DNA of 64,000 nucleotides from Lysobacter sp. KIS68-7 (GTDB lineage: Bacteria > Pseudomonadota > Gammaproteobacteria > Xanthomonadales > Xanthomonadaceae), in contig NZ_CP089925.1 of assembly GCF_021284745.1 (NCBI RefSeq), positions 1,921,001 to 1,985,000 on the forward strand. Direction: 5' to 3'. The translations under genes were made by a program, and so were the position numbers. This document shows, one piece after another, positions 1-64,000 of the stretch (position 1 is its first letter; each line of letters starts with the position of its first letter). The notes beneath the pieces were generated by a model, which ran no database searches, was not told the DNA's origin, and was given only the letters and a program-made list of their open reading frames with translations.

Positions 1-422
1 AGGACTGGATCAAGCGCGTGGTCGGCTTGCCGGGCGACACCGTCGCCTACCGGGACAACACCGTGTACGTGAACGGTGTCGCCTTCAAGTACCGCCCGAT
101 CGGCCAATATGTGGGCAAGGGGAAGGGTGCGGAGATGACCGGCGCGGACCTGCTGGAGGAAGCGCTTCCCGGCCGCCCGCACCCCGTCCTGGAACACGAG
201 GATTATCCGTTCGGCATGCAAGGGGATGGCGAATGGGTCGTGCCGCCCGGCAACTATTTCGTGATGGGCGACAATCGTGATAATTCTGAGGACAGCCGAT
301 TCTGGCCGACGCACTTCCTGCCGGAGGAAAACCTCCGCGGAAAGGCCTTCCTGATCTGGCTGAATTTCGACATGGATGCCGGCGGCGTGGATTTCTCGAG
401 GATCGGCTCGAACATCCCGTAA
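1..422 (+). CDS. lepB: Signal peptidase I, C-terminal part (5' end outside window)
   Basis: Inner-membrane serine protease that removes signal peptides from exported proteins. The window opens inside the gene, and 139 codons are visible from base 3. IKRVVGLPGD (bases 9-38) is the conserved box carrying the catalytic Lys, and GDNRDNSEDSRFW (from about base 267) is the other diagnostic box. The nucleophile Ser and the N-terminal membrane segments lie upstream. It is followed by DUF4845, rnc, era and recO, the usual gammaproteobacterial order. The frame is open from the window edge, so the GTG at base 18 is not the start. Confidence 0.96.
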   Translation, partial: DWIKRVVGLPGDTVAYRDNTVYVNGVAFKYRPIGQYVGKGKGAEMTGADLLEEALPGRPHPVLEHEDYPFGMQGDGEWVVPPGNYFVMGDNRDNSEDSRFWPTHFLPEENLRGKAFLIWLNFDMDAGGVDFSRIGSNIP

Positions 423-464
423 TACGGCATCGGCAAGACAACGCGACCTTGGGGAGGGGACAAC

Positions 465-842
465 ATGAAACGCACGCAACGCGGCATCACGCTGCTCGGG
501 TTCATCCTGATCCTGGCCGTGGCCGGCATCTTCATCTTCGTCGGCATGAAGGTGGTGCCGATGTACATGGAGTACTACGCGGTCAAGAAATCGCTCCAGG
601 GCCTGGCGCTCGAGCCGGGCATCGCCAACGCCTCGCCCGAGCGCATCCGCAACCTGTTCTTCCGCCGCCTGTACGTGAACTACTCGGAGAACGTGAAGGC
701 GGAGAACGTGAAGATCGAACGCGCGCCCGGCGGCTGGCACATGACCGTCAATTACGAGGTGCGCCGCGAGCTCATCTCCAACCTCGACGTGGTCGGCAGA
801 TTCGAAGCGGCAAAGGACCTGACGCACGGTGGTCCGGACTGA
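465..842 (+). CDS. DUF4845 family membrane protein
   Basis: Small protein of 125 residues with a short basic N-terminus, one hydrophobic segment at about residues 8-30, and a soluble remainder with [13 protein letters not shown] straight after the membrane segment. This arrangement and the position between lepB and rnc match the DUF4845 family. Its function is unknown; the N-terminus looks pilin- or anchor-like. A GGGGAGGGG ribosome site precedes the ATG. The end overlaps the rnc start by 14 bases, so the two are probably co-translated. Confidence 0.88.
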
Positions 843-1506
843 TCGCCTGCGCCTGCCCGGATACGACTTCGTCGATCCGGGCCTGCTCGCCCAGGCGCTG
901 ACGCATCGCAGCGCCGCGGCGCTGCACAACGAGCGCCTGGAATTCCTCGGCGACGCACTGGTCAACCTGTTCGTCGCCGAAGCCCTCTACACGCACTGGC
1001 CGAAGGCCGACGAAGGCACGCTCACGCGTGCCCGCGCCGAACTCGTGCGCGAATCCTCGCTCGCCACCATCGCCCGCACGCTCGGGCTCGGCGAACACCT
1101 GATCCTCGGCCCCGGCGAAATGAAATCCGGCGGCCATCGCCGCGACTCGATCCTCGCCGACGCGGTGGAAGCGATCGTCGGTGCGATCTACTTCGACGCC
1201 GGCTTCGAGAAATGCCGCGACGCCGTGCTGCCCTGGTTCGACACCGCGATCGCCGCGCTGCCGCCGCCCAACAAGCTCGGCAAGGACGCGAAGACCCGCC
1301 TGCAGGAATGGTTGCAGGGGCGCGGCAAGCCGCTGCCGGTGTACCGCCTCATCGCCGAAACCGGCGACGAACACGCCAAGCAGTTCCTCGTGGCCTGCGC
1401 CATCGCCGACCCGGCGCTGGAATGCGAAGGCACGGGCAGCTCGCGCCGGGCCGCGGAGCAAGCGGCGGCCGAGCGCGTCCTGGCCCAGGTGGATCCGACG
1501 CCGTAG
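829..1506 (+). CDS. rnc: Ribonuclease III
   Basis: Double-strand-specific endoribonuclease that processes rRNA precursors and structured mRNAs. The protein has 225 residues, the normal length. The RNase III domain carries the signature ERLEFLGDA at residues 35-43, with the metal-binding Glu and Asp, and a double-stranded RNA-binding domain follows from about residue 155. The start is GTG at 829, inside the end of the DUF4845 gene; no ATG lies nearby in frame. It forms a unit with era and recO downstream. Confidence 0.96.
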
Positions 1507-1554
1507 CGTCGGGGTGAGGGGAGGCGGCGTCCCTTCCGCGTAGAATCGCGCCCC

Positions 1555-2451
1555 ATGGAATCCTCCCCCTTCCGCGCCGGGCACGTTGCCGTGATCGGTC
1601 GCCCGAACGTCGGCAAATCGACGCTCGTCAATGCGTTGGTCGGCTTCAAGATCAGCATCACCTCCAATCGCCCGCAGACCACGCGCCACCGCCTGCTCGG
1701 CATCGCCACCTTCCCGCACGGCCAGCTGATGCTGGTCGATACGCCCGGCCTGCATCGCGAACAAAAGCGCGCGATGAACCGCATGATGAACCGCGCCGCG
1801 CGCGGTGCGCTCGAAGGCGTGGACGCCGCCGTGCTCGTGATCGAAGCCGGCCGCTGGGACGACGAAGACACGCTCGCCTACGACGCCCTGAAGGAAGCGG
1901 GCGTGCCGGTGGTGCTCGCGGTCAACCAGGTCGACCGCATCAAGGACAAGACGCAGTTGCTGCCCTTCCTCGCGAAGGTCGCGGGCGAGCGCGACTTCGC
2001 CGCCGTGCATCCGATCTCCGCGCTCAAGCGCAAGGGTCTGGAAGCGCTGGTCGACGACGTGCTCAAGCTCGTCCCCGAACAGGCTGCGCTGTACCCGGAA
2101 GACGAAATCACCGACAAGAGCCAGCGCTTCCTCGCCGGCGAACTCGTGCGTGAACAACTCATGCGCCTGCTGGGCGCGGAGCTGCCGTACGCCACGACGG
2201 TGGAGATCGAACAGTTCGCCGTCGACGGCAAGATGCTGCGCATCGGCGCGGTGATCTGGGTGGAACGCGAAGGGCAGAAGGCCATCGTGATCGGCAAGGG
2301 CGGCGAACGCCTGCGCGAGATTGGCAGCCGCGCGCGCGTGCAGATGGAACGCCTGTTCGACAACAAGGTGTTCCTGGAAACATGGGTCCGCGTGCGCGAA
2401 GGCTGGTCGGACGACGAAGCGGCGCTGCGCACCCTCGGCTACCACGACTGA
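1555..2451 (+). CDS. era: GTPase Era
   Basis: Ras-like GTPase that binds 16S rRNA during 30S subunit assembly. The protein has 298 residues. G1 is GRPNVGKST (residues 15-23), G3 is DTPG (62-65), and G4 is NQVD at about 124-127, a tolerated variant of NKxD. The C-terminal third holds the KH RNA-binding domain with the [11 protein letters not shown] loop. The ATG at 1555 lies 48 bases after rnc. Its stop TGA abuts the recO GTG directly, so translational coupling is likely. Confidence 0.97.
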
Positions 2452-3186
2452 GTGCGCATCGTCGGCGAAGCCGCGTATGTGCTGCATGCGCGCGCATGGC
2501 GCGAAACGAGCCTGCTCGTCGAAGTCCTCAGTGAAGAACACGGCAGGTTGGGTCTCGTCGCGCGCGGCGTGACGGGCCCGAAGAAACATGTCCTGCGCGC
2601 CGCGCTGCAACCGATGCAGCGCATCCGACTGGAAGCGGTGCAACAGGGCGAACTCGCGCAACTGCGCAACGCCGAAGCGCTCGATGCCGCTCCCTTGCTG
2701 CAGGGCGACGCCTCGCTCGCCTCGTTCTACGTCAACGAACTCGTGCTGCGCCTCGCGCCGCGCGGCGACGCCTTGCCCGAGTTGTTCGACGCGTATGGCC
2801 TGGTGCGCGCGCGGCTCGGCAGCGACGATCCCATCGCCTGGACCTTGCGCCGCTTCGAACGCGACCTGCTCGAAGCGCTGGGCTTCGGCCTCTCGCTCGA
2901 CGTCGACGGCGACGATCATCCGATCGACCCCGCCGCCCGCTACCGCCTCGATCCCGAACACGGCCCGCGCCGCATGCGTAGCGAACGCGCGGGCGATCGC
3001 GACACCACCGCCACGGGCCGCGCCCTGCTGTCCCTGGCCGCCGACGAGATGCCCGACACCGACGACCTCGCCAGCCTGCGACGCGCGCTCCGCGAGGTTC
3101 TCGCCTACCACCTGGGCCCGCGCGGCCTGAAGTCCTGGGACATGCTGGCCGAACTCGGTCGCCTGTCGAAGCCGCGTTCGCCTTAG
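2452..3186 (+). CDS. recO: DNA repair protein RecO
   Basis: RecF-pathway mediator that helps load RecA on SSB-coated single-stranded DNA. The protein has 244 residues. The N-terminal OB-fold region contains [18 protein letters not shown], typical of RecO, followed by the helical C-terminal domain. The GTG start is the first codon after the era stop, with no gap. It closes the lepB-era-recO unit, and the next gene starts 19 bases later. Confidence 0.93.
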
Positions 3187-3205
3187 CACGCTATCCTCCG
3201 CCGCC

Positions 3206-5227
3206 ATGACGCATCGGACGCGCCTGCTTGCCCTGCTGTGGATGTCGGCCCTGGCCGGCACCGCGCAGGCGCGCACGCTCGAAGCGGACGTCGCGAAGCT
3301 CCGCTTGCCGGTCGCCACGCTCGACACCGTGCACGTGCAGCTCGAATGGCCCGAGGGCGCAACGCAAGGCACCTTGTCGCTGCAGGCCGAGCGCGTACAG
3401 GCGGCGGACCTCGGCATCGATGCACGCCACATCGCGTGGACGTGTCCGTTGCAACGCATCGACACCGTGGGCTGGGCCTGCGACGGCACGTTGCGCAGCG
3501 CGGGCAAGTCGTTTCGCCTCGCGATCGCCTTCGACGAAGCCGGCCTGCGCGGCACCTTCGGCGACAAGCGTTCGACGATTGCGATGCACCGCGCCACCGC
3601 CACGCCCGATCTCACGCGCATCGACCTGACCCGCGTGCCCATCGTTTGGGCGCAAAGCCTGCTCGAACAATCCTGGGCCGATGCGCGCCTGCAGGGCGGC
3701 ACGCTCGATGGGCGCGTCGATGTTGCCGCACCGTCGAAAGGTCCGCTGCAAATCACCGGTCGATTGAACGCCGCCGGCGTCAAACTCGAAACCACCGACG
3801 CGACGATCGCCAGCGACAAGCTCGCCGGCACCTTCGACTTCGACTACAGGATTTACGACGCACCGCATCCATCGCTGCTTTCACTCGACGGCACGCTGCA
3901 CGGCGGCGAATTCCTCGCAGGCAGCGTGTACGTCGCGCTGCCTGCCACGCCGATCCGACTCTCCATCCGCGGCGAATCACGCGAAGGCGCGTGGACCTTG
4001 TCGCGCATCGACTGGGCCGACGACGGCGCGCTGCATGTCGCCGGCAGTGCCGCCCTCGACGCCGAAGCGAACCTGCGCACGCTCGACCTGACGATCCACA
4101 GCGACGACCTCGCCCCCGTCCGCGACCGCTACCTCACCGGCCTGCTCGGCATCGCCGGCGTCTCGGACCTCGCGCTCACCGGCTCGCTCGATGCGCAGGT
4201 GCGCGTGGACAACGGCGCCTTGCATGCCTTCGACTTCGTCCCGCACCACGTGGACATCGTCGAACCCACCGACCAACGCTTCGCCTTCCACGGCCTCGAC
4301 GGCACGCTGCGTTTCTCGCGCACCTGGCCCATCGAGAGCGCCCTGCAATGGCACGACGGCGTGCTGTACGGCCTGAAGTTCGGCGCGGCGAAGTTGCCGA
4401 TGCGCAGCGAAGGCGGCGCGGTCTCGCTGACGCAAGCCGTGTCGGTGCCGCTCCTCGGCGGCGCATTGCGCTTCGACAACATGACCCTGCGCCCGCCTGC
4501 CGACGGAAAGGGCGCCGAAGCGATCTTCGGCCTGAGCGTCGATAAGCTCGATATCTCGCAACTCGCCACCGCCCTGGACTGGCCCGTCTTCCGCGGCCAG
4601 CTCACCGGCCACCTGCCGCGGGCGCACTACGCCAACGAGAAGCTCGATTTCGAAGGCGGACTGTCGATGGCGATGTTCGACGGGCGCGTGGATGTGTCCT
4701 CGCTCTCGATGGAACGCCCCTTCGGCGTGGCCCCCACGCTCGCCGCCGACCTGCGCATCGACGACCTGGACCTGCTCTCGCTCACCGAAGTGTTCGACTT
4801 CGGCAGCATCACCGGCCGCCTGGACGGGACCATCGACCAGCTCCGCCTGGTCGACTGGTCCGTCACCGCCTTCGACGCCGAACTCCACACCGACCCGAAG
4901 CCCGGCCTGCGCCAGCGCATCAGCCAGCGCGCCGTGCAGAGCATTTCGAGCGTGGGCGGCAACTCGCTGATGACCTCCATCCAGGGCCAGCTCATCGGTT
5001 TGTTCGACGACTTCGGCTACAAGCGCCTCGCCATCGGATGCCACCTGGTCAACGAGGTCTGCGACATGCGCGGCCTCCATTCAGGGGGCGACACATTTAC
5101 TATCGTCGAAGGTGCGGGGCTCCCGCGCCTGACGGTCATCGGCCACAACCGCCTGGTCGATTGGCCCACGTTCGTCGAGCGCCTGAGTGCGGTCGGCAGT
5201 GGCGAAGTCAGCCCGGTGGTCGAATGA
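3206..5227 (+). CDS. YdbH-like (AsmA-like superfamily) envelope protein
   Basis: Large protein of 673 residues with an N-terminal signal or anchor region (about residues 1-22, ending GTAQA) and then repetitive beta-rich sequence. The C-terminal half is the most characteristic: stretches such as LDISQLATALDWPVFRGQLTG and GSITGRLDGTIDQLRLVDWSV match the YdbH/dicarboxylate-transport Pfam family. In E. coli, YdbH works with the lipoprotein YnbE and with YdbL in phospholipid movement between the membranes. The next gene, 10 bases downstream, is a DUF1318 (YdbL-type) lipoprotein, which supports this assignment. It is shorter than E. coli YdbH (about 880). No strong ribosome site precedes the ATG. 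Confidence 0.72.
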   Translation: MTHRTRLLALLWMSALAGTAQARTLEADVAKLRLPVATLDTVHVQLEWPEGATQGTLSLQAERVQAADLGIDARHIAWTCPLQRIDTVGWACDGTLRSAGKSFRLAIAFDEAGLRGTFGDKRSTIAMHRATATPDLTRIDLTRVPIVWAQSLLEQSWADARLQGGTLDGRVDVAAPSKGPLQITGRLNAAGVKLETTDATIASDKLAGTFDFDYRIYDAPHPSLLSLDGTLHGGEFLAGSVYVALPATPIRLSIRGESREGAWTLSRIDWADDGALHVAGSAALDAEANLRTLDLTIHSDDLAPVRDRYLTGLLGIAGVSDLALTGSLDAQVRVDNGALHAFDFVPHHVDIVEPTDQRFAFHGLDGTLRFSRTWPIESALQWHDGVLYGLKFGAAKLPMRSEGGAVSLTQAVSVPLLGGALRFDNMTLRPPADGKGAEAIFGLSVDKLDISQLATALDWPVFRGQLTGHLPRAHYANEKLDFEGGLSMAMFDGRVDVSSLSMERPFGVAPTLAADLRIDDLDLLSLTEVFDFGSITGRLDGTIDQLRLVDWSVTAFDAELHTDPKPGLRQRISQRAVQSISSVGGNSLMTSIQGQLIGLFDDFGYKRLAIGCHLVNEVCDMRGLHSGGDTFTIVEGAGLPRLTVIGHNRLVDWPTFVERLSAVGSGEVSPVVE

Positions 5228-5237
5228 AGGAGACGAC

Positions 5238-5867
5238 ATGAAATCGGCACGCTGGATGGGAGTTTCGGTGGCTTCGCTGTGGGCGCTCAGCGCCTGCGTC
5301 ACGATCAACGTGTACTTCCCGGCCGCCGAGGCCAAGGAAGCGGCGAAGGAGTTCGTCGAGAAGGTGATCGGCCCCGACGCGGTGCCGGCGACGCCCGTCG
5401 AGACCACGCCCGAGAAGAAGCCCGAAGGTGGCAGCGGCGGCATGGCCAGCCTGCTGCAGCGCATCGACCCGCTGAGCCTGATCGGCATCGGCAGTGCGTA
5501 CGCGCAGGGCCAGCCCGACATCTCGATCAAGTCGCCCGCGATCCAGGCCATCCAGGCCCGCATGGCCTCGCGCTTCGACGCCTCGCTGCGCAAGGGCTTC
5601 GACCTCGGCGCGCTCGGCTTCGGCAAGGACGGCATGGTGGTGCTGCGCGAGCCCGGCTCGCTCGAGCTCAAGGACCGCGCGGGCATGCAGACGGCCGTGG
5701 CCGACGACAACCGCGACCGCAAGGCGCTCTACAAAGAGGTCGCCGTGGCCAACGGGCACCCGGAATGGGAAGCGCAGATCCGCGACGTCTTCGCCAAGCA
5801 GTGGGTGGACAGCGCCCGCGGCGGCTGGTGGTACCAGGACAAGAGCGGCGGCTGGAAGCAGAAGTAA
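5238..5867 (+). CDS. DUF1318 (YdbL-type) lipoprotein, partner of the YdbH-like protein
   Basis: Protein of 209 residues with a lipobox, ALSAC, at about residues 16-20, so it is probably outer-membrane anchored. After the Cys comes VTINVYFPAAEAKEAAKEF, then a variable Pro/Gly linker. The DUF1318-like tail contains NRDRKALYKEVAVANG and a C-terminal Trp-rich end. In E. coli the lipoprotein YnbE and soluble YdbL are separate proteins; here one polypeptide carries both a lipid anchor and the YdbL-like domain. The ATG at 5238 is chosen for the AAGGAGA ribosome site 7-13 bases upstream and for the signal peptide. It is probably in one operon with the YdbH-like gene. Confidence 0.75.
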   Translation: MKSARWMGVSVASLWALSACVTINVYFPAAEAKEAAKEFVEKVIGPDAVPATPVETTPEKKPEGGSGGMASLLQRIDPLSLIGIGSAYAQGQPDISIKSPAIQAIQARMASRFDASLRKGFDLGALGFGKDGMVVLREPGSLELKDRAGMQTAVADDNRDRKALYKEVAVANGHPEWEAQIRDVFAKQWVDSARGGWWYQDKSGGWKQK

Positions 5868-5914
5868 GCCGCCCCGGGGGATAATGCGCGGCCCTGAACC
5901 CGCCGCGCAGTCCC

Positions 5915-7249
5915 TTGGCCCGTATCGATCAAACCCCCTTCGAAGTCGCGATCACCGACTTCACGCACGACGGCCGCGGCGTTGCCCGCCGTCCCGATCC
6001 CAAACAGGAAGGCGCCGGCAAGGCGGTCTTCATCTCCGGCGCACTGCCTGGCGAAACCGTCGTCGCGCAGCTCACCGAACGCCATCGCCACTTCGATGAA
6101 GCGCGCACGCTCGAAGTGCGCGTGGCTTCTCCGGATCGCGTGCCCGCGCGCTGCCCGCACTTCGGCACCTGCGGCGGCTGCGCGTTGCAGCACATGGACG
6201 AAGACAAGCAGATCCACGCCAAGCAGCGCGTGCTGATGGAGAACCTCGCACGCATCGGCCACGTCACGCCCGAACGCGTGCTCCCGCCGCTCACCGATGC
6301 CGCGTGGGGGTATCGCCGCAAGGGCCGCTTCTCCGTGCGTCGCGTGGAGAAGAAGGGCAAGACGCTCGTCGGCTTCCGCGAACAGGACGGCCGCTACGTC
6401 GCCGACCTGCGCGAATGCCACACCGTGATCCCGCGCATCGGCATGAAGATCGCCGCGCTGTCCGCGTTGATCGATGGCATGGACGGCCGCAGCGATATCC
6501 CGCAGGTGGAATTCATCGCGGGCGACGACACCGCCGCGCTGATCTTCCGCCACCTGCAACCGATGTCCGAACGCGACCAGGCCGCGCTGACCGCCTTCGC
6601 GCAGGAACACGACTTCGCGATCTTCCTGCAGCCCGGCGGCCTCGACTCCGTGCATCCGCTCTGGCCGCACGGCCCGAAGCTCGCCTTCACGCTGCCCGAC
6701 TGGAACATCGAACTGCAGTTCCGCCCGCTCGACTTCATCCAGGTCAACGAAGGCCTCAACCGCAAGATGATCGCCAGCGCACTCGACCTGCTCGACGTGC
6801 AGCCGGGCGACCGCGTGCTCGACCTGTTCTGCGGCTTGGGCAACTTCACGCTGCCGCTCGCGCGCACGGCGGGGGAGGTGGTCGGTGTGGAAGGCGATGC
6901 CGGCCTGATCCGCCGCGCCCGCGAGAACGCCGAACACAACCAGCTGACGAACGTCGACTTCCACGCGGCGGACCTGGCGACCGACCTCGCCAACCACGCC
7001 TGGATGCGCGCCGGCTTCGACCGCCTGCTGCTCGACCCGCCGCGCTCCGGCGCCGACGTCGTGCTCAAGCAACTGCCGCTCGGCGGCCTCAAGTGCATCG
7101 TCTACGTGAGCTGCCACCCGGCCTCGCTGGCCCGCGACGCCGGCTACCTCGTCAACGAACGCGGCTGGAAGCTCCGCGCCGCCGGCGTGATGGACATGTT
7201 CCCGCACACCGCGCATGTCGAGAGCATCGCGATGTTCGAACCACGCTGA
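5915..7249 (+). CDS. rlmD: 23S rRNA (uracil-1939-C5)-methyltransferase
   Basis: SAM-dependent enzyme that methylates U1939 of 23S rRNA. The protein has 444 residues. Layout: an N-terminal TRAM domain; an Fe-S cluster site with CPHFGTCGGC near residues 76-85; SAM motif VLDLFCGLGNFTLP near residue 302; and the catalytic Cys in VYVSCHPASLARD near residue 400. The start is TTG at 5915, giving ARIDQTPFEV, because no ATG or GTG fits better. It begins 47 bases after the DUF1318 gene and 39 bases before nagZ. Confidence 0.95.
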   Translation: MARIDQTPFEVAITDFTHDGRGVARRPDPKQEGAGKAVFISGALPGETVVAQLTERHRHFDEARTLEVRVASPDRVPARCPHFGTCGGCALQHMDEDKQIHAKQRVLMENLARIGHVTPERVLPPLTDAAWGYRRKGRFSVRRVEKKGKTLVGFREQDGRYVADLRECHTVIPRIGMKIAALSALIDGMDGRSDIPQVEFIAGDDTAALIFRHLQPMSERDQAALTAFAQEHDFAIFLQPGGLDSVHPLWPHGPKLAFTLPDWNIELQFRPLDFIQVNEGLNRKMIASALDLLDVQPGDRVLDLFCGLGNFTLPLARTAGEVVGVEGDAGLIRRARENAEHNQLTNVDFHAADLATDLANHAWMRAGFDRLLLDPPRSGADVVLKQLPLGGLKCIVYVSCHPASLARDAGYLVNERGWKLRAAGVMDMFPHTAHVESIAMFEPR

Positions 7250-7288
7250 ACGTATGATCCGACGATCGAACCAGAAGGACACCCCCGC

Positions 7289-8287
7289 ATGCTCGTGATC
7301 GGCATCGCCGGCAAGGAACTCACCGCGCAGGAGCGCGACTGGCTGCAGCATCCCGCGTGCGCCGGCGTGATCCTCTTCACGCGCAACTTCGCCTCGCGCG
7401 CCCAGGTGGCCGAGCTCTCGCAGGCCATCCGCGAAGCCACGCCGCGCCCGCAGCTGGTCTGCGTGGACCAGGAAGGCGGCCGCGTGCAGCGCTTCCGCGA
7501 GGGCTACAGCGCACTGCCGTCGCTGGAAGGCTTCGGCAAGCTCTACGGAAGCCAGCCCGATCGCGCGATCGAACTCGCGAAGGAACACGCCTGGCTGATG
7601 GCGAGCGAGATCCGCGCCAGCAACGTGGACCTGAGCTTCGCGCCGGTGGTGGACCTGGGCCGCGGCAATCGCGCCATCGGCGACCGCGCGTTCTCCGCCG
7701 ACCCGCAGATCGTCGCGGAATTCACCCGCGCGTATGTCGAAGGCATGCACGCCGCGAACATGGCCGCGACGCTCAAGCATTTCCCCGGGCATGGTTCGGT
7801 GCTGGAAGACACGCATTACGACGATGCCGTCGACCCGCGCGAGCTCGATGACATCCGCGCGCTCGACCTCATCCCCTTCGTCGCCGGCATCGACGCCGGT
7901 GCCGACGCGGTGATGATGGCGCACGTGGTGTACCCGAAGGTCGCGCCGGAACCGGCGGGCTACTCGTCGCGCTGGATCGACGAGATCCTGCGCAAGGAGA
8001 TGGGCTTCAAGGGCGTCGTGTTCTCCGACGACATCGGCATGGCCGCCGCGTTCTCCGCGGGCGGCATCAAGTCGCGCATCGACGCGCACCTGGATGCCGG
8101 TTGCGACGTGGTGCTGGTCTGCCATCCCGAACTCGTGCCCGAATCGCTCGCTGCCGTCGAAGGCCGCAACCTCAACACCATGGCGCTCGCCGGCCTGATC
8201 GGCCGCGGCCCACTTGCGTGGGAAGGCCTGATCGCCGACGCGCGCTACCACGATGCGAGCACGCGCCTCGGGGGCGGCATCGCATGA
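7289..8287 (+). CDS. nagZ: Beta-N-acetylhexosaminidase (peptidoglycan recycling)
   Basis: Glycoside hydrolase family 3 enzyme that removes GlcNAc from anhydro-muropeptides in the cytosol. The protein has 332 residues. VDQEGGRVQRF and the loop KHFPGHG, with the catalytic His, are diagnostic; VVFSDDIGM holds the nucleophile Asp. There is no signal peptide, as expected for NagZ. The stop overlaps the hpt start as ATGA, so the two are translationally coupled. Confidence 0.96.
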   Translation: MLVIGIAGKELTAQERDWLQHPACAGVILFTRNFASRAQVAELSQAIREATPRPQLVCVDQEGGRVQRFREGYSALPSLEGFGKLYGSQPDRAIELAKEHAWLMASEIRASNVDLSFAPVVDLGRGNRAIGDRAFSADPQIVAEFTRAYVEGMHAANMAATLKHFPGHGSVLEDTHYDDAVDPRELDDIRALDLIPFVAGIDAGADAVMMAHVVYPKVAPEPAGYSSRWIDEILRKEMGFKGVVFSDDIGMAAAFSAGGIKSRIDAHLDAGCDVVLVCHPELVPESLAAVEGRNLNTMALAGLIGRGPLAWEGLIADARYHDASTRLGGGIA

Positions 8288-8841
8288 GCGCGGTGCCTGC
8301 GCTCGCCGATGCGCTGAAGCGCTCGGACGTCGTCCACGACCGCAAGGCCATCGAGCGCGCCATCGGCGAGATGGCGGTACGCATTCGCAACGACTACGCC
8401 GGCTCGGTGCCGCTGTACCTGACGGTGATGCACGGCGGCCTGCCGTTCGCGGGGCAGCTCGCGCTCGCCATCGGCGAACGCGGCCTCGACCTCGAATTCG
8501 ATTACCTCCATGCCTCGCGCTACCGCGGCGCGCTCTCCGGTGGCGAGCTGCACTGGAAGCACCGCCCCGCGACCGCGCTGCGCGGCCGCCGCGTGCTGCT
8601 GGTCGACGACATCGTCGACGAAGGCCACACGCTGTTCCAGGTCCGCGAATGGGCGCGCGCCGAAGGCGCCGCCGAAGTCCGCATCGCCGCGCTCGCGGTG
8701 AAGCAGCACAACCGCTGCGTCCCCGACCTGGTGGCCGACTACGCGGGCCTGCGCGTGCCGGACCGCTACGTCTACGGCTACGGCATGGACTACTACGAAC
8801 AGGGCCGCAACCTGCCCGCGATCTACGCCCTCCGGGAGTGA
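8284..8841 (+). CDS. hpt: Hypoxanthine-guanine phosphoribosyltransferase
   Basis: Purine salvage enzyme converting hypoxanthine or guanine plus PRPP to IMP or GMP. The protein has 185 residues. The PRPP-binding motif VLLVDDIVDEGHT is intact, and VMHGGLPFAGQLA matches the type I PRTase core. It overlaps nagZ by 4 bases (ATGA) and is followed by the methylthioinosine phosphorylase gene, which releases hypoxanthine. The pair therefore reads as one salvage step feeding the next. Confidence 0.9.
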   Translation: MSAVPALADALKRSDVVHDRKAIERAIGEMAVRIRNDYAGSVPLYLTVMHGGLPFAGQLALAIGERGLDLEFDYLHASRYRGALSGGELHWKHRPATALRGRRVLLVDDIVDEGHTLFQVREWARAEGAAEVRIAALAVKQHNRCVPDLVADYAGLRVPDRYVYGYGMDYYEQGRNLPAIYALRE

Positions 8842-8843
8842 GC

Positions 8844-9596
8844 ATGCGACACGACGACCTCGCCCTCGCCGTCATCGGCGGCACCGGCGTGTACCGGATC
8901 GCCGAACTGGAACACGTGGAGTCGCACCTGCCGGAAACCCGTTACGGGTTTCCCTCCGGCCCGGTGCGCGTGGGCATGCTGGGCGGCAAGCGCGTCGCCT
9001 TCCTGGCCCGCCATGGCGAAGAACACGGCGTGCCCCCGCACAAGATCAACTACCGCGCCAACCTGGTCGCGCTGCAGATGATCGGCGCCTCGCGCATCGT
9101 CGCGCTCAACACGGTGGGCGGGATCACCGAGCGCTTCGGGCCCACGGTGCTCGCGCTGCCGGACCAGTTGATCGACTACACCTGGGGCCGCATCTCGACC
9201 CTCAGCGAAGAGCCGGGCACCGACGTGTTGCACGTCGACTTCGGCGATCCCTATACCCCCGGACTGCGCGCGCAGATCCTCGCTGCAGCGCAGCGAGCGG
9301 GCGTCGCTTTGGTCGATGGCGGTTGTTACGGCGCCACCCAAGGCCCGCGCCTGGAGACGAAGGCGGAGATCGCGCGCATGCGCCGCGATGGTTGCGACCT
9401 GGTGGGCATGACCGGCATGCCCGAAGCAGGGCTCGCGCGCGAATTGGGCCTGCAATATGCGTGCCTTTCGATCGTCGCGAATTGGGCTGCCGGCTGTAGC
9501 GGCGATGCGGAGATCACGATGGCCGAAGTGCTGGCCAATGTTGAAACCGCTTCCAGCGGAATCCCGCCGTTGTTGCGAGCAATATTGGCGGGGTGA
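8844..9596 (+). CDS. mtnP: S-methyl-5'-thioinosine phosphorylase (MtnP family)
   Basis: Phosphorylase of the PNP/MTAP family, 250 residues, with [10 protein letters not shown] at the N-terminus, the phosphate-binding FLARHGEEH region, and [17 protein letters not shown] with GMTGMPEA near the active site. In pseudomonads and xanthomonads such enzymes often use methylthioinosine, releasing hypoxanthine and methylthioribose 1-phosphate. The hpt gene immediately upstream favours that substrate over methylthioadenosine, but the sequence alone does not prove it. ATG 8844 is chosen; a GTG at 8838 in frame is an alternative. Confidence 0.88.
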
Positions 9597-9613
9597 CCGG
9601 GGTCGAGGTGGTG

Positions 9614-9641
9614 TTGCGAAGCGGGGTCTTCCATGCATACT
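9614..9641 (+). promoter_or_regulatory. Possible sigma-70 promoter of the cold-shock gene
   Basis: TTGCGA (9614-9619) and CATACT (9636-9641), each matching four of six consensus bases, are separated by 16 bases. This would give a leader of about 60 bases before the cold-shock ATG at 9710. The call rests on sequence only. Confidence 0.35.
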
Positions 9642-9709
9642 CGCGCCGTGCGCAAGGATGCCCCCGCGCCTGGCGCACTTCACCGCATCCAGACGAGGTC
9701 ACACAGGTT

Positions 9710-9916
9710 ATGCAGTACGGCACCGTGAAGTGGTTCAACGACGCTAAGGGTTTCGGGTTCATCGCTCCGGAAGACGGCAGCGCCGATGTGTTCGTGCATT
9801 ACTCGGCGATCAGTTCCAAGGGCTTCCGCAGCCTGCAGGAAGGCCAGCGGGTCAGCTACGACGTCGTGCAGGGCCCGAAGGGCGCGCAGGCGGCTGGCGT
9901 GATGCCCGTTGCCTGA
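9710..9916 (+). CDS. Cold-shock family protein
   Basis: Single cold-shock domain of 68 residues that binds single-stranded RNA or DNA and melts secondary structure. RNP1 is KGFGFI and RNP2 is VFVHY; both are intact. The open frame extends upstream to 9593, but the family starts at [10 protein letters not shown], so ATG 9710 is used. A strong intrinsic terminator follows, so the gene is probably monocistronic. Nothing distinguishes a cold-induced from a constitutive paralogue. Confidence 0.95.
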
Positions 9917-9949
9917 GGCATAAGGACGCGACAAGACGTCCGCTAAAGA

Positions 9950-9978
9950 CCCCGCCGGAGTTTTGGCGGGGTTTTTTT
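9950..9978 (+). terminator. Intrinsic terminator of the cold-shock gene
   Basis: CCCCGCC (9950-9956) and GGCGGGG (9965-9971) form a 7-bp GC stem with an 8-base loop, followed by seven T. It lies 34 bases after the cold-shock stop. Confidence 0.93.
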
Positions 9979-10022
9979 CTGGCCGATTGAGAAGCGGGGA
10001 ACGGCTGCGACACCAGAACGTC

Positions 10023-10149
10023 GGACCGCCCCGCAGTCCGTTATCGCGCCTGTCGGAGCGCCTACAAGCCGCATCCTGCAACCGGAGCTCCGCCCGGGTG
10101 GCCATCCATGGCCGCCCTGCAGTCGCGACAACGGACTGCGTGTCGGTCC
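10023..10149. repeat. 127-bp imperfect palindrome in the 311-bp gap before the next gene
   Basis: The gap 9917-10227 holds the terminator and then this palindrome. Its outer 30 bases (10023-10052 and 10120-10149) pair at about 26 of 30 positions, and the centre is the perfect GGAGCTCC at 10084-10091. The right arm carries GCCATCCATGGC at 10101-10112, a 12-mer also present in the large palindrome near 60.5 kb. No open frame of its own is convincing. Bases 10150-10227 hold only the AGGAG site for the next gene. Confidence 0.75.
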
Positions 10150-10227
10150 TCTGCGCGTGACGCGGGCGCGGCCTTGCTATCGTGGGTTCAAGATCGAAAC
10201 ACATCTCCACAATCAGGAGCGTCGGTC

Positions 10228-11133
10228 ATGATCCGCATCGTTGTCTCGCTCCTGTTCGGTTGTCTGGCTTCGATCGCATACGCATCCGATGACACGGTTC
10301 GATGGCCCGTGCCATGGACGCTGGGTTCCGAGACCGCCTACGAGGGAAGTCTTGTCACCGAGCAGGAGAACGGTGTTGCCAAGTCGTCCTATCGGGTCAC
10401 GACGACCGAAGTCCATCGCATCGTCGGGGCGTCCAACTCGGGCTTCGAGATGCTCGTGGAGAACCAAGGCTCGCGTATCGAAATGATCGAGGGGGATCCG
10501 GCTCGCGCCAACGCGCTGCAGCCAATGTTCAAGCTCTCCGATGCCTCTCCGACGCGCGTCGAGTTGGATGCCACGGGTCGGATGGTCGGGCTGCACGTCG
10601 ACCCCGAACTGTCGGTGCAACTCAAGAAGGCGGGCAAACCTGGGCTTGAGTCCGTGATGCGGAGCCAGATCGACGCGCTTCCCGAGGATCAGCGCGCGCC
10701 ATGGAGGGCGCAGATGGATGCCCTCGTCGAAAAGATCCTGGACCAAAACCTGAGCGTGGCTGCCATGGAAGCCACGCGACGGGAATGGTGGGACCTCACC
10801 GCTTTGGTGGGCCGGTCCTACAAACCCGGGGAAGTCCAGGAGGTGCCGTCGGCTTTCTTCAACTCCGAATGCGGCGTCATGCCTGCGCCGCTGTATTTCT
10901 GGCTGGACCCGACACGGACGGACGCGCACCTGGCGACCATCCAATATCGTCGCGCGGCCAAGGCCGACGCGGGAGAGAAAGGGTGCAGGGCGCCTGATTT
11001 CGAGCAGGTCGAGGAGGGCGACATTGTCTTCGACCGCGCCACTGGTCTGGTGGAATCCACCGAACTGCGCATCACCACGACGCAGGGCGTCGCGATGACG
11101 ACAGTCAATGGTCGAACGAAGCGGAAGCAATGA
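10228..11133 (+). CDS. Secreted protein of unknown function
   Basis: Protein of 301 residues with a clean signal peptide (about residues 1-19, ending IAYAS). The mature part has no motif I recognise. It is hydrophilic, with two Cys (in NSECG and KGCRAPD) that could form a disulfide, and its beta-rich C-terminal end runs into a Lys/Arg-rich tail. The ATG at 10228 has AGGAG 9 bases upstream and gives the signal peptide, which decides the start. It stands alone between the palindrome and an acyl-CoA dehydrogenase gene. Confidence 0.75.
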   Translation: MIRIVVSLLFGCLASIAYASDDTVRWPVPWTLGSETAYEGSLVTEQENGVAKSSYRVTTTEVHRIVGASNSGFEMLVENQGSRIEMIEGDPARANALQPMFKLSDASPTRVELDATGRMVGLHVDPELSVQLKKAGKPGLESVMRSQIDALPEDQRAPWRAQMDALVEKILDQNLSVAAMEATRREWWDLTALVGRSYKPGEVQEVPSAFFNSECGVMPAPLYFWLDPTRTDAHLATIQYRRAAKADAGEKGCRAPDFEQVEEGDIVFDRATGLVESTELRITTTQGVAMTTVNGRTKRKQ

Positions 11134-11190
11134 GCGGCTGCACTCTCGTGTCACGCTCTGCTCTTGCCCTCGGTGTATCGTCAGACCGCC

Positions 11191-12792
11191 ATGGACGAGC
11201 GCCCCGACAACCAGCCCCCCGAATTCGCCCCGCGCGACCTGTGGACCGATGACCTCGCCTTGCGCGAAGCCGTCCTCCGAGAAGGCGCAGGGCCTTTCGC
11301 GAACCATCTCGCCGCCTACGCAAGACTCGCTGGCGACACGATTTACGCACTCTCCTTCGACGCCCACCGCGACCGCCCGCGCCTGCGCACGCACGATCGC
11401 TTCGGCACCCGCATCGACCGCGTCGAATTCCACCCGAACTACCACACGCTCATGCGCGCCGCGATCGAGAACGGCGTCGCCGGTTTGTCATGGCGCACGC
11501 CCGAACCCGGTGCGCACGTCGCGCGCGCGGCGCTGAGCTATCTGCACCACCAGGTCGAACCCGGCACCAGTTGCCCGCTCACCATGACGCACGCCGCCGT
11601 GCCCACGCTCGCGCATGCGCCGGCCTTGAGTGAGTGGCGCAACAAAGCTGCCGCGCCGCATTACGACCCGCGCGAGTTGCCCATCGCGGACAAACGCGGC
11701 GTCACGCTCGGCATGGGCATGACGGAGAAGCAGGGCGGGTCCGATGTGCGCGCCAACACCACGCGCGCGGTGGCGCTCGCCGGTGACGGCGAGTACGCGC
11801 TCACGGGGCACAAGTGGTTCTTCTCGGCGCCGATGTCGGACGGCTTCCTCGTGCTCGCGCAGGCGCCCGGCGGGCTCACGTGTTTCCTGTTGCCGCGCCG
11901 CTTGCCGGACGGTGCGCGCAATGCCTTCACGCTGATGCGGCTGAAGGACAAGCTGGGCGATTGGTCGAATGCGTCGTCGGAAGTCGAATTCCAGGGGGCG
12001 TGGGCGCAGCGCGTCGGCGATGAGGGGCGCGGGGTGGCGACCATCCTGGAGATGGTCATGCTCACGCGGCTGGATTGCATGCTCGGGTCGGCGGCGGAGA
12101 TGCGCATGGCGCTCGCGCAGGCGATGCACCACACGCGGTATCGGCGGGCGTTCGGCAAGGTGTTGGTCGAGCAGCCGTTGATGCGCAATGTGTTGGCGGA
12201 CCTGGCGATCGAGGCGGAGGCGGCGCTCGCGTTGTCGATGCGCGTGGCGCGTGCGGTGGATGCGGCGGGCGATGTGCCGTCCGAGGCGGCGTTCGCGCGC
12301 ATCGCCACGGCGATCGGGAAGTACTGGATCTGCAAGCGCGCGCCGGCTTTCGTCAACGAGGCGCAGGAATGTCTCGGTGGCGCGGGTTACGTGGAGGAGT
12401 CGTTGCTGCCGCGTTTGTATCGGCAGGCGCCGCTCAATTCCATCTGGGAAGGCAGCGGGAACATCCAGTGCCTCGACGTGCTGCGCGCGTTGCAGAAGGA
12501 GCCGGAGTGCGCCGAGGCGTTCTTCGCGGAGCTGCCGATGGGCCTGCATCCGACGCTCGACGAGGAAGTGATCTGGTTGCGCGAAGCGATGCGCAAGCCT
12601 GAAGAGGGCCGGGCGCGATATCTCGTCGAACGGATGGCGCTCGCCTTGCAGGCGGCGGTGTTGCTGTTGGCCTCCCATCCGCTCGCGGAAGCGTTCTGCT
12701 TCAGTCGGCTGGCGGGCGAGCATGGGCTCGCGTTCGGGACCTTGCCTGCGGGTGTGGCGATCGACGAGGCGTTGGCGCGCGCCTTGCCGTGA
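11191..12792 (+). CDS. AidB-like acyl-CoA dehydrogenase family protein
   Basis: Flavoprotein of 533 residues, close to E. coli AidB (541), which is induced by alkylation damage. The family block GMGMTEKQGGSDVRAN lies near residues 174-189, and LGGAGYVEE with the NSIWEGSGNIQ C-terminal block is also typical. FAD binding is expected; the alkylation role is known for E. coli AidB only and may not apply here. ATG 11191 is used; TTG 11164 would add nine residues. Its stop is directly adjacent to the stop of the convergent HD-domain gene. Confidence 0.85.
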   Translation: MDERPDNQPPEFAPRDLWTDDLALREAVLREGAGPFANHLAAYARLAGDTIYALSFDAHRDRPRLRTHDRFGTRIDRVEFHPNYHTLMRAAIENGVAGLSWRTPEPGAHVARAALSYLHHQVEPGTSCPLTMTHAAVPTLAHAPALSEWRNKAAAPHYDPRELPIADKRGVTLGMGMTEKQGGSDVRANTTRAVALAGDGEYALTGHKWFFSAPMSDGFLVLAQAPGGLTCFLLPRRLPDGARNAFTLMRLKDKLGDWSNASSEVEFQGAWAQRVGDEGRGVATILEMVMLTRLDCMLGSAAEMRMALAQAMHHTRYRRAFGKVLVEQPLMRNVLADLAIEAEAALALSMRVARAVDAAGDVPSEAAFARIATAIGKYWICKRAPAFVNEAQECLGGAGYVEESLLPRLYRQAPLNSIWEGSGNIQCLDVLRALQKEPECAEAFFAELPMGLHPTLDEEVIWLREAMRKPEEGRARYLVERMALALQAAVLLLASHPLAEAFCFSRLAGEHGLAFGTLPAGVAIDEALARALP

Positions 12793-13371
12793 TTACGCAC
12801 CGAAGAATCCCTTAGCGCGACCTTCTTCCAGCTGCGGCGCAAGCCACGCCCACAACGCCGGACACCCCGCTTCGATCGGCGGACCAACCTTGCGCACCAC
12901 GCGCTCGTAGCTGATCCCGTTCTCCACCCAACTACCGCCACCCTGCGCGAGGTTCAGCAGCACGGGCATCGCGCGATCAGCCGCATGGGCGAAGCGCGCT
13001 TCCGCCGTCTCGCCGTCTTCGAACTCTTCCCACAGCGCCAGGAACTTCGCGCCCTGCGCGTTCGGAAGCATGCCGAAGATGCGTTCCACCGCCACGCGTT
13101 CGGCGGCCTTGCGTTCGGCCAGACCTTCCTCTGCGTAAACGATAGTGTCGCCCGTATCGATTTCGCCGATGTCGTGCACCAGCAGCATGGAGACGACGCG
13201 ATGCAGGTCGATGTCGGGTTCGGCGAACTCCGACATCGAGGCGGCGAACAGTGCGATCTGCCAGCTGTGCTCGGCCGAATTCTCGTAGCGGTCCAGGCCG
13301 ATGGGCTTGGACTTGCGCGTCACGCCTTTGAGGCGATCGAGTTCGAGGATGAAGTCGATGATGTATTGCAT
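12793..13371 (-). CDS. HD-domain phosphohydrolase (YfbR/HDDC2-like)
   Basis: Metal-dependent HD-superfamily protein of 192 residues. Conserved metal ligands are seen as AEHSW near the N-terminus and VHDIGEID about 35 residues later. The closest known relatives are 5'-deoxynucleotidases, but substrate cannot be read from sequence. ATG 13371 is two bases past the ABC gene stop; an in-frame TTG at 13377 would overlap that stop. It is the last gene of the leftward operon that starts with the ECF sigma factor. Confidence 0.85.
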   Translation of the reverse strand: MQYIIDFILELDRLKGVTRKSKPIGLDRYENSAEHSWQIALFAASMSEFAEPDIDLHRVVSMLLVHDIGEIDTGDTIVYAEEGLAERKAAERVAVERIFGMLPNAQGAKFLALWEEFEDGETAEARFAHAADRAMPVLLNLAQGGGSWVENGISYERVVRKVGPPIEAGCPALWAWLAPQLEEGRAKGFFGA

Positions 13372-13373
13372 GG

Positions 13374-15134
13374 TCAATCCAGGAATTGCAGCTTGGCCAG
13401 TTCCGCGTACAGGCCACCCTGCGCGAGCAGCTGCGCGTGCGTGCCTTCGGCGACGATGCGGCCGCGGTCCATCACGACGATGCGGTCGGCCTTAAGAACA
13501 GTGGCCAGGCGGTGGGCGATCACGAGCGTGGTGCGGCCTTGCATCAGGTTTTCCAGCGCGTGCTGCACGGCGCGCTCGCTCTGCGCGTCGAGCGCGGAGG
13601 TGGCTTCGTCGAGCAGCAGGATCGGGGCGTCTTTCAGCAAGGCGCGCGCGATGGCGATGCGTTGCTGCTGGCCGCCGGACAGGCGCGCGCCGCGTTCGCC
13701 GAGTTCGCTCGCATAGCCCTGGGGCAGGGCGGTGACGAACTCGTGCGCTTCGGCGGAACGCGCGGCCTGCGCGACCTCATCGTCGGTCGCGTTCAAGCGC
13801 CCGTAACGAATGTTGTCGGCGGCGGTGGCGGCGAAGATCGTCGGTGCCTGCGGGACGAGGGCGATGGCTTCGCGCAGTTGTGCAGGATCCAGCGCGCGCA
13901 GGTCGACGTCGTCGATGCGGATCGCGCCCTGCTGCGGATCATGGAAGCGCAGCAGCAACGCGAAGACGGTGCTCTTGCCTGCGCCCGAGGGGCCGACCAG
14001 CGCCACCGTCTCGCCCGGCGCCACGCGCAGAGTGAAGCCTTCGAGTGCCGGGGCATCTGCGCGTGTCGGGTAATGGAAGGAGACGTCCTCCATCGCGATC
14101 TCGCCGCGCAAGGGCGTCGGCAGCGGGACGGGATTCGCAGGCGCCACCAGTTGCGGCTGTTCGAAGAACAGGTCGTTGATGCGCCCCATGCCGCCGGAGG
14201 CACGCTGTACGTCGTTCCACACTTCCGCGAGTGCGCCGACCGAACCGCCGCCGAGCATGGCGTACAGCAGGAACTGGCCGAGCGTACCGGCGCTCATGCG
14301 ATGGGCCACGACATCGTGCGCGCCGGACCACAACACGATGATGATCGCGCCGAAGAACGCCGTCATCGCCACCGCGGTCACGATGGCCTGCATGCCGATG
14401 CGCTTGCGCGCCGTCGCCACCGCGCGCTGCACGGCGTCGATGAAGCGACCACGCTCGTAAGGCTCGCGCGCATGCGACTGCACCGTGCGGATGTTGCCGA
14501 GCACTTCGCTCGCCAATGCATTCGCATCGGCCACGCGGTCCTGGCTCTGTCGCGAAATCTTCCGCAGCCGCGTGCTGCCCAGCACGATCGGCAGCACGAA
14601 CAGCGGAATGCCGACTAGCGTGTAGGTCGCCAGGCGCGGGCTCGTCACGAACATCATGCCGATGCTGCCGAGCACCATCACGAAGCTGCGCAGCGCCACG
14701 GAAATGCTGGAACCCACCAGGCTGCGCAGCAGTTCGGTATCTGCGGACAGGCGCGAGACCAGTTCACCGCTGCGCGTGGTTTCGAAGAACGCAGGGTCCA
14801 GTCCGATCAGGTGGCCGTACAAGCGTTCGCGCAGATCGGCGACGACACGCTCGCCCAGCAGCGAGACGAAGAAGAAACGCGCAGCGGTGGCCAGCGCCAG
14901 CGCACTCGTGCAAGCAAACAGAATCGCGAAGGTCGCATCGATGTTCGACGCGCTGTTGAACCCGTGGTCGATCATGCGGCGCACGGCGACGGGCAGGGTG
15001 AGCGTCGCGGCGGAGGAGGCGCCCAGCGACAACAGCCAGGCGATGAACAAGCCGCGCTGGCGCTGCACGAACGGCCACAGCGCACGCAGGCTGCCGAGGC
15101 GGCCCTTGTATGTCGGTTCGGAGGTCGATGCCAT
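13374..15134 (-). CDS. ABC exporter, fused membrane and ATPase domains (MsbA-like half-transporter)
   Basis: Homodimer-type ABC-B exporter of 586 residues. The first about 320 residues contain the six membrane helices. The ATPase domain has Walker A GPSGAGKST, signature LSGGQQQRIAIARAL, Walker B ILLLDEATSALD and an H-loop in IAHRLAT, all intact. The substrate is unknown; relatives export lipids, drugs or peptides. The start codon overlaps the YigZ stop by one base (TGATG). The longer upstream frame is ignored because MASTSEP fits the family start and the overlap. Confidence 0.92.
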   Translation of the reverse strand: MASTSEPTYKGRLGSLRALWPFVQRQRGLFIAWLLSLGASSAATLTLPVAVRRMIDHGFNSASNIDATFAILFACTSALALATAARFFFVSLLGERVVADLRERLYGHLIGLDPAFFETTRSGELVSRLSADTELLRSLVGSSISVALRSFVMVLGSIGMMFVTSPRLATYTLVGIPLFVLPIVLGSTRLRKISRQSQDRVADANALASEVLGNIRTVQSHAREPYERGRFIDAVQRAVATARKRIGMQAIVTAVAMTAFFGAIIIVLWSGAHDVVAHRMSAGTLGQFLLYAMLGGGSVGALAEVWNDVQRASGGMGRINDLFFEQPQLVAPANPVPLPTPLRGEIAMEDVSFHYPTRADAPALEGFTLRVAPGETVALVGPSGAGKSTVFALLLRFHDPQQGAIRIDDVDLRALDPAQLREAIALVPQAPTIFAATAADNIRYGRLNATDDEVAQAARSAEAHEFVTALPQGYASELGERGARLSGGQQQRIAIARALLKDAPILLLDEATSALDAQSERAVQHALENLMQGRTTLVIAHRLATVLKADRIVVMDRGRIVAEGTHAQLLAQGGLYAELAKLQFLD

Positions 15135-15721
15135 CAGCCATTGTCCCCGATGCGCGCGCGATTGCGCGTGGCGTCGCGCAATTGGGCGGCCAGGGCGTCC
15201 ACGCGGTCGGCGGGCAGACGCAGGCGGACGCGCAGGCCGTCGGCGTCGAACGCTTCGTCCAGGCGCTCCGCCCCGTGCGCGGCCAGGGCGGCGTGCACGG
15301 CGCCGGTGTCTTCGAAGCCGGCCTGCACGATGAGTTCGCGGTAATCGATCAGTGCACGGCGCGGCGCGGTACGCAGGCATTCGGCCGCGGCGCCGCCATA
15401 GGCGCGTACGAGCCCGCCCGCGCCGAGGTTCACGCCGCCATACCAGCGCGTGACCACCACCATGACGCGATCGAAGCCCTGGCCGTCGATCGCCGCAAGG
15501 ATCGGGCGGCCGGCGGTGCCCGCAGGTTCGCCGTCGTCGCTGGAGCGGTAGTCGTTGCCGATGCGATAGGCCCAGCAGTGATGCGTCGCGGGCGTACGCG
15601 CGGTATCGGCCAGGAAGGCGAGCGCCTGTTCGGTCGATTCCACCGGCACGGCCTGCGCGAGGAAACGGCTGTGCTTCACCTCGATCGCGTGCGAGGCGGG
15701 CGAGGCCAGGGTGTCGCTCAT
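15134..15721 (-). CDS. YigZ/IMPACT family protein
   Basis: Protein of 195 residues. The N-terminal IMPACT domain contains HHCWAYRIG, DDGEPAGTAGRPIL and VVTRWYGGVNLGAGGLVRAY, all typical of YigZ; a small alpha/beta domain follows. Its biochemical role is unsettled; eukaryotic IMPACT affects translation control. It overlaps the upstream anti-sigma gene by four bases (ATGA) and the downstream ABC gene by one base, so the order within one transcript is clear. Confidence 0.9.
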   Translation of the reverse strand: MSDTLASPASHAIEVKHSRFLAQAVPVESTEQALAFLADTARTPATHHCWAYRIGNDYRSSDDGEPAGTAGRPILAAIDGQGFDRVMVVVTRWYGGVNLGAGGLVRAYGGAAAECLRTAPRRALIDYRELIVQAGFEDTGAVHAALAAHGAERLDEAFDADGLRVRLRLPADRVDALAAQLRDATRNRARIGDNG

Positions 15722-16638
15722 TTCTCGAGCGGTCGCAGGTCTTCGGGGATGACGTATTCCGGGTAGCGCTTGCGGAAGGCCTTCAGGCTCACGCGCGCGT
15801 CTTCCACGTTGCCCGCCTTCTGCAATTCGCGGATGCGTTGCAGCCAGGCGTCGCGCACTTCCGGGCTGCCGGTGGTGGCGGGCGGGACGACTTCTTCGTC
15901 GGGCTCGGCGTATTGCGGTTCGGCTTCTTCGCGCGCGCGCTCGGCCTGGTCGGCGGCGCGTTGCAGGGCACCGAGGCTCGCGGCGGCGGCCGCCTTCGCG
16001 GCGGGGGCGGCCGCAGGTGCGGGGGCATTGGGCGGAAGTTCGACGACCATGTCGGCCGCGGCGTTGGCCGCTTCCGCAGGCGGCGGCGGAGGGGCGGGCG
16101 CCGCCGCGGCAGCGGCCTGGCGCGGATGCACCGCTTCGTCGAGCACGATGGCGGGCGCTTCGAAGGCCTGGGGCTTTTCCTGGCGCTCCTCTTCCGTCGG
16201 CGGACGGACCGCAGTGCGCGGCATCGGGCGCGGCGGCGCTGCGGGCGGCGGCGCTTCGGGAATCTCGAGCTTCCTGCGCGGCACGGATTGCACCGACATC
16301 GAGGGCTCGGTCTTCTTGAATTCGACGGCGTCGTCGCCGCCGCTGGGGCGCGCGGCGCTCGGCACGTTCGGCAAAGGGCGCAACTGCCACGCGATGCCGC
16401 AGGCGAGCGCAAGCGATGCGGCGAAGCCGAACACCGTCGGCCAGGTCGCGGCCTTGCGGCCCTCCCTGCGGCGCGGGCGGATCGGCTCGGGCTCCGCGGC
16501 TGCATGCGCCGCTGCAAGGATCTTCGCGTCGAGCGCGGGCGACGGCTCCGCATGCGGACCCAGCCGCGCGAGGCGCTGCGCGAGCGCGCGCTCTTCGGGC
16601 GTCAGTCCGTTGCCGGCGTGTTCGTCATGCGTGCTCAT
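15718..16638 (-). CDS. Probable membrane-bound anti-sigma factor
   Basis: Protein of 306 residues encoded directly after the ECF sigma gene and overlapping it. About 70 cytoplasmic residues come first, then one membrane helix (TVFGFAASLALACGIAWQL), then a long Pro/Ala-rich periplasmic stretch. A conserved-looking C-terminal segment follows, with LQRIRELQKAGNVEDAR and YPEYVIPEDLRP. No ZAS zinc motif is visible in the cytoplasmic part. The role is inferred from topology and position; sequence similarity to a named family was not recognised. Confidence 0.68.
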   Translation of the reverse strand: MSTHDEHAGNGLTPEERALAQRLARLGPHAEPSPALDAKILAAAHAAAEPEPIRPRRREGRKAATWPTVFGFAASLALACGIAWQLRPLPNVPSAARPSGGDDAVEFKKTEPSMSVQSVPRRKLEIPEAPPPAAPPRPMPRTAVRPPTEEERQEKPQAFEAPAIVLDEAVHPRQAAAAAAPAPPPPPAEAANAAADMVVELPPNAPAPAAAPAAKAAAAASLGALQRAADQAERAREEAEPQYAEPDEEVVPPATTGSPEVRDAWLQRIRELQKAGNVEDARVSLKAFRKRYPEYVIPEDLRPLEK

Positions 16639-17198
16639 GTCGTTTCCGATCCCAGGCCCGCGCGCAACTTGTCCATCGCGTAGCGCAGCCTAGATTTGAC
16701 GGTCTCCCGGCCCACGCCGGTGATCTCGCCGATCTCCTCCAGTGACAGTTCCTGTTCCAGGCGCAGCACGACCACTTCGCGCTGCTCCGGCGGCAGCGCA
16801 TCCAGTGCGAGCTGCAGCCGCCGGCGTTGTTCGAATTCCGAAAGCACGCGCTCCGGCGTTTCCGGGTCGGGCACGCGCATGGCGCGTTCGTCGGCATCGT
16901 CGGGCGCCGGCGGCCGGTGTTTCAGCGCCCGCCAATGATCGCCCAGGCGATTGTGCGCGATCCGGTAAAGCCAGGTGCCGAAGGGCGCGTCCGGGGCCCA
17001 GCCGCTGCGGGCGCCGATCACCTTCTGCCAGATGTCCTGGAACATCTCGTCGGCCAGCGCATTGTCGCGCAGGTGCCGCAGCAGGAAGCGATACAGGCGC
17101 GTGCGGTGGCGGCCATACAGCTGCTCGAACGCGGCCGCATCTCCGGCGACCCAGTCCAGCATCAAACGCTCGTCGCTGGCCTCGACCCCCTCGTCCAT
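16635..17198 (-). CDS. ECF-type RNA polymerase sigma factor
   Basis: Sigma factor of 187 residues lacking regions 1 and 3. Region 2 contains DNALADEMFQDIWQKVI, and region 4 contains LPPEQREVVVLRLEQELSLE followed by the helix-turn-helix IGEITGVGRETVKSRL. The ATG at 17198 (MDEGVEASDE) starts just before region 2; the frame is open to 17306, but those residues are Pro-rich and not family-like. It heads the leftward operon with its probable anti-sigma factor, YigZ, an ABC exporter and the HD protein. Confidence 0.92.
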   Translation of the reverse strand: MDEGVEASDERLMLDWVAGDAAAFEQLYGRHRTRLYRFLLRHLRDNALADEMFQDIWQKVIGARSGWAPDAPFGTWLYRIAHNRLGDHWRALKHRPPAPDDADERAMRVPDPETPERVLSEFEQRRRLQLALDALPPEQREVVVLRLEQELSLEEIGEITGVGRETVKSRLRYAMDKLRAGLGSETT

Positions 17199-17401
17199 GG
17201 CGCGCAGGTTACGGGGTGGCGAGGGAGGCGGGAAGCAGCTGAATGCAGGGAGGGCGGCGGCCATGGACTCTGGAACGGTCGAAATCGGCCCGCGGGGTTC
17301 GACCACCCCCCGCTACCACCGTTCATCCCGTTCACGCGACCGTTGCCGATCCTCGCCATTCCGGCAGGTGCGGGCTCGCTCGGACTGTGTATGCTGGCCC
17401 C

Positions 17402-20314
17402 ATGGTTGGGGGGGAAGAAGTCAACGTGCGTAGCCCGGAGCTCGCTGGGACGACCGCGCCTGCTGCGCAGTCGGCAGGGCCTGCGCTTGCGCGCACGGTC
17501 CGCGAACTGCTGCCGCCGGATGCGCGCTTCGTGGTGTGCTGGCGCGAGCCGGGCCAGGATTTCTATTCGGCCGACGAAACCGCGCCGGCCTCGCTCGTCG
17601 CCCGTGCGCTGGCGATGCTCGGCAAGAAGGGCCGCGCGCAGGACGCCGAGATCCTCGACCACTGGACTTCCGACCACGGCATCGAGATCGTGCTCGCCGC
17701 CCAGGGCGCCTCGGGCGTGATCGCGCCGATGCGGCAGGGCTGGCAGGCGATGGCGCGCAGCGCCGTGGCCGCCTCGCTCGACGCCTGGCAGGCAAAGGCC
17801 CGCATCGCGACGCTGGAAAAGAGCGAGCGCCTGCAGCAGGCGCTGTACGAAATCGCGGACCTCGCCGGCTCGCAGCTCGAGATGCAGGAGATGCTCCGCC
17901 GCATCCACGCGGTGGTCGGCGGCCTGATGTACGCCGAGAACTGCTACATGGTGTTGTACGACGAAGTGCGGCAGTCGCTGCGCTTCCTCTACTTCGCCGA
18001 TCGCCACGATCCCTACATCGCCGATCCGACGCACGAGATCCCGCTGTCGGAAATCCCGACCAGCCTGACGATGGCGCTGCTCAAGCATGGCGAACCGCTG
18101 CTGGGTCCGTCGGCCGCGCTGCGTGCGCGCCTGCAGATTCCGCACGATCCCTCGCACGGCCCCGATTCGGAAGACTGGCTCGGCGTGCCGATGCGGCGCG
18201 AAGGCGGCGTGTGCGGTGCCATCGTGGTGCAAAGCTACGAACACCGCGCGAGCTACACCGACGAAGACCGCGCGCTGCTCAGCTACGTGGCGCAGCACAT
18301 CCTCACCGCGCTCGACCGCCGCCAGGCGCGCAGCGAACTCGAACGCCGCGTGGAAGAACGCACGCACGCGCTGCAGGAAGCCAACCGCGTCCTGCAGGCG
18401 GAGATCGTGGAGCGCCAGCGCGCCGAACGATTGCAGCGCGCGCTGTTCCGCATCGCCGAGTTGTCGATCACCTCCGAAAGCCTCGAGCGCTTCTACGCCG
18501 AAGTGCACGACGTGGTGGGCGAGCTGCTGTACGCGCGCAACTTCTACATCGCGCTGCTGGCCGGCGACGGCGACGAGCTGGAGTTCCCGTACTCCATCGA
18601 CGAACGCGACCCCAGCCGCCCGCGCCGCAAGTTCGGCATGGGCATGACCGAATACGTCATCCGCACCGGGCTCCCGTGCCTGGCCGACCGCGCGGCGATC
18701 GAAGCGCTGGAACGCGAGGGCAAGGCGAAGACGAGCGGTACGCTTTCGCACAACTGGCTGGGCGTGCCGCTGTTCCGCGACGAGAACGTGGTGGGCGTGA
18801 TCGCGGTGCAGAGTTATTCGCCGGCGGTGGCCTTCACCCCGCGCGACCAGGAACTGCTCACCTTCGTGGCGCACCACATCGGCAGCGGCCTGGAGCGCAA
18901 GCAGGCGCAGGATCGCCTGAAGACGGCGCACGCCGAACTCGAAGGCCGCGTGGAGTCGCGCACGCGCGAACTCGCCGCGGCGAACGCCGAGCTCATGGCG
19001 CAGATCGGCGAGCGCATGCACGCCGAGCGCCGACTGACGCACCAGGCGCAGCACGACACGCTCACGGGCTTGCCGAATCGCGCGCAGTTGCTGGAACGCC
19101 TGGCGTTGGCGATCCAGCGCGCCCGCGCGTCGGATCCGGCGAGCGAAGAACACCGCACCTTCGCCGTGCTGTTCCTCGACCTCGACCGCTTCAAGCTGGT
19201 CAACGACTCGGTGGGCCACGCGGTCGGCGATGAACTGCTGATCGAAGCGGGACGCCGCATCGTGGCGGCCGTGCGCGGCGGCGACACCGTTGCGCGCCTG
19301 GGCGGCGACGAATTCGCGATCCTGGTCGAACAGATCGACGGGCAGGGCATGGCGGAAGAACTCGCTGGCCGCGTGCTCGGTGCGCTCGGTGCGCCTGTGT
19401 GGATCGCCGGCCGCGAACTGTTCCCGACCGCGAGCATCGGCATCGCCCTGTGGGTGCCGCGCTACCGCAGCGGCGAAGACATGCTGCGCGACGCCGACGC
19501 CGCGATGTACCGCGCCAAGAGCGCGGGCCGCGACCGCAGCGCCGTGTTCGACGAAGCCATGCGCGACGAAGCCACGCGCATCCTCGACCTCGAAGCCGAC
19601 CTGCGCCGCGCGATCAACGGCGACGCCTTCGAACCGCATTACCAGCCCATCGTGCGCATCGCCGACGGCACCGTGCTCGGCCACGAAGCGCTGCTGCGCT
19701 GGCGCCACGACAAGCGCGGCATCCTCGCGCCGGGCGAGTTCATCGGCGTGGGCGAGGACAGCGGCCTGATCGAACAGGTCGACTGGCTGATGTATGCGCG
19801 CGTGATCCAGGACATGGCGACTGCGCGCACCGAGGGCTATGTGTCGGTGAACGTCTCGCCGCGCCACTTCCGCTCGCCGGATTTCGCCGAGCGCCTGCTG
19901 GGCTTGCTCGAAGCCTGCAACGTGGATCCGAAGCGCCTGCGCATCGAGATCACGGAAGTCGCACTGTTCGACGACGCCCCGCGTGCGCTGCGCACGCTGA
20001 GCAACCTGCGCCACCACGGCGTGCTCGCCTTGCTGGACGACTTCGGCACGGGCTTCTCCGCGCTGTCGTACCTGCACCACTTCCCGATCGAGTGTTTGAA
20101 GATCGATCGCAGCTTCATCGCCGGTTTGTCCACGGCGCAGCCGGAAAGCCTGGCGGTGATCCGCGCGATCCTGGCGCTGGCCGGCACGCTGAGCATCGAC
20201 ACGATCGCCGAAGGCATCGAAACCGAAGCGCAACGCGATGCCCTGATCGGGCTGGGGTGCGTGAGCGGGCAGGGCTATCTGTTCGGGAAGCCGAGGCCTG
20301 TAACCGCGTCTTGA
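17402..20314 (+). CDS. GAF-GAF-GGDEF-EAL cyclic-di-GMP enzyme
   Basis: Protein of about 970 residues without membrane segments. Order: an unrecognised N-terminal region (about 1-140), GAF domain, helical linker, second GAF domain, helical linker with VESRTRELAAANAEL, GGDEF domain and EAL domain. GGDEF is intact at about residue 634, and RGGD five residues before it is a complete product-inhibition site. EALLRW at about 762 and DDFGTGFSALSYL are also intact, so both synthase and phosphodiesterase activity are possible. The start is uncertain: ATG 17402 lacks a ribosome site, while GTG 17426 follows GGGGGAAGAAG. It is divergent from the sigma operon. Confidence 0.9.
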   Translation: MVGGEEVNVRSPELAGTTAPAAQSAGPALARTVRELLPPDARFVVCWREPGQDFYSADETAPASLVARALAMLGKKGRAQDAEILDHWTSDHGIEIVLAAQGASGVIAPMRQGWQAMARSAVAASLDAWQAKARIATLEKSERLQQALYEIADLAGSQLEMQEMLRRIHAVVGGLMYAENCYMVLYDEVRQSLRFLYFADRHDPYIADPTHEIPLSEIPTSLTMALLKHGEPLLGPSAALRARLQIPHDPSHGPDSEDWLGVPMRREGGVCGAIVVQSYEHRASYTDEDRALLSYVAQHILTALDRRQARSELERRVEERTHALQEANRVLQAEIVERQRAERLQRALFRIAELSITSESLERFYAEVHDVVGELLYARNFYIALLAGDGDELEFPYSIDERDPSRPRRKFGMGMTEYVIRTGLPCLADRAAIEALEREGKAKTSGTLSHNWLGVPLFRDENVVGVIAVQSYSPAVAFTPRDQELLTFVAHHIGSGLERKQAQDRLKTAHAELEGRVESRTRELAAANAELMAQIGERMHAERRLTHQAQHDTLTGLPNRAQLLERLALAIQRARASDPASEEHRTFAVLFLDLDRFKLVNDSVGHAVGDELLIEAGRRIVAAVRGGDTVARLGGDEFAILVEQIDGQGMAEELAGRVLGALGAPVWIAGRELFPTASIGIALWVPRYRSGEDMLRDADAAMYRAKSAGRDRSAVFDEAMRDEATRILDLEADLRRAINGDAFEPHYQPIVRIADGTVLGHEALLRWRHDKRGILAPGEFIGVGEDSGLIEQVDWLMYARVIQDMATARTEGYVSVNVSPRHFRSPDFAERLLGLLEACNVDPKRLRIEITEVALFDDAPRALRTLSNLRHHGVLALLDDFGTGFSALSYLHHFPIECLKIDRSFIAGLSTAQPESLAVIRAILALAGTLSIDTIAEGIETEAQRDALIGLGCVSGQGYLFGKPRPVTAS

Positions 20315-20363
20315 CGAGCCGGGTTTAGGATGCGGGTTCGCCCGCGTTCCCCGGAGCCCGTCG

Positions 20364-21794
20364 ATGCTCTCCAAGCGCTACCCGTGCTACCTCGCGAACC
20401 AGCCGGTCCAGACCAAGGCCGAGCTCGAAGTCCTCGACAAGTTCACCGGCAAGCGCGCCACGCGCGTGGCCTTCGCCGATGGGGCCTTGATCCGCAAGTC
20501 GATCGTCGCCGCGCACAAGGCACGCGAGGCGATGGCCGCGTTTCCGCCGGATGCGCGGCGCGATGTCCTGGAGCATTGCGTTGCACGCTTCACCGAGCGC
20601 AGCGAAGAGTTGGCGATGGCGCTGTGCGTGGAGGCGGGGAAGCCGATCAAGGACTCGCGCGGGGAAGTGACGCGCTTGATCGATACCTTCCGCATCGCCG
20701 CGGGCGAGGCGACGCGCAGCGATGGCGAAGTGATCGAGCTGCAGATCTCCAAGCGCACGCGCGGGTATCGCGGGATGGTGAAGCGCGTGCCGATCGGGGC
20801 GTGTGCGTTCATCACGCCCTTCAATTTCCCGTTGAACCTGGTGGCGCACAAGGTGGCGCCGGCGATCGCGGCGGGGTGTCCGTTCGTGCTGAAGCCCGCG
20901 GCGAAGACGCCTGTCGGTGCGCTGATCATCGGCGAGGTGTTGGCGGAGACGGATCTGCCGCGCGGGGCGTTCTCGATCCTGCCGTGTTCCAACGAAGATG
21001 CGGGCTTGCTGGTCGAAGATGAGCGCATTGCGTTGTTGAGCTTCACCGGTGGCCTGGTCGGCTGGGACCTGAAGGCGCGCGCGGGACGCAAGAAGGTGAC
21101 GCTCGAACTGGGGGGCAACGCGGCGTGCATCGTCGACGAAGACCCGGGACAGTCGCTGGACAAGGTGGTCGAACGCATGGTGTTCGGCGCGTATTACCAG
21201 TCCGGGCAGAGCTGCATCAGTGTGCAGCGCATCCTCGTGCACAGCGCGATCTATGCGAAGTTCAAAAGGAAGATGACGGAGGCCGTGGCCAAGTTGCGCA
21301 TGGGCGATCCGAAGGACGAGAAGGTGTTCATCGGTCCCGTGGTCGACGAGGAAGCGGCCAAGCGCATCGATGCGTGGATGGATGCGGCGATTGCCGGTGG
21401 CGCGAAGGTGCTGGTGCGCGGGCAAAGGCGCGGCAACCTGGTGCCTGCGGCGTTGCTGGAAAAGGTGCCGCGCGAGAGCGATCTGTATCGCAAGGAAGCG
21501 TTCGGACCCGTTGCGATCCTGGAACCGTTCGATGACTTCGACGCGGCGCTGGACCGCGTCAACGACAGCGACTTCGGCCTCCAGGCCGGCGTGTTCACCG
21601 GCTCGCTTGCGCACACGATGCAGGCGTGGGATCGGTTGGAGGTCGGCGGCGTGATCGTGGGCGACGTGCCCAGCTTCCGCGTCGACAACATGCCCTATGG
21701 CGGCGTGAAGCTGTCGGGGCTGGGACGCGAAGGCGTGCGGTATGCGATCGAGGACATGACGGAGCAGCGGTTGCTGGTCGTCCGCGACGTCTAG
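20364..21794 (+). CDS. NAD(P)-dependent aldehyde dehydrogenase family protein
   Basis: Aldehyde dehydrogenase of 476 residues. The substrate-gate block [18 protein letters not shown], the general-base Glu in LELGGN and the catalytic Cys in [12 protein letters not shown] are all present. [14 protein letters not shown] near the C-terminus is also typical. Its exact aldehyde cannot be read from sequence; no pathway partner is adjacent. The last bases CTAG (21791-21794) are shared with the stop of convergent xseA. Confidence 0.92.
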
Positions 21795-23137
21795 GTGTCG
21801 TCGTCCGGCTTGATCACGCGCAGCGGCAGGTGGCCGTCGGCCAGGCGCGCGTCGAGGCGTTCGCCCACGCGCGCGTCGTTCACGCTGCGGACCACGTGGC
21901 CGTCTTCGTTCAACAGGATGGTGTAGCCGCGCGCGACCGTCTTCAGCGGGCTCACCGCTTCCAGCGAACGCGCAACGCTGCGCAGGCGCAAGGCATCGTG
22001 CGTCAGCCGGCGGGCGATCGCGTTACGCGGGCGAAGGCGCAGGGATTCGAGCTGCTGGCGCAACACCGCGAGGCGGCGCTTGGGCTGCATCGTGCGCAGC
22101 ACGGCGTCGGCGTGACGCATGCGGGCGCGCAGGCGGTCGAGTTGCTTGTGGAGCGCCGCATCGAGGCGCCGCTGCGCTTCGTTCTGGCGGCGATGCAGCA
22201 TGTCGAGGCGCGCGCGCGGGCGCATCGCATGCAGCTTGATGGCCGCGCGATCCGTGCGTTGCTGGTCGCGCCGCAGATGGTGCATCTGCAAGGTCACCAC
22301 GCGCCGCTGTAATTGCCGCAGACGCGCACGCAGGTCCTGCGCACTCGGCACCAGCAGTTCCGCCGCGACCGACGGTGTCGGCGCGCGCAGGTCCGCTACG
22401 AAATCGCTCAGGCTGAAATCCGTCTCGTGTCCGATCGCCGACACGACCGGCACCGGCGACGCCGCGATGGCACGCACCAGGCGCTCGTCATTGAAGGCCC
22501 ACAAGTCTTCCAGCGAGCCGCCGCCGCGCGCGAGGAGGATCGTGTCGTAGCGCCCCGAGCGATACGCGCGCTGCAACATGGCGACGATCTGCGCGGGCGC
22601 GCCTTCGCCTTGCACGGGGACCGGCAACACCTCGACCTGCACGAGCGGGAAGCGCCGCGCGAGCACGCTCAACACATCGCGCACCGCTGCACCGGAAGGC
22701 GAGGTCAACACCGCAAGCCGCCGCACGAACGCCGGCAGCGGACGCTTGCGCTCGGTTTCGAACAGCCCTTCGAGCGTCAGCTTCTGCTTCAGTTCCTCGA
22801 ACGCACGCCGCAGCGCGCCTTCGCCCGCTTCCTCCAGCGAATCGAGGATCAACTGGTAATCGCCGCGCGCCTCGTAGAGCGTGAGGCGACCGCGCGCGAG
22901 CACGCGCAGGCCTTCGCGCGGGACGAAATTCAGCCACTGGCTCTTGGGCTTGAACAGGGCGCAGCGCACCTGGGCGCGCGCGTCCTTCAGCGTGAAGTAC
23001 AGATGCCCCGACCCCGGGCGCGAGAGATTGCCCAGCTCGCCCTCCACCCACACCAGCGGGAAGGCGCCTTCCAGCAGATCGCGCGCCAGCGTGTTGAGCT
23101 GGCTTGGCGTGAGGATCTGGCGGGCGTCTTGGGGCAT
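21791..23137 (-). CDS. xseA: Exodeoxyribonuclease VII large subunit
   Basis: Catalytic subunit of the single-strand exonuclease. The protein has 448 residues, the normal length. An OB-fold lies at the N-terminus ([20 protein letters not shown]), followed by the catalytic region with [28 protein letters not shown] and [14 protein letters not shown] long Arg-rich coiled-coil segment and a C-terminal [11 protein letters not shown] motif complete the family layout. It diverges from ispG across 80 bases. The small subunit XseB is not in the window. Confidence 0.96.
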
Positions 23138-23217
23138 TCAGGGGTGCCGGACGGCGGGACACGGTAGCGCAAGGCGGCGTCGCGGTCACGCCATTGCGCC
23201 GACGGTAGAATGGCGGC

Positions 23218-24492
23218 ATGTCGACGACTTCGCTCCAGTCCCTGCCCCCGCCACCCTGCGCCGAACCGGCCTTCGGCCCCGCACCGCGCCGTGCCACGCG
23301 CCAGGTGTTGGTGGGCGGCGTTGCCGTTGGTGGGCAGGCGCCGATCGTCGTGCAGTCGATGACGAACACCGACACGGCCGATGTCGCCGCGACGACGAAG
23401 CAAGTCGCCCAGTTGTGGCGTGCAGGGTCCGAGCTCGTGCGCGTCACCGTCAACACGCCGGAAGCGGCGGCGGCCGTGCCGCGCATCGTCGAGAAACTCG
23501 CGATGATGGGCGTGGAAGTGCCGATCATCGGCGACTTCCACTACAACGGGCACCAGTTGCTCGCCAACGAGCCGGCCTGCGCCGAAGCGCTCGCGAAGTA
23601 CCGCATCAATCCGGGCAACGTGGGCTTCGGCAAGAAGCGCGACACGCAGTTCGCGCAGCTCATCGAATTCGCCATCCAGTACAACAAGCCCGTGCGCATC
23701 GGCGCGAACTGGGGCTCGCTCGACCAGGCGCTCGCCGCGCAGCTGATGGACGAGAACCACGCGCGCGCCGAACCCTGGGATGCCGCGCGCGTGTTGCGCG
23801 AAGCGCTGATCCGTTCCGCACTCGATTCGGCCGATCGCGCGGTCGCGCTCGGGCTGCACGCCGATCGCATCGTGCTCAGCGCGAAGGTCAGCGGCGTGCA
23901 GGAACTCATCGCGGTGTATCGCGAACTCGCCACGCGGGGCGACTACGCGCTGCACCTGGGGCTCACCGAAGCGGGCATCGGCAGCAAGGGCATCGTGGCG
24001 TCGAGTGCGGCGCTGGCGGTGCTGCTGCAGGAAGGCATCGGCGACACGATCCGCATTTCGCTGACGCCGGAGCCGGGTGCATCGCGCACGCAGGAAGTCA
24101 TCGTCGCGCAGGAACTGCTCCAGACGATGGGCCTGCGCGCGTTCACGCCGATGGTCACGGCGTGCCCGGGTTGCGGGCGCACGACGTCGGAGTTCTTCCA
24201 GGAGCTCGCGAAAGTCGTGCAGACGCACGTGCGCGAGAAGATGCCGGAGTGGAAAATCACGCATCCGGGCGCGGAGAACCTGACGCTGGCCGTGATGGGT
24301 TGCGTGGTAAACGGGCCAGGCGAGTCGCGCCACGCGAACATCGGCATCTCGTTGCCGGGCACGGGCGAGGCGCCGTCCGCGCCGGTGTTCATCGATGGCG
24401 AGAAGGCGAAGACGCTGCGCGGGGAGAACATCGCGCAGGAGTTCGTCGCGATGATCGATGCGTACGTGGATGAGAAGTACGCGGCGCGCTGA
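23218..24492 (+). CDS. ispG: 4-hydroxy-3-methylbut-2-en-1-yl diphosphate synthase (flavodoxin)
   Basis: Fe-S enzyme of the non-mevalonate isoprenoid pathway, 424 residues. The three cluster Cys are seen in ACPGCGR and [11 protein letters not shown], and the TIM-barrel part has [12 protein letters not shown] and [13 protein letters not shown]. The N-terminus is Pro-rich and slightly extended. The stop is directly adjacent to the stop of the convergent photolyase gene. Confidence 0.97.
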
Positions 24493-25824
24493 TTAGCGCG
24501 TTCGGTACGCTTCCAACGCCGCCTCCCGCCCCGCCACGAGATCCACGATCGGCGCCGCCGGATAATCCCCCGTCCCGATCTCCGGCACCCAGCGCTTCAC
24601 GTACGCGCCATCGGGATCGAAGCGCTTGGCCTGCAGCATCGGATTGAAGATGCGGAAGTAGGGCGCTGCATCGGCGCCTGTGCCGGCGACCCACTGCCAG
24701 CCGAGCGTGTTGTTCGCCAGGTCTGCATCCACCAGCGTGTCCCAGAACCACCGCGCGCCATGCTCCCAATGCAGGCGCAGGTGCTTCGTCAGGAAGCTCG
24801 CGACCAGCATGCGCACGCGGTTGTGCATCCACCCGGTCTCCCACAGTTGCCGCATGCCGGCGTCGACGATCGGAATGCCGGTGCGGCCGGTCTTCCACGC
24901 ATCGAAGCTCTTCTCGTCGAAGCGCGCCCACGCGAAGTCGTCGAAGCGCACGTCGAGGTTGTGCGTCGGCGTGTGCGGGAAGTGGTGCAAGAGGTGGTGT
25001 GCGAACTCGCGCCAGCCGAGTTGTCGCTGGAAGGCCGCGCGCGCCTCCGCCGGTGCTTCGCACGCACCCACCGCAGCGAACACACGGTGCACGGAGACCT
25101 CGCCGAAATGCAGATGCGGTGAAAGCCGCGAGGTGCCATCGACGGCCGGCAGGTCTCGCGCTTCGGGATACGCCGATATGCGGGGCAGGGCTGCATCGAG
25201 CGCCGCGCGTGCGCCGACTTCACCCGGCGTCCAGTGCGACCAGAATCCACGATCCCAGGCGGGCGTCGGCGCAGGCAGCAAGGCATCCAGCGCTTCGCCC
25301 TCGTGCGTCACTGCGGGCAGGCGTTGCGGCGCATCCCACAGTGCGCGCACACGCACGCTCGCGGCCTTCCAGAACGGCGTGAACACCTTGTACGGATCGC
25401 CACCCTTCGTTGCGACATCCCACGGTTCCACCAACAGCGCACCGTTGAAGCTCTCCGCATGCAGCCCGGCCTTGCGCAACGCACGCTTGATCCCTGCATC
25501 ACGCGCTTCGATCGCAGGCTCGTAGCGCCGCGTCCAGAACACCGCCTCCGCCCCATGCACCTGCGCCAATCGCAGCAGCGCCTCCAACGATGGCCCACGC
25601 GCCAACACCAGCGCAGACCCACGCGCCCGCAACGCACCGTCCAACGCCCGCAAAGACTTCCGCCGCCACGCCTCCGACGCCGCGCCCGGCACCCATTCCC
25701 CTTCCTCCTCCGGCGCATGCACATACACAGGCACCGGCGCATACCCCTGCGCCAGCGCCGCCTGCAGCGCAGGCTGGTCATCGAGGCGGAGGTCGTCGCG
25801 GAACCAGACGAGGGCGGCGGGCAT
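24493..25824 (-). CDS. phr: Deoxyribodipyrimidine photolyase
   Basis: Light-driven FAD enzyme that splits cyclobutane pyrimidine dimers. The protein has 443 residues. The N-terminal photolyase domain opens with PAALVWFRDDLRLDD. The FAD-binding domain has QLGWREFAHHLLHHFP and WMHNRVRMLVASFLTKHL, and the end carries FRIFNPMLQAKRFDPDG. ATG 25824 is chosen because the upstream 48 codons of open frame do not look like the family. No rhodopsin-type or antenna partner gene is adjacent. Confidence 0.95.
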   Translation of the reverse strand: MPAALVWFRDDLRLDDQPALQAALAQGYAPVPVYVHAPEEEGEWVPGAASEAWRRKSLRALDGALRARGSALVLARGPSLEALLRLAQVHGAEAVFWTRRYEPAIEARDAGIKRALRKAGLHAESFNGALLVEPWDVATKGGDPYKVFTPFWKAASVRVRALWDAPQRLPAVTHEGEALDALLPAPTPAWDRGFWSHWTPGEVGARAALDAALPRISAYPEARDLPAVDGTSRLSPHLHFGEVSVHRVFAAVGACEAPAEARAAFQRQLGWREFAHHLLHHFPHTPTHNLDVRFDDFAWARFDEKSFDAWKTGRTGIPIVDAGMRQLWETGWMHNRVRMLVASFLTKHLRLHWEHGARWFWDTLVDADLANNTLGWQWVAGTGADAAPYFRIFNPMLQAKRFDPDGAYVKRWVPEIGTGDYPAAPIVDLVAGREAALEAYRTR

Positions 25825-25841
25825 CCCTGCAGTATCGCGGC

Positions 25842-26750
25842 TCAGTCGTGTGCGAAGCGATAAGCGAGCTGCAGGCGGAAGGACACGAGCGAATCGTTGT
25901 CCGACGAACCGTCGGGGACGCGCAACACCGTCAGCGGCACGTACAACACCTCCGCCGCCGCATGCCACCCGTGTCCGAAGTCGCGGCCCACGCCCGCCGC
26001 GAGATACGGCTGGTCATGCTGCGCCACCAGCCGCGAGCGATCCGGCAGGCCGTAGGTGAGTGCATTCACCTGCACCTCGTTCTCCATGCGCACCAGGCCC
26101 ACCGTGCCGTGCCAGGTCCACGCACCGGTGACCAGCGCCGCCGTGCCATCGAAGCCGTAGTAGTTCATCCACAACGTGTCCGACGAACGCGCATCGCAAC
26201 CGAAGGGATTGCGCACGGGATCCTGCACGCCCGCGATGTCGGCCGGACAGGTGATGTCGCCCACCGCCGCACCGTGTTGCCCGACGACGCGCGCGGACAC
26301 GATGAATCCATTCGAGTCGATCAACCGCCGCCCGATCGCCGCCGAATACAGATCGCGCGGCTTCGTGCCGTTGAGGCTCACCGGCGGGACGATGCCGAGT
26401 TCGGCGACGAAGCCCCACGGCAAACCGATCCATCCACGCAGGCGCCCCACGACCGGCGACTTGTTCAGATCCTCGAGCTTGATCCCGTCGAAGCCCACGC
26501 GCCGCTGCGTGTCATCCAGCCGCGGCACGCTGCCGAGTTCCGCGCCCACCTGCATCTGCCACGGCGCCAGCGCCGGCTCGGTGCCGAACGGCGTCATCAG
26601 CGTCGTGCCCGTGTAGTAACGCATCGCCCAGGCTTCGGGCCGCGATTCGGTCAGGTTTTCATCGTTGCGGATGACGTCGTCCTGCGCCAGGGCCGTGGTC
26701 GACCAGGCGAGGCAGGCGAGTACGAAACAGGTTCGGATGGGCGCGGGCAT
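25842..26750 (-). CDS. Exported protein, probable outer-membrane beta-barrel
   Basis: Protein of 302 residues with a signal peptide (about 1-23, ending TTALAQ). The mature part alternates short hydrophobic and aromatic strands with loops, for example WQMQVGAELGSVPRL and AAEVLYVPLTVLRV, and ends LQLAYRFAHD. This suggests a small beta-barrel, but no family is recognised. ATG 26750 gives the cleaner signal peptide; the frame is open 36 bases further upstream. It diverges from the FG-GAP protein gene across 142 bases in which I see no clear promoter. Confidence 0.6.
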   Translation of the reverse strand: MPAPIRTCFVLACLAWSTTALAQDDVIRNDENLTESRPEAWAMRYYTGTTLMTPFGTEPALAPWQMQVGAELGSVPRLDDTQRRVGFDGIKLEDLNKSPVVGRLRGWIGLPWGFVAELGIVPPVSLNGTKPRDLYSAAIGRRLIDSNGFIVSARVVGQHGAAVGDITCPADIAGVQDPVRNPFGCDARSSDTLWMNYYGFDGTAALVTGAWTWHGTVGLVRMENEVQVNALTYGLPDRSRLVAQHDQPYLAAGVGRDFGHGWHAAAEVLYVPLTVLRVPDGSSDNDSLVSFRLQLAYRFAHD

Positions 26751-26892
26751 GGGCCACCAATACCGAAGTACGGCCGGGCGGTTCAACTATCGCAGGGAAA
26801 GCATGAGGACTACACCTCAGCCGTGAACCACGCTTCCCCTTCGCCTGCATGGATTCTTGTTCATTCGCAGCGCTTTCGCGCGGGAGGCGGCC

Positions 26893-28476
26893 ATGTCGTG
26901 GAAAGCGCTCAAGTGGCCATCCCTGGGACTGCTGCTGCTCGTCGGCCCGGCCCAGGCCACGTTCCATCTCATCAAGATCGTCGAGCTCTTCCCCGGCACG
27001 CCGGCGGCTCCCCAGGCGCAGTACGTCGTCCTGCAGGCCTACGCGGCGGGGCAGAACCTGCTCGGCGGCCATGCGATCACGATCTTCAACAACACCGGGG
27101 GACAGATCGCGAGCTTCACCTTCTCCTCGAACGTTTCCAACAGCGCCAACCAGATGAAGGTGCTGATCGCCACGCCGGAGGCGGAAGCCTTCCTCGGCGT
27201 CCAGGCCAACCTGGAGATCACTGCGCAGCTGCTGCAGCGCGGCGGCAAGGTCTGCTGGGCGGGCACCATCGATTGCGTGTCCTGGGGCAATTACACCGGC
27301 AGCACGACGGGCGTCGGCTCGCCATTCGCTCCTTCGATCGGATTGAGCTCACGGCAAGCCGCATTGCGTCGACTGAACATCGCCGGCGGCGCCACCACGC
27401 TGGAAGCCACCGACGACACCAACAACAGCGCCAACGACTTCCTCTTCGGCGCACTCGCACCGCGCAACAACGCAGGCGTGCTCGGACACGTGCCGGCCGC
27501 GACCTGCGGCAACAACCGCACCGAAGGACTGGAGGCCTGCGACGACGGCGGCAACACCGCCACGGGCGACATGTGCAACAGCACCTGCACCGCAGGCATC
27601 GGCACGTACCACGCGCAGGCGGATTTCAACAACGACGGACGCTCCGACATCCCGTGGCGCAACAGCACCAGCGGCGCGAACACGATCTGGCGTTCGGCGT
27701 ACTCGCCGACCGTACAGTCCGTCACCGCCATCACCAGCAACGCATGGCGCATCGTGGGCGTAGGCGACTTCGACAACAGCGGCACCGCCGACCTGTTGTG
27801 GCGCAACATGACCACGGGTGCGAACGTGATCTGGCGCTCGGGCAACTCCGCGACGCAGACGGCCGTCACTGCGGTGACGAACCTGCAGTTCCGCGTGGTG
27901 GGCGTGGGCGATTTCGACGCCGACGGACGCGCCGATATCGCCTGGCGCAACGACACCACGGGCGCGGACGTGATCTGGCGCAGCGGCAACTCCGCCACGA
28001 CGATCGCGGTCGCGACCCAGACCGGGCCGTGGCGCATCGTGGGCGTGGGCGACTTCAACAAGGACGGACGCGCAGACCTGCTCTGGCGCAACACCACCAC
28101 CGGTCAGAACGTGCTCTGGCGCAGCGGCAGCAGCGCGACGACCACGACGCTCACAACGCTCGCCACCGCATGGAGCGTGGCGGGCGTGGGCGATTTCAGC
28201 GGCGATCGCGCCGACGACATCCTGTGGCGCAATGTCACCACGGGGGCCGATGCGATCTGGCGTTCCGGCAACTCGGCGACGTCGACCGCGGTGACCACGC
28301 AGACCGGCAACGCATGGCGCGTGGTCGCGGTGGCCGATTACAACGGCGACCGCCGCGATGACATCCTCTGGCGCAACTTCAGCACCGGCGCGAACAGGAT
28401 CTGGCGCTCGGGCAACTCGGCCTTGCCGCAGGCCGTGACCACGCAGGCCAGCCAGGCATGGCAGGTGGCGCCGTAG
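26893..28476 (+). CDS. Secreted FG-GAP/VCBS-repeat protein
   Basis: Protein of 527 residues. A signal peptide (about 1-22, ending GPAQA) is followed by a beta-rich domain to about residue 200. A Cys-rich block at about 205-234, with GLEACDDGG and GDMCNSTCT, resembles the DUF4215-type disulfide repeat. Six FG-GAP-like repeats follow, giving a predicted beta-propeller with D-x-D/N-x-D calcium sites such as DFNNDGRSD. ATG 26893 is chosen for the GGGAGG site and the signal peptide. It is probably extracellular or surface-bound; its ligand is unknown. Confidence 0.82.
   Translation: MSWKALKWPSLGLLLLVGPAQATFHLIKIVELFPGTPAAPQAQYVVLQAYAAGQNLLGGHAITIFNNTGGQIASFTFSSNVSNSANQMKVLIATPEAEAFLGVQANLEITAQLLQRGGKVCWAGTIDCVSWGNYTGSTTGVGSPFAPSIGLSSRQAALRRLNIAGGATTLEATDDTNNSANDFLFGALAPRNNAGVLGHVPAATCGNNRTEGLEACDDGGNTATGDMCNSTCTAGIGTYHAQADFNNDGRSDIPWRNSTSGANTIWRSAYSPTVQSVTAITSNAWRIVGVGDFDNSGTADLLWRNMTTGANVIWRSGNSATQTAVTAVTNLQFRVVGVGDFDADGRADIAWRNDTTGADVIWRSGNSATTIAVATQTGPWRIVGVGDFNKDGRADLLWRNTTTGQNVLWRSGSSATTTTLTTLATAWSVAGVGDFSGDRADDILWRNVTTGADAIWRSGNSATSTAVTTQTGNAWRVVAVADYNGDRRDDILWRNFSTGANRIWRSGNSALPQAVTTQASQAWQVAP
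27619..28473 (+). repeat. Six coding repeats of 46-48 codons (FG-GAP-like blades)
   Basis: Six in-frame units share the plan GDF-x-x-DGRAD-I-x-WRN-x-TTGA-x-x-IWRSGNSA, followed by a Thr-rich strand and a W/F-RIVGV end. Unit boundaries fall near each GVGDF. Divergence between units is clear at the nucleotide level, so this is an old coding array and not a recent expansion. Confidence 0.85.
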
Positions 28477-28479
28477 CGC

Positions 28480-28668
28480 TTACTCCCAGTCGTGCCCGCC
28501 GGGTTCGGTCGCCAGCGTGGGCATGTTGAGCGAGGTTTCGATCTCCGAGAGCAGCATCTCGGTGATCGCCTCGCCGATGCGGGCTTCCCAGTCGCGCAGC
28601 TGCGTGCCGTCGGCGTGGTGCGCCCCGCGCATCTCCGCCAGGACGAGTTCGATCTTCTTGAAGTTCAT
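28480..28668 (-). CDS. Small conserved-looking protein of unknown function
   Basis: Protein of 62 residues starting MNFKKIELVLAEMR, predicted mostly helical, with an acidic C-terminus ending GGHDWE. There is no signal peptide, Cys or membrane segment. The ATG at 28668 is used; the open frame adds MAA upstream. It is convergent with the FG-GAP gene, with three bases between stops. Gene status rests on the tight fit between neighbours and a protein-like composition. Confidence 0.6.
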   Translation of the reverse strand: MNFKKIELVLAEMRGAHHADGTQLRDWEARIGEAITEMLLSEIETSLNMPTLATEPGGHDWE

Positions 28669-28764
28669 GGCCGCCAACCCAACGGGATCCCCTGATCGGG
28701 TTACGTTGTAAGCGCCCCCGTGAGGCCAGCGTGAGAATCCCGGCGGGTCGCCGACGAATTGCGC

Positions 28765-29838
28765 TTACTGGGCGACGAACAGCGCCGCGATCTTTTTTGC
28801 AGTGCGGTAAGGCTCGGGCTCGTTGCGGTTGGTGAGCACCACCACCGTGAGGTGGCGCTGCGGGTAACGCACGATGACGTTGCGGAACCCCACGGTTTCG
28901 CCCGAATGCCACAGGGTTTCGCCGGTGATGCGCCAGCCGAAGCCGTACTCGACGTCGGGTTCGTCCGTCTTGGTCGCCGGTGTAAAGGCCTGTTTCCAGC
29001 TGGCGGCGTGCAGGAGCCGTTCGTCGTAGAGCGCGGCGTCCCAGTGCTGCAGGTCGTCGATGGAAGAATAGATGCCGCCGTCGCCGAGCACGGCGCTGGT
29101 GGTGCTCTGGTCGGTGCGCGTCCAGCGCCCGTCCTCCCGGGTGTAGCCGTAGGCGCGATGGGCGACGGTGGAGATGCCGTTCTCGTAGGCCACCGTGTGA
29201 TGCATGCCCAAGGGTTCGAAGATGTGGTCGTGCAGGAAGTCGGCGTAACGCTGGCCCGAGGCCTTTTCGACGATCAGGGAGAGCAGGGCGTAGCCGCTGT
29301 TGCTGTAGCGGTAACCCTTGCCGGGCGCGAAGTACGTGCGGGTCTCGTGCGAAAGCAACTCGAGCACGCCGCTGTCGTGGATCTGCGCCGTGTCCTTCGG
29401 ATCCATCAGGTCTTCGTAGTCGATCAGGCCCGAGGTGTGCGTGAGCAGGTGGCGGATGGTGATGTTGGATTGCGGCAGCGAAGGCAGCCAGCGCTGCACC
29501 GGGTCGTCGATGGACAGCTTGCCCTGCTCGGCGAGCATCAGGATCGCGGCGGAGTTGAACTGCTTGCTCACCGAGGCAAGGCGGAAGTTGGTGGCAGGCG
29601 TGATCGCCTCGCGCGCTTCCAGGTTCGCCATGCCGTAACTCTTGCGCACGATGGCCTGGCCGTCGCGCACCACCAGCACCGATGCACCGGGGCCGTCGCC
29701 CGCGTAGTCGTGCATGAGTGCGTCGATCCTGCTTTCGACGGATTTGTTGTCCGCGGTGGTGCCTTCCATGGGCGAGGCTCCCGTCGCGCAGCCGGCGAGC
29801 AGGAGGGCGGACAGGGGGATCCAGGCAGGCGCGCGCAT
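28765..29838 (-). CDS. Serine hydrolase lipoprotein (class C beta-lactamase fold)
   Basis: Protein of 357 residues with a lipobox LLAGC near residue 17. The serine-hydrolase motifs are present: SVSK (nucleophile Ser and Lys), YSN within KGYRYSNSGY, and a third-box equivalent HSGET. Relatives include esterases, D-amino peptidases and true beta-lactamases; this sequence cannot separate them. The lipid anchor favours a periplasmic envelope role. It is followed downstream by nothing on the same strand for about 100 bases. Confidence 0.86.
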   Translation of the reverse strand: MRAPAWIPLSALLLAGCATGASPMEGTTADNKSVESRIDALMHDYAGDGPGASVLVVRDGQAIVRKSYGMANLEAREAITPATNFRLASVSKQFNSAAILMLAEQGKLSIDDPVQRWLPSLPQSNITIRHLLTHTSGLIDYEDLMDPKDTAQIHDSGVLELLSHETRTYFAPGKGYRYSNSGYALLSLIVEKASGQRYADFLHDHIFEPLGMHHTVAYENGISTVAHRAYGYTREDGRWTRTDQSTTSAVLGDGGIYSSIDDLQHWDAALYDERLLHAASWKQAFTPATKTDEPDVEYGFGWRITGETLWHSGETVGFRNVIVRYPQRHLTVVVLTNRNEPEPYRTAKKIAALFVAQ

Positions 29839-29869
29839 CGCGCGATGGTAGCCGTTGTTGCAGAGCTAC

Positions 29870-30352
29870 CTATGGTGCAGCGCGGCGAATGGGCTGGGCG
29901 AGTTGCTTGGACAGGCGGATCGCGTCGATGCGCCCGGCGTAATAGCGCGAGACCACGCCCTGGATGCGATAGCCCAGGGTCCGGTAGAAGGCGATCGCCC
30001 CGGGGTTGTCGGCGCGGCATTCCACGTCGATGCGGGCCACGCCCGCCACGCGCGCGCTGTCCTCGAGCCACTGGACCAGGTGCCGCCCGAGCCCCTTGTG
30101 GCGTTGCGTGGGCTGCACGCCGAGGAGCACCAGGTGGGCCGTGGTGTCCCCGTACTGCATGATCCCGAACCCGTGCAGCCCGCCATGCACATGGACCACG
30201 GCCACGTTGGTCGTGCGGCTCTGGATGGCGGCGAGCACGCGGATGGGCGTGTAACGCCAGACCAGCCCGTCCTCGATGTAGTCCCGGGACAGGGCCGCGA
30301 TGGCGTGGGCGTCCTCGCGCGTGGCGAGCCGGATGGTGGGGAGGGCGAGCAT
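29870..30352 (-). CDS. GNAT-family N-acetyltransferase
   Basis: Protein of 160 residues. The acetyl-CoA loop is VQPTQRHKGLGRHLVQWL, followed by ARIDVECRADNPGAIAFYRTLGYRI, a pattern common in RimI-like enzymes. The substrate is unknown. It lies 31 bases upstream of the serine hydrolase lipoprotein on the same strand and may share its transcript. Confidence 0.86.
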   Translation of the reverse strand: MLALPTIRLATREDAHAIAALSRDYIEDGLVWRYTPIRVLAAIQSRTTNVAVVHVHGGLHGFGIMQYGDTTAHLVLLGVQPTQRHKGLGRHLVQWLEDSARVAGVARIDVECRADNPGAIAFYRTLGYRIQGVVSRYYAGRIDAIRLSKQLAQPIRRAAP

Positions 30353-30471
30353 GGGAGCGCGAGCCTACAAGGGTGGGCTACATGCATTTCGTCAAGATTC
30401 GGATGCAAAAATTTCACTGCGGATTACCTTTCCGCGCGCACGCTCGGGCCCTCGAAAACGGAGGCCGGATC

Positions 30472-31230
30472 ATGCATCGTCCGTCGTTTTTCCCGCTCGC
30501 GGCGACCCTCGCGCTGGCCGCCCCCTTCACGGCCGGCGCCGCCACGCCGCACCAGCCGCAGTTCCGCATCGACAACTTCCATGCCCCCCTGCGCATCGAC
30601 AACCCGCTGTCGGCCATGAAACCCGGCACGCGCACGGTCACCTTCGAACTCGAGGATGGCGAGTGCAAGGTCAACGACGTGGTGGTGACGAACACCGCCA
30701 AGCGCGATTTCAAGGGGATCTACGCAGGCATCGCCGCGCGCGCGGTGGTCGACCGCGTGTGGAGCGACCCGACCTGCAAGGGCAAGCGCACGTTGTTGCT
30801 GGAAGACACCGTCGACTATTACGGGCAGGACAACGGCGGCAACGTCTGGTACTTCGGCGAGAAGACCGTCGAGTACACCTACGACGACGCAGGCCATCGC
30901 ACGAGCAGCGACTCCGCGGGTTCGTGGATCGCGGGCAACGATGGCGCGCTGGCGGGCATCGTCATGCTGGCCAGGCCGATGGTCGGTCAGTTCTATCGCC
31001 AGGAATTCCTTGCGGGCGAAGCGGAGGATGAAGCCTTGGTCGTCAACGTCGGCATCCACGCATCGACCGGGCTCGGCGATTTCTCCGGCTGCGTCCGCAC
31101 GCGCGAGACGACCGAACTGTCGCCCGGCGACGTCGAGTACAAGACCTATTGCCCGAACGTCGGCACCGTGCGCGTCGAAGCGCCCTCGGTGCATGGCGGC
31201 GCCGAGCTGGTGGTGATCACGTCGCTGTAG
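30472..31230 (+). CDS. Secreted protein of unknown function
   Basis: Protein of 252 residues with a signal peptide (about 1-23, ending AGAA). The mature part is rich in beta-type sequence with four Cys (GECKVND, PTCKG, SGCVRT, TYCPN) that could form two disulfides. No family is recognised. ATG 30472 has GGAGG 10 bases upstream, which decides the start. It is divergent from the GNAT gene and followed by the dipeptidase gene on the same strand 40 bases later. Confidence 0.72.
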   Translation: MHRPSFFPLAATLALAAPFTAGAATPHQPQFRIDNFHAPLRIDNPLSAMKPGTRTVTFELEDGECKVNDVVVTNTAKRDFKGIYAGIAARAVVDRVWSDPTCKGKRTLLLEDTVDYYGQDNGGNVWYFGEKTVEYTYDDAGHRTSSDSAGSWIAGNDGALAGIVMLARPMVGQFYRQEFLAGEAEDEALVVNVGIHASTGLGDFSGCVRTRETTELSPGDVEYKTYCPNVGTVRVEAPSVHGGAELVVITSL

Positions 31231-31270
31231 CGGTACCGTGCGCCCGGAGACACTCCCGGGGCACGAAGCG

Positions 31271-31987
31271 ATGAGCAGGACGTTGCGGTTGTTGGCCGTA
31301 TCGTTGTTGTTGGCGGGCTGCGCGACGTCGCAGCCCGCGAGGCCGCGCGTTTCACCCGCGACCACACCGGAAGAAGCGGGGCTCGTCGACGTGCGTTCGC
31401 TGGTGCCCGACATCGAGCTCGACATGCGCTACGCGAGCGCGAACAACTTCACCGGTGCGCCGGTGGAGGGTTACGACGCGCCGCGCTGTTATCTGTTGCG
31501 GCCTGCGGCGGAAGCGTTGGCGAAGGTGGAACGCGCGCTGCGTGAGCGCCACATGCGATTGCGTTTGTACGATTGCTATCGCCCGGTGCGCGCGGTGCAG
31601 CGTTTCGTGGCGTGGACGCAGGCGCCGGAGGATGGGCGAACGAAGGCGGCGTATTACCCGGGGTTCGAGCGGCGCACTTTGTTGGGCGATTACATCGCGC
31701 CGACGTCGGGGCACAGTCGTGCGGCGACGGTGGATCTCGGGTTGTTGCAATGCGATGCGCAAGGGGCGGGGTGCGAGCCGATCGACATGGGCACGACGTT
31801 CGACTACTTCGATACGCTCGCGAATACGGATTCGCCGAAGGCGACTGCGCAGCAGCGCGCGAATCGACATGTGTTGGTGGACGCGATGGCGCAGGGCGGC
31901 TTTCGCAACTATCCGATGGAGTGGTGGCACTTCACCTTGAACCCGGAGCCGACGCCGGACGTGATGTACGACGTGCCGGTGCGGTGA
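31271..31987 (+). CDS. D-alanyl-D-alanine dipeptidase lipoprotein (VanX/DdpX type)
   Basis: Zinc peptidase of the M15D family, 238 residues, with a lipobox LLAGC near residue 17. Metal ligands are visible as SGHSRAATVDLG (His and Asp) and EWWHF (Glu and His), and the catalytic Arg region is YDCYRPVRAVQRF. Such enzymes split D-Ala-D-Ala; in VanX this supports glycopeptide resistance, but chromosomal copies more often recycle peptidoglycan. No van-type regulators or ligase are adjacent, so a cell-wall recycling role is more likely. ATG 31271 follows the signal peptide logic. Confidence 0.88.
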   Translation: MSRTLRLLAVSLLLAGCATSQPARPRVSPATTPEEAGLVDVRSLVPDIELDMRYASANNFTGAPVEGYDAPRCYLLRPAAEALAKVERALRERHMRLRLYDCYRPVRAVQRFVAWTQAPEDGRTKAAYYPGFERRTLLGDYIAPTSGHSRAATVDLGLLQCDAQGAGCEPIDMGTTFDYFDTLANTDSPKATAQQRANRHVLVDAMAQGGFRNYPMEWWHFTLNPEPTPDVMYDVPVR

Positions 31988-31994
31988 CAGCCTC

Positions 31995-32552
31995 CACCAG
32001 ATGGGCGGATCGCCATGAGGTGCCATGTGTGTCTTGTCCACTCCATACGACAAGTCGCGGCCAAGACACACACGACACCTCACGTCGCTCCGCTCGCGAT
32101 TTGACGATCTCGCGGAGCGTCTGGGGTCGTGGGCGCGTCGCCATCCATTCCATGCGCGCCTACACCGTAAATTCTGATGGACGGCCCGTCACCCACCTCG
32201 GCGCTGCGCCGTCGCGTGCGTCACCTTCGGCAGGCAACGTGCCTAGCGAGGTTTGTGAGCACGCCCCTTCGGACCGAAGGGGCGCCCCCTGAATTGATAT
32301 CTAGGCACCTTGCCCTCCGAAGCGGGACGCACATGCCGATGCAGCGAGCGAGGGGGCAAAGTGCCGTCCTTCCGTAGCCGGAAGTTGGCGCACGCGATCG
32401 CATCGCGGTCGCACGTGGCTCCCAGACGCTCCGCGCAAACATCAAGTCGCGAGCGGAGCGACGCGAGACGTCGTGTGTGTCTTGGCCGCGACTTGTCGTA
32501 TGGAGTGGACAAGACACACACGACGGCTCGTGGCGGTCCGCCCATCTTGTGG
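31995..32552. repeat. Giant imperfect palindrome, about 558 bp, between convergent genes
   Basis: The 577-base gap 31988-32564 is almost entirely one inverted repeat with its axis at 32273. A 50-base block at 32027-32076 is repeated exactly, inverted, at 32470-32519. GTGCCTAG (32239-32246) mirrors CTAGGCAC (32301-32308). The centre is a perfect 11-bp stem with one unpaired base (32262-32284). Each arm also has an internal hairpin, GTGTGTCTTG with CAAGACACAC. There is no transposase and no convincing open frame. It sits between the stop of the dipeptidase gene and the stop of the convergent Cys-rich gene. Confidence 0.88.
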
Positions 32553-32564
32553 AGCGCGGGCAGC

Positions 32565-32900
32565 TCAGCCGCCCAAGCCCCCCAGCGGCGCCGGCGTCGC
32601 GACGCACTTTTCTTCCACCACGCTGTAGGCCTCGCCTTGCGGGCAGACGCGCTCCTTCTCCTTTTGCGCCTGGCTCTGGGACACGCATCGCTGCGCGCTC
32701 TCGTCGCAACGCTTCTTCGCAGAACACATCGGCCGAGCCGCGGGCTGGCACTGGTTCCTGCCAGGATTGCCGACGCAGCGCTCCACCCCGTTGCACCAGA
32801 CCCCATCCTGGCAATCGTGGTCGGTGATGCAGGACTGGGCGAAGGCGCTGCCGGAAAAAGCGAGGGCAAGTGCGAACAGGGCAATCGGACGGAGCGACAT
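32565..32900 (-). CDS. Small secreted Cys-rich protein
   Basis: Protein of 111 residues with a signal peptide (about 1-21, ending GSAFAQ). The mature part has eight Cys in a spaced pattern (SCITDHDCQDGVWCNGVERC, then four more), like small disulfide-rich modules seen in secreted bacterial proteins. The C-terminus is Pro/Gly-rich. No function is known. It ends 12 bases from the giant palindrome. Confidence 0.72.
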   Translation of the reverse strand: MSLRPIALFALALAFSGSAFAQSCITDHDCQDGVWCNGVERCVGNPGRNQCQPAARPMCSAKKRCDESAQRCVSQSQAQKEKERVCPQGEAYSVVEEKCVATPAPLGGLGG

Positions 32901-32960
32901 GGGCGATCTCGCGCGAGGGCGTTCGCCTGTGTCAACGCGCGGGGCTACGAGACACGGCCA

Positions 32961-33494
32961 CTACAACGTCGACGTCACCTCGCCACCGTTCGAGCGAAGC
33001 AACTCCGCCGCGTGGTGGCGCTGGTCGGCCGAGAACGCATGCACCACCACGGTCGTGTTGCCCGCCGCCATCGCATCACGGGTGGCCTGCACATAGCGAT
33101 CGTGGTCCGGGCGGAGGGACACCAGGCCACCCAACATCAGTCCTGCGACGCCGCCGAAGAACATCATCACGAGCGCAGCGGCCACGGACGAGTTGACGAT
33201 GAAGGGAATGCCGCGCGCATACAACGCCGCGAACGCCAGCAGGCCTACGACGATGCCCGCGACACCGAGCTTGACGTGCGCGACGACGATCGTTCGCCAG
33301 ATCCCGCGACTCTCGGGTTCCAGCTTGCGACCCGGGTGCGCGTCGGCAGGCGTGATCACCTGAACCTGGGCGGCGCCCAGCGACAAGGCCGCAGCCACGC
33401 CCTGCGCCGCCTGCCGCGCAGCCGATTCGTTAGTGAATACGGCAGCGACTTTGCTGTTGCTCAGCTCGCCGGTGATGGAAGAGGGATGCGACAT
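32961..33494 (-). CDS. Membrane protein of unknown function with a stress-protein-like N-terminus
   Basis: Protein of 177 residues. The N-terminal region (VAAVFTNESAARQAAQGV) resembles the general-stress YflT-type domain. Two hydrophobic segments follow, VKLGVAGIVVGLLAFAALYA and VAAALVMMFFGGVAGLMLGG, and then a soluble C-terminal part. ATG 33494 (MSHPSS) is chosen over the upstream frame because an AGGAGG site precedes it at 33502-33507 on this strand. Function unknown. Confidence 0.7.
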   Translation of the reverse strand: MSHPSSITGELSNSKVAAVFTNESAARQAAQGVAAALSLGAAQVQVITPADAHPGRKLEPESRGIWRTIVVAHVKLGVAGIVVGLLAFAALYARGIPFIVNSSVAAALVMMFFGGVAGLMLGGLVSLRPDHDRYVQATRDAMAAGNTTVVVHAFSADQRHHAAELLRSNGGEVTSTL

Positions 33495-33560
33495 GGGGAC
33501 CTCCTGCCGCGACGACCACCGCAAGCATCGCAGGTCCCCGGTCCTCGTTACGTGAGCGCA

Positions 33561-34379
33561 TCAACTCCTGAAAAACGCCAGCAAATCCGGATTGATCACA
33601 TCGCCGTGCGTCGTGCACATCCCGTGCGGGAATCCCTTGTAGACCTTCAGCGTCGCGTTCTTCAGCAGCTTGCTCGAGAGCATCGCCGAATCGGCAATCG
33701 GCACGATCTGGTCGTCGTCGCCGTGCAAGACGAGCGACGGCACCGTGATCTGCTTCAGGTCTTCGGTGAAGTCGGTTTCCGAGAACGCCTTGATGCATTC
33801 GTAATGTGCGTTGGCCGCGCCCACCATCGCCTGGCGCCACCAGTTCTGGCGGATCGGTTCGGACAGCGGCGTGCCTTCGCGATTGAAGCCGTAGAAGGGG
33901 ATCGGGAAGTCCCAGTAGAACGCGGCGCGATTGGCTGCCAAACCCTTGCGCAATCCATCGAAGACTTCGAGCGGCGTGCCGCCGGGGTTCTTGTCGCTCT
34001 TCACCATCACGGGCGGCACGGCGCCGATGAGCACGAGCTTCGCAGCGCGGCCCTTGCCATGCTTCGCGACGTAATGCGCCGCTTCGCCACCGCCCGTGGA
34101 ATGGCCGACGTGGATCGCGTCGCGCAAGTCGAGGTGTTCCGCGAGAGCGGCGACGTCGGCCGCATACGTGTCCATCTCATGGCCGCCCGATGTTTGCGTG
34201 GAGCGACCATGCCCGCGACGGTCGTGCGCGATGACGCGGAATCCCTGCGCGAGGAAGAACAACATCTGTCCATCCCAATCGTCGCCGCTCAACGGCCAGC
34301 CGTGATGGAAGACGATGGGTTGGCCCTTGCCCCAATCCTTGTAGAAGATCTTCGTGCCGTCGCCGGTGGTGATGTGCAT
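33561..34379 (-). CDS. Alpha/beta hydrolase (non-haem chloroperoxidase/aryl-esterase type)
   Basis: Protein of 272 residues. The oxyanion region HHGWPLSGDDWDGQM, nucleophile elbow GHSTGGG, acid in HGDDDQIVP and His near YKGFPHGM fit the cofactor-free perhydrolase/esterase family. There is no signal peptide, so it is cytosolic. Peroxidase activity in this family is usually secondary to esterase activity. It is divergent from the broken SDR gene, with 65 bases between. Confidence 0.9.
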   Translation of the reverse strand: MHITTGDGTKIFYKDWGKGQPIVFHHGWPLSGDDWDGQMLFFLAQGFRVIAHDRRGHGRSTQTSGGHEMDTYAADVAALAEHLDLRDAIHVGHSTGGGEAAHYVAKHGKGRAAKLVLIGAVPPVMVKSDKNPGGTPLEVFDGLRKGLAANRAAFYWDFPIPFYGFNREGTPLSEPIRQNWWRQAMVGAANAHYECIKAFSETDFTEDLKQITVPSLVLHGDDDQIVPIADSAMLSSKLLKNATLKVYKGFPHGMCTTHGDVINPDLLAFFRS

Positions 34380-34444
34380 GGTCGCTTGCGTCCTGGGCGT
34401 GGAGTCGCGAACTCTCGCACTCGAGTCGTTAAAGGAGAGCGCAC

Positions 34445-34753
34445 ATGAAAATCGTCGTCATCGGTGGCACCGGCCGTATCGGCAGCCGCGTGGTGCAACG
34501 TTTGAGTGAAGCGGGGCACGAAGCCGTGGCGGCCGCACCGCAGACGGGCGTCGACATCCTCAGCGGCAAAGGCCTGGACGAGGCGATGGCGGGCACGTCC
34601 GTCGTGGTGGACCTGACCAACTCGCGCACGTTCACGGGCGAAGCGCCGCTCGCGTTCTTCCGCACGGCCGGTACGCACCTCATCGCCTCCGATCGGCGAT
34701 CCCGACGCGTTGCGTGGTTCGCGCAGTCCGATTACGCGAGACCGAGGCCGTAA
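34445..34753 (+). pseudogene. Truncated SDR/NmrA-type NAD(P)-binding gene
   Basis: The frame starts like a normal atypical SDR: MKIVVIGGTGRIGSRVVQRL with the nucleotide-binding GGTGRIGS, preceded by AAGGAGA. After about 82 residues the family-like sequence stops at GTHLIASD, and the rest (RRSRRVAWFAQSDYARPRP) is not family-like. Full-length relatives have about 250 residues. The stop is one base from the end of the convergent NHL-protein gene, so a deletion has probably joined the two. Activity is unlikely. Confidence 0.7.
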
Positions 34754-34754
34754 G

Positions 34755-37283
34755 TCAGCGCCGCATCAGCGAGCGCCCCATCGCCAGCCCGAACCACATG
34801 GCGAAACCGAGCGTCAGGAAGCCGACCGCAAAGCGCAGCGTTTCGCCCTGCGACGTGAAGCTCGCCCATCCCTTGCGGGTGAGGTTGACGATCGACGCGT
34901 AGACGTTGCTGGTCGTCGTTGGCGACGTACTGGGTGTTGCACCCGACGTCGCGCTCGACAGCGTGGTGGTCGTCTTCCCGCGCAAGGGCGGTGGCGGCGA
35001 TTTCGCGCCGTTCTTCTCACGCAGGCAATTCTGGAGCGTGCTGTACTGGATCTGCAGGCCGCTGTTGGTGCTGACGAACGCCACGTCGGGGCAGGCGTCG
35101 TGGTTGAAATCGCCGATCGTGACCGAGTGGGGTTGCGCCTGGTTGCCGATGTTCGCGTACTTCTTGGTTTCGCGATCGAGCGCGTACGTTCCGTCGCTCA
35201 ACTTCGTTTGCTGCATGTAGCCGACGGATTCCCAATTGAAATGGGCGACGAGGAGATCGTCGCGCCCGTCGCGGTTCATGTCGGCGGCGACCAGGGTTTG
35301 GGGCTCATCGTAGGCCGGCCACTCGCCGACATAGGCGAATCCGCCCTCGGGGGTGCGGACCCAGTGGGTCAGCTTGGCGTACGGCGCATTGGCGTCGATG
35401 GACAGGATGATGTCGGGTTGGCCATTGCTGTCGAAGTCGCCGACGACGGGAAAGAATCCGGATTTGTCGGGTCCGCCAGCCGAGTATCGGATCGGCGGAA
35501 GGAAGTTATCGACACCGTCGTGGTAGGCCACCGCGATGCCGCTGTCATCCAGGGCGCTCCATCCGTACAGCATGTCGGGCTTGCCGTCGCCGTTGAAATC
35601 ATGGATCAGGGTGACGCCGCTGTCGGTGACCGGCGCGAATTTCTTCCTGACCAGTCCGCCGGTGCCGTTGCTGTAGTAGATGGCCTGGCTGTAGATCGTG
35701 CCTACGCCCGAACCGCCCGTGCTCAGGACGACCAGCACGTCCATGTTGCCGTCGCCATCCATGTCGGCCTGCTGCAGGTAGAACGCGCCGTTTGCGCCGC
35801 TGATGCCGGTGTAGTGCACCGGCTTCGCCATGCCGGTCGGGCCGCCGAGCATGACGTACAAGCCACTGTAGGCGTCGTTGCCGTAGCCGGTGAACACGAT
35901 ATCGGTGTAACGATCGTGGTTGAGGTCGATCCCCATCACGTCGGTCAACTGGAGATGCAGCACCGGATAGGAGAGCGGATCGGCCAGCGTGCCGTCGGTG
36001 TTCTGGCGGTACACGTGCAGCATCCAGTCGCCGGGATAGGGGTTGGTGGAATCCCAGCTGCCGCCCAGCACGAACAGATCGTCGAGGCCATCGCCGTTCG
36101 CATCGCCCTTGACGACGCCGACGCTGTACTGGTCCATCGACACCAACCGCTGCGGCGTTGCATGGGTGAGCGTGGATGCACCGGCCGGCAGCGACGGCAC
36201 CGTGAACTTGCCGGTGACCTTGCGGATGCGCATGTTGCGGGTGTCCGCGATGTACAAGTTGCCTTGCGCGTCGACAGCGATCCCCTCGGGCTCGTACAGC
36301 TTCGCAAGGCTCGCCGGGCCGCCGTCGCCCGCGAAACCGTGCTGCGAGCCGTATCCCCCATCGTCGAACGTCGTGTCGTTGAAGACGCCGACGACGTGCT
36401 GGATCGCGCCCGATGTGGAGATGAGGGACACCAGGTTCCCCAGGTTGGAGACGAACAGATTGCCGGCGGAGTCCGTGGCCAGCCCAGACGGGTAGAAGCC
36501 CCTGGTGACATTCGCGACGGGGTCGCTGCGGAATCTCGGCCAGCCGCCCATCACGCGCGAGATCATTCCCGTGGTGTCGACCTTGCGAACGGAGTAACCG
36601 TAGCGGTCGGCGATGAAAAGGTTGCCGAAGCGGTCCACGGCAAGGTCGGTGGGGGAGAGCTGGGCCGCCGTCGCCGGGCCGTAGTCGCCCGCTTCGCCCC
36701 AGGTGCCATTGCCAGCGACCGTCGTGATGACCCCGTTGGTGGCGATTTTCCGCACGCGATTGTCGTCGGCGATGTAAGCATTGCCGGCCGCGTCGAATGC
36801 AACGTCCTGGACCAGGGAGACCTTGGCGGACGCCGCTTGGCCCCCATCGCCGGAATAACCGGAAACGCCCGTGCCCGCGACGATCGTGACCACGCCGTTG
36901 GGTGCGATCTTCCCGACCTGCCAACGCATGCTGTACCAGACGTAGCCGAAGCGATCGACGGCGACGGTATCCGAACAGACCGATCCGCTCGTCGCCTGCG
37001 CGCCATTGACGGGCGGTTTGTCGTTGGCGCCATTGCCGGCAAGCGTCGTGATGACGCCCGCAGGCGTCACCTTGCGGATGCGGCATGTCTCGGCGATATA
37101 CAGGTTCCCTGCGGCGTCGAGCGCAATGTCGGTCGGTTCGTTGATCACCGCCAGCTTCGCCGGTCCCCCGTCGTTGGGGCCGCCGGTACCACCGCCCGCG
37201 ATGGTGTCGATCGTCGGCTCCGCGGCCACGGCCGCACCGCATGCCAGGGCGATCGCGAAGATCGCGCACTGTGTCTTTCGCAT
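34755..37283 (-). CDS. Secreted NHL-repeat plus FG-GAP protein with C-terminal membrane anchor
   Basis: Protein of 842 residues. Signal peptide about 1-20 (ending AAVAA). Residues to about 370 are NHL-type repeats with the recurring pattern A-x-D-x-x-GNLYIAD-x-x-x-RIRKV and IAGGG or VAGNG turns. Residues about 370-730 are FG-GAP/VCBS repeats (GDANGDGLDDLFV, DFNGDGKPDMLYG). A Ser/Thr/Pro-rich stretch and one hydrophobic segment (VGFLTLGFAMWFGLAMG) ending RSLMRR follow, a pattern seen in cell-surface sorting tails. Ligand and role are unknown. Confidence 0.82.
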   Translation of the reverse strand: MRKTQCAIFAIALACGAAVAAEPTIDTIAGGGTGGPNDGGPAKLAVINEPTDIALDAAGNLYIAETCRIRKVTPAGVITTLAGNGANDKPPVNGAQATSGSVCSDTVAVDRFGYVWYSMRWQVGKIAPNGVVTIVAGTGVSGYSGDGGQAASAKVSLVQDVAFDAAGNAYIADDNRVRKIATNGVITTVAGNGTWGEAGDYGPATAAQLSPTDLAVDRFGNLFIADRYGYSVRKVDTTGMISRVMGGWPRFRSDPVANVTRGFYPSGLATDSAGNLFVSNLGNLVSLISTSGAIQHVVGVFNDTTFDDGGYGSQHGFAGDGGPASLAKLYEPEGIAVDAQGNLYIADTRNMRIRKVTGKFTVPSLPAGASTLTHATPQRLVSMDQYSVGVVKGDANGDGLDDLFVLGGSWDSTNPYPGDWMLHVYRQNTDGTLADPLSYPVLHLQLTDVMGIDLNHDRYTDIVFTGYGNDAYSGLYVMLGGPTGMAKPVHYTGISGANGAFYLQQADMDGDGNMDVLVVLSTGGSGVGTIYSQAIYYSNGTGGLVRKKFAPVTDSGVTLIHDFNGDGKPDMLYGWSALDDSGIAVAYHDGVDNFLPPIRYSAGGPDKSGFFPVVGDFDSNGQPDIILSIDANAPYAKLTHWVRTPEGGFAYVGEWPAYDEPQTLVAADMNRDGRDDLLVAHFNWESVGYMQQTKLSDGTYALDRETKKYANIGNQAQPHSVTIGDFNHDACPDVAFVSTNSGLQIQYSTLQNCLREKNGAKSPPPPLRGKTTTTLSSATSGATPSTSPTTTSNVYASIVNLTRKGWASFTSQGETLRFAVGFLTLGFAMWFGLAMGRSLMRR

Positions 37284-37441
37284 TCCGTTGTCCCCTGTGC
37301 CGCGGTCCGGCGGCAGGGGCGAACTTTAGCCGACGGAGGTCGGCCGGGACACGTGACTATCGGTCGCGTCGCCATCGACGTCGAGGTTAAGCTCGGTGCA
37401 TCCCAGGCCAGCGGATCGACCTCTTGGAACCCGGAAACCCG

Positions 37442-37846
37442 ATGTCGCATCCGCTGATCTTCCCCATGGCCGCGCAGGTTGCGCTGGCGGCCTGGCTGTA
37501 TGTGCTGCTCACGGTCGTGCGTGCACCCGCGATCTGGGGGATCGGTCGATTGCCGGATGGCGGCAACCCTTGGGCCAGGTTCGAGCCGCGCATCAGCGCC
37601 AACCTGAGGAACCAGTTCGAGTGGCCGCTGTTCTTCTACGTCGCGTGTGTATTGCTGATCATGCGATCGGACACGAGCACTGCGACGCTCGCGCTGGCCT
37701 GGATCTTCGTGATCGGCCGCGTCCTGCATAGCCTCGTGCAAGTGTTGACCACCAATGTCCGCTTGCGCGGCGTGGTGTTCACCATCAACTTCGTGGCGGT
37801 GCTGGGGCTTTGGGCGATTGTGGTCTTCACTGGAACGCCAGAGTAA
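37442..37846 (+). CDS. MAPEG-family membrane protein
   Basis: Protein of 134 residues with four hydrophobic segments (about 6-26, 57-75, 80-98, 107-128). NLRNQFEWPLFFYVACVLL, with the conserved Asn, Glu and Pro, matches bacterial MAPEG proteins (eicosanoid and glutathione metabolism superfamily). Bacterial substrates are largely unknown. ATG 37442 is preferred; the open frame adds six codons. The 3' end overlaps the convergent LysR gene by 20 bases. Confidence 0.83.
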   Translation: MSHPLIFPMAAQVALAAWLYVLLTVVRAPAIWGIGRLPDGGNPWARFEPRISANLRNQFEWPLFFYVACVLLIMRSDTSTATLALAWIFVIGRVLHSLVQVLTTNVRLRGVVFTINFVAVLGLWAIVVFTGTPE

Positions 37847-38666
37847 GCACGCGCAACGCATCGCGCGTTCGCTTGTCGCTGAGGTTGCTGTAGAGCATCA
37901 CGTCCTGCGAGCGAATCGACGGCAGCGACAGCAACGCGCTGACGTCGACCGTGCCCGGAGGCGCGGCGCGCCGCGTCAGCACCGCCACCGCGAGGCCGGC
38001 GGCTGCGGCGGCGCCGAGGATCGCGGCGCCCTTGCCGACGAACACTTCGCGCCATTCGATGCCGGCCCGATCGAGTGCACGCACTGCCTCCGCGCGGATG
38101 CGGCACGACTCGCCTTGCGTCGCCAGCGGCAAGGGCTGGCCGGCGCGCGGTTCCCACCCTGCGGCCGCGAACCACGAGAAGGATTCCGCGAACACGACCT
38201 TGCCGCGCTTGCCGCGATCCTCGGGGCGCAACACCAGCACGGCGTCGAGTTCGCCGGTTTCCTGGGCTTGCATCAGTTCGTTGGTGCCGCCGATACGGAT
38301 CTCGATCAGCAGGCTCGGGTCGTGATCGCGCATGCGCCGCAACAGGAACGGGAGTTCGCTGCCGACCAGTTGCTGGTTGATGCCGATGGCCAGGCGGCGT
38401 TGTTCGGTCTCGAAGGCGGCGGCCGCACGGTCGTGGGACGACACCAACTCGCGGGCGACGTCGAGAAAGGCGAGCCCCTCGACCGACAGGCGCACATGCC
38501 GCGGCGTGCGTTCCAGCAGGCGGCGGCCGAGTTGGTCTTCCAGGCGCCGCAGCTTGAGGCTGACCGCGGACTGGGTGGTGCCCAGTACGTCGGCCGCCTT
38601 GGTGAAACTCTGCAAATCGGCCGCCAGCAGGAACGCGCGGACGGCATCCACGTCCATCGACTTCAT
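37827..38666 (-). CDS. LysR-family transcriptional regulator
   Basis: Regulator of 279 residues. The N-terminal winged helix-turn-helix has FLLAADLQSFTKAADVLG and TTQSAVSLKLRRLEDQLG; the rest is the periplasmic-binding-like effector domain. It is divergent from the lipocalin-like gene, which is its most likely target, with a palindromic box between them. The effector is unknown. Its 3' end overlaps the MAPEG gene. Confidence 0.92.
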   Translation of the reverse strand: MKSMDVDAVRAFLLAADLQSFTKAADVLGTTQSAVSLKLRRLEDQLGRRLLERTPRHVRLSVEGLAFLDVARELVSSHDRAAAAFETEQRRLAIGINQQLVGSELPFLLRRMRDHDPSLLIEIRIGGTNELMQAQETGELDAVLVLRPEDRGKRGKVVFAESFSWFAAAGWEPRAGQPLPLATQGESCRIRAEAVRALDRAGIEWREVFVGKGAAILGAAAAAGLAVAVLTRRAAPPGTVDVSALLSLPSIRSQDVMLYSNLSDKRTRDALRVLTLAFQ

Positions 38667-38705
38667 TCGGATGGATTCGATTTTGAAATGCCAGATATCG
38701 TTTTA

Positions 38706-38726
38706 GATCGGTTTTTCTTATCGATC
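38706..38726. promoter_or_regulatory. Possible LysR operator
   Basis: GATCG (38706-38710) and CGATC (38722-38726) form an inverted repeat with an 11-base AT-rich spacer, the spacing expected for LysR-type boxes. It lies 40 bases from the regulator start and 35 bases from the divergent gene. Confidence 0.5.
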
Positions 38727-38760
38727 AAGTGGCCTAGGGTGCGGGGGTCGATCCACGACC

Positions 38761-39264
38761 ATGAGGACCACCGCGATGAAAATGACCGGCGCACTCTTCG
38801 CAATGCTGGCGGGCCTTGCCGCGCGTGACGCGCAGGCGCCTCGCGTCTTCCCACTGCAAGGCACCTGGACGCTGGTCGCCGCGGACAAGGTCCTGCCGAA
38901 TGGCGAGACCACGCGCGACTACGGCGAGCACCCGAAGGGGAGGCTCGTCGTGGATGCCCAGGGGCGGTATTCGCTGCAGATCTTCAAGTCCGAGCGCATG
39001 CGTTTCGCCAGCGACAGCAAGGCCGATGGCAGCGTCGACGAGTTCAAGTCCGCCGTCATGGGCAGCAGTACCCACTACGGCACGATGACGATCGACGAAC
39101 GGGCTCGGGTGCTCGTGTTCTCGATCGAAGGCTCGTCGTTCCCCAATTGGGAAGGCACGACACAACAGCGCCAGTACACGTTGGAAGGCGCCGAGCTGCG
39201 CTACAAGGTGCCGCCCCGGCCGGATGGGAGCATCCCGGTGTCCGTGTGGCACCGAGCGGATTGA
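38761..39264 (+). CDS. Lipocalin-like exported protein
   Basis: Protein of 167 residues with an N-terminal signal-like segment (about 7-25). LQGTWTLVAADKVLPNGE, YSLQIFKSERMRF and a late YTLEGAELRYKVPP match the lipocalin-like Pfam domain found in small secreted bacterial proteins. Ligand unknown. It is divergent from the LysR gene and ends at a bidirectional terminator. An internal ATG at 38776 (MKMTGAL) is an alternative start. Confidence 0.72.
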   Translation: MRTTAMKMTGALFAMLAGLAARDAQAPRVFPLQGTWTLVAADKVLPNGETTRDYGEHPKGRLVVDAQGRYSLQIFKSERMRFASDSKADGSVDEFKSAVMGSSTHYGTMTIDERARVLVFSIEGSSFPNWEGTTQQRQYTLEGAELRYKVPPRPDGSIPVSVWHRAD

Positions 39265-39271
39265 AAAACAA

Positions 39272-39303
39272 AAAAAGGGCCTGCATTGCTGCAGGCCCTT
39301 TTT
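39272..39303. terminator. Bidirectional intrinsic terminator
   Basis: A 14-bp perfect stem (39272-39285 with 39290-39303), with GGGCCTGCA at its core and a 4-base loop, is flanked by A-run on the left and T-run on the right. It can end both the lipocalin-like transcript and the leftward tRNA transcript. Confidence 0.92.
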
Positions 39304-39311
39304 CATGTTCG

Positions 39312-39387
<76 letters not shown>

Positions 39388-39399
39388 ACGAGGGCGCGC

Positions 39400-39429
39400 A
39401 GTATACGAGCAGGGTGTCGCGGATGCCAA
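39400..39429 (-). promoter_or_regulatory. Sigma-70 promoter of the tRNA gene
   Basis: Read on the minus strand, TTGGCA (39429-39424) and TATACT (39405-39400) each match five of six consensus bases, with an 18-base spacer. Transcription would start a few bases before the tRNA 5' end. Confidence 0.75.
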
Positions 39430-39746
39430 GGGTTGGGGCGCGAATCGCACGGATCGCTGAAAAACGGCGGCCTGCCGCACGCGCTCCTCCCCGAACGCGT
39501 ACGGCAGGCCAGCCGGTGCTGCACACCACGACCAAGTGGGTTGCGCGCCTTGGGGGCTACGCAACCCGATCATGCGCGCCGCCCACGGGCGGCCATATCG
39601 GAATTCTTCTTAAGCGGGAAGATGAACAGGCCTCACCAAGAATAATTCTCGGGCGCCCCCCTCCCGGCCCCCCCATCCGGCTAAAATGCCGCCGCACAAA
39701 GCGCCCGCGCGATGCGGGCGTCGTTGTTTCCAGGGGATCGGCAGTC
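39430..39746 (+). promoter_or_regulatory. Leader region of the exopolysaccharide locus
   Basis: This 317-base stretch has no convincing gene. GAATTCTTCTT (39601-39611) and AAGAATAATTC (39638-39648) form an 11-bp inverted repeat with one mismatch and a 26-base loop. TAAAAT at 39682-39687 is a possible -10 element, without a good -35. It is likely to hold the operon promoter and an operator, but the sequence does not prove either. Confidence 0.4.
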
Positions 39747-40439
39747 GTGTCTCGTTTTCTCAAGTTGGCCGCACGCGCGGCCACGCTCTTCGTTTGCGTC
39801 GGCGTTCTTGCTGGTTGCGCTTCGGGCGGCCATGCGCCGTCCTCGCTCCCCGATGCCGATCCCGTCGCCGCTTCCGTCGGCCGCCCCGAGTACCGCATCG
39901 GTCCCAGCGACCTGCTGGCGGTCACCGTGTTCCAGGTCAAGGACCTGGACCGCGAGGTGCGCGTCAACAACGCCGGCGAGGTCACGCTGCCGCTGATCGG
40001 CAACGTGCCCGCCGTGGGCCGCACGGTGCACGAGTTCGAGACGCAGGTCGCCGCGCGCTACCAGGAACGCTTCCTGCAGGATCCGCAGGTCACGGTCTTC
40101 GTCAAGGAGTTCGCGAGCCAGCGCGTCACCGTCGGCGGCTCCGTCGACAAGCCCGGCATCTTCCCGATCACCTCGCGCATGACGCTGCTCCAGTCGATCG
40201 CGCTGGCCGGTGGCCTCGATGAAGTGGCCAGCACGCACAACGTGTTCGTGTTCCGCACCGCGGGCGGGCAACGCGTGTTCGCACGCTTCGACGTGGCGCA
40301 GATCGAAGCCGGCGCGATGCCGGATCCCGAATTGAGTGGCGAGGACGTGGTCGTCGTCGACACAGCGGGCGGCAAGATCGCCCTCTATAACCTGATCAAG
40401 CTGGCGCCGTTCGTGGCCGTGTGGCGGTCGTACCGATGA
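39747..40439 (+). CDS. Polysaccharide export lipoprotein (GumB/Wza type)
   Basis: Outer-membrane export component of 230 residues with lipobox VLAGC near residue 23. The polysaccharide-export domain contains YRIGPSDLLAVTVFQVKDLD and the SLBB-like part RVTVGGSVDKPGIFPIT. The length is close to Xanthomonas GumB, shorter than E. coli Wza. The start is GTG 39747, with AGGGG upstream; the longer upstream frame runs through the tRNA and is ignored. It overlaps the next gene as ATGA, as in gumB-gumC. Confidence 0.9.
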   Translation: MSRFLKLAARAATLFVCVGVLAGCASGGHAPSSLPDADPVAASVGRPEYRIGPSDLLAVTVFQVKDLDREVRVNNAGEVTLPLIGNVPAVGRTVHEFETQVAARYQERFLQDPQVTVFVKEFASQRVTVGGSVDKPGIFPITSRMTLLQSIALAGGLDEVASTHNVFVFRTAGGQRVFARFDVAQIEAGAMPDPELSGEDVVVVDTAGGKIALYNLIKLAPFVAVWRSYR

Positions 40440-42583
40440 GCGTCGTGAAGATCGAGGCCCCTGCCAGCGTGCAGGACGACAACAACGACAGCATCAACCT
40501 GCTGGAGTACTGGCAGGTCCTGCGCGACCGCCGCTGGATCGTGCTGGGCGTGACCGCGGCGATCACGCTGCTCGCGCTGGCCGTCACCTTGCTGATGACG
40601 CCGATCTATCGCGCGGCCTCGACGCTGCAGATCGAGCGCGACACCATGAAGATCATGGACGTCGAAGGCCTGACGCCCGCCGAGTCGCCGATGGACCGCG
40701 ACTTCTACCAGACGCAGTACGAATTGCTGCACAGCCGCTCGCTCGCGCGCCGCGTGGTGCAGGACCTGCACCTGGAGAAGGCGCCGCTGTTCGCGAAGAC
40801 GCTGGCGTCGGTCGACGCCGAGCTGGAAGGCAAGCAGGCTACGCCCGCCGTGTTGCGCGATGCGCGTGAACGCGCGCTGGTGGAAGAGACGCTGGACGAT
40901 GTGACCATCGAGCCCATCCGCAATTCGCGCCTGGTCCGCGTCAACTTCGATTCGGCCGACCCGGTGCTGTCCGCGAAGATCGCCAATGCGTGGTCGGATG
41001 CCTTCATCGCGAGCAACCTGGAACGCAAGTTCGACGCCTCCTCGTATGCGCGCAAGTATCTCGAAGAGCGCCTGGCGCAGCTGAAGGGCCGCCTCGAGGA
41101 TTCGGAAAAGGCGCTCGTCTCCTTCGCCACCGACGAACAGATCGTCTCGGTGGGCGAGGACAAGCCTTCGCTCAGCGCGCAGAACCTCAGCGAACTCAAC
41201 GCGCAGCTCGCGCAGGCCCAGTCCGCGCGCATCCGTGCGGAAGCCGCGTGGGACCAGGCGCGCGCCGGCGATGGCCTCGGCATGCCGCAGGTCGTGCAGA
41301 GCCCGCTGATCCAGAAGCTGCGCGAATCGCGCTCGCTGCTGGCCGCGCAGTACCAGGAACAAGCGCGCACCTTCAAGGCCGACTACCCCGACATGAAGCG
41401 CCTGGCGGGGCAGATCGCGGAAACCGACCAGCAGATCGCCACTGAAGTCGGCCACATCCGCGAAGCCGTGCGTTCGGAATTCGAAGCCGCGCGCGCGCAG
41501 GAATCGCTGCTGGAAGGCCGCCTGACGGGCCTGAAGAACGACGTGCTCGACCTGCAGGGCCGCAGCATCCGCTACAACATCCTGCGCCGCGAAGCGGAAA
41601 CCAACCGCCAGCTCTACGACGGCCTGCTGCAGCGCTACAAGGAGATCGGCGTCGTCGGCAACGTCGGCGCGAACAACGTGTCGGTCATCGACCGCGCGGA
41701 CGTGCCGGAAAAGAAGCATTCCCCGCGCCTGGTGCTCAACCTCGCGGTCGGCCTGCTGCTCGGCCTGTTCGCCGGCGTGCTCGCCGCCTTCCTGCTGGAG
41801 CACCTGGATCGCCGCGTGCACGCGCCGAAGGAACTGGAAGACGAAGCCGGCGTGCCGGTGCTCGGTGCGATCCCGCGCCTGGCGCCGAACGAAACCGTCG
41901 TCGCCGCCTCGGCCGATACGCGCTCGCCGTTCTCCGAAAGCTATCGTTCGGTGCGCACGGCGCTGCAGTTCTCCACCGAACATGGCCTGCCGCGCAACCT
42001 GCTGATCACCAGCGCGGGCCCGTCGGAAGGCAAGTCGACCACGGCGCTCGAACTGGCGCGCAACATCGCGCAGGCCGGCAAGCGCGTGGTGCTGGTGGAT
42101 GCGGACCTGCGCAAGCCGTCGATCCATCGCACGACGGGCCTGGCGAATGCCAAGGGCTTGTCGAACGTGCTGTCGGGTTCGGCGCAGGCCGCGGACGTGT
42201 TGCAGCGTTCGCTGGATGGCGCCTTCGACATCATGACCTCCGGTCCGCTGCCGCCGAACCCGCCGGAACTGCTGGCGGGCGACGGCATGTCGACGCTGCT
42301 GGCCGAATTGCAGGCGCGCTTCGACGTGATCGTGATCGACGGTCCGCCGGTGCTCGGCCTGGCCGATGCGCCGCTGCTGGCCAACGTGGCGGAAGCGACG
42401 ATCCTGGTCGCCGCTGCCGAACAGACGCGCCGCGATTCCATCCGCCATGCGATCCGTCGCCTGCGCGCATCGCATGCCCACGTGCTGGGCGCGCTGCTCA
42501 CGCGCTTCGACCTGCAGCGCAAGGGCGATGACTACGGCTACGGCGCCTACACCTACTACAGCTACGGCAAGAAGGCGGCGTGA
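40436..42583 (+). CDS. Polysaccharide copolymerase with BY-kinase domain (GumC/Wzc type)
   Basis: Inner-membrane protein of 715 residues. The N-terminal Wzz domain is bounded by membrane helices near residues 32-54 and 430-455, with a long coiled coil between. The cytoplasmic tyrosine-kinase domain has Walker A GPSEGKSTTA, Walker A' VLVDADLRKPS and Walker B VIVIDGPPVL. The tail has five Tyr within 12 residues (YGYGAYTYYSYG), the expected autophosphorylation cluster that controls chain length and export. Xanthomonas GumC lacks a complete kinase domain, so this is closer to Wzc in layout. Confidence 0.93.
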   Translation: MSVVKIEAPASVQDDNNDSINLLEYWQVLRDRRWIVLGVTAAITLLALAVTLLMTPIYRAASTLQIERDTMKIMDVEGLTPAESPMDRDFYQTQYELLHSRSLARRVVQDLHLEKAPLFAKTLASVDAELEGKQATPAVLRDARERALVEETLDDVTIEPIRNSRLVRVNFDSADPVLSAKIANAWSDAFIASNLERKFDASSYARKYLEERLAQLKGRLEDSEKALVSFATDEQIVSVGEDKPSLSAQNLSELNAQLAQAQSARIRAEAAWDQARAGDGLGMPQVVQSPLIQKLRESRSLLAAQYQEQARTFKADYPDMKRLAGQIAETDQQIATEVGHIREAVRSEFEAARAQESLLEGRLTGLKNDVLDLQGRSIRYNILRREAETNRQLYDGLLQRYKEIGVVGNVGANNVSVIDRADVPEKKHSPRLVLNLAVGLLLGLFAGVLAAFLLEHLDRRVHAPKELEDEAGVPVLGAIPRLAPNETVVAASADTRSPFSESYRSVRTALQFSTEHGLPRNLLITSAGPSEGKSTTALELARNIAQAGKRVVLVDADLRKPSIHRTTGLANAKGLSNVLSGSAQAADVLQRSLDGAFDIMTSGPLPPNPPELLAGDGMSTLLAELQARFDVIVIDGPPVLGLADAPLLANVAEATILVAAAEQTRRDSIRHAIRRLRASHAHVLGALLTRFDLQRKGDDYGYGAYTYYSYGKKAA

Positions 42584-43722
42584 TGCGCGGGGTGCGCGCG
42601 GCGATCGCCATCGTCGCGGTGGGGGTCGTGGGTTTCGCGGCCCTCCAGCTCTCGCGCGTGGATACGGACGTGGGGCCGGCGTTGGGCCCCGATCGTGCGA
42701 TGCGACTCGCGGACGTCGGGACTTCGGCGCCTGCCTCTGAACGTGTGGTGCTGGCGCGTGACGTGCTCGCTGCGCGTCCGCTCGACGGGCGTGCGTATCG
42801 CGTGCTCGCCTTGGCGCAGGACAAGCCGCAGCTCCTCGACGTGGCCAACGCACGCTGGCCGCGCGATCCGATGACCCTGGCCTCGCTCACCGACCGCGCG
42901 CTCGCGGCGGGCGACATCGCGGCCGGGCTGACACATTTCGATGCATTGCTGCGCGTCGCCCCCGGCGTGCGCGCCGAGATGCTGCCGCTGCTGCTGCCGC
43001 ATCTGCACGATGCGCGCGTGCGCGAGGCGCTGGTGGATCGCCTGGCGCAGGATCCGCCGTGGCGCCATGCATTCCTGAGGGGGTTGCGCGAGGACACCGC
43101 GTACGCTGCGGACTCGGAGGCCCTGCTTGCGGCACTGGCAACGCGCGTGCCGCCGGATGAGGACGCACTGCGCACGCGGATCGACGTGCTCGACCATGCG
43201 GGGCGCCCTGCCGATGCGCGTCGCGCGTGGCTGGCGTCGGTGCATGCAGCGGAGGCGAACCCCGTCTTCGACGGCGCGTTCGAACACCCGGAGATCCAGG
43301 ACGGTTATGGCTGGCGCCTGGGCGACGTGCCCGGCGTGCTCAGCGAATACGCCACCGATGCCCCCCAAGCGCGGGGGGTGTCGCTCTCGCTCGAATTCGA
43401 GGATCGTGCGATCGCGTCCACTGGCGTGCAGCAAAAGCTCGCGTTGCCGCCGGGACGTTATCGATTGCAGTCGGCCGCCCTGGATCGGGTGGCGAGCGAA
43501 CGACCGTTCGAATGGCGCATCGCCTGCCGTGACGGCGCGCGCATCGCCAGCCTTCCCCTGGCGCGAACCGGGGAGTGGACGACGCAATCGGTGGACTTCG
43601 AAGTCCCGTCGGACTGCGAGGGGCAGACGCTCTTGCTTGCCAATTCGGCCCGCTCGATGGCGGAAAAACGACTGCGTGGTCGACTGCTTGTCGACGACGT
43701 AGGAATTTTTCTCGTCCCGTGA
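42583..43722 (+). CDS. Membrane-anchored protein of unknown function in the polysaccharide locus
   Basis: Protein of 379 residues with one N-terminal membrane segment (about 4-22). The middle is helical and Ala/Leu-rich, in a TPR-like style (about 50-225). The C-terminal part (about 230-379) is beta-rich, like a carbohydrate-binding or jelly-roll domain, with YGWRLGDVPGVLSEY and GRLLVDDVGIFLVP at the end. It overlaps the copolymerase gene by one base (TGATG), so it is surely in the same operon. A periplasmic role in export or polymer processing is a guess. Confidence 0.75.
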   Translation: MRGVRAAIAIVAVGVVGFAALQLSRVDTDVGPALGPDRAMRLADVGTSAPASERVVLARDVLAARPLDGRAYRVLALAQDKPQLLDVANARWPRDPMTLASLTDRALAAGDIAAGLTHFDALLRVAPGVRAEMLPLLLPHLHDARVREALVDRLAQDPPWRHAFLRGLREDTAYAADSEALLAALATRVPPDEDALRTRIDVLDHAGRPADARRAWLASVHAAEANPVFDGAFEHPEIQDGYGWRLGDVPGVLSEYATDAPQARGVSLSLEFEDRAIASTGVQQKLALPPGRYRLQSAALDRVASERPFEWRIACRDGARIASLPLARTGEWTTQSVDFEVPSDCEGQTLLLANSARSMAEKRLRGRLLVDDVGIFLVP

Positions 43723-43727
43723 TGCAT

Positions 43728-43755
43728 TTCACAAACCCGTCACACACGGTAGACT
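43728..43755 (+). promoter_or_regulatory. Possible internal promoter before the 99-residue gene
   Basis: TTCACA (43728-43733) matches five of six -35 bases and TAGACT (43750-43755) four of six -10 bases, with a 16-base spacer. Transcription would begin about 40 bases before ATG 43803. Confidence 0.45.
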
Positions 43756-43802
43756 GTTTCAGTCCGCGCCGAGACTCGGTGCACCCAGGGGAAAAAGGCA
43801 GT

Positions 43803-44102
43803 ATGAAGTCGCTCGCTTTCGGTCTTATGGCCATTCTTTTTGCAGGCAACGCGTTCGCGCAGACGGCTCCGGCCCAGTCGCCGGGTACCGATTCCACGCC
43901 GGCCGCGCAGACCGAACAGTCGGCTGCTCCCGCCACGCAGACCCCGGTTGAAAACGCCACGCCGGTCGCGCGCGAAAAGCCCAAGAACACCACGTCGATC
44001 GTGCTCGGTGCCGTGGGCGCCGCGGTGCTGCTGGGCACGGCTTCGAGCGGCAAGGGCGACGACAGCAAGCCGCCGCTGAACGCGCAGCCCTCGAGCCCGT
44101 AA
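43803..44102 (+). CDS. Small exported protein in the polysaccharide locus
   Basis: Protein of 99 residues with a signal peptide (about 1-19, ending GNAFAQ), then a Thr/Ala/Pro/Gln-rich stretch and a hydrophobic segment (TSIVLGAVGAAVLLGTASS), ending hydrophilic. No family recognised. ATG 43803 is used because the signal peptide begins there. It has a possible promoter before it and a terminator after it, so it may be expressed more strongly than its neighbours. Confidence 0.68.
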   Translation: MKSLAFGLMAILFAGNAFAQTAPAQSPGTDSTPAAQTEQSAAPATQTPVENATPVAREKPKNTTSIVLGAVGAAVLLGTASSGKGDDSKPPLNAQPSSP

Positions 44103-44130
44103 GCGCTCGCAGGTAAGCCGACCCAAGGAC

Positions 44131-44161
44131 GGGCCGCGACTGCGGCCCGTTCTGTTTTTTG
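44131..44161 (+). terminator. Intrinsic terminator inside the polysaccharide locus
   Basis: CGGGCCGC (44131-44138) and GCGGCCCG (44143-44150) form an 8-bp stem with a 4-base loop, followed by TTCTGTTTTTTG. It lies only 10 bases before the next start codon, so it could partly cut the downstream genes off from upstream transcription. Confidence 0.85.
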
Positions 44162-44170
44162 TCGCCCGTC

Positions 44171-45508
44171 ATGTCTTCCGTCGCCCTCCCTTCGCTCCGC
44201 CGGGACACCGCTGCCTTCGTCTGCGCCGCGGTGCTGATCGTGGCTGCGTTGTTGTTTGGTGGCGGCCCGCGCGGCATGGGCGATGCAGTGGTGCACCTCG
44301 CGATGTTGCCGTGCCTGGCGCTCGCCGTCATGCGGTGGAATCGAGCCGAGGCGACGCGTTGGGAACGCGCGTTTGCTGCGTGGTGCATGTGCGCGCTTGC
44401 GTTGATCGCATTGCAACTTCTGCCGTTGCCGCCGGCCTTGTGGTCGATGCTGCCGCAGCGCGCGGGTGTGCTGGCCGATCTGACGCAGGCCGGTGTTTCG
44501 CCCGGCTGGCAGCCGATGACGCTGGATGCCTGGGCGACCGTGCGCGCGGGCGTTGCCTTCGTGACCTTTGCTGCGACGTGGTGGTTGTGCACGACGCTCG
44601 GCACGCAGGTGCAGCGTCGCCTGCTGCTCGTTGCGCTCGTCGTGGGCGTGGCGCTCGCATTCTTCGGATTTGCGCAGGCGGCAGCGTGGCCGCAGGCCGT
44701 GCGCTTCTACGCCTTCCATCATCCGATCGGTGCGATCGGATCGTTCGCCAACCGCAACCACTTCGCGGACTTGCTCGCGATGCTGTTGCCGATCTCCTTG
44801 GCGTTCGCGGCGCAGGCGCAGCGCGAGATGCGTGCGACGGTCGCCGCCTGGGCCTTTGCCGCGACGGCCGTGTTGTGGCTGGCCGCGGCACTGACCTTCT
44901 CGCGCACGGGCTTCCTGCTCGCTTCGTGCGCATTGGCGCTGAGCGCCGCAATCCTGTGGTGGCCGCGCGCCGGCATGTCGCGTCGCTGGATCGCACCGGT
45001 GTTCGCCATGGTGATCGCGGTGCTTGCCGTCGGCCACTACGCTTGGGACGGCCTGATGCAGCGCCTCGCCCAGGACCCGCTCGACGACCTGCGCTGGCAG
45101 TACCTGCGCCACAGCCTCGAAGCGATGCAGGCCTACCTGCCGTTCGGCAGCGGCCTTGGCAGCTTTCCCTTCGTGTACGCGCCGCTGGAACCGCTCGCCG
45201 AAATGGGGTCGACCTTCGCCGAGCGCGCGCACAACGATCCGTTGCAGATCGCGATCGAGGCGGGCTTGCCGGGCCTCGCGCTCGCGCTCGCATTCGTCGT
45301 GTTGGTGGCGTGGAAGACCGTTGGAAATGTTCGCGCGTGGCGGGCTGAACCGCTGCGCGCGGATCCGATCAGGAGCGTGATGGGGATCGCGCTCGCCGTT
45401 CCGCTGGTGCATGCGTGGGTGGATTACTCACTGCGGACCTTGGCGGTCTCGGTGTTGGCGGGGTTGTTGCTTTCTTACAGGGGAGGCGGACGCCAGGCCA
45501 AGGCCTGA
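44171..45508 (+). CDS. O-antigen ligase/polymerase-family membrane protein (first copy)
   Basis: Protein of 445 residues with about ten membrane helices. The large periplasmic loop has HHPIGAIGSFANRNHFADLL and YLPFGSGLGSFPFVYAPLEP, the pattern of the Wzy_C/ligase family. It may polymerise the repeat unit or transfer it to an acceptor. ATG 44171 has no ribosome site and follows the terminator almost directly; TTG 44159 is a weaker alternative within the T-run. Confidence 0.83.
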   Translation: MSSVALPSLRRDTAAFVCAAVLIVAALLFGGGPRGMGDAVVHLAMLPCLALAVMRWNRAEATRWERAFAAWCMCALALIALQLLPLPPALWSMLPQRAGVLADLTQAGVSPGWQPMTLDAWATVRAGVAFVTFAATWWLCTTLGTQVQRRLLLVALVVGVALAFFGFAQAAAWPQAVRFYAFHHPIGAIGSFANRNHFADLLAMLLPISLAFAAQAQREMRATVAAWAFAATAVLWLAAALTFSRTGFLLASCALALSAAILWWPRAGMSRRWIAPVFAMVIAVLAVGHYAWDGLMQRLAQDPLDDLRWQYLRHSLEAMQAYLPFGSGLGSFPFVYAPLEPLAEMGSTFAERAHNDPLQIAIEAGLPGLALALAFVVLVAWKTVGNVRAWRAEPLRADPIRSVMGIALAVPLVHAWVDYSLRTLAVSVLAGLLLSYRGGGRQAKA

Positions 45509-45531
45509 CCGACGCACAGGGGACTCTTCGA

Positions 45532-46965
45532 ATGTTGTTTGCACCGATGCCGCAGGAACTGCGGCAAACGAGTTACAGGACCGGCAAGTACGCCGCGCTG
45601 CTCAGCTGGAGTCTGCGCTTCGCGGATGTCGCGACGATCGCAACCGCGGGCGTCGTGGCCTGGTGGCTGCGCTTCACAAACGTGGAAGTCTCGCTCGTCT
45701 ACCAGCGGCACATCGCGATGGCGGTGCTGCTCGCGCTGCCCGTGCTGAGCCTGTCGAAGATCTATCGCAGCTGGCGCGGGCAAGGCTTGTTCGCCGAGTT
45801 GCCGGCGATGGCGGGCGCGTTCGGATTGATCTTCGGCCTGACGATCGCCTACGCGGTCGCGCTGAAGATCCCAGTGAACCTCTCGCGCCTGTGGTGGGGC
45901 ATGTGGTTCCTGGGCACGCTCGCCGGCGGCGCGGCCTCGCGCATGTTCGTGCGTCGCGTCGCTTCGCTCGTGCGCGAAGCGGGCCTCGACGTGCGCACCG
46001 CCGTGATGGTCGGCAGCGGCAAGGATGCGCAGCGCATCGTCGACGCGTTGCATCGCCAGCGGAGCGCCGGCATCCAGGTGCTCGGTTGGTTCGACGCACA
46101 AGGGCAGGGCGATGCGATGCCCGACACCCCGCGCCTGGGCGACCTCGGACAGCTCGCGGCCTACGTGCAGATCCACCACGTCAGCCAGGTTTGGGTGACC
46201 TTGCCGATGAGCGCCGAACGCGACATCGCGCGCATCCTGGACGTGCTCGCGCATTCGACCGCCGACATCAAGTTCGTGCCCGACCTGCTGGGCCTGCAAC
46301 TGCTCAACCACTCCGTCGAGCAGATTGCGGGCTTGCCCGTGATCAACCTGCGCGAGAGCCCCTTCGACGGCGACGCGCGTCTGCTCAAGGCCCTGGAAGA
46401 CCGCGTGCTCGCCACGCTGATCCTGTTGCTGATCGCCCCGGTGCTGGCGGCGATCGCCGTCGGCGTGAAGCTCAGCTCCCCTGGCCCGGTGCTGTTCCGC
46501 CAACGCCGCCACGGCCTCGACGGCAAGATCATCGAAGTGTGGAAATTCAGAAGCATGCGCGTGCACAAGGAAGCGCACGGGACGATCACGCAAGCTAGGA
46601 AGGGCGATTCCCGCGTGACGAAGTTCGGCGCCTTCCTGCGCCGGACCAGCCTCGATGAACTGCCGCAGTTCTTCAACGTGCTGCAGGGGACGATGTCGAT
46701 CGTCGGGCCCAGGCCGCATGCGGTGGAGCACAACCATCAGTACATGGGGCAGGTGGAGCTCTACATGCAACGGCACCGCGTGAAGCCGGGGATTACCGGG
46801 TGGGCGCAGGTGAATGGGTTGCGGGGGGAAACCGACACGTTGGACAAGATGGAAAGGCGTGTGGCGGCCGACTTGTTCTATCTGCAGCATTGGTCGCTGG
46901 CGTTGGACCTGCGGATCGTCGCGATGACGGTGTTCAACGGGTTCCGGGGCGAGCACGCCTACTAG
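45532..46965 (+). CDS. Undecaprenyl-phosphate glucose phosphotransferase (GumD/WcaJ type)
   Basis: Initiating enzyme that puts the first sugar phosphate on undecaprenyl phosphate. The protein has 477 residues, close to GumD. Four N-terminal helices come first, then a nucleotide-binding-like region (VMVGSGKDAQRIV), a fifth hydrophobic segment, and the catalytic domain with EVWKFRSMRVH, TSLDELPQFFNVLQG and GPRPHAVEHNHQY. The ending ITGWAQVNGLRGETDT is diagnostic. Glucose is inferred from the family; galactose is possible. Confidence 0.92.
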   Translation: MLFAPMPQELRQTSYRTGKYAALLSWSLRFADVATIATAGVVAWWLRFTNVEVSLVYQRHIAMAVLLALPVLSLSKIYRSWRGQGLFAELPAMAGAFGLIFGLTIAYAVALKIPVNLSRLWWGMWFLGTLAGGAASRMFVRRVASLVREAGLDVRTAVMVGSGKDAQRIVDALHRQRSAGIQVLGWFDAQGQGDAMPDTPRLGDLGQLAAYVQIHHVSQVWVTLPMSAERDIARILDVLAHSTADIKFVPDLLGLQLLNHSVEQIAGLPVINLRESPFDGDARLLKALEDRVLATLILLLIAPVLAAIAVGVKLSSPGPVLFRQRRHGLDGKIIEVWKFRSMRVHKEAHGTITQARKGDSRVTKFGAFLRRTSLDELPQFFNVLQGTMSIVGPRPHAVEHNHQYMGQVELYMQRHRVKPGITGWAQVNGLRGETDTLDKMERRVAADLFYLQHWSLALDLRIVAMTVFNGFRGEHAY

Positions 46966-46985
46966 CGCGCAGGAACTTCGACGAC

Positions 46986-48236
46986 ATGTCTTCCAATCGC
47001 CGCCTTTCGGTGAGCAGCGTCGCGTTCGCGCTCTTTGCTGCCCTCTACCTCGCCTCGTCCATGGGCCTGGCTGCAGTGTTGCTGGCCGACGATCGCGGCG
47101 TTGCCAACAACCCGGTGCTCTTCATCGTGTACTGGGGCGTCCTCTACGGCGCTTCCATCTTCCTGTACGCCATGGGCGGCGCCGTTCGCGTCGAGCGGCG
47201 GGTTCTGTTGCTCGCGGGTCTGGGATTCTTTGCCACGGCGTCGGCGCTGTGGTCCGTTTCTTCGGCAACCTCGGTCAAGTACGGTGCGTCCCTGCTCATG
47301 AACGTCCCGTTCTGCGCATGGCTGGTCAGGCGGTTCGATGTCCCGCAGCTGCTGCGCCTGGTCTACTGGACGATCCTCGGGATGGTCGTGGTGAGTTTGG
47401 TGCTGTCGCTGGCCGGCGCGGACATCGTGCGCTACATCGACATCCACGACCGCGACGACCTGCTGGGGAACGAACCGATCCGCGGTTTGTTCAACCACAA
47501 GATCACGGCCGGGTTGTATGCGGCGTTCGCGCTGCTGCTCTCCACCGTCGTGAAGTCGAAGGCGGTGCGCGCCATCGCAGGCGCGGTGCTGTTCTTCTTC
47601 GTGCTCAGGACCGGGTCGGCATCTGCGCTGGCGTTGTTGGCGATCTCGATCGCATTGGTCGCGATCGTCCGGTTTGCGGTGGCGAGCGGCATGTCGACGC
47701 GGCGCTTCGCGGCGATCTTCGCAGCGACGGCCCTCGCAACGACCGTGGCGGCGGTGTTCCTGGGTGGACCGGTGCTCGAGTTCCTCGGGCGCGATCCCAC
47801 GCTGACTGGTCGGACCGTGCTGTGGGGGTGGGGCATCGATGCCTTCCTCCAGAGACCGTTCCTCGGGTGGGGTTACCAGGCGTACTTCGAAAGCATCGAC
47901 GCCTACTGGAACCTCATGTCCTACGTGCAGTTCCAGAACTACGACGTCCCGCATTTCCACAACGCGTACATCCAGACGGCGGTGGACCTCGGGATCTTCG
48001 CGGTCGTGGCGTACGTCGCCCTCCTTGCGTCGGCGTTCTCGCGCAGCTTCGATGCCTACCGGGCGGGCAAGGACGTCATCCACGCGCAGTTGGCTGCGTT
48101 GATCCTGACGATCCTCATCGCGGGCGTCTTCATCAACGTCTTCCTCGTCTACAACAACTTCACGACCTTGCTGGCGTTCGTCGCGTTCCTCGCGGCGGGA
48201 ACAGGCCGCCCGAAACGGAACCTCGCGCATGAATGA
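46986..48236 (+). CDS. O-antigen ligase/polymerase-family membrane protein (second copy)
   Basis: Protein of 416 residues with about ten to eleven membrane helices. The periplasmic loop after TGRTVLWGWGIDAFLQRPFLG is typical of the Wzy/ligase family, ending with HFHNAYIQTAVDLG. With two such proteins in one locus, one is probably the polymerase; which one cannot be decided from sequence. It overlaps the next gene by eight bases. Confidence 0.83.
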   Translation: MSSNRRLSVSSVAFALFAALYLASSMGLAAVLLADDRGVANNPVLFIVYWGVLYGASIFLYAMGGAVRVERRVLLLAGLGFFATASALWSVSSATSVKYGASLLMNVPFCAWLVRRFDVPQLLRLVYWTILGMVVVSLVLSLAGADIVRYIDIHDRDDLLGNEPIRGLFNHKITAGLYAAFALLLSTVVKSKAVRAIAGAVLFFFVLRTGSASALALLAISIALVAIVRFAVASGMSTRRFAAIFAATALATTVAAVFLGGPVLEFLGRDPTLTGRTVLWGWGIDAFLQRPFLGWGYQAYFESIDAYWNLMSYVQFQNYDVPHFHNAYIQTAVDLGIFAVVAYVALLASAFSRSFDAYRAGKDVIHAQLAALILTILIAGVFINVFLVYNNFTTLLAFVAFLAAGTGRPKRNLAHE

Positions 48237-49023
48237 CCATCCTTCCTGGCATCCGTTGCCGCACGTCTCCATTGCGGGCTGGAGGATCGCCATTGCGTCG
48301 CGACGCGAGCTGGCCGAGGCGGCGGTGTCGGACGCGATCGCGGCCAGGGCCTGCGCGGACGTTCGCCCGCGCCTGGTGTTCGATGCCAACGGGCATGGCT
48401 TGTCGATGCACGCCACCGATGCCGGGTTCAAAGCGTCGATCGACGCGGCGGACGTCGTGCACGCCGATGGCGGGTTCCTCGTCACCGCGTCGCGCTTCCT
48501 GTGCAAGACGCCGATTGCCGAGCGCAGCGCGACGACCGACCTCATCCACGACATCGCCGAAGTCGCTTCGCAGCAGGGTGTTTCGTTCTACCTGCTTGGT
48601 GGCACCGAAGACGCGAATCGCCAATGCGCCGAACTGCTCGCGCAGCGCTATCCGCACCTGGTGATCGCCGGCCGCCGCAACGGGTATTTCAAGGATGGCG
48701 ACGTGGACCAGATCATCGCCGACATCAATGCTTCCGGCGCGGGCGTCCTCTGGGTGGGCCTGGGCAAGCCGCTGGAGCAGCGCTTCTGCGTCGAGAACCG
48801 CAAGCGCCTCCGTGTCGCGTGGGCCCTGACCTGTGGGGGCTGCTTCAACTACATCACCGGCGACTATCCGCGCGCCCCCATGTGGATGCAGCGCGCGAAC
48901 CTCGAGTGGATGCACCGGATGGCGACCAATCCGCGCAAGCTGTTCATGCGCTACCTGCTGACCACACCCCATGCGCTGTGGCTGCTGTCGAAGGACGTGT
49001 TCAAGCGGGCGCTGCCGACGTGA
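48229..49023 (+). CDS. WecG/TagA/GumM-family glycosyltransferase
   Basis: GT26 transferase of 264 residues. VDADGGFL-like sequence VVHADGGFLV, YLLGGTEDANRQCAE, NGYFKDGD and VGLGKPLEQRF are typical of the family; GumM adds glucuronic or mannose-type residues in xanthan, TagA ManNAc. The sugar here is unknown. It overlaps its upstream neighbour by eight bases and its downstream neighbour by four (GTGA). Confidence 0.9.
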   Translation: MNDHPSWHPLPHVSIAGWRIAIASRRELAEAAVSDAIAARACADVRPRLVFDANGHGLSMHATDAGFKASIDAADVVHADGGFLVTASRFLCKTPIAERSATTDLIHDIAEVASQQGVSFYLLGGTEDANRQCAELLAQRYPHLVIAGRRNGYFKDGDVDQIIADINASGAGVLWVGLGKPLEQRFCVENRKRLRVAWALTCGGCFNYITGDYPRAPMWMQRANLEWMHRMATNPRKLFMRYLLTTPHALWLLSKDVFKRALPT

Positions 49024-50348
49024 GCCTGTTGAAGGCGCCGACGATGCTGCGGCAGCGCCTGGCTTCCGGGTTCGGCCAATCCCTGGTCGTGTTCGCGGTC
49101 AAGGGTGGCGCGGGTGCCGCGTCCCTGCTGGTGTTTGCCTGTGTTGCACGCATGTGCGGCGCGGAGGAGTTCGGACGGTTCGGTCTCCTGTTCAGTGCGG
49201 CGATGTTCGTCGCGTCCTTCGCCGCACTGGGCCAGCAAGCCCTGCTGGTCAAGGAGGCGCCGAAGCTGCGCCTGCAACATGATGCGGCCGGCGAGCGCGC
49301 GCTCTATCGATTCTCGATCCTCGTCACTGCGATCGGCGCGCTGATCGGGTTCGTTGCGCTGGTGGCATGGGGCCGTGCAGCAGGTGGGTTGGTGCTGCCC
49401 TCCGTTGCCGCCGCCGCGCTTTCCGTCCTGTTCGCGATTTCGCAGACGACCCTCGGCATCCTGCGCGTCAACGATCGGCTGCTGCTTGGCATTGCGACGC
49501 GCGACCTGGCATGGCGCCTGCTGGCCCTCGTCGGGCTGGTCGTTGTGTGGAGAGTGGGGGGCGCAAGCCAGTCCGCCGGATCGATGCTGCTTGTCGTGGC
49601 CGCAGCGCTGCTGCTTGCCGTGCTTCCGCACTGGCAGGTGATCCGCCGACGCCTCGGGGAGCTGGCGCATGGCGCGCGCGATGCCTCTGCACATCCGCGC
49701 ACCTGGTTCGGCGCGACCGCAGGGTTGGCCGTCGTGGGCATGATTGCCGGCGCCGACCAGACGTTGTTCACCGTCGCGCTGGGACGGCTCGAATCGCCGG
49801 TGGGCGTCGGCGCGTTCTTCGCGTCGGTCAAGGTCGTCGAGGTGGTGAACCTGTTCATGGTGTCCGTCGCGCTCACGGTGGCGCCCGCGCTGTCGCGCGC
49901 AGTGGCGCTGGGTGATCGCGCGGTGTTGCAGGTGGAGTGTCGAAAGGCGGCCGGGTCGCTTTTCCTGCCCGTCGTGGCCGCTTGCCTGGTGCTGACCGTC
50001 GGCGCGCCCCTCATCCTGGGTGTGTTCGACACGTCCTTCTCGTCCGAAGCGAACGTCCTGCGCATCCTCGCCGCCGCGATGCTCGTCAATGCCTTGACCG
50101 GCGCGACCGGTCTGCTGATGCAGCTTGCGGGCATGCATTGGCGATTGGTGGTGTTCCAGGGCGGCGCGATCCTCGCCGTGCTCGCTTGCTTGCCGATGCT
50201 CGTCGGGCGCTTTGGCGTCGAGGGCGCGGCGTTGGCGTACCTGGCATCGAAGGTGTTGTGGAACGTGCTCGCGCTCGTGGCCATCAGGAAGCGCTTGGGC
50301 ATCGATCCCTCGTGCCTGTCGCTGATGCCCGGGAGGGCGGTGGCATGA
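49020..50348 (+). CDS. Polysaccharide flippase (Wzx type)
   Basis: Protein of 442 residues with about 12 to 14 membrane helices and few charged loops, fitting the MOP flippase superfamily that moves lipid-linked repeat units across the inner membrane. AEEFGRFGLLFSAAMFVASF near the N-terminus is typical. Start GTG 49020 overlaps the previous stop; the longer upstream frame is ignored as it reads antiparallel to no family. It overlaps the next gene as ATGA. Confidence 0.88.
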   Translation: MSLLKAPTMLRQRLASGFGQSLVVFAVKGGAGAASLLVFACVARMCGAEEFGRFGLLFSAAMFVASFAALGQQALLVKEAPKLRLQHDAAGERALYRFSILVTAIGALIGFVALVAWGRAAGGLVLPSVAAAALSVLFAISQTTLGILRVNDRLLLGIATRDLAWRLLALVGLVVVWRVGGASQSAGSMLLVVAAALLLAVLPHWQVIRRRLGELAHGARDASAHPRTWFGATAGLAVVGMIAGADQTLFTVALGRLESPVGVGAFFASVKVVEVVNLFMVSVALTVAPALSRAVALGDRAVLQVECRKAAGSLFLPVVAACLVLTVGAPLILGVFDTSFSSEANVLRILAAAMLVNALTGATGLLMQLAGMHWRLVVFQGGAILAVLACLPMLVGRFGVEGAALAYLASKVLWNVLALVAIRKRLGIDPSCLSLMPGRAVA

Positions 50349-51421
50349 CGGCGTTCCTGAGCATGAAGACGCAGTTCGAGAATGCCGGTGACGTGCTCAT
50401 CAACCGTGAGCTCATTCGACTCTGCGCCGAGTGGGGCGATGTCGTCGTGGATGTCACGCGCTGTCCACCGGAGTTCCTGCGATCGCTGGATCTCGCGCGC
50501 CATGCGCCGGATGTCCGGCAGACGACGTCGGTCGGCCTGTTCGGCGCAATGCTGAAGACACGCCTGCGTGGGCAGCCGGCGTACTACTTCCTCAGCCCTG
50601 GCGGCTACTTCGGCGAGCGCCGTGGCCTGTCTGCCCTGGCGTTGGTCGCCAATACGGCCGTCATCGCTGCGATGCGGCTTGTCGGAGTTCGGGTCTGCCA
50701 CGTGGGCGTGTCGTTCGAGCGACTCGGTCCCTTCCACAAGCGCATGCTCCAGCTGCGTGCGCGACTCTTGCATCGACTGATCGTCCGCGACGATGCGAGC
50801 GCCGCATACGCGCAGGACAATGGCATTCGCCACGCAGGCGTTTCGCCGGATCTTGCCTTTGGTGCGGCAGCCTACGCGCGCCCGGGCGAGCGTGGTCGAC
50901 ACATCGCCATCTCGTTTCGTTCCGACCAGACCCCAGCGCAGGGAGATGAAGTGATGCGACTGGTGCAGGCGCTGGATGCGGTGCTGCCCGTCGACGAAGA
51001 CTTCCGATTGGTGGCCCAGGTCGCCCGGGACTGCCCGCTGATGGACAACGTTGCGCAGAGCCTGCGGGGATCACGCAGGCGCGTGGAGACCATGTACGTG
51101 CACGGCGATGTGGATGCGGCGCTTGCCGCGTACCACGGCTGCCGTGCGGTCGTGTCCAACCGATTGCATGCGCTCCTGTTTGGCGTGCTGGGGGGATGCA
51201 CGCCCGTCGCCGTGATCAGCGATTCGGTGAACGCCAAGATCGGCGGGCTCTGGGCGACGCTGGGCCTTCCTGTGCTGTCCCTGGAAGGCGAGCCCGGCCT
51301 CGTCCTCGAGGCGCTTCGATCGTCCGAAACTGTTGAAACAGCGAAGCTCGCCGACCAGCAACGCAATGCGCTCCAGCGCACGTTCGGCGCATTGCTGCGC
51401 CCTGCCATGCAAGGGGGTTGA
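50345..51421 (+). CDS. Polysaccharide pyruvyl transferase family protein
   Basis: Enzyme of 358 residues that adds a pyruvate ketal to a sugar, using phosphoenolpyruvate. NAGDVLINRELIRL at the N-terminus, SPGGYFGERRG, and a late RLHALLFGVLGG with the conserved His are typical. In xanthan the equivalent is GumL. A pyruvylated acidic polymer is therefore likely. The ATG overlaps the flippase stop by four bases. Confidence 0.88.
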   Translation: MTAFLSMKTQFENAGDVLINRELIRLCAEWGDVVVDVTRCPPEFLRSLDLARHAPDVRQTTSVGLFGAMLKTRLRGQPAYYFLSPGGYFGERRGLSALALVANTAVIAAMRLVGVRVCHVGVSFERLGPFHKRMLQLRARLLHRLIVRDDASAAYAQDNGIRHAGVSPDLAFGAAAYARPGERGRHIAISFRSDQTPAQGDEVMRLVQALDAVLPVDEDFRLVAQVARDCPLMDNVAQSLRGSRRRVETMYVHGDVDAALAAYHGCRAVVSNRLHALLFGVLGGCTPVAVISDSVNAKIGGLWATLGLPVLSLEGEPGLVLEALRSSETVETAKLADQQRNALQRTFGALLRPAMQGG

Positions 51422-51425
51422 GCGA

Positions 51426-52349
51426 ATGACGTCGCCTTGCTTCTCGGTGGTCATTCCCGTCTACAACCGGTCGAAGGAAATCGCACCTGCGTTGGAATCG
51501 CTCCTGGCGCAGACCGATGCGGACTTCGAATGCATCGTCGTGGATGACGGATCGAAGGATGGGCAAGCCCTGCGCGAAGTGGTGGACGCGCTGGGAGACG
51601 ACCGCTTCCGCTATCTCCGTCGCGAGAACGGCGGCGGCGGTGCCGCGCGCAACTCCGGTATCGAAGCCGCGCGCGGTCGCTACGTCGCCTTCCTGGATTC
51701 GGACGATCGATTCCTCCCGGAGAAGCTCGCAGTGGTGCGGGAGCATTTCGCGAACACGGCTTGCGAAGCGCTGTACTCCAGGGCCTTCGTCGATCGCGGC
51801 GGCCCGGACTGTGTCTGGGTGCGTCCCGATCGCGCCATTGCACCTGGCGAAGACATGGGGGAGTACCTCTTCGTCGCCAACCAGTTCGTCCAGACGTCGA
51901 CGATCGTGATGTCCGCCGACGCTGCACGGCGCGTGATGTTCGACCCGTCCTTGCGCAAGGGGCAGGACCTCGATTTCTGCGTCCGCGCACATGCCGAAGG
52001 CATTCGATTCTCGATGCTCGACAGGCCCCTCATCGTCTGGCTGGACGCGAGCGAAGTCGGCCGCACGTCCCGGCACGCGGGAACCCGCGCGCCCGTTGAA
52101 TGGATCGAACGCAACGCACACTTGCTCACGCAACGCGCGCAAGCCGGATACCGTGCCACCGTGCTTGCCTACTACCAACCGAAATCCCGAGCGCTGCGCG
52201 TGGCCAGCGATTTCGTCGCGGGCCTGCGCGCAGGCGTGCCTCCCAAGGTGATTGCGCGCCAGGCCCTGCGCTTTGTCCTGCCGCGTTCCTGGTACAGGAC
52301 CCTGGTGGATACGTTTGTCCGTGCGCGCACCAAGAGCAAACGCCAGTGA
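51426..52349 (+). CDS. Family 2 glycosyltransferase
   Basis: GT-A transferase of 307 residues. FSVVIPVYNRSKEIAPALES at the N-terminus, VVDDGSKDG, and the metal-binding motif in VAFLDSDDRFLP are intact. The C-terminus is basic, suggesting membrane association. Donor and acceptor sugars are unknown. The ATG is at 51426, four bases after the pyruvyl transferase stop. It overlaps galU as GTGA. Confidence 0.92.
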   Translation: MTSPCFSVVIPVYNRSKEIAPALESLLAQTDADFECIVVDDGSKDGQALREVVDALGDDRFRYLRRENGGGGAARNSGIEAARGRYVAFLDSDDRFLPEKLAVVREHFANTACEALYSRAFVDRGGPDCVWVRPDRAIAPGEDMGEYLFVANQFVQTSTIVMSADAARRVMFDPSLRKGQDLDFCVRAHAEGIRFSMLDRPLIVWLDASEVGRTSRHAGTRAPVEWIERNAHLLTQRAQAGYRATVLAYYQPKSRALRVASDFVAGLRAGVPPKVIARQALRFVLPRSWYRTLVDTFVRARTKSKRQ

Positions 52350-53242
52350 CCCCCCGCATCCGCAAAGCCGTCTTCCCCGTCGCCGGCCTCGGCACCCGCT
52401 TCCTCCCGGCCACCAAGACGGTGCCGAAGGAAATGCTCCCCATCGTCGACCGCCCGCTGATCCAGTACGCGGTCGACGAGGCCATCGAAGCTGGCTGCGA
52501 CACCCTCATCTTCGTCACCAACCGCTACAAGCACGCGGTCGCCGATTACTTCGACAAGGCGTACGAGCTCGAACAGAAGCTCGAACAGGCCGGCAAAGAG
52601 GCGCAGCTCGCCTTGGTCCGCAACGTGCTGCCTTCGCACGTGCGCGCAGTGTTCGTGACGCAGGCCGAGGCCCTCGGCCTGGGCCACGCTGTGCTCTGCG
52701 CGAAGGCCGTCGTCGGCGACGAGCCCTTCGCCGTCATGCTGCCCGACGATCTGATCTGGAACCGCGGCGACGGTGCGCTGAAGCAGATGGCCGATCTCGC
52801 GCAGCACGCGGGCGGGAGCGTGGTGGCGGTGGAGGACGTGCCGCGGGCGATGACTTCCAGCTACGGCATCGTGGACGCGCCGGATTTCGATGGGCGTTCG
52901 GGCCTGGTGCATTCGATGGTCGAGAAGCCCGCGCCGTCGGAGGCGCCGAGTACGCTCGCGGTGGTCGGGCGTTACGTGCTCGACAGTCGCATCTTCGGCC
53001 TGCTGGAAGAGACGAAGCCGGGGAAGGGCGGCGAGATCCAGCTTACCGATGCGATCGCGCGCCTGTTGCAGGAGCAGCCGGTGCGCGCGTATCGCTTCCA
53101 GGGCACGCGCTTCGATTGCGGCAACCACCTCGGGCTGATCGAGGCGACGATCCGCTTCGCGCTCGACCACGAAGTGTTGAGCAGCGGCGCCGCGCAGGCG
53201 ATGCGCACGGCACTCGACGAGTTGGGCGTCGTCGAACACTGA
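52346..53242 (+). CDS. galU: UTP-glucose-1-phosphate uridylyltransferase
   Basis: Makes UDP-glucose for the polysaccharide. The protein has 298 residues. AGLGTRFLPATKTVPKEMLP is the nucleotide-binding signature; VMLPDDLIW, GGEIQLTDAI and FDCGNHLGLIEA are also typical. GTG 52346 overlaps the preceding stop by four bases, so it is the last gene of the locus and directly supplies the precursor for the initiating transferase. Confidence 0.96.
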   Translation: MTPRIRKAVFPVAGLGTRFLPATKTVPKEMLPIVDRPLIQYAVDEAIEAGCDTLIFVTNRYKHAVADYFDKAYELEQKLEQAGKEAQLALVRNVLPSHVRAVFVTQAEALGLGHAVLCAKAVVGDEPFAVMLPDDLIWNRGDGALKQMADLAQHAGGSVVAVEDVPRAMTSSYGIVDAPDFDGRSGLVHSMVEKPAPSEAPSTLAVVGRYVLDSRIFGLLEETKPGKGGEIQLTDAIARLLQEQPVRAYRFQGTRFDCGNHLGLIEATIRFALDHEVLSSGAAQAMRTALDELGVVEH

Positions 53243-53312
53243 CGCCCGGTCGCAGGCCGCGAGACGTCGGATCGAACAATCCCTCCTTCGCCACGTCCGA
53301 AGGAGAGGTTCC

Positions 53313-53480
53313 ATGGGCAAGTTGGGTGGATTGCTGATTCGTCCGGACGTCGCGGCGGGACCGCCGTTCCTGTTCGCCTGCCAGCGTTGCAAGCGCAGGT
53401 TCGTGCGCAATGTCCGCTGGGGCAGGGTGTGTCCGCATTGCCTGTCGTTGCGGGTCCGCCGCGTGCGCTTGCTCAAGTAG
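53313..53480 (+). CDS. Small zinc-ribbon-like protein, 55 residues
   Basis: ATG 53313 follows a strong AAGGAGAGG site 5-13 bases upstream. The protein is very basic with two Cys pairs, CQRC and CPHC, separated by 14 residues, as in a small zinc ribbon. It could bind nucleic acid or a partner protein; no family is recognised. It lies 70 bases after galU and may be a separate transcript. The strong ribosome site and Cys pattern support a real gene. Confidence 0.68.
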   Translation: MGKLGGLLIRPDVAAGPPFLFACQRCKRRFVRNVRWGRVCPHCLSLRVRRVRLLK

Positions 53481-53607
53481 CGAATGAACGGTTCAGCGCC
53501 CGCTTCGAGCCGCTCGTCCGACGGGGGCTGGCGGCGCCTCGTCCCCCCTCGCTTCCGGCGAAGGATTCCAATACCGTCGCACTCCAGACCTGCCAGATCG
53601 CATCTCC

Positions 53608-54114
53608 ATGGACGTTGCCCTCGCCGACACGCCGCGCCCCGTCCTCGAACAGGAAAGCCTCGCGCTCAAGAACGAGCGGGAAGCGCTGGAGCGTGAAATG
53701 ACCTGGCAGCGGGAGTTCAACCCGAAGCGCGCCCTGGCCACCATCGCGCGCTGCATCCACGAAGCCAGCGTGCTCAACGAGCACATCGCCCTGGCCAAGC
53801 AGGACCTGGCCGTGGTGGAAGCCGGGATCTCGTCGGTGGAATTGATCGCGAGCCCGAGCCTGCCCCGGGCCCGGCGTTTTTCGGAACAGGCGGCCAGCCA
53901 GCGCGCACTGCAGGACGGCATGGCGCGGCGCCAGATCATCTCCACGCGCCTGGACGACCTGCGCAACAAGGTCAAGCTGGTCTTCGCCGAGGCCGGCCGC
54001 ACCGAGGCGGACCTGGAGCGTCGGCGTTCGTTCGATTTCCCGAAGGCCGTACGCCGCGTGCTCGCCATCGAGGCGCGGGAAGCCGAGTTGCAGCGCGTGC
54101 TCGAGGCCGCCTGA
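53608..54114 (+). CDS. Helical (coiled-coil) protein of unknown function
   Basis: Protein of 168 residues, almost wholly helical by composition, rich in Glu, Arg and Ala, with LEQESLALKNEREALEREM at the N-terminus. No signal peptide, Cys pattern or known domain. It is convergent with the histidine kinase gene, 15 bases between stops. The 127 bases before its ATG show no clear promoter. Confidence 0.62.
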   Translation: MDVALADTPRPVLEQESLALKNEREALEREMTWQREFNPKRALATIARCIHEASVLNEHIALAKQDLAVVEAGISSVELIASPSLPRARRFSEQAASQRALQDGMARRQIISTRLDDLRNKVKLVFAEAGRTEADLERRRSFDFPKAVRRVLAIEAREAELQRVLEAA

Positions 54115-54129
54115 CCGCGCCGGCGCCCC

Positions 54130-55716
54130 TCAGCTCGGCGCCGAATCCCGTTTCACCCGCACTTCCATCAGGTGCCGGGGATGCCCGGAATCCGGATCGA
54201 AGGTGTATTCGGCGCTGATCGCATCGGCGCGGTCGTAGATGTTCTGCAGCCCGTGGCCCTTCTTGCCGGTGGAGATATCGAACTGGCCCGCGCCGTCGTC
54301 GATGCGCAGCATCACGTCGCTCGCCGTGAAGTGCTGGTGCATTTCCAGGCGGATGTGCAGGTATCCGCCGCAGCCGTGGCGCACGGCATTGGTGGTCACT
54401 TCCTGGCAGATGCGGTAGATCGCGGAGGCGACCTCGGACGGAAGCTCGTCGATCGGGCCTTCGATGCCGCACTGGTAGTCGATGTCGTGTTCGCGCGCGA
54501 GCACCGCCATCGGGCCCGCTTCCAGCGCGCGCTGCAGGCCGAAGCGGTCGAGCACCAGGGGATGCAGCGATTGGATGGTTTCGCGCAGGTGTTCGTGCGC
54601 GGTGGCCACCAGCGATTCGATGGAGCGCAGGCCTTCGCGCACGTGCGGCGCGTCGGTGGCGCGTTCCACCAGGCGCAGGCGCGTGGCGATGGCCGTCATG
54701 TCCTGGCCGAGCTGGTCGTGCAGTTCGGCGCCGATGCGGCGACGTTCCTCTTCCTGCTGCGAAACCAGGCGGTTGGCGGCGTCCGACAGCGCGCGCGTGC
54801 GCGAGGAAAGCATGTCGATCGAGGCCTTCAGCGCGCGGCCCTGCGTGCGCAGGGAGTCCGCGGAAATCCCCAGCGTCAGCGTGGCGAAGCCTGCGGCGGC
54901 CATCAGCAACTGCAACTGCACCGGGCGCCAGACCTCGAAAAGGCTTTCATCGCTCATGTAGGCGCTGGCGCTGAGCAGCACGAGCGCGATCGAGCCCGCG
55001 CGCCAGCCGAAGCGATACGCGATCCAGAACAGGATGAAGCTGGACAACACGATCGGATAGAACTCGATGCGTTCCACCGGCAGCATCGTCGCGCCGATCG
55101 CCAGCGCCGCGGGCAGGAAGACCACGCCGTGCCCCAGCATCGCGCCCCACGGGATCGGCTGGCCGCGCGGCACGCCGAGGAACATGCGAAACACCGGCGC
55201 CACCACGACGATGCCGATGAAGTCGCCGAGTGCGAAATTGAAGAGCGCCTGCACCATCGAGCGCGGCGCGCCATCGTCGATGGCGTTGATGATCAGCAGC
55301 GCGACCGCGCTGGCGAGCGAGGCGCCCATGCCGCACAGCAGGAAGCGCATCATCGCCTCGGGCGTCGGCGAGGCGGCGGGTGCGCGGCCGAAGCGCCAGA
55401 TGATCGCCGCATACAGGCACCAGGGCACGACCGCGGCGGCGAGCAAGGTCAGATCGGAATCGAACCTGCCGCGATACAGGCCGATCAGGAAGATCGCGCC
55501 CATGTCGCCCAGCGCGAGTCGCCACCAATCGCGGCGCGGCGACATCCACAACGCGGCCAGGCGCAGGCCCGCGGGCAGGAACCAATACACACTCGAAAGT
55601 GAGAACAGGCCTGCATAGGCAGCCGCGTAGGCGAACGGCAGCAACCACGCGACTGGACGCTGGGACCAGCGACGCGTTTCAATGCGGGTCCCACGCTTTT
55701 GTCGGTCAGTTCCCAT
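54130..55716 (-). CDS. MASE1-type sensor histidine kinase (NarL-family partner)
   Basis: Inner-membrane kinase of 528 residues. About eight hydrophobic segments in residues 25-290 look like the MASE1 sensory domain. The HisKA_3 box is RRRIGAELHDQLGQDMTAIA with the phospho-accepting His; the ATPase has TNAVRHGCGG and GHGLQNIYDRA. ATG 55716 has GAAGGGGTGG just upstream, a good ribosome site. It is divergent from its response regulator gene, and the two start codons overlap within CATG. Confidence 0.92.
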   Translation of the reverse strand: MGTDRQKRGTRIETRRWSQRPVAWLLPFAYAAAYAGLFSLSSVYWFLPAGLRLAALWMSPRRDWWRLALGDMGAIFLIGLYRGRFDSDLTLLAAAVVPWCLYAAIIWRFGRAPAASPTPEAMMRFLLCGMGASLASAVALLIINAIDDGAPRSMVQALFNFALGDFIGIVVVAPVFRMFLGVPRGQPIPWGAMLGHGVVFLPAALAIGATMLPVERIEFYPIVLSSFILFWIAYRFGWRAGSIALVLLSASAYMSDESLFEVWRPVQLQLLMAAAGFATLTLGISADSLRTQGRALKASIDMLSSRTRALSDAANRLVSQQEEERRRIGAELHDQLGQDMTAIATRLRLVERATDAPHVREGLRSIESLVATAHEHLRETIQSLHPLVLDRFGLQRALEAGPMAVLAREHDIDYQCGIEGPIDELPSEVASAIYRICQEVTTNAVRHGCGGYLHIRLEMHQHFTASDVMLRIDDGAGQFDISTGKKGHGLQNIYDRADAISAEYTFDPDSGHPRHLMEVRVKRDSAPS

Positions 55717-56356
55717 GCCACCCCTTCACATCGCACTCGTCGACGACCATCCCATCGTAAGGGCTGGCTTCCGGCAATTGCTCGAAATGGAGCCCGGCTG
55801 GAAGGTCACGGCCGAGCTGGGCAATGCGCGCGAGGTGGCCGCGTGGATGCTCCAGGGCACCTGCGACGTCATGGTCATGGACCTCTCGCTGCCCGACGGC
55901 GACGGCCTGGTGCTCATCCGCCACCTGCTGGCGCAGAAGCCGGACCTGGCGATCGTGGTGCTCAGCATGCACGACGGTGCGCTGTACGTGCAGGACGCGA
56001 TGTCGGCGGGGGCGCGCGGTTACGTCACCAAGCGCGCGGCACCGGACGAGCTGGTCGATGCCATCCGCGCGGTGGGCCGCGGCGAGGTCTACCTCGGGCA
56101 GGACGTGCGCATGCATGCGGGCGATACGGGGGCGGGGCCGGAAGAGCGATTGCTGCCGGAGCTGACGAGCCGCGAGGCGCAGGTGTTCCTGTTGCTCGCG
56201 CGCGGGCACTCGGTGGCGCGTGTCGCGGCGACCATCGGCATCAGCAACAAGACCGCGTATGCGCATCGGGCGAACATCTACAGCAAGCTGCACCTGCAGT
56301 CGGATTACCAGTTGCATGAGTTGGCGTCGCGGCGCGGCTTGATCGCCGCGACCTGA
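55715..56356 (+). CDS. LuxR/NarL-family response regulator
   Basis: Regulator of 213 residues. The receiver has LVDDHPIVRAGFRQLLE, the phospho-acceptor Asp in VMDLSLPDGDG and Lys in YVTKRA. The C-terminal LuxR helix-turn-helix is LTSREAQVFLLLARGHSV and NKTAYAHRANIYSKL. ATG 55715 gives the standard receiver start but lacks a visible ribosome site; the frame is also open to ATG 55682. It is the probable partner of the divergent kinase. Confidence 0.9.
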   Translation: MPPLHIALVDDHPIVRAGFRQLLEMEPGWKVTAELGNAREVAAWMLQGTCDVMVMDLSLPDGDGLVLIRHLLAQKPDLAIVVLSMHDGALYVQDAMSAGARGYVTKRAAPDELVDAIRAVGRGEVYLGQDVRMHAGDTGAGPEERLLPELTSREAQVFLLLARGHSVARVAATIGISNKTAYAHRANIYSKLHLQSDYQLHELASRRGLIAAT

Positions 56357-56362
56357 ACCGGC

Positions 56363-57448
56363 TCAGCGTGCGGCGTTCGCCACCAGCAAGGGCTTGAGCC
56401 GCGGTTCGAGCAACTGGCGACGCCAACCTGAAAGCGCCCCTGGCCAATCGTGGCCATCGAGCAGCGTCTCCAGCCAACGGCGCGACGCGAGCACGCCATC
56501 GGGCAACCCGAGTTCGCGCGAGACTTCTGCCGTCGTGTCCTGCAGTTTGCGCAGCGCCACTTTGTCGCGTTCGTCGGACTTCGCGGCAGGCGCATCCGCT
56601 TCGTCGGCCAGCGGCGTCGTCAGCGCACTCCAGATCGCATCGAGCAGGCTCTTCGGCGATTTCGGCGTCGCATCCAGCTGGCGCTTCAGGCCATCGCGGT
56701 CGATCGGCGGGTTGCGCGCGAGGGCGGTCGCCAGTTCGTTGTCGAGGATCCAGGTGCGCGGGCGGTCGTTGGTGCGCGCGTAGGCGTCGCGCCAACGCAA
56801 CAGGCGCAGCAGGCGACGCTGCGCGGCTTCGTCCAGGAATTGCGCCGAACGCAGCGCCAGGTGCGGCCAGCGTTCGCCGTTCTCGTCGGCACCCTGCGCC
56901 AGGCGCGCGCTGTCTTCGTCGAGCCAGGCGCGGCGGCCGAGCTCGTCGAGCTTGGCGGCGAGCGCGAGGTAGATCGCGTCCAGGTGCACCACGTCGTCCG
57001 CGGCGTAATCCAGTTGCGAGGCGGTGAGCGGGCGGCGCAGCCAATCCGAGCGCTGCTCGCCCTTGGCGAGCGTCACGTGCAGCAGGTCCTGCACGATGCG
57101 CTGGTAGCCCATGCCCGCGCCGATGCCGGCCAGGCCCGCGGCGATCTGCGTGTCGAACAGGGGCGTGGGCGACACGCCGCACGCGCGCTTGAAGGCCACG
57201 ATGTCCTCGGACGCGCTGTGCATCACCTTGAGCACGTTGCGGTCGGCGAGCAGGGGCGCGAGCGCTTCGCACATGCCGGGGACCAGCGTGTCGACGAGCA
57301 GGATGTCGCCTTCGATGGCGATCTGCACCAGGGCCAGTTGCGGCCAGTAGGTGCGTTCGCGGATGAACTCGGTGTCCAGGCCCACGCGGGCGGGGCGTCG
57401 CGCGAGGCGCGCGGAGAGGTCGGCGGGGTCGGAAATCCAGTGGTGCAC
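56363..57448 (-). CDS. rnd: Ribonuclease D
   Basis: 3'-5' exoribonuclease that helps mature tRNA ends. The protein has 361 residues. The DEDD catalytic pattern is seen as VGLDTEFIRE, KVMHSASEDI, and LDYAADDVVHL; one or two HRDC domains follow. The start is GTG 57448 (HHWISDPADL), because upstream codons look non-conserved; ATG 57544 in frame is an alternative but overlaps the divergent lipoprotein start. Confidence 0.92.
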   Translation of the reverse strand: MHHWISDPADLSARLARRPARVGLDTEFIRERTYWPQLALVQIAIEGDILLVDTLVPGMCEALAPLLADRNVLKVMHSASEDIVAFKRACGVSPTPLFDTQIAAGLAGIGAGMGYQRIVQDLLHVTLAKGEQRSDWLRRPLTASQLDYAADDVVHLDAIYLALAAKLDELGRRAWLDEDSARLAQGADENGERWPHLALRSAQFLDEAAQRRLLRLLRWRDAYARTNDRPRTWILDNELATALARNPPIDRDGLKRQLDATPKSPKSLLDAIWSALTTPLADEADAPAAKSDERDKVALRKLQDTTAEVSRELGLPDGVLASRRWLETLLDGHDWPGALSGWRRQLLEPRLKPLLVANAAR

Positions 57449-57542
57449 GGAGCGGCTGCGCGGGGGACTGGCCGCCAGACTACCGGTTGCCGGACCCGGC
57501 GGCCATCGTCCACCATGCCGCGTCGCCTGCCGCTGGACCTCC

Positions 57543-59390
57543 ATGACGTCCCTGAAGTCGTCGACATCGCTCCTGGCCCTGTTCGCGCTGCTGCTCGCGC
57601 TGGCCGCCTGCGAAGGCGCGCGCGACAAGGCCCGCGCGCGCCAGGAAGCCGGTCGCAATCCGCAGGTCACCATCAGCGGGGAAGAGGCCGTGTTGGTGCC
57701 CGCGTGGCAGCCGCCGGCGGTGGAGATCGCGAGTGGCGAGGAACCGAAAGTCCTCGCCGAGGCGAAGAAGGCGCTCGACGAGGATCGCCTGTTCGGCGGC
57801 GAGCGCGACGCGGTGCCCCTGTTGCTGGAACTGCGCGCGCGAATGCCGGACGACCCCGAGGTCGCACGCATGCAGGCGCGCGCCGTGAAGCAACTGATCG
57901 TCCAGGGCGATGCCGCGCTCGAAGACATGGACATGGATCCCGACGCCCTGCGGCGTGCGCACGAGATCGGCGAAGTCGCGCGCACCGCGGCGGGCGACGA
58001 TCCCGCCGTGCGCGCGTTCCTCTCTCGCGTCGACGGTGCGGACCAATCCGTGAAGCTCGATGTGCTCGGCGAACGCGAATTCGCCGCCGGGCGCATGGGC
58101 GGCGAGAAGGAAGGCGAGGGCGCGCTGGCCTATTTTCGCGAAGCCATGCGTGGACGCCCCGGCGACGCGCGCGCGGCGCAGGGCATCGCGGCGGTGGAAA
58201 GCAACATGATCCGGCACGCCGAAGATGCCGCGGCGCGGGCCGACTTCGGTGAGTCCGATCGCTGGCTCGCCATCGCCGGCAAGGTGCGCCCCGGCGCGGA
58301 CACGGTGGCGGATGCGCGCCAGCGCATCGCGATGGTGCGCCGCCTGCGCGTGGATGCCTTGCGCGACGAGGGCGTGGCCGCGTTGATGCGCGAAGGCGGC
58401 CTGCCGCAGGCGCGTCGCGTGTTGTCCGAGATGTTGCGCATCGCAGCGCCCGGCGATCCGGCGGCGTCGGAATTGCGCGAACGCATCGACCTGGTCGCGC
58501 ACTACGGCCTGTTCCGCCCCGGCCAGGTGTTCACCGACGCGCTGCGCAGCGGTGCGCGCGGGCCGCAGATGGTGGTCGTCCCGCACGGCGGATTCCTGAT
58601 GGGCGCGCGCGACGGCGAAACCGATGGCCGGCCCGCCGAGCGTCCTTCGCATTACGTGCGCTTCGATCGCGGCTTCGCGATGGCGCGGACGGAAACCACG
58701 GTGGGCGAGTTCCGTCGTTTCATCGACGCCACGCAATACCGCAGCCGCGCCGTGCGCCGCGGACATTCGATCGTGTACGACGAAAGCAGCGGCAACCTGG
58801 TGCGCCGGAGCAACGTGGACTGGCGCCACACGTACACCGGCGCGCTCGCCACCGACGACATGCCCGTGCTGCACGTCAGCGCACGTGACGCCGAAGCCTA
58901 TGCGCACTGGCTCTCGCAACAGACCGGGGAGCGTTACGCGCTGCCGAGCGAAGCCCAGTTCGAATACGCGGTGCGTGCAGGCACGGTCGGGCCCTTGCCT
59001 TGGGAGTCGCGCATCCCGCCGCGCAGCGCCGGCAACGTCACCGGCGGACTCGACCGTTCGCCCACCGGTCGCCAATGGCACAACGCGTTCGCAGGCTATG
59101 GCGATGGCTATTGGGGCCCCGCGCCGGCGGGCGCGTTCGCGCCGAATGCATTCGGTCTTCACGACCTGGCCGGCAACGTCAGCGAGTGGGTGGCCGACTG
59201 CTGGCACGAGGGCTACCGCCGCGCGCCGACCGACGGCCAACCCTGGGTCAACCCGGGGTGTCGCCAGCGCGTGATCCGCGGCGGCTCGTGGTTGAGCGCG
59301 CCGGCGCAAGTGCGTTCGGCGTGGCGTTTGTCGACGGATGGCGACACCACCAATGCGCGGCTGGGCTTCCGCCTCGTACGGGAGCTGTAA
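57543..59390 (+). CDS. Lipoprotein with formylglycine-enzyme-like domain
   Basis: Protein of 615 residues with lipobox ALAAC near residue 19. The N-terminal half (to about 340) is helical and TPR-like. The C-terminal half is an FGE-sulfatase (SUMF1) fold: GFLMGARDGETDGRPAE, ALPSEAQFEYAVRAG and FGLHDLAGNVSEWVADCW. The catalytic Cys of true formylglycine enzymes is missing: the usual CRSA is VRSA here. A binding or structural role, as in many such domains, is more likely than sulfatase activation. Divergent from rnd across 94 bases. Confidence 0.85.
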   Translation: MTSLKSSTSLLALFALLLALAACEGARDKARARQEAGRNPQVTISGEEAVLVPAWQPPAVEIASGEEPKVLAEAKKALDEDRLFGGERDAVPLLLELRARMPDDPEVARMQARAVKQLIVQGDAALEDMDMDPDALRRAHEIGEVARTAAGDDPAVRAFLSRVDGADQSVKLDVLGEREFAAGRMGGEKEGEGALAYFREAMRGRPGDARAAQGIAAVESNMIRHAEDAAARADFGESDRWLAIAGKVRPGADTVADARQRIAMVRRLRVDALRDEGVAALMREGGLPQARRVLSEMLRIAAPGDPAASELRERIDLVAHYGLFRPGQVFTDALRSGARGPQMVVVPHGGFLMGARDGETDGRPAERPSHYVRFDRGFAMARTETTVGEFRRFIDATQYRSRAVRRGHSIVYDESSGNLVRRSNVDWRHTYTGALATDDMPVLHVSARDAEAYAHWLSQQTGERYALPSEAQFEYAVRAGTVGPLPWESRIPPRSAGNVTGGLDRSPTGRQWHNAFAGYGDGYWGPAPAGAFAPNAFGLHDLAGNVSEWVADCWHEGYRRAPTDGQPWVNPGCRQRVIRGGSWLSAPAQVRSAWRLSTDGDTTNARLGFRLVREL

Positions 59391-59412
59391 GTCGCACTCA
59401 CGGGAGAAGGCG

Positions 59413-60300
59413 ATGTCGATGGATCCGAACCAAGGGCAGCAGCGGCGCGGCATCGGCGGCGGTGGCATCCGCTGGTGGGTGTTGCTGCTGTTCGCCGGTT
59501 ACGCGGGCTATTACTGGCTCTCCAACCGCAGCACCGACCCGCTCACCGGCGAAACGGTGATGATCGACAAGAACATTTCGCCCGACGACGAGAAAGCCCT
59601 CGGCCTGCAGGCGTGGCAGGAGTTGCTCACCACCGAACATCCGTTGCCGCCGAGCGACCCGAATGCGCAAGCGATCCGCGGGATCGCCCAACGTCTGATC
59701 GCGAAGATCCCCGAGGTGTCCGACGCACTCGCGGCCGAGCACAACCTGCAGGCGCAGCACATCGAGAAGTCCTTCGACTGGGAAGTGAACGTGCTGCAGT
59801 CCGACCAGGTGAATGCCTTCTGCCTGCCGGGCGGGAAGATGGCGGTGTACACGGGCCTGATCCCGGTGGCGCAGAACAACGACGCGATGGCGATCGTGAT
59901 GGGTCATGAGATCACGCATGCGTTGTTGCGGCATGGGGCGCAGCGGATGACGGAGCAGAAGCTGGCGCAGATCGGGCAGATGGCGGGTGCGATGAGTGGG
60001 ATGGATCAGTCGCAGATGCAGGCGGTGATGTCGGTCTACGGGTATGGGCGTGCGTTGCCTTATGCGCGGAAGCAGGAGTCGCAGGCGGATGAGATGGGTT
60101 TGATGCTCGCTGCGGCTGCGTGCTTCAACCCGGAGGAGGCGATTCCGTTGTGGCAGCGGATGGATGCTTCCAGCGGTGGCAATGCGCCGCCCGAGTTCGC
60201 GTCGACGCATCCGAATCCTGGGACGCGCATCCAGAATCTCCAGGCGTTGATGCCGAAGGCGATGGAGTATCGGAAGCGGTTTTGCGAGACGGCGAAATAG
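59413..60300 (+). CDS. M48-family metalloprotease
   Basis: Membrane-anchored zinc protease of 295 residues. One N-terminal hydrophobic segment (about 20-36) is followed by the M48 domain, with the zinc site GHEITHALLRHG and the third ligand Glu in QESQADEMG. This is the BepA/LoiP type, acting on envelope proteins. ATG 59413 is used; an ATG two codons later is equivalent. It follows the FGE-like lipoprotein by 22 bases, and its end faces the giant palindrome. Confidence 0.9.
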   Translation: MSMDPNQGQQRRGIGGGGIRWWVLLLFAGYAGYYWLSNRSTDPLTGETVMIDKNISPDDEKALGLQAWQELLTTEHPLPPSDPNAQAIRGIAQRLIAKIPEVSDALAAEHNLQAQHIEKSFDWEVNVLQSDQVNAFCLPGGKMAVYTGLIPVAQNNDAMAIVMGHEITHALLRHGAQRMTEQKLAQIGQMAGAMSGMDQSQMQAVMSVYGYGRALPYARKQESQADEMGLMLAAAACFNPEEAIPLWQRMDASSGGNAPPEFASTHPNPGTRIQNLQALMPKAMEYRKRFCETAK

Positions 60301-60324
60301 GCCGGAAGCCTCCACCCGAAGGGC

Positions 60325-60950
60325 GCGCTGACCCGCCGCGGCGTTTGTTCCCTTTCTCCGCGGAGGGCACTTCGGGCCCGCCTTTACGCTCCGAAAGGGA
60401 ACAAACGCCGCGGCGGGCCATCGCGCTCACAATGCGAGCGTCCGCGCGAAGCCCAACGCAACTTCATTCGGCCGGCGGTCCGCTTCCCACCAAAAGAATC
60501 CCGACCCTCTCTCGGAAACGCCATCCATGGCCACCGAGTTCGGATCGTTGCCCATCCATGGGCAACTCCCGGGATTCTTTTGGTGGGAATCGGACCTTCG
60601 CGGCGATGCGGGAATCACACCGCTTCGGCGCAAAGCTTTTGGCTTCCGAAGCGGTGATCCATCAATTCATTGCGAAGGTCTGCTTCCCATCAAAGCAATC
60701 CCGGGAACTGCCCATGGATGGGCAGTGATCCGAGCTCGGTGGCCATGGATGGTCTTCCGAGTGAGGGTCGGGATTGCTTTGATGGGGAGCAGACCGCCCT
60801 GGAAGATGGAGGGCGGTGGGTTTCGCGCGAATCGAACAAATCGCGTGCGCGTTGGCCCGTCGCGGCGTTGATCCCTTTTCGGAGCGTCGCTCCTGCGGAG
60901 AAAAGGGATCAACGTCGCGGCGGGTCCGACGCGCCCGTCGGGTGGCGCAG
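60325..60950. repeat. Giant nested palindrome, about 620 bp, between convergent genes
   Basis: The 653-base gap 60301-60953 is one large imperfect inverted repeat centred near 60636, in the order A-B-C-B'-A'. A is a perfect 24-bp stem (60332-60355 with 60394-60417). B has a 27-bp stem with one mismatch (60477-60503 with 60570-60596) enclosing two small hairpins, including GTTGCCCA with TGGGCAAC. C is ACCGCTTCGG with CCGAAGCGGT (60619-60655) inside a 9-bp stem. B' (60678-60794) and A' (60856-60924) are mirrored relatives. No transposase and no convincing gene are present. Confidence 0.9.
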
Positions 60951-60953
60951 GCT

Positions 60954-61694
60954 TTAGAAGCTCATGAACAGACCACCATTCACCGGCACATTCGCACCAG
61001 TAATGAAGCCCGCATCATCGTTCGTCAGGAATTCCACGGTACGCGCGATCTCGGAAGGCTTGCCCAACCGACCCACCGGCACACTCTCGACGATCTTGGC
61101 GCGGATCTCGTCCGGCACCTTCATGACCATCGCCGTCTCGCAATAACCCGGCGACACACTGTTGACCGTCACACCCTTGCGCGCCACTTCCCGCGCCAGC
61201 GCCATCGTGAACCCGTGCATCCCCGCCTTCGCGGCCGAATAGTTCGTCTGTCCGAACTGCCCCGTCTGCCCGTTTACCGAACTGATGTTGACGATGCGGC
61301 CGAAACCGCGCGTCGTCATGCCATCGACGACCTGGCGGCACATGTTGAACACGCCGTCGAGGTTGATGTTCATCACCGCATCCCAGTCGGTGCGCTCCAT
61401 CTTGCGCAGCGTGGTGTCGCGCGTGATGCCCGCGGCGTTCACCAGGATGTCGACGCCGCCATGCTGCGCTTCGATCTCGCGCACGAGGGCGGCGCAGGCG
61501 TCGAAGTCGCCGACGTTGCCGGGGGCGAAATGGATGTCGAGGCCTTCGACGTCCTTGCGGAATTCCGCGATGCGGTCTTCGCGGGCGGCGAGGTCGGTCG
61601 CCACCACGGTGCGCCCGGCACGGGCGAGGGTCTTGCAGATCTCGGTGCCGAGACCGCCGATGCCGCCGGTCACGACGGCCACGCGCTTGCTCAT
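60954..61694 (-). CDS. Acetoacetyl-CoA reductase-type SDR (first copy)
   Basis: NADPH-dependent short-chain reductase of 246 residues. The nucleotide site is VVTGGIGGLGTEIC; the catalytic Ser, Tyr and Lys are in ISSVNGQTGQFGQTNYSAAK. The MHGFTMALAREVARKGVTVN and MVMKVPDEIRAKIV blocks are typical of PhaB/PhbB. It would make 3-hydroxybutyryl-CoA for polyhydroxyalkanoate. The second copy lies beyond phaR; a phaC synthase is not in the window. A generic FabG role is possible. Confidence 0.85.
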   Translation of the reverse strand: MSKRVAVVTGGIGGLGTEICKTLARAGRTVVATDLAAREDRIAEFRKDVEGLDIHFAPGNVGDFDACAALVREIEAQHGGVDILVNAAGITRDTTLRKMERTDWDAVMNINLDGVFNMCRQVVDGMTTRGFGRIVNISSVNGQTGQFGQTNYSAAKAGMHGFTMALAREVARKGVTVNSVSPGYCETAMVMKVPDEIRAKIVESVPVGRLGKPSEIARTVEFLTNDDAGFITGANVPVNGGLFMSF

Positions 61695-61792
61695 TGGATC
61701 CCCGGAAAGTGTTTGTTGCGGTGCAGCAGCGATGGTCGCGCCGAACCCCGGGCCGCGTCAACGCAGCGGCCGGGCTTGTTCGGGCGGGGCCC

Positions 61793-62284
61793 TCAGGCCT
61801 TGGTCTTGTCCTTTTCCTTCTCGCGCGGCGGCGGCGCGGCCGTGCGGCCCATGCCGCCGACGAGGTTCTGCTGGAAATCCTTCCACATTTCCAGGTTCTT
61901 CTCGGTCAGCTGGTTGAGCATCGTCCACGGCGCCTGGCCGATCAGCCCGCTCATCTGCTGGCGGAACTGCTGTTGCTGCTCGAGGAAGATCTGCATCGAG
62001 CGCTCCAGGTAGTTGCCCATGAAGCCCTGCAGTGAATCCCCGTAGAAACGGATGATCTGGCTGAGCAACTGGGTGGAGAGCATCGGCTCTCCGTCCTGTT
62101 CGTGCTCGGCGATGATCTGCAGCAGCACGCAGCGCGTGAGGTCTTCGCCGGACTTGGCGTCGCGGACTTCGAACTCCTCGCCATCGACGATGAGCTGGCG
62201 CACGTCTTCGATGGTGATGTAGCTCGAGATGCGCGTGTCGTAGAGACGACGGTTCGGATATTTCTTGATGACGCGGAGTGGCAT
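61793..62284 (-). CDS. phaR: Polyhydroxyalkanoate synthesis repressor
   Basis: Regulator of 163 residues. The N-terminal domain RVIKKYPNRRLYDTRISSYI is highly diagnostic, followed by GGEEFEVRDAKSGEDLTR-like sequence and a helical region, ending Lys-rich. PhaR binds PHA granules and the promoters of granule genes. It sits between two acetoacetyl-CoA reductase genes on the same strand. Confidence 0.95.
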   Translation of the reverse strand: MPLRVIKKYPNRRLYDTRISSYITIEDVRQLIVDGEEFEVRDAKSGEDLTRCVLLQIIAEHEQDGEPMLSTQLLSQIIRFYGDSLQGFMGNYLERSMQIFLEQQQQFRQQMSGLIGQAPWTMLNQLTEKNLEMWKDFQQNLVGGMGRTAAPPPREKEKDKTKA

Positions 62285-62389
62285 GTGCGGTCAACCCCCG
62301 TAGAACGCGGGGTCGAGCATGGCGCACTGCAGCAGCGGAATGCAACAGGGCTGTCAAGACCCTCAGGTCATCATTGTGAACGGGTGGTT

Positions 62390-62410
62390 GGCGGGGGTTT
62401 AGCCCCCGCC
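62390..62410 (-). terminator. Possible terminator hairpin after the second reductase
   Basis: GGCGGGGG (62390-62397) and CCCCCGCC (62403-62410) form an 8-bp stem just after the stop of the second reductase. There is no T-run on the minus strand, so a terminator function is only possible. Confidence 0.45.
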
Positions 62411-62417
62411 GGGCGCC

Positions 62418-63158
62418 TCACCAGCCCATGTACTGGCCACCGTTCGCGCTCAGGTTGGCGCCGGTGATCCAGCCCGCCTCGTCGGGGATGAAGAAACTGA
62501 CCGCATAGGCGATCTCATCCGGCTCGCCCAGGCGGCCGGTGGGGATCTGCGCCACGATCTTGTTGCGCACTTCCTCCGGCACGGCCATCACCATGTCGGT
62601 GCCGATGTAGCCGGGCGACACCGTATTCACGGTGATGCCGAACTTCGCGTTCTCCTGCGCCAGCGAGATCGTGAAGCCGTGCATGCCGGCCTTGGCCGCC
62701 GCATAGTTCGCCTGGCCGTACTGGCCCTTCTGGCCGTTGATCGAACTGATCTGGATGATGCGGCCCCACTTTTGCGCGCGCATGGCTTCGATGACGGGGC
62801 GGGTGACGTTGAAGCAGGAATCCAGGTTGGTGCAGATCACCTCGCGCCACTGCTGCGGCGACATCTTGTGGAAGGTGGTGTCGCGGGTGATGCCGGCGTT
62901 GTTGACCAGGATCTCGACCGCACCGAGCTGGCGTTCGACCTCGCGCACCATCGCTTCGGCGTCTTCCGGCGAGGAGACGTCGCCCTTGGCCAGCGCGACC
63001 TGGATGCCTTCGGCGGCCATCTGCGCCTGCCACGCGCGCGCCTTCTCTTCGTTGCGGTAGTTGGTCGCCACGCGATGCCCCGCGCGCGCCAGGCGCTTGC
63101 AGATCGCCGTGCCGATGCCACCCGTGCCACCTGTTACCAGCGCCACTCTCGAGGTCAT
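62418..63158 (-). CDS. phaB: Acetoacetyl-CoA reductase-type SDR (second copy)
   Basis: Short-chain reductase of 246 residues. VALVTGGTGGIGTAIC is the nucleotide site; ISSINGQKGQYGQANYAAAK carries the catalytic Ser, Tyr and Lys. NYRNEEKARAWQAQM is typical of PhaB NADPH binding. It is clearly related to the first copy over the whole length. A strong AAGGAGT ribosome site precedes ATG 63158, which decides the start. Together with phaR and the first copy it forms a leftward PHA-related cluster. Confidence 0.88.
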   Translation of the reverse strand: MTSRVALVTGGTGGIGTAICKRLARAGHRVATNYRNEEKARAWQAQMAAEGIQVALAKGDVSSPEDAEAMVREVERQLGAVEILVNNAGITRDTTFHKMSPQQWREVICTNLDSCFNVTRPVIEAMRAQKWGRIIQISSINGQKGQYGQANYAAAKAGMHGFTISLAQENAKFGITVNTVSPGYIGTDMVMAVPEEVRNKIVAQIPTGRLGEPDEIAYAVSFFIPDEAGWITGANLSANGGQYMGW

Positions 63159-63187
63159 GCCGTACTCCTTGGATGCGTCGGGCCAGT

Positions 63188-64000
63188 CTAGGTCGCGAAT
63201 GCGACACCCGTGTTGTGCAGTGCAATGGACCGTGCGGGAACCAGGCCGGGCACGAAGGCTGTGCGTGCTGCGGCGAGCGCACCGGGAACGTCGTCGACCT
63301 GGCCGAGGACGCGCGTGTCCTGTCCCAGCGCACGCCATGCGGCGCGCAGGGCAGGGAGCGGATTCGCATCGTCGACGGGCATTGCGTCAAGCGATTTCGA
63401 GAGTTTGCGCCCTTCGCCGTCGACCACGAGCGGCAAATGCGCGTACCGCGGCGTCGGCAGGCCGAGCGCGCGCTGCAGGAAGATCTGGCGTGGCGTGGAG
63501 TCCAGCAGGTCGGCGCCGCGTGCGATGTCGGTGATGCCTTGCGCGGCATCGTCGACGACGACGGCGAGCTGGTAGGCCCACAGGCCGTCGGCGCGGCGCA
63601 GGACGATGTCGCCGATTTCGGCGCCGACGTCCTGCACGATGCGGCCCTGGATGGCGTCGTCGAACGCGACGTCGCTGCCGCGCGGGATGCGCAGGCGGAT
63701 CGCCGGGACGCGGCCTCCCTGCGGGCCCGAGACGCACGCATGGTGGATGCCGCCGATGGCGGCGAGGTCCGTGCGGCTGCACCAGCATTCGAAGGCATCG
63801 CCGTTGGCGAGCAGGCGATCGAGCGCCGCCTGGTACACCGCATCGCGCGCGCTCTGCCGCAGGATCGGGCCATCGGCGTGCAGGCCGAAGGCGTCGAGCG
63901 TACGCAGCTGTCGATCGGCCGCGCCGGCCTGCTCGCGCGGCGGGTCGAGGTCCTCCACGCGCACCCACCACTCACCGCCCGCGTGCCGCGCCAAAAGCCA
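63188..64000 (-). CDS. gluQ: Glutamyl-Q tRNA(Asp) synthetase, partial (start outside window)
   Basis: Truncated glutamyl-tRNA-synthetase-like enzyme that loads glutamate on queuosine of tRNA-Asp. The visible 270 residues include VRVEDLDPPRE, the zinc-site region CWCSRTDL, and the KMSKS equivalent GRKLSKSL. There is no anticodon-binding domain, as expected for GluQ, and the HIGH end lies beyond the window. The frame is open to base 64000. It is 29 bases upstream of the phaB-type gene on the same strand. Confidence 0.92.
   Translation of the reverse strand, partial: WLLARHAGGEWWVRVEDLDPPREQAGAADRQLRTLDAFGLHADGPILRQSARDAVYQAALDRLLANGDAFECWCSRTDLAAIGGIHHACVSGPQGGRVPAIRLRIPRGSDVAFDDAIQGRIVQDVGAEIGDIVLRRADGLWAYQLAVVVDDAAQGITDIARGADLLDSTPRQIFLQRALGLPTPRYAHLPLVVDGEGRKLSKSLDAMPVDDANPLPALRAAWRALGQDTRVLGQVDDVPGALAAARTAFVPGLVPARSIALHNTGVAFAT

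Follow-up and report, generated by a model that had tools for sequence, protein, structure and literature searches.

The nested palindrome that fills a convergent intergenic gap in this Lysobacter genome is a pair of outward-facing copies of one non-coding compound repeat; from a shared centre, C, each copy runs through a B unit and then an A unit. Moreover, each B unit is a self-contained element, a stem of ~25-35 bp whose Y-shaped head comprises two short hairpins (~125 nt in total), and the two tips of this head match the RsmA/CsrA site, points that the first-pass annotation of the window (the whole stretch of 64,000 nucleotides that was analysed) had missed. The B element belongs to a dispersed family with covarying stems and a strand-specific pattern of wobble pairs. 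On the evidence of sequence, it is moderately probable that the element is a strand-specific structured RNA offering CsrA two sites on one head; titration, by scattered copies serving as a decoy or sponge for CsrA/RsmA, would be the likely effect of these paired sites.

Anatomy of the palindromic block

The A-B-C-B'-A' palindrome that the first-pass annotation had described is real: all of its arms, the half-to-half mirror and the central hairpin were recovered (Table 1). An inverted-repeat search followed by a pair-by-pair check gives A arms (60323-60356/60393-60426) that are 32/34 identical, the final 25 bp being perfect where a perfect 24-bp stem had been reported, and the 27-bp stem reported for B has arms (60477-60503/60570-60596) identical at 26 of 27 positions. 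The B' arms (60677-60703/60769-60795) are likewise 26/27 identical, and the A' arms (60856-60880/60900-60924) 23/25. The two halves of the block mirror each other through 81-nt arms (60521-60601/60672-60752; 88% complementary) around an axis at ~60636.5, and the spacers also pair. Over 661 nt, the + strand folds to -493 kcal/mol (z -32.9) and the - strand has a fold z of -23.6, with 0/20 shuffles as good in either case. Paired bases run from 5 bases past one stop codon into the other, leaving the convergent gap almost completely filled, and the symmetry extends beyond the span first annotated. A scan for long hairpins, run at lowered thresholds because a stricter setting missed known elements, found six non-overlapping hairpins in the window and none in any of 10 Markov-resampled windows.

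Table 1. Features of the block, its flanking genes and related elements in the window
Feature	Position	Strand	Basis or remark
Whole nested palindrome A-B-C-B'-A'	60305-60955	.	fold z -32.9; 74% match to its own reverse complement over 649 nt; ORFs
A hairpin, 34-nt arms	60323-60426	- (inferred functional strand)	inverted repeats; 1 A.C on + strand
B element, 27-bp stem and Y head	60477-60596	-	inverted repeats; R2 E 1.4e-18, - strand
B tips	60521-60531, 60552-60562	-	CATGGATG on - strand, reading CATCCATG on +
C, central hairpin CACCGCTTCGG...CCGAAGCGGTG, where both units meet	60618-60656	.	reading and fold
B' element, 27-bp stem and Y head	60677-60795	+	inverted repeats; R2 E 1.8e-15, + strand
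B' tips	60711-60721, 60742-60752	+	CATGGATG on + strand
A' hairpin, 25-nt arms	60856-60924	+	both (2) non-Watson-Crick pairs are G.U on +
M48-type peptidase gene	59338-60300	+	flanks the block; named from reading of the translation
Acetoacetyl-CoA-reductase-like gene	60954-61694	-	other flank; named from reading of the translation
Single B-type element, H1 subfamily	10023-10149	-	144.5 bits
A-like long hairpin, left of another outward-facing pair	32005-32093	-	3 A.C on +
A-like long hairpin, right of the same pair	32453-32541	+	1 G.T on +

The left half of the block (A-B-half C) has a second copy 17 kb away in the same genome (317 nt matched at 94%), and a weaker pairing of A with B lies at 1701248; we therefore read the block as a single compound unit duplicated in inverted orientation. 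The other outward-facing pair in the window (31985-32560) has a different head, with ~360 bp between its hairpins and a middle rich in inverted repeats.

Dispersal, occupied sites and empty sites

A search with the tip sequence (a pattern ending in CCATCCATGGCCGCCCT) returned 16 near-identical heads elsewhere in this genome (G000; finished, 3.25 Mb), of which 13 were aligned; the head is almost invariant and the stem switches in compensated blocks. A covariance model built from 18 of the G000 elements with near-identical heads (R1) finds 28 places in the genome, among them the one at 1701457 and four with a second type of head, and matches 10 of 198 genomes of the family. A second model, R2, built from 31 diverse elements, locates 31 clear sites and a single weak one, and all four sampled congeners (G001-G004) are positive, with 17, 6, 2 and 14 matches, respectively (E up to 0.01). 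Across the family, R2 matches at least 120 of 297 genomes and at least 28 of 54 genera (E up to 0.001, 11 candidates scored per genome); a class-wide sample gave matches in 14 of 369 genomes, 11 of them outside the family. Both models include the tip sequence, and the loci displayed (L-numbers) are the best-scoring ones: of the seven displayed from outside the family, five have a pair of CA(N)GGAYG strings on the same strand, although one of the five (L283) has no long stem, and the remaining two have just one string. A plain DNA search of 199 relatives returned, outside this genome, only short weak matches, and a model-free hairpin scan of 1.36 Mb returned 23 long-loop hairpins, of which the 5 that carry tips come from G000 and G004.

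Within the near-identical-head subfamily of G000, all six close pairs join stem type a (GGACCG...) to stem type b (GGCCTG...), and type b is never solitary; the amplified stem type differs genome by genome. Of the 20 pairs of neighbouring elements in the genus, 16 face outward, 4 (all in G004) are in tandem and none faces inward. A separate observation is that 21 of 24 B-type sites, pairs being counted as one, lie in the second half of the G000 contig (p 0.0003), the start of which is not at dnaA.

The block had been called insertion-like and, among other suggestions, a non-coding mobile element, and both descriptions stand. The gap measures 15, 65, 121 and 129 bp in the four congeners and the element is absent from all of them. 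Six more G000 loci were queried, three of which proved informative, the other three giving no two-flank match; the informative sites are empty in 4/4, 4/4 and 3/4 congeners. Over four syntenic sites and four congeners the element is therefore absent in 15 of 16 cases, the sixteenth being a congener in which the flanks lie ~1 kb apart. Taken with the half copy at a distance of 17 kb and the dispersed B-type relatives, these empty sites indicate that the B family is apparently a mobile element. The first-pass annotation had also allowed that the units might be confined to one locus or that the symmetry might come from the assembly; in fact the B family is dispersed in the genome and in its relatives, and an assembly artefact is ruled out by the half copy and by relatives that differ in stems and flanks.

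An enzyme presumably spreads the family. The Y1 transposases (PF01797) were the sole transposase family searched, with 0 matches in G000 and a positive control in 5/14 genomes, and mobilization by a RAYT was rejected for this genome. Alignments of three sites gave no clear target-site duplication. At 33 loci with a placeable neighbour gene, four of which re-cover the congeners, no gap holds a CATCCATG-type tip. G001 and G002 have other inverted repeats in the syntenic gap. G001 possesses another long inverted-repeat family, of CGGGAAACG units (L154 7056-7180, L099, L121 and L166), with one copy in that gap; G002 has TTGAAGGCCACATTGC hairpins with a TCCGCAAGAGCTC loop, three in 20 kb (L158 2834-2901, 4160-4211 and 9034-9093), which form an A-type family. 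By eye, the same gap in G016, of another genus, holds a different nested palindrome (L124 2279-3039), its outer hairpins being of the TTACTTTTCTTTGC type and its tips of the CATCCATG type, which gives the gap the look of a recurrent target for such elements.

Covariation and strand polarity

Across 31 diverse B elements, 42 of 49 pairs show two-sided changes and 83.8% of cells pair. The covariation score is 0.458, as against 0.150 +/- 0.009 for shuffled alignments (0/500 as high) and a maximum of 0.147 for slid versions; the elements are kin, so that element counts do not equal independent events. In the main stem (20 pairs), 93.9% of cells are paired though many columns hold four or more pair types, and stem sequences are wholly different between subfamilies with pairing retained. 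Alignment is poorer in the head helices (67-91%). By eye, many elements have an A.G or G.A mismatch at the seventh pair counted from the stem base, even where their stem sequences are unrelated.

The mismatches distinguish the two strands. In 50 elements, the stem mismatches on the CATCC strand comprise 57 A.C and 3 G.T, many of the 57 being shared by descent, with at least 20 separate positions and stem types contributing (by eye). The symmetry of DNA alone would lead to equal numbers of G.T and A.C; the CATGG strand is thus the one carrying the G.U wobbles. In a second set, with 25 elements drawn from as many genomes, the count is 24 G.U to 3 A.C, or 23 to 3 when L253, which is the training element L080, is left out. 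Twelve additional congener loci give a polarity of 18:1; three of these loci (L236, L243 and L238) repeat elements already covered, and L244 is not orientable by its tips. Eight informative, hand-picked A-type hairpins, including A, A' and the 32005/32453 pair, give 16:0 on the GGAG-loop strand. Judged by their G.U-bearing strands, the halves of the block point outward from C. Covariation and strand-specific G.U pairs bear out the structured RNA that was among the first suggestions for this block. Correction of the palindrome as DNA only was considered as well: A1, with two-sided changes only and no one-sided ones, alone hinted at it, but the one-sided G.U changes of the diverse set and the strong polarity led to its rejection.

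A DNA element of the REP or MITE kind, in which a single-stranded hairpin would be recognized by a transposase and the RNA would have no function, is in our estimate unlikely. It would account for the dispersed copies, for lineage-specific insertions flush with stop codons, for inverted pairs as in REPINs, for an amplified stem type peculiar to each genome and for the two-sided changes of A1; the polarity would then reflect the DNA strand that is processed, with G.T mismatches being tolerated or arising by deamination. However, the genome has no Y1 transposase, one-sided G.U changes do exist in the diverse set, and the tips vary only where the RsmA motif permits. Moreover, both orientations occur in the same places, which argues against a simple replication-strand bias.

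Another possibility is a 3'-end element, either a bidirectional terminator, as the first-pass annotation had proposed, or an exonuclease-blocking hairpin for convergent mRNAs, with the tips incidental. The stems are extremely stable on both strands and, by crude gene calls, many copies fill convergent gaps, ~15-60 bp from the stop codons. Yet the G.U signature is found on one strand only, the three terminator-like sites in the block (as against 0.9 in shuffles) are all inside B or B', and no plain hairpin-plus-T-run is present at the block ends, observations which lend no support to bidirectional termination as the main function. The loop of the tip-bearing elements is also far more conserved than a terminator or a stabilizer needs, the congeners manage without the element at the same gaps, and two copies, a single one at L040 and the one at 10023 in the window, are situated past an ordinary terminator. 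We regard a 3'-end role as quite improbable.

Tips of the head and the RsmA/CsrA site

On the G.U-bearing strand, two loops are exposed per head. All 50 elements of the first set have two CA(N)GGA(N)G strings, as against 0/50 on the opposite strand and 0/2000 among resampled sequences, and both tips are closed by at least three pairs in 45/50; the GGA loops of H1 branch 1 are weakly closed in 5/50. The tip variants of this set are CATGGATG (79 instances), CAGGATG (12) and four others found once each, and the commonest tip is GGCC-AUGGAU-GGCC. In the second set, 48/50 tips fit CA(N)GGAYG, where N is T, G, A or absent and Y is T or C, the misses being CCGGATG and CGTGGATG. Where two strings are present (70/73 elements), the spacing between the two sites is 25-43 nt, with a median of 32. 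Earlier work gives CANGGAYG as the consensus for RsmA of P. aeruginosa and AUGGAUG as the CLIP motif in E. coli (PMC7705225; also PMC5694010), and describes the CsrA dimer as having two binding surfaces (PMC7366521). As the models include the tips, the search itself selects in part for tip conservation; what stands apart from this selection is the choice of variable positions, together with the location of the motif on the strand of the G.U wobbles.

A csrA gene is present in this genome. At gathering score, the only Rfam match in the window is a tRNA, with none for the block; with E up to 10, the block has 15 sub-threshold matches, none of them to Csr/Rsm families, the best being mir-8515 with 47 bits against a gathering score of 100. 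With no match at gathering score, a known RNA family was rejected as the identity of the block.

A structured RNA serving some other protein, one that prefers GGA-containing or CCATGG-type loops, would fit all of the structural evidence equally well, as well as the sequence of the commonest tip, and the published RsmA/CsrA site was defined in other genera. Still, the variation permitted in the tips is that of the RsmA consensus, and two sites per head suit a dimer with two binding surfaces (PMC7366521). We consider such a protein very unlikely.

We return to CsrA as the candidate partner. No sigma-70-like promoter was found in 60290-60970, C included, which makes read-through of neighbouring transcripts the simplest source of the RNA; promoters of a kind not recognized here could also produce it. 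A CsrA dimer would be bound on the two tips of one head, with the long stem shielding the RNA and displaying that head, and many copies would act jointly as a decoy, or sponge, for CsrA/RsmA. Two points tell against this model: the 660-nt fold would mask the local hairpins in any transcript that spans both halves, and crude gene calls, by which the upstream gene is co-directional in 30/48 copies, show no clean rule of orientation.

The proposed role would resemble that of CsrB/CsrC and RsmX/RsmY/RsmZ, which, like B, display several GGA motifs in short hairpin loops, with the motif CA(N)GGAYG. Those RNAs, however, come from one to few genes per genome, with promoters of their own and no long variable stem, whereas the B family consists of tens of dispersed copies with two sites each, no recognizable promoter and no Rfam match at gathering score. 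In Xanthomonas, no CsrB or RsmX/Y/Z homologue was found by others, in a study which describes RsmU as a 3'-UTR-derived sponge for RsmA (PMC7694677). RsmU of Xanthomonas campestris, a product of a 3' UTR, belongs to the same bacterial family and binds RsmA, and it has GGA motifs, as does B; it differs in being single-copy, conserved in sequence across Xanthomonas only and not a dispersed hairpin (PMC7694677). By the same account, RsmU retained RsmA binding and function when each of its four predicted GGA motifs was replaced (PMC7694677), and GGA loops alone are thus no proof of RsmA binding.

As dispersed DNA, the B family recalls REP, BIME and REPIN sequences, which are multi-copy extragenic palindromes, often in inverted pairs. 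REPs differ in being 20-40 bp long, with conserved stems and GTAG or CGTC ends (PMC3733652). A B element, in contrast, has ~125 nt, a variable stem and a conserved Y head, and the genome has no RAYT-type transposase. NEMIS, ERIC and other MITE-like hairpin repeats are also similar, as non-coding units of 100-160 bp that form hairpins at gene ends; these have conserved terminal repeats, whereas the B family has free stems and a conserved branched head. CsrA sponges are known and so are dispersed palindromes; their combination is undescribed in the open-access literature searched, in which we found no description of these elements.

More tentatively, RsmA/CsrA could be controlled in much of the Xanthomonadaceae by a transposing repeat instead of a dedicated sRNA gene, with a two-site RNA hairpin gained at every insertion and the copy number of insertions setting the level of titration; this is a possibility to which we give limited credence. 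The repeat may then be selfish, CsrA protecting its RNA or the RNA of the host gene, and may have been co-opted as the missing sponge. Under such a regime selection would act on pairing only, and the sequence of the long stems could vary freely.

CsrA/RsmA is a global regulator, for which no antagonist of the CsrB/RsmZ type has been recognized in this family of bacteria (PMC7694677, for Xanthomonas). If the repeats bind it, a large, overlooked class of intergenic DNA, found in at least 28 genera, would serve as a regulatory sponge evolving through transposition, and the long-standing question of the role of dispersed palindromes in bacteria would become open to direct test. Leaving CsrA aside, the family is new in itself: a strand-specific, covarying RNA that Rfam lacks, its branched head fixed and its stems free.
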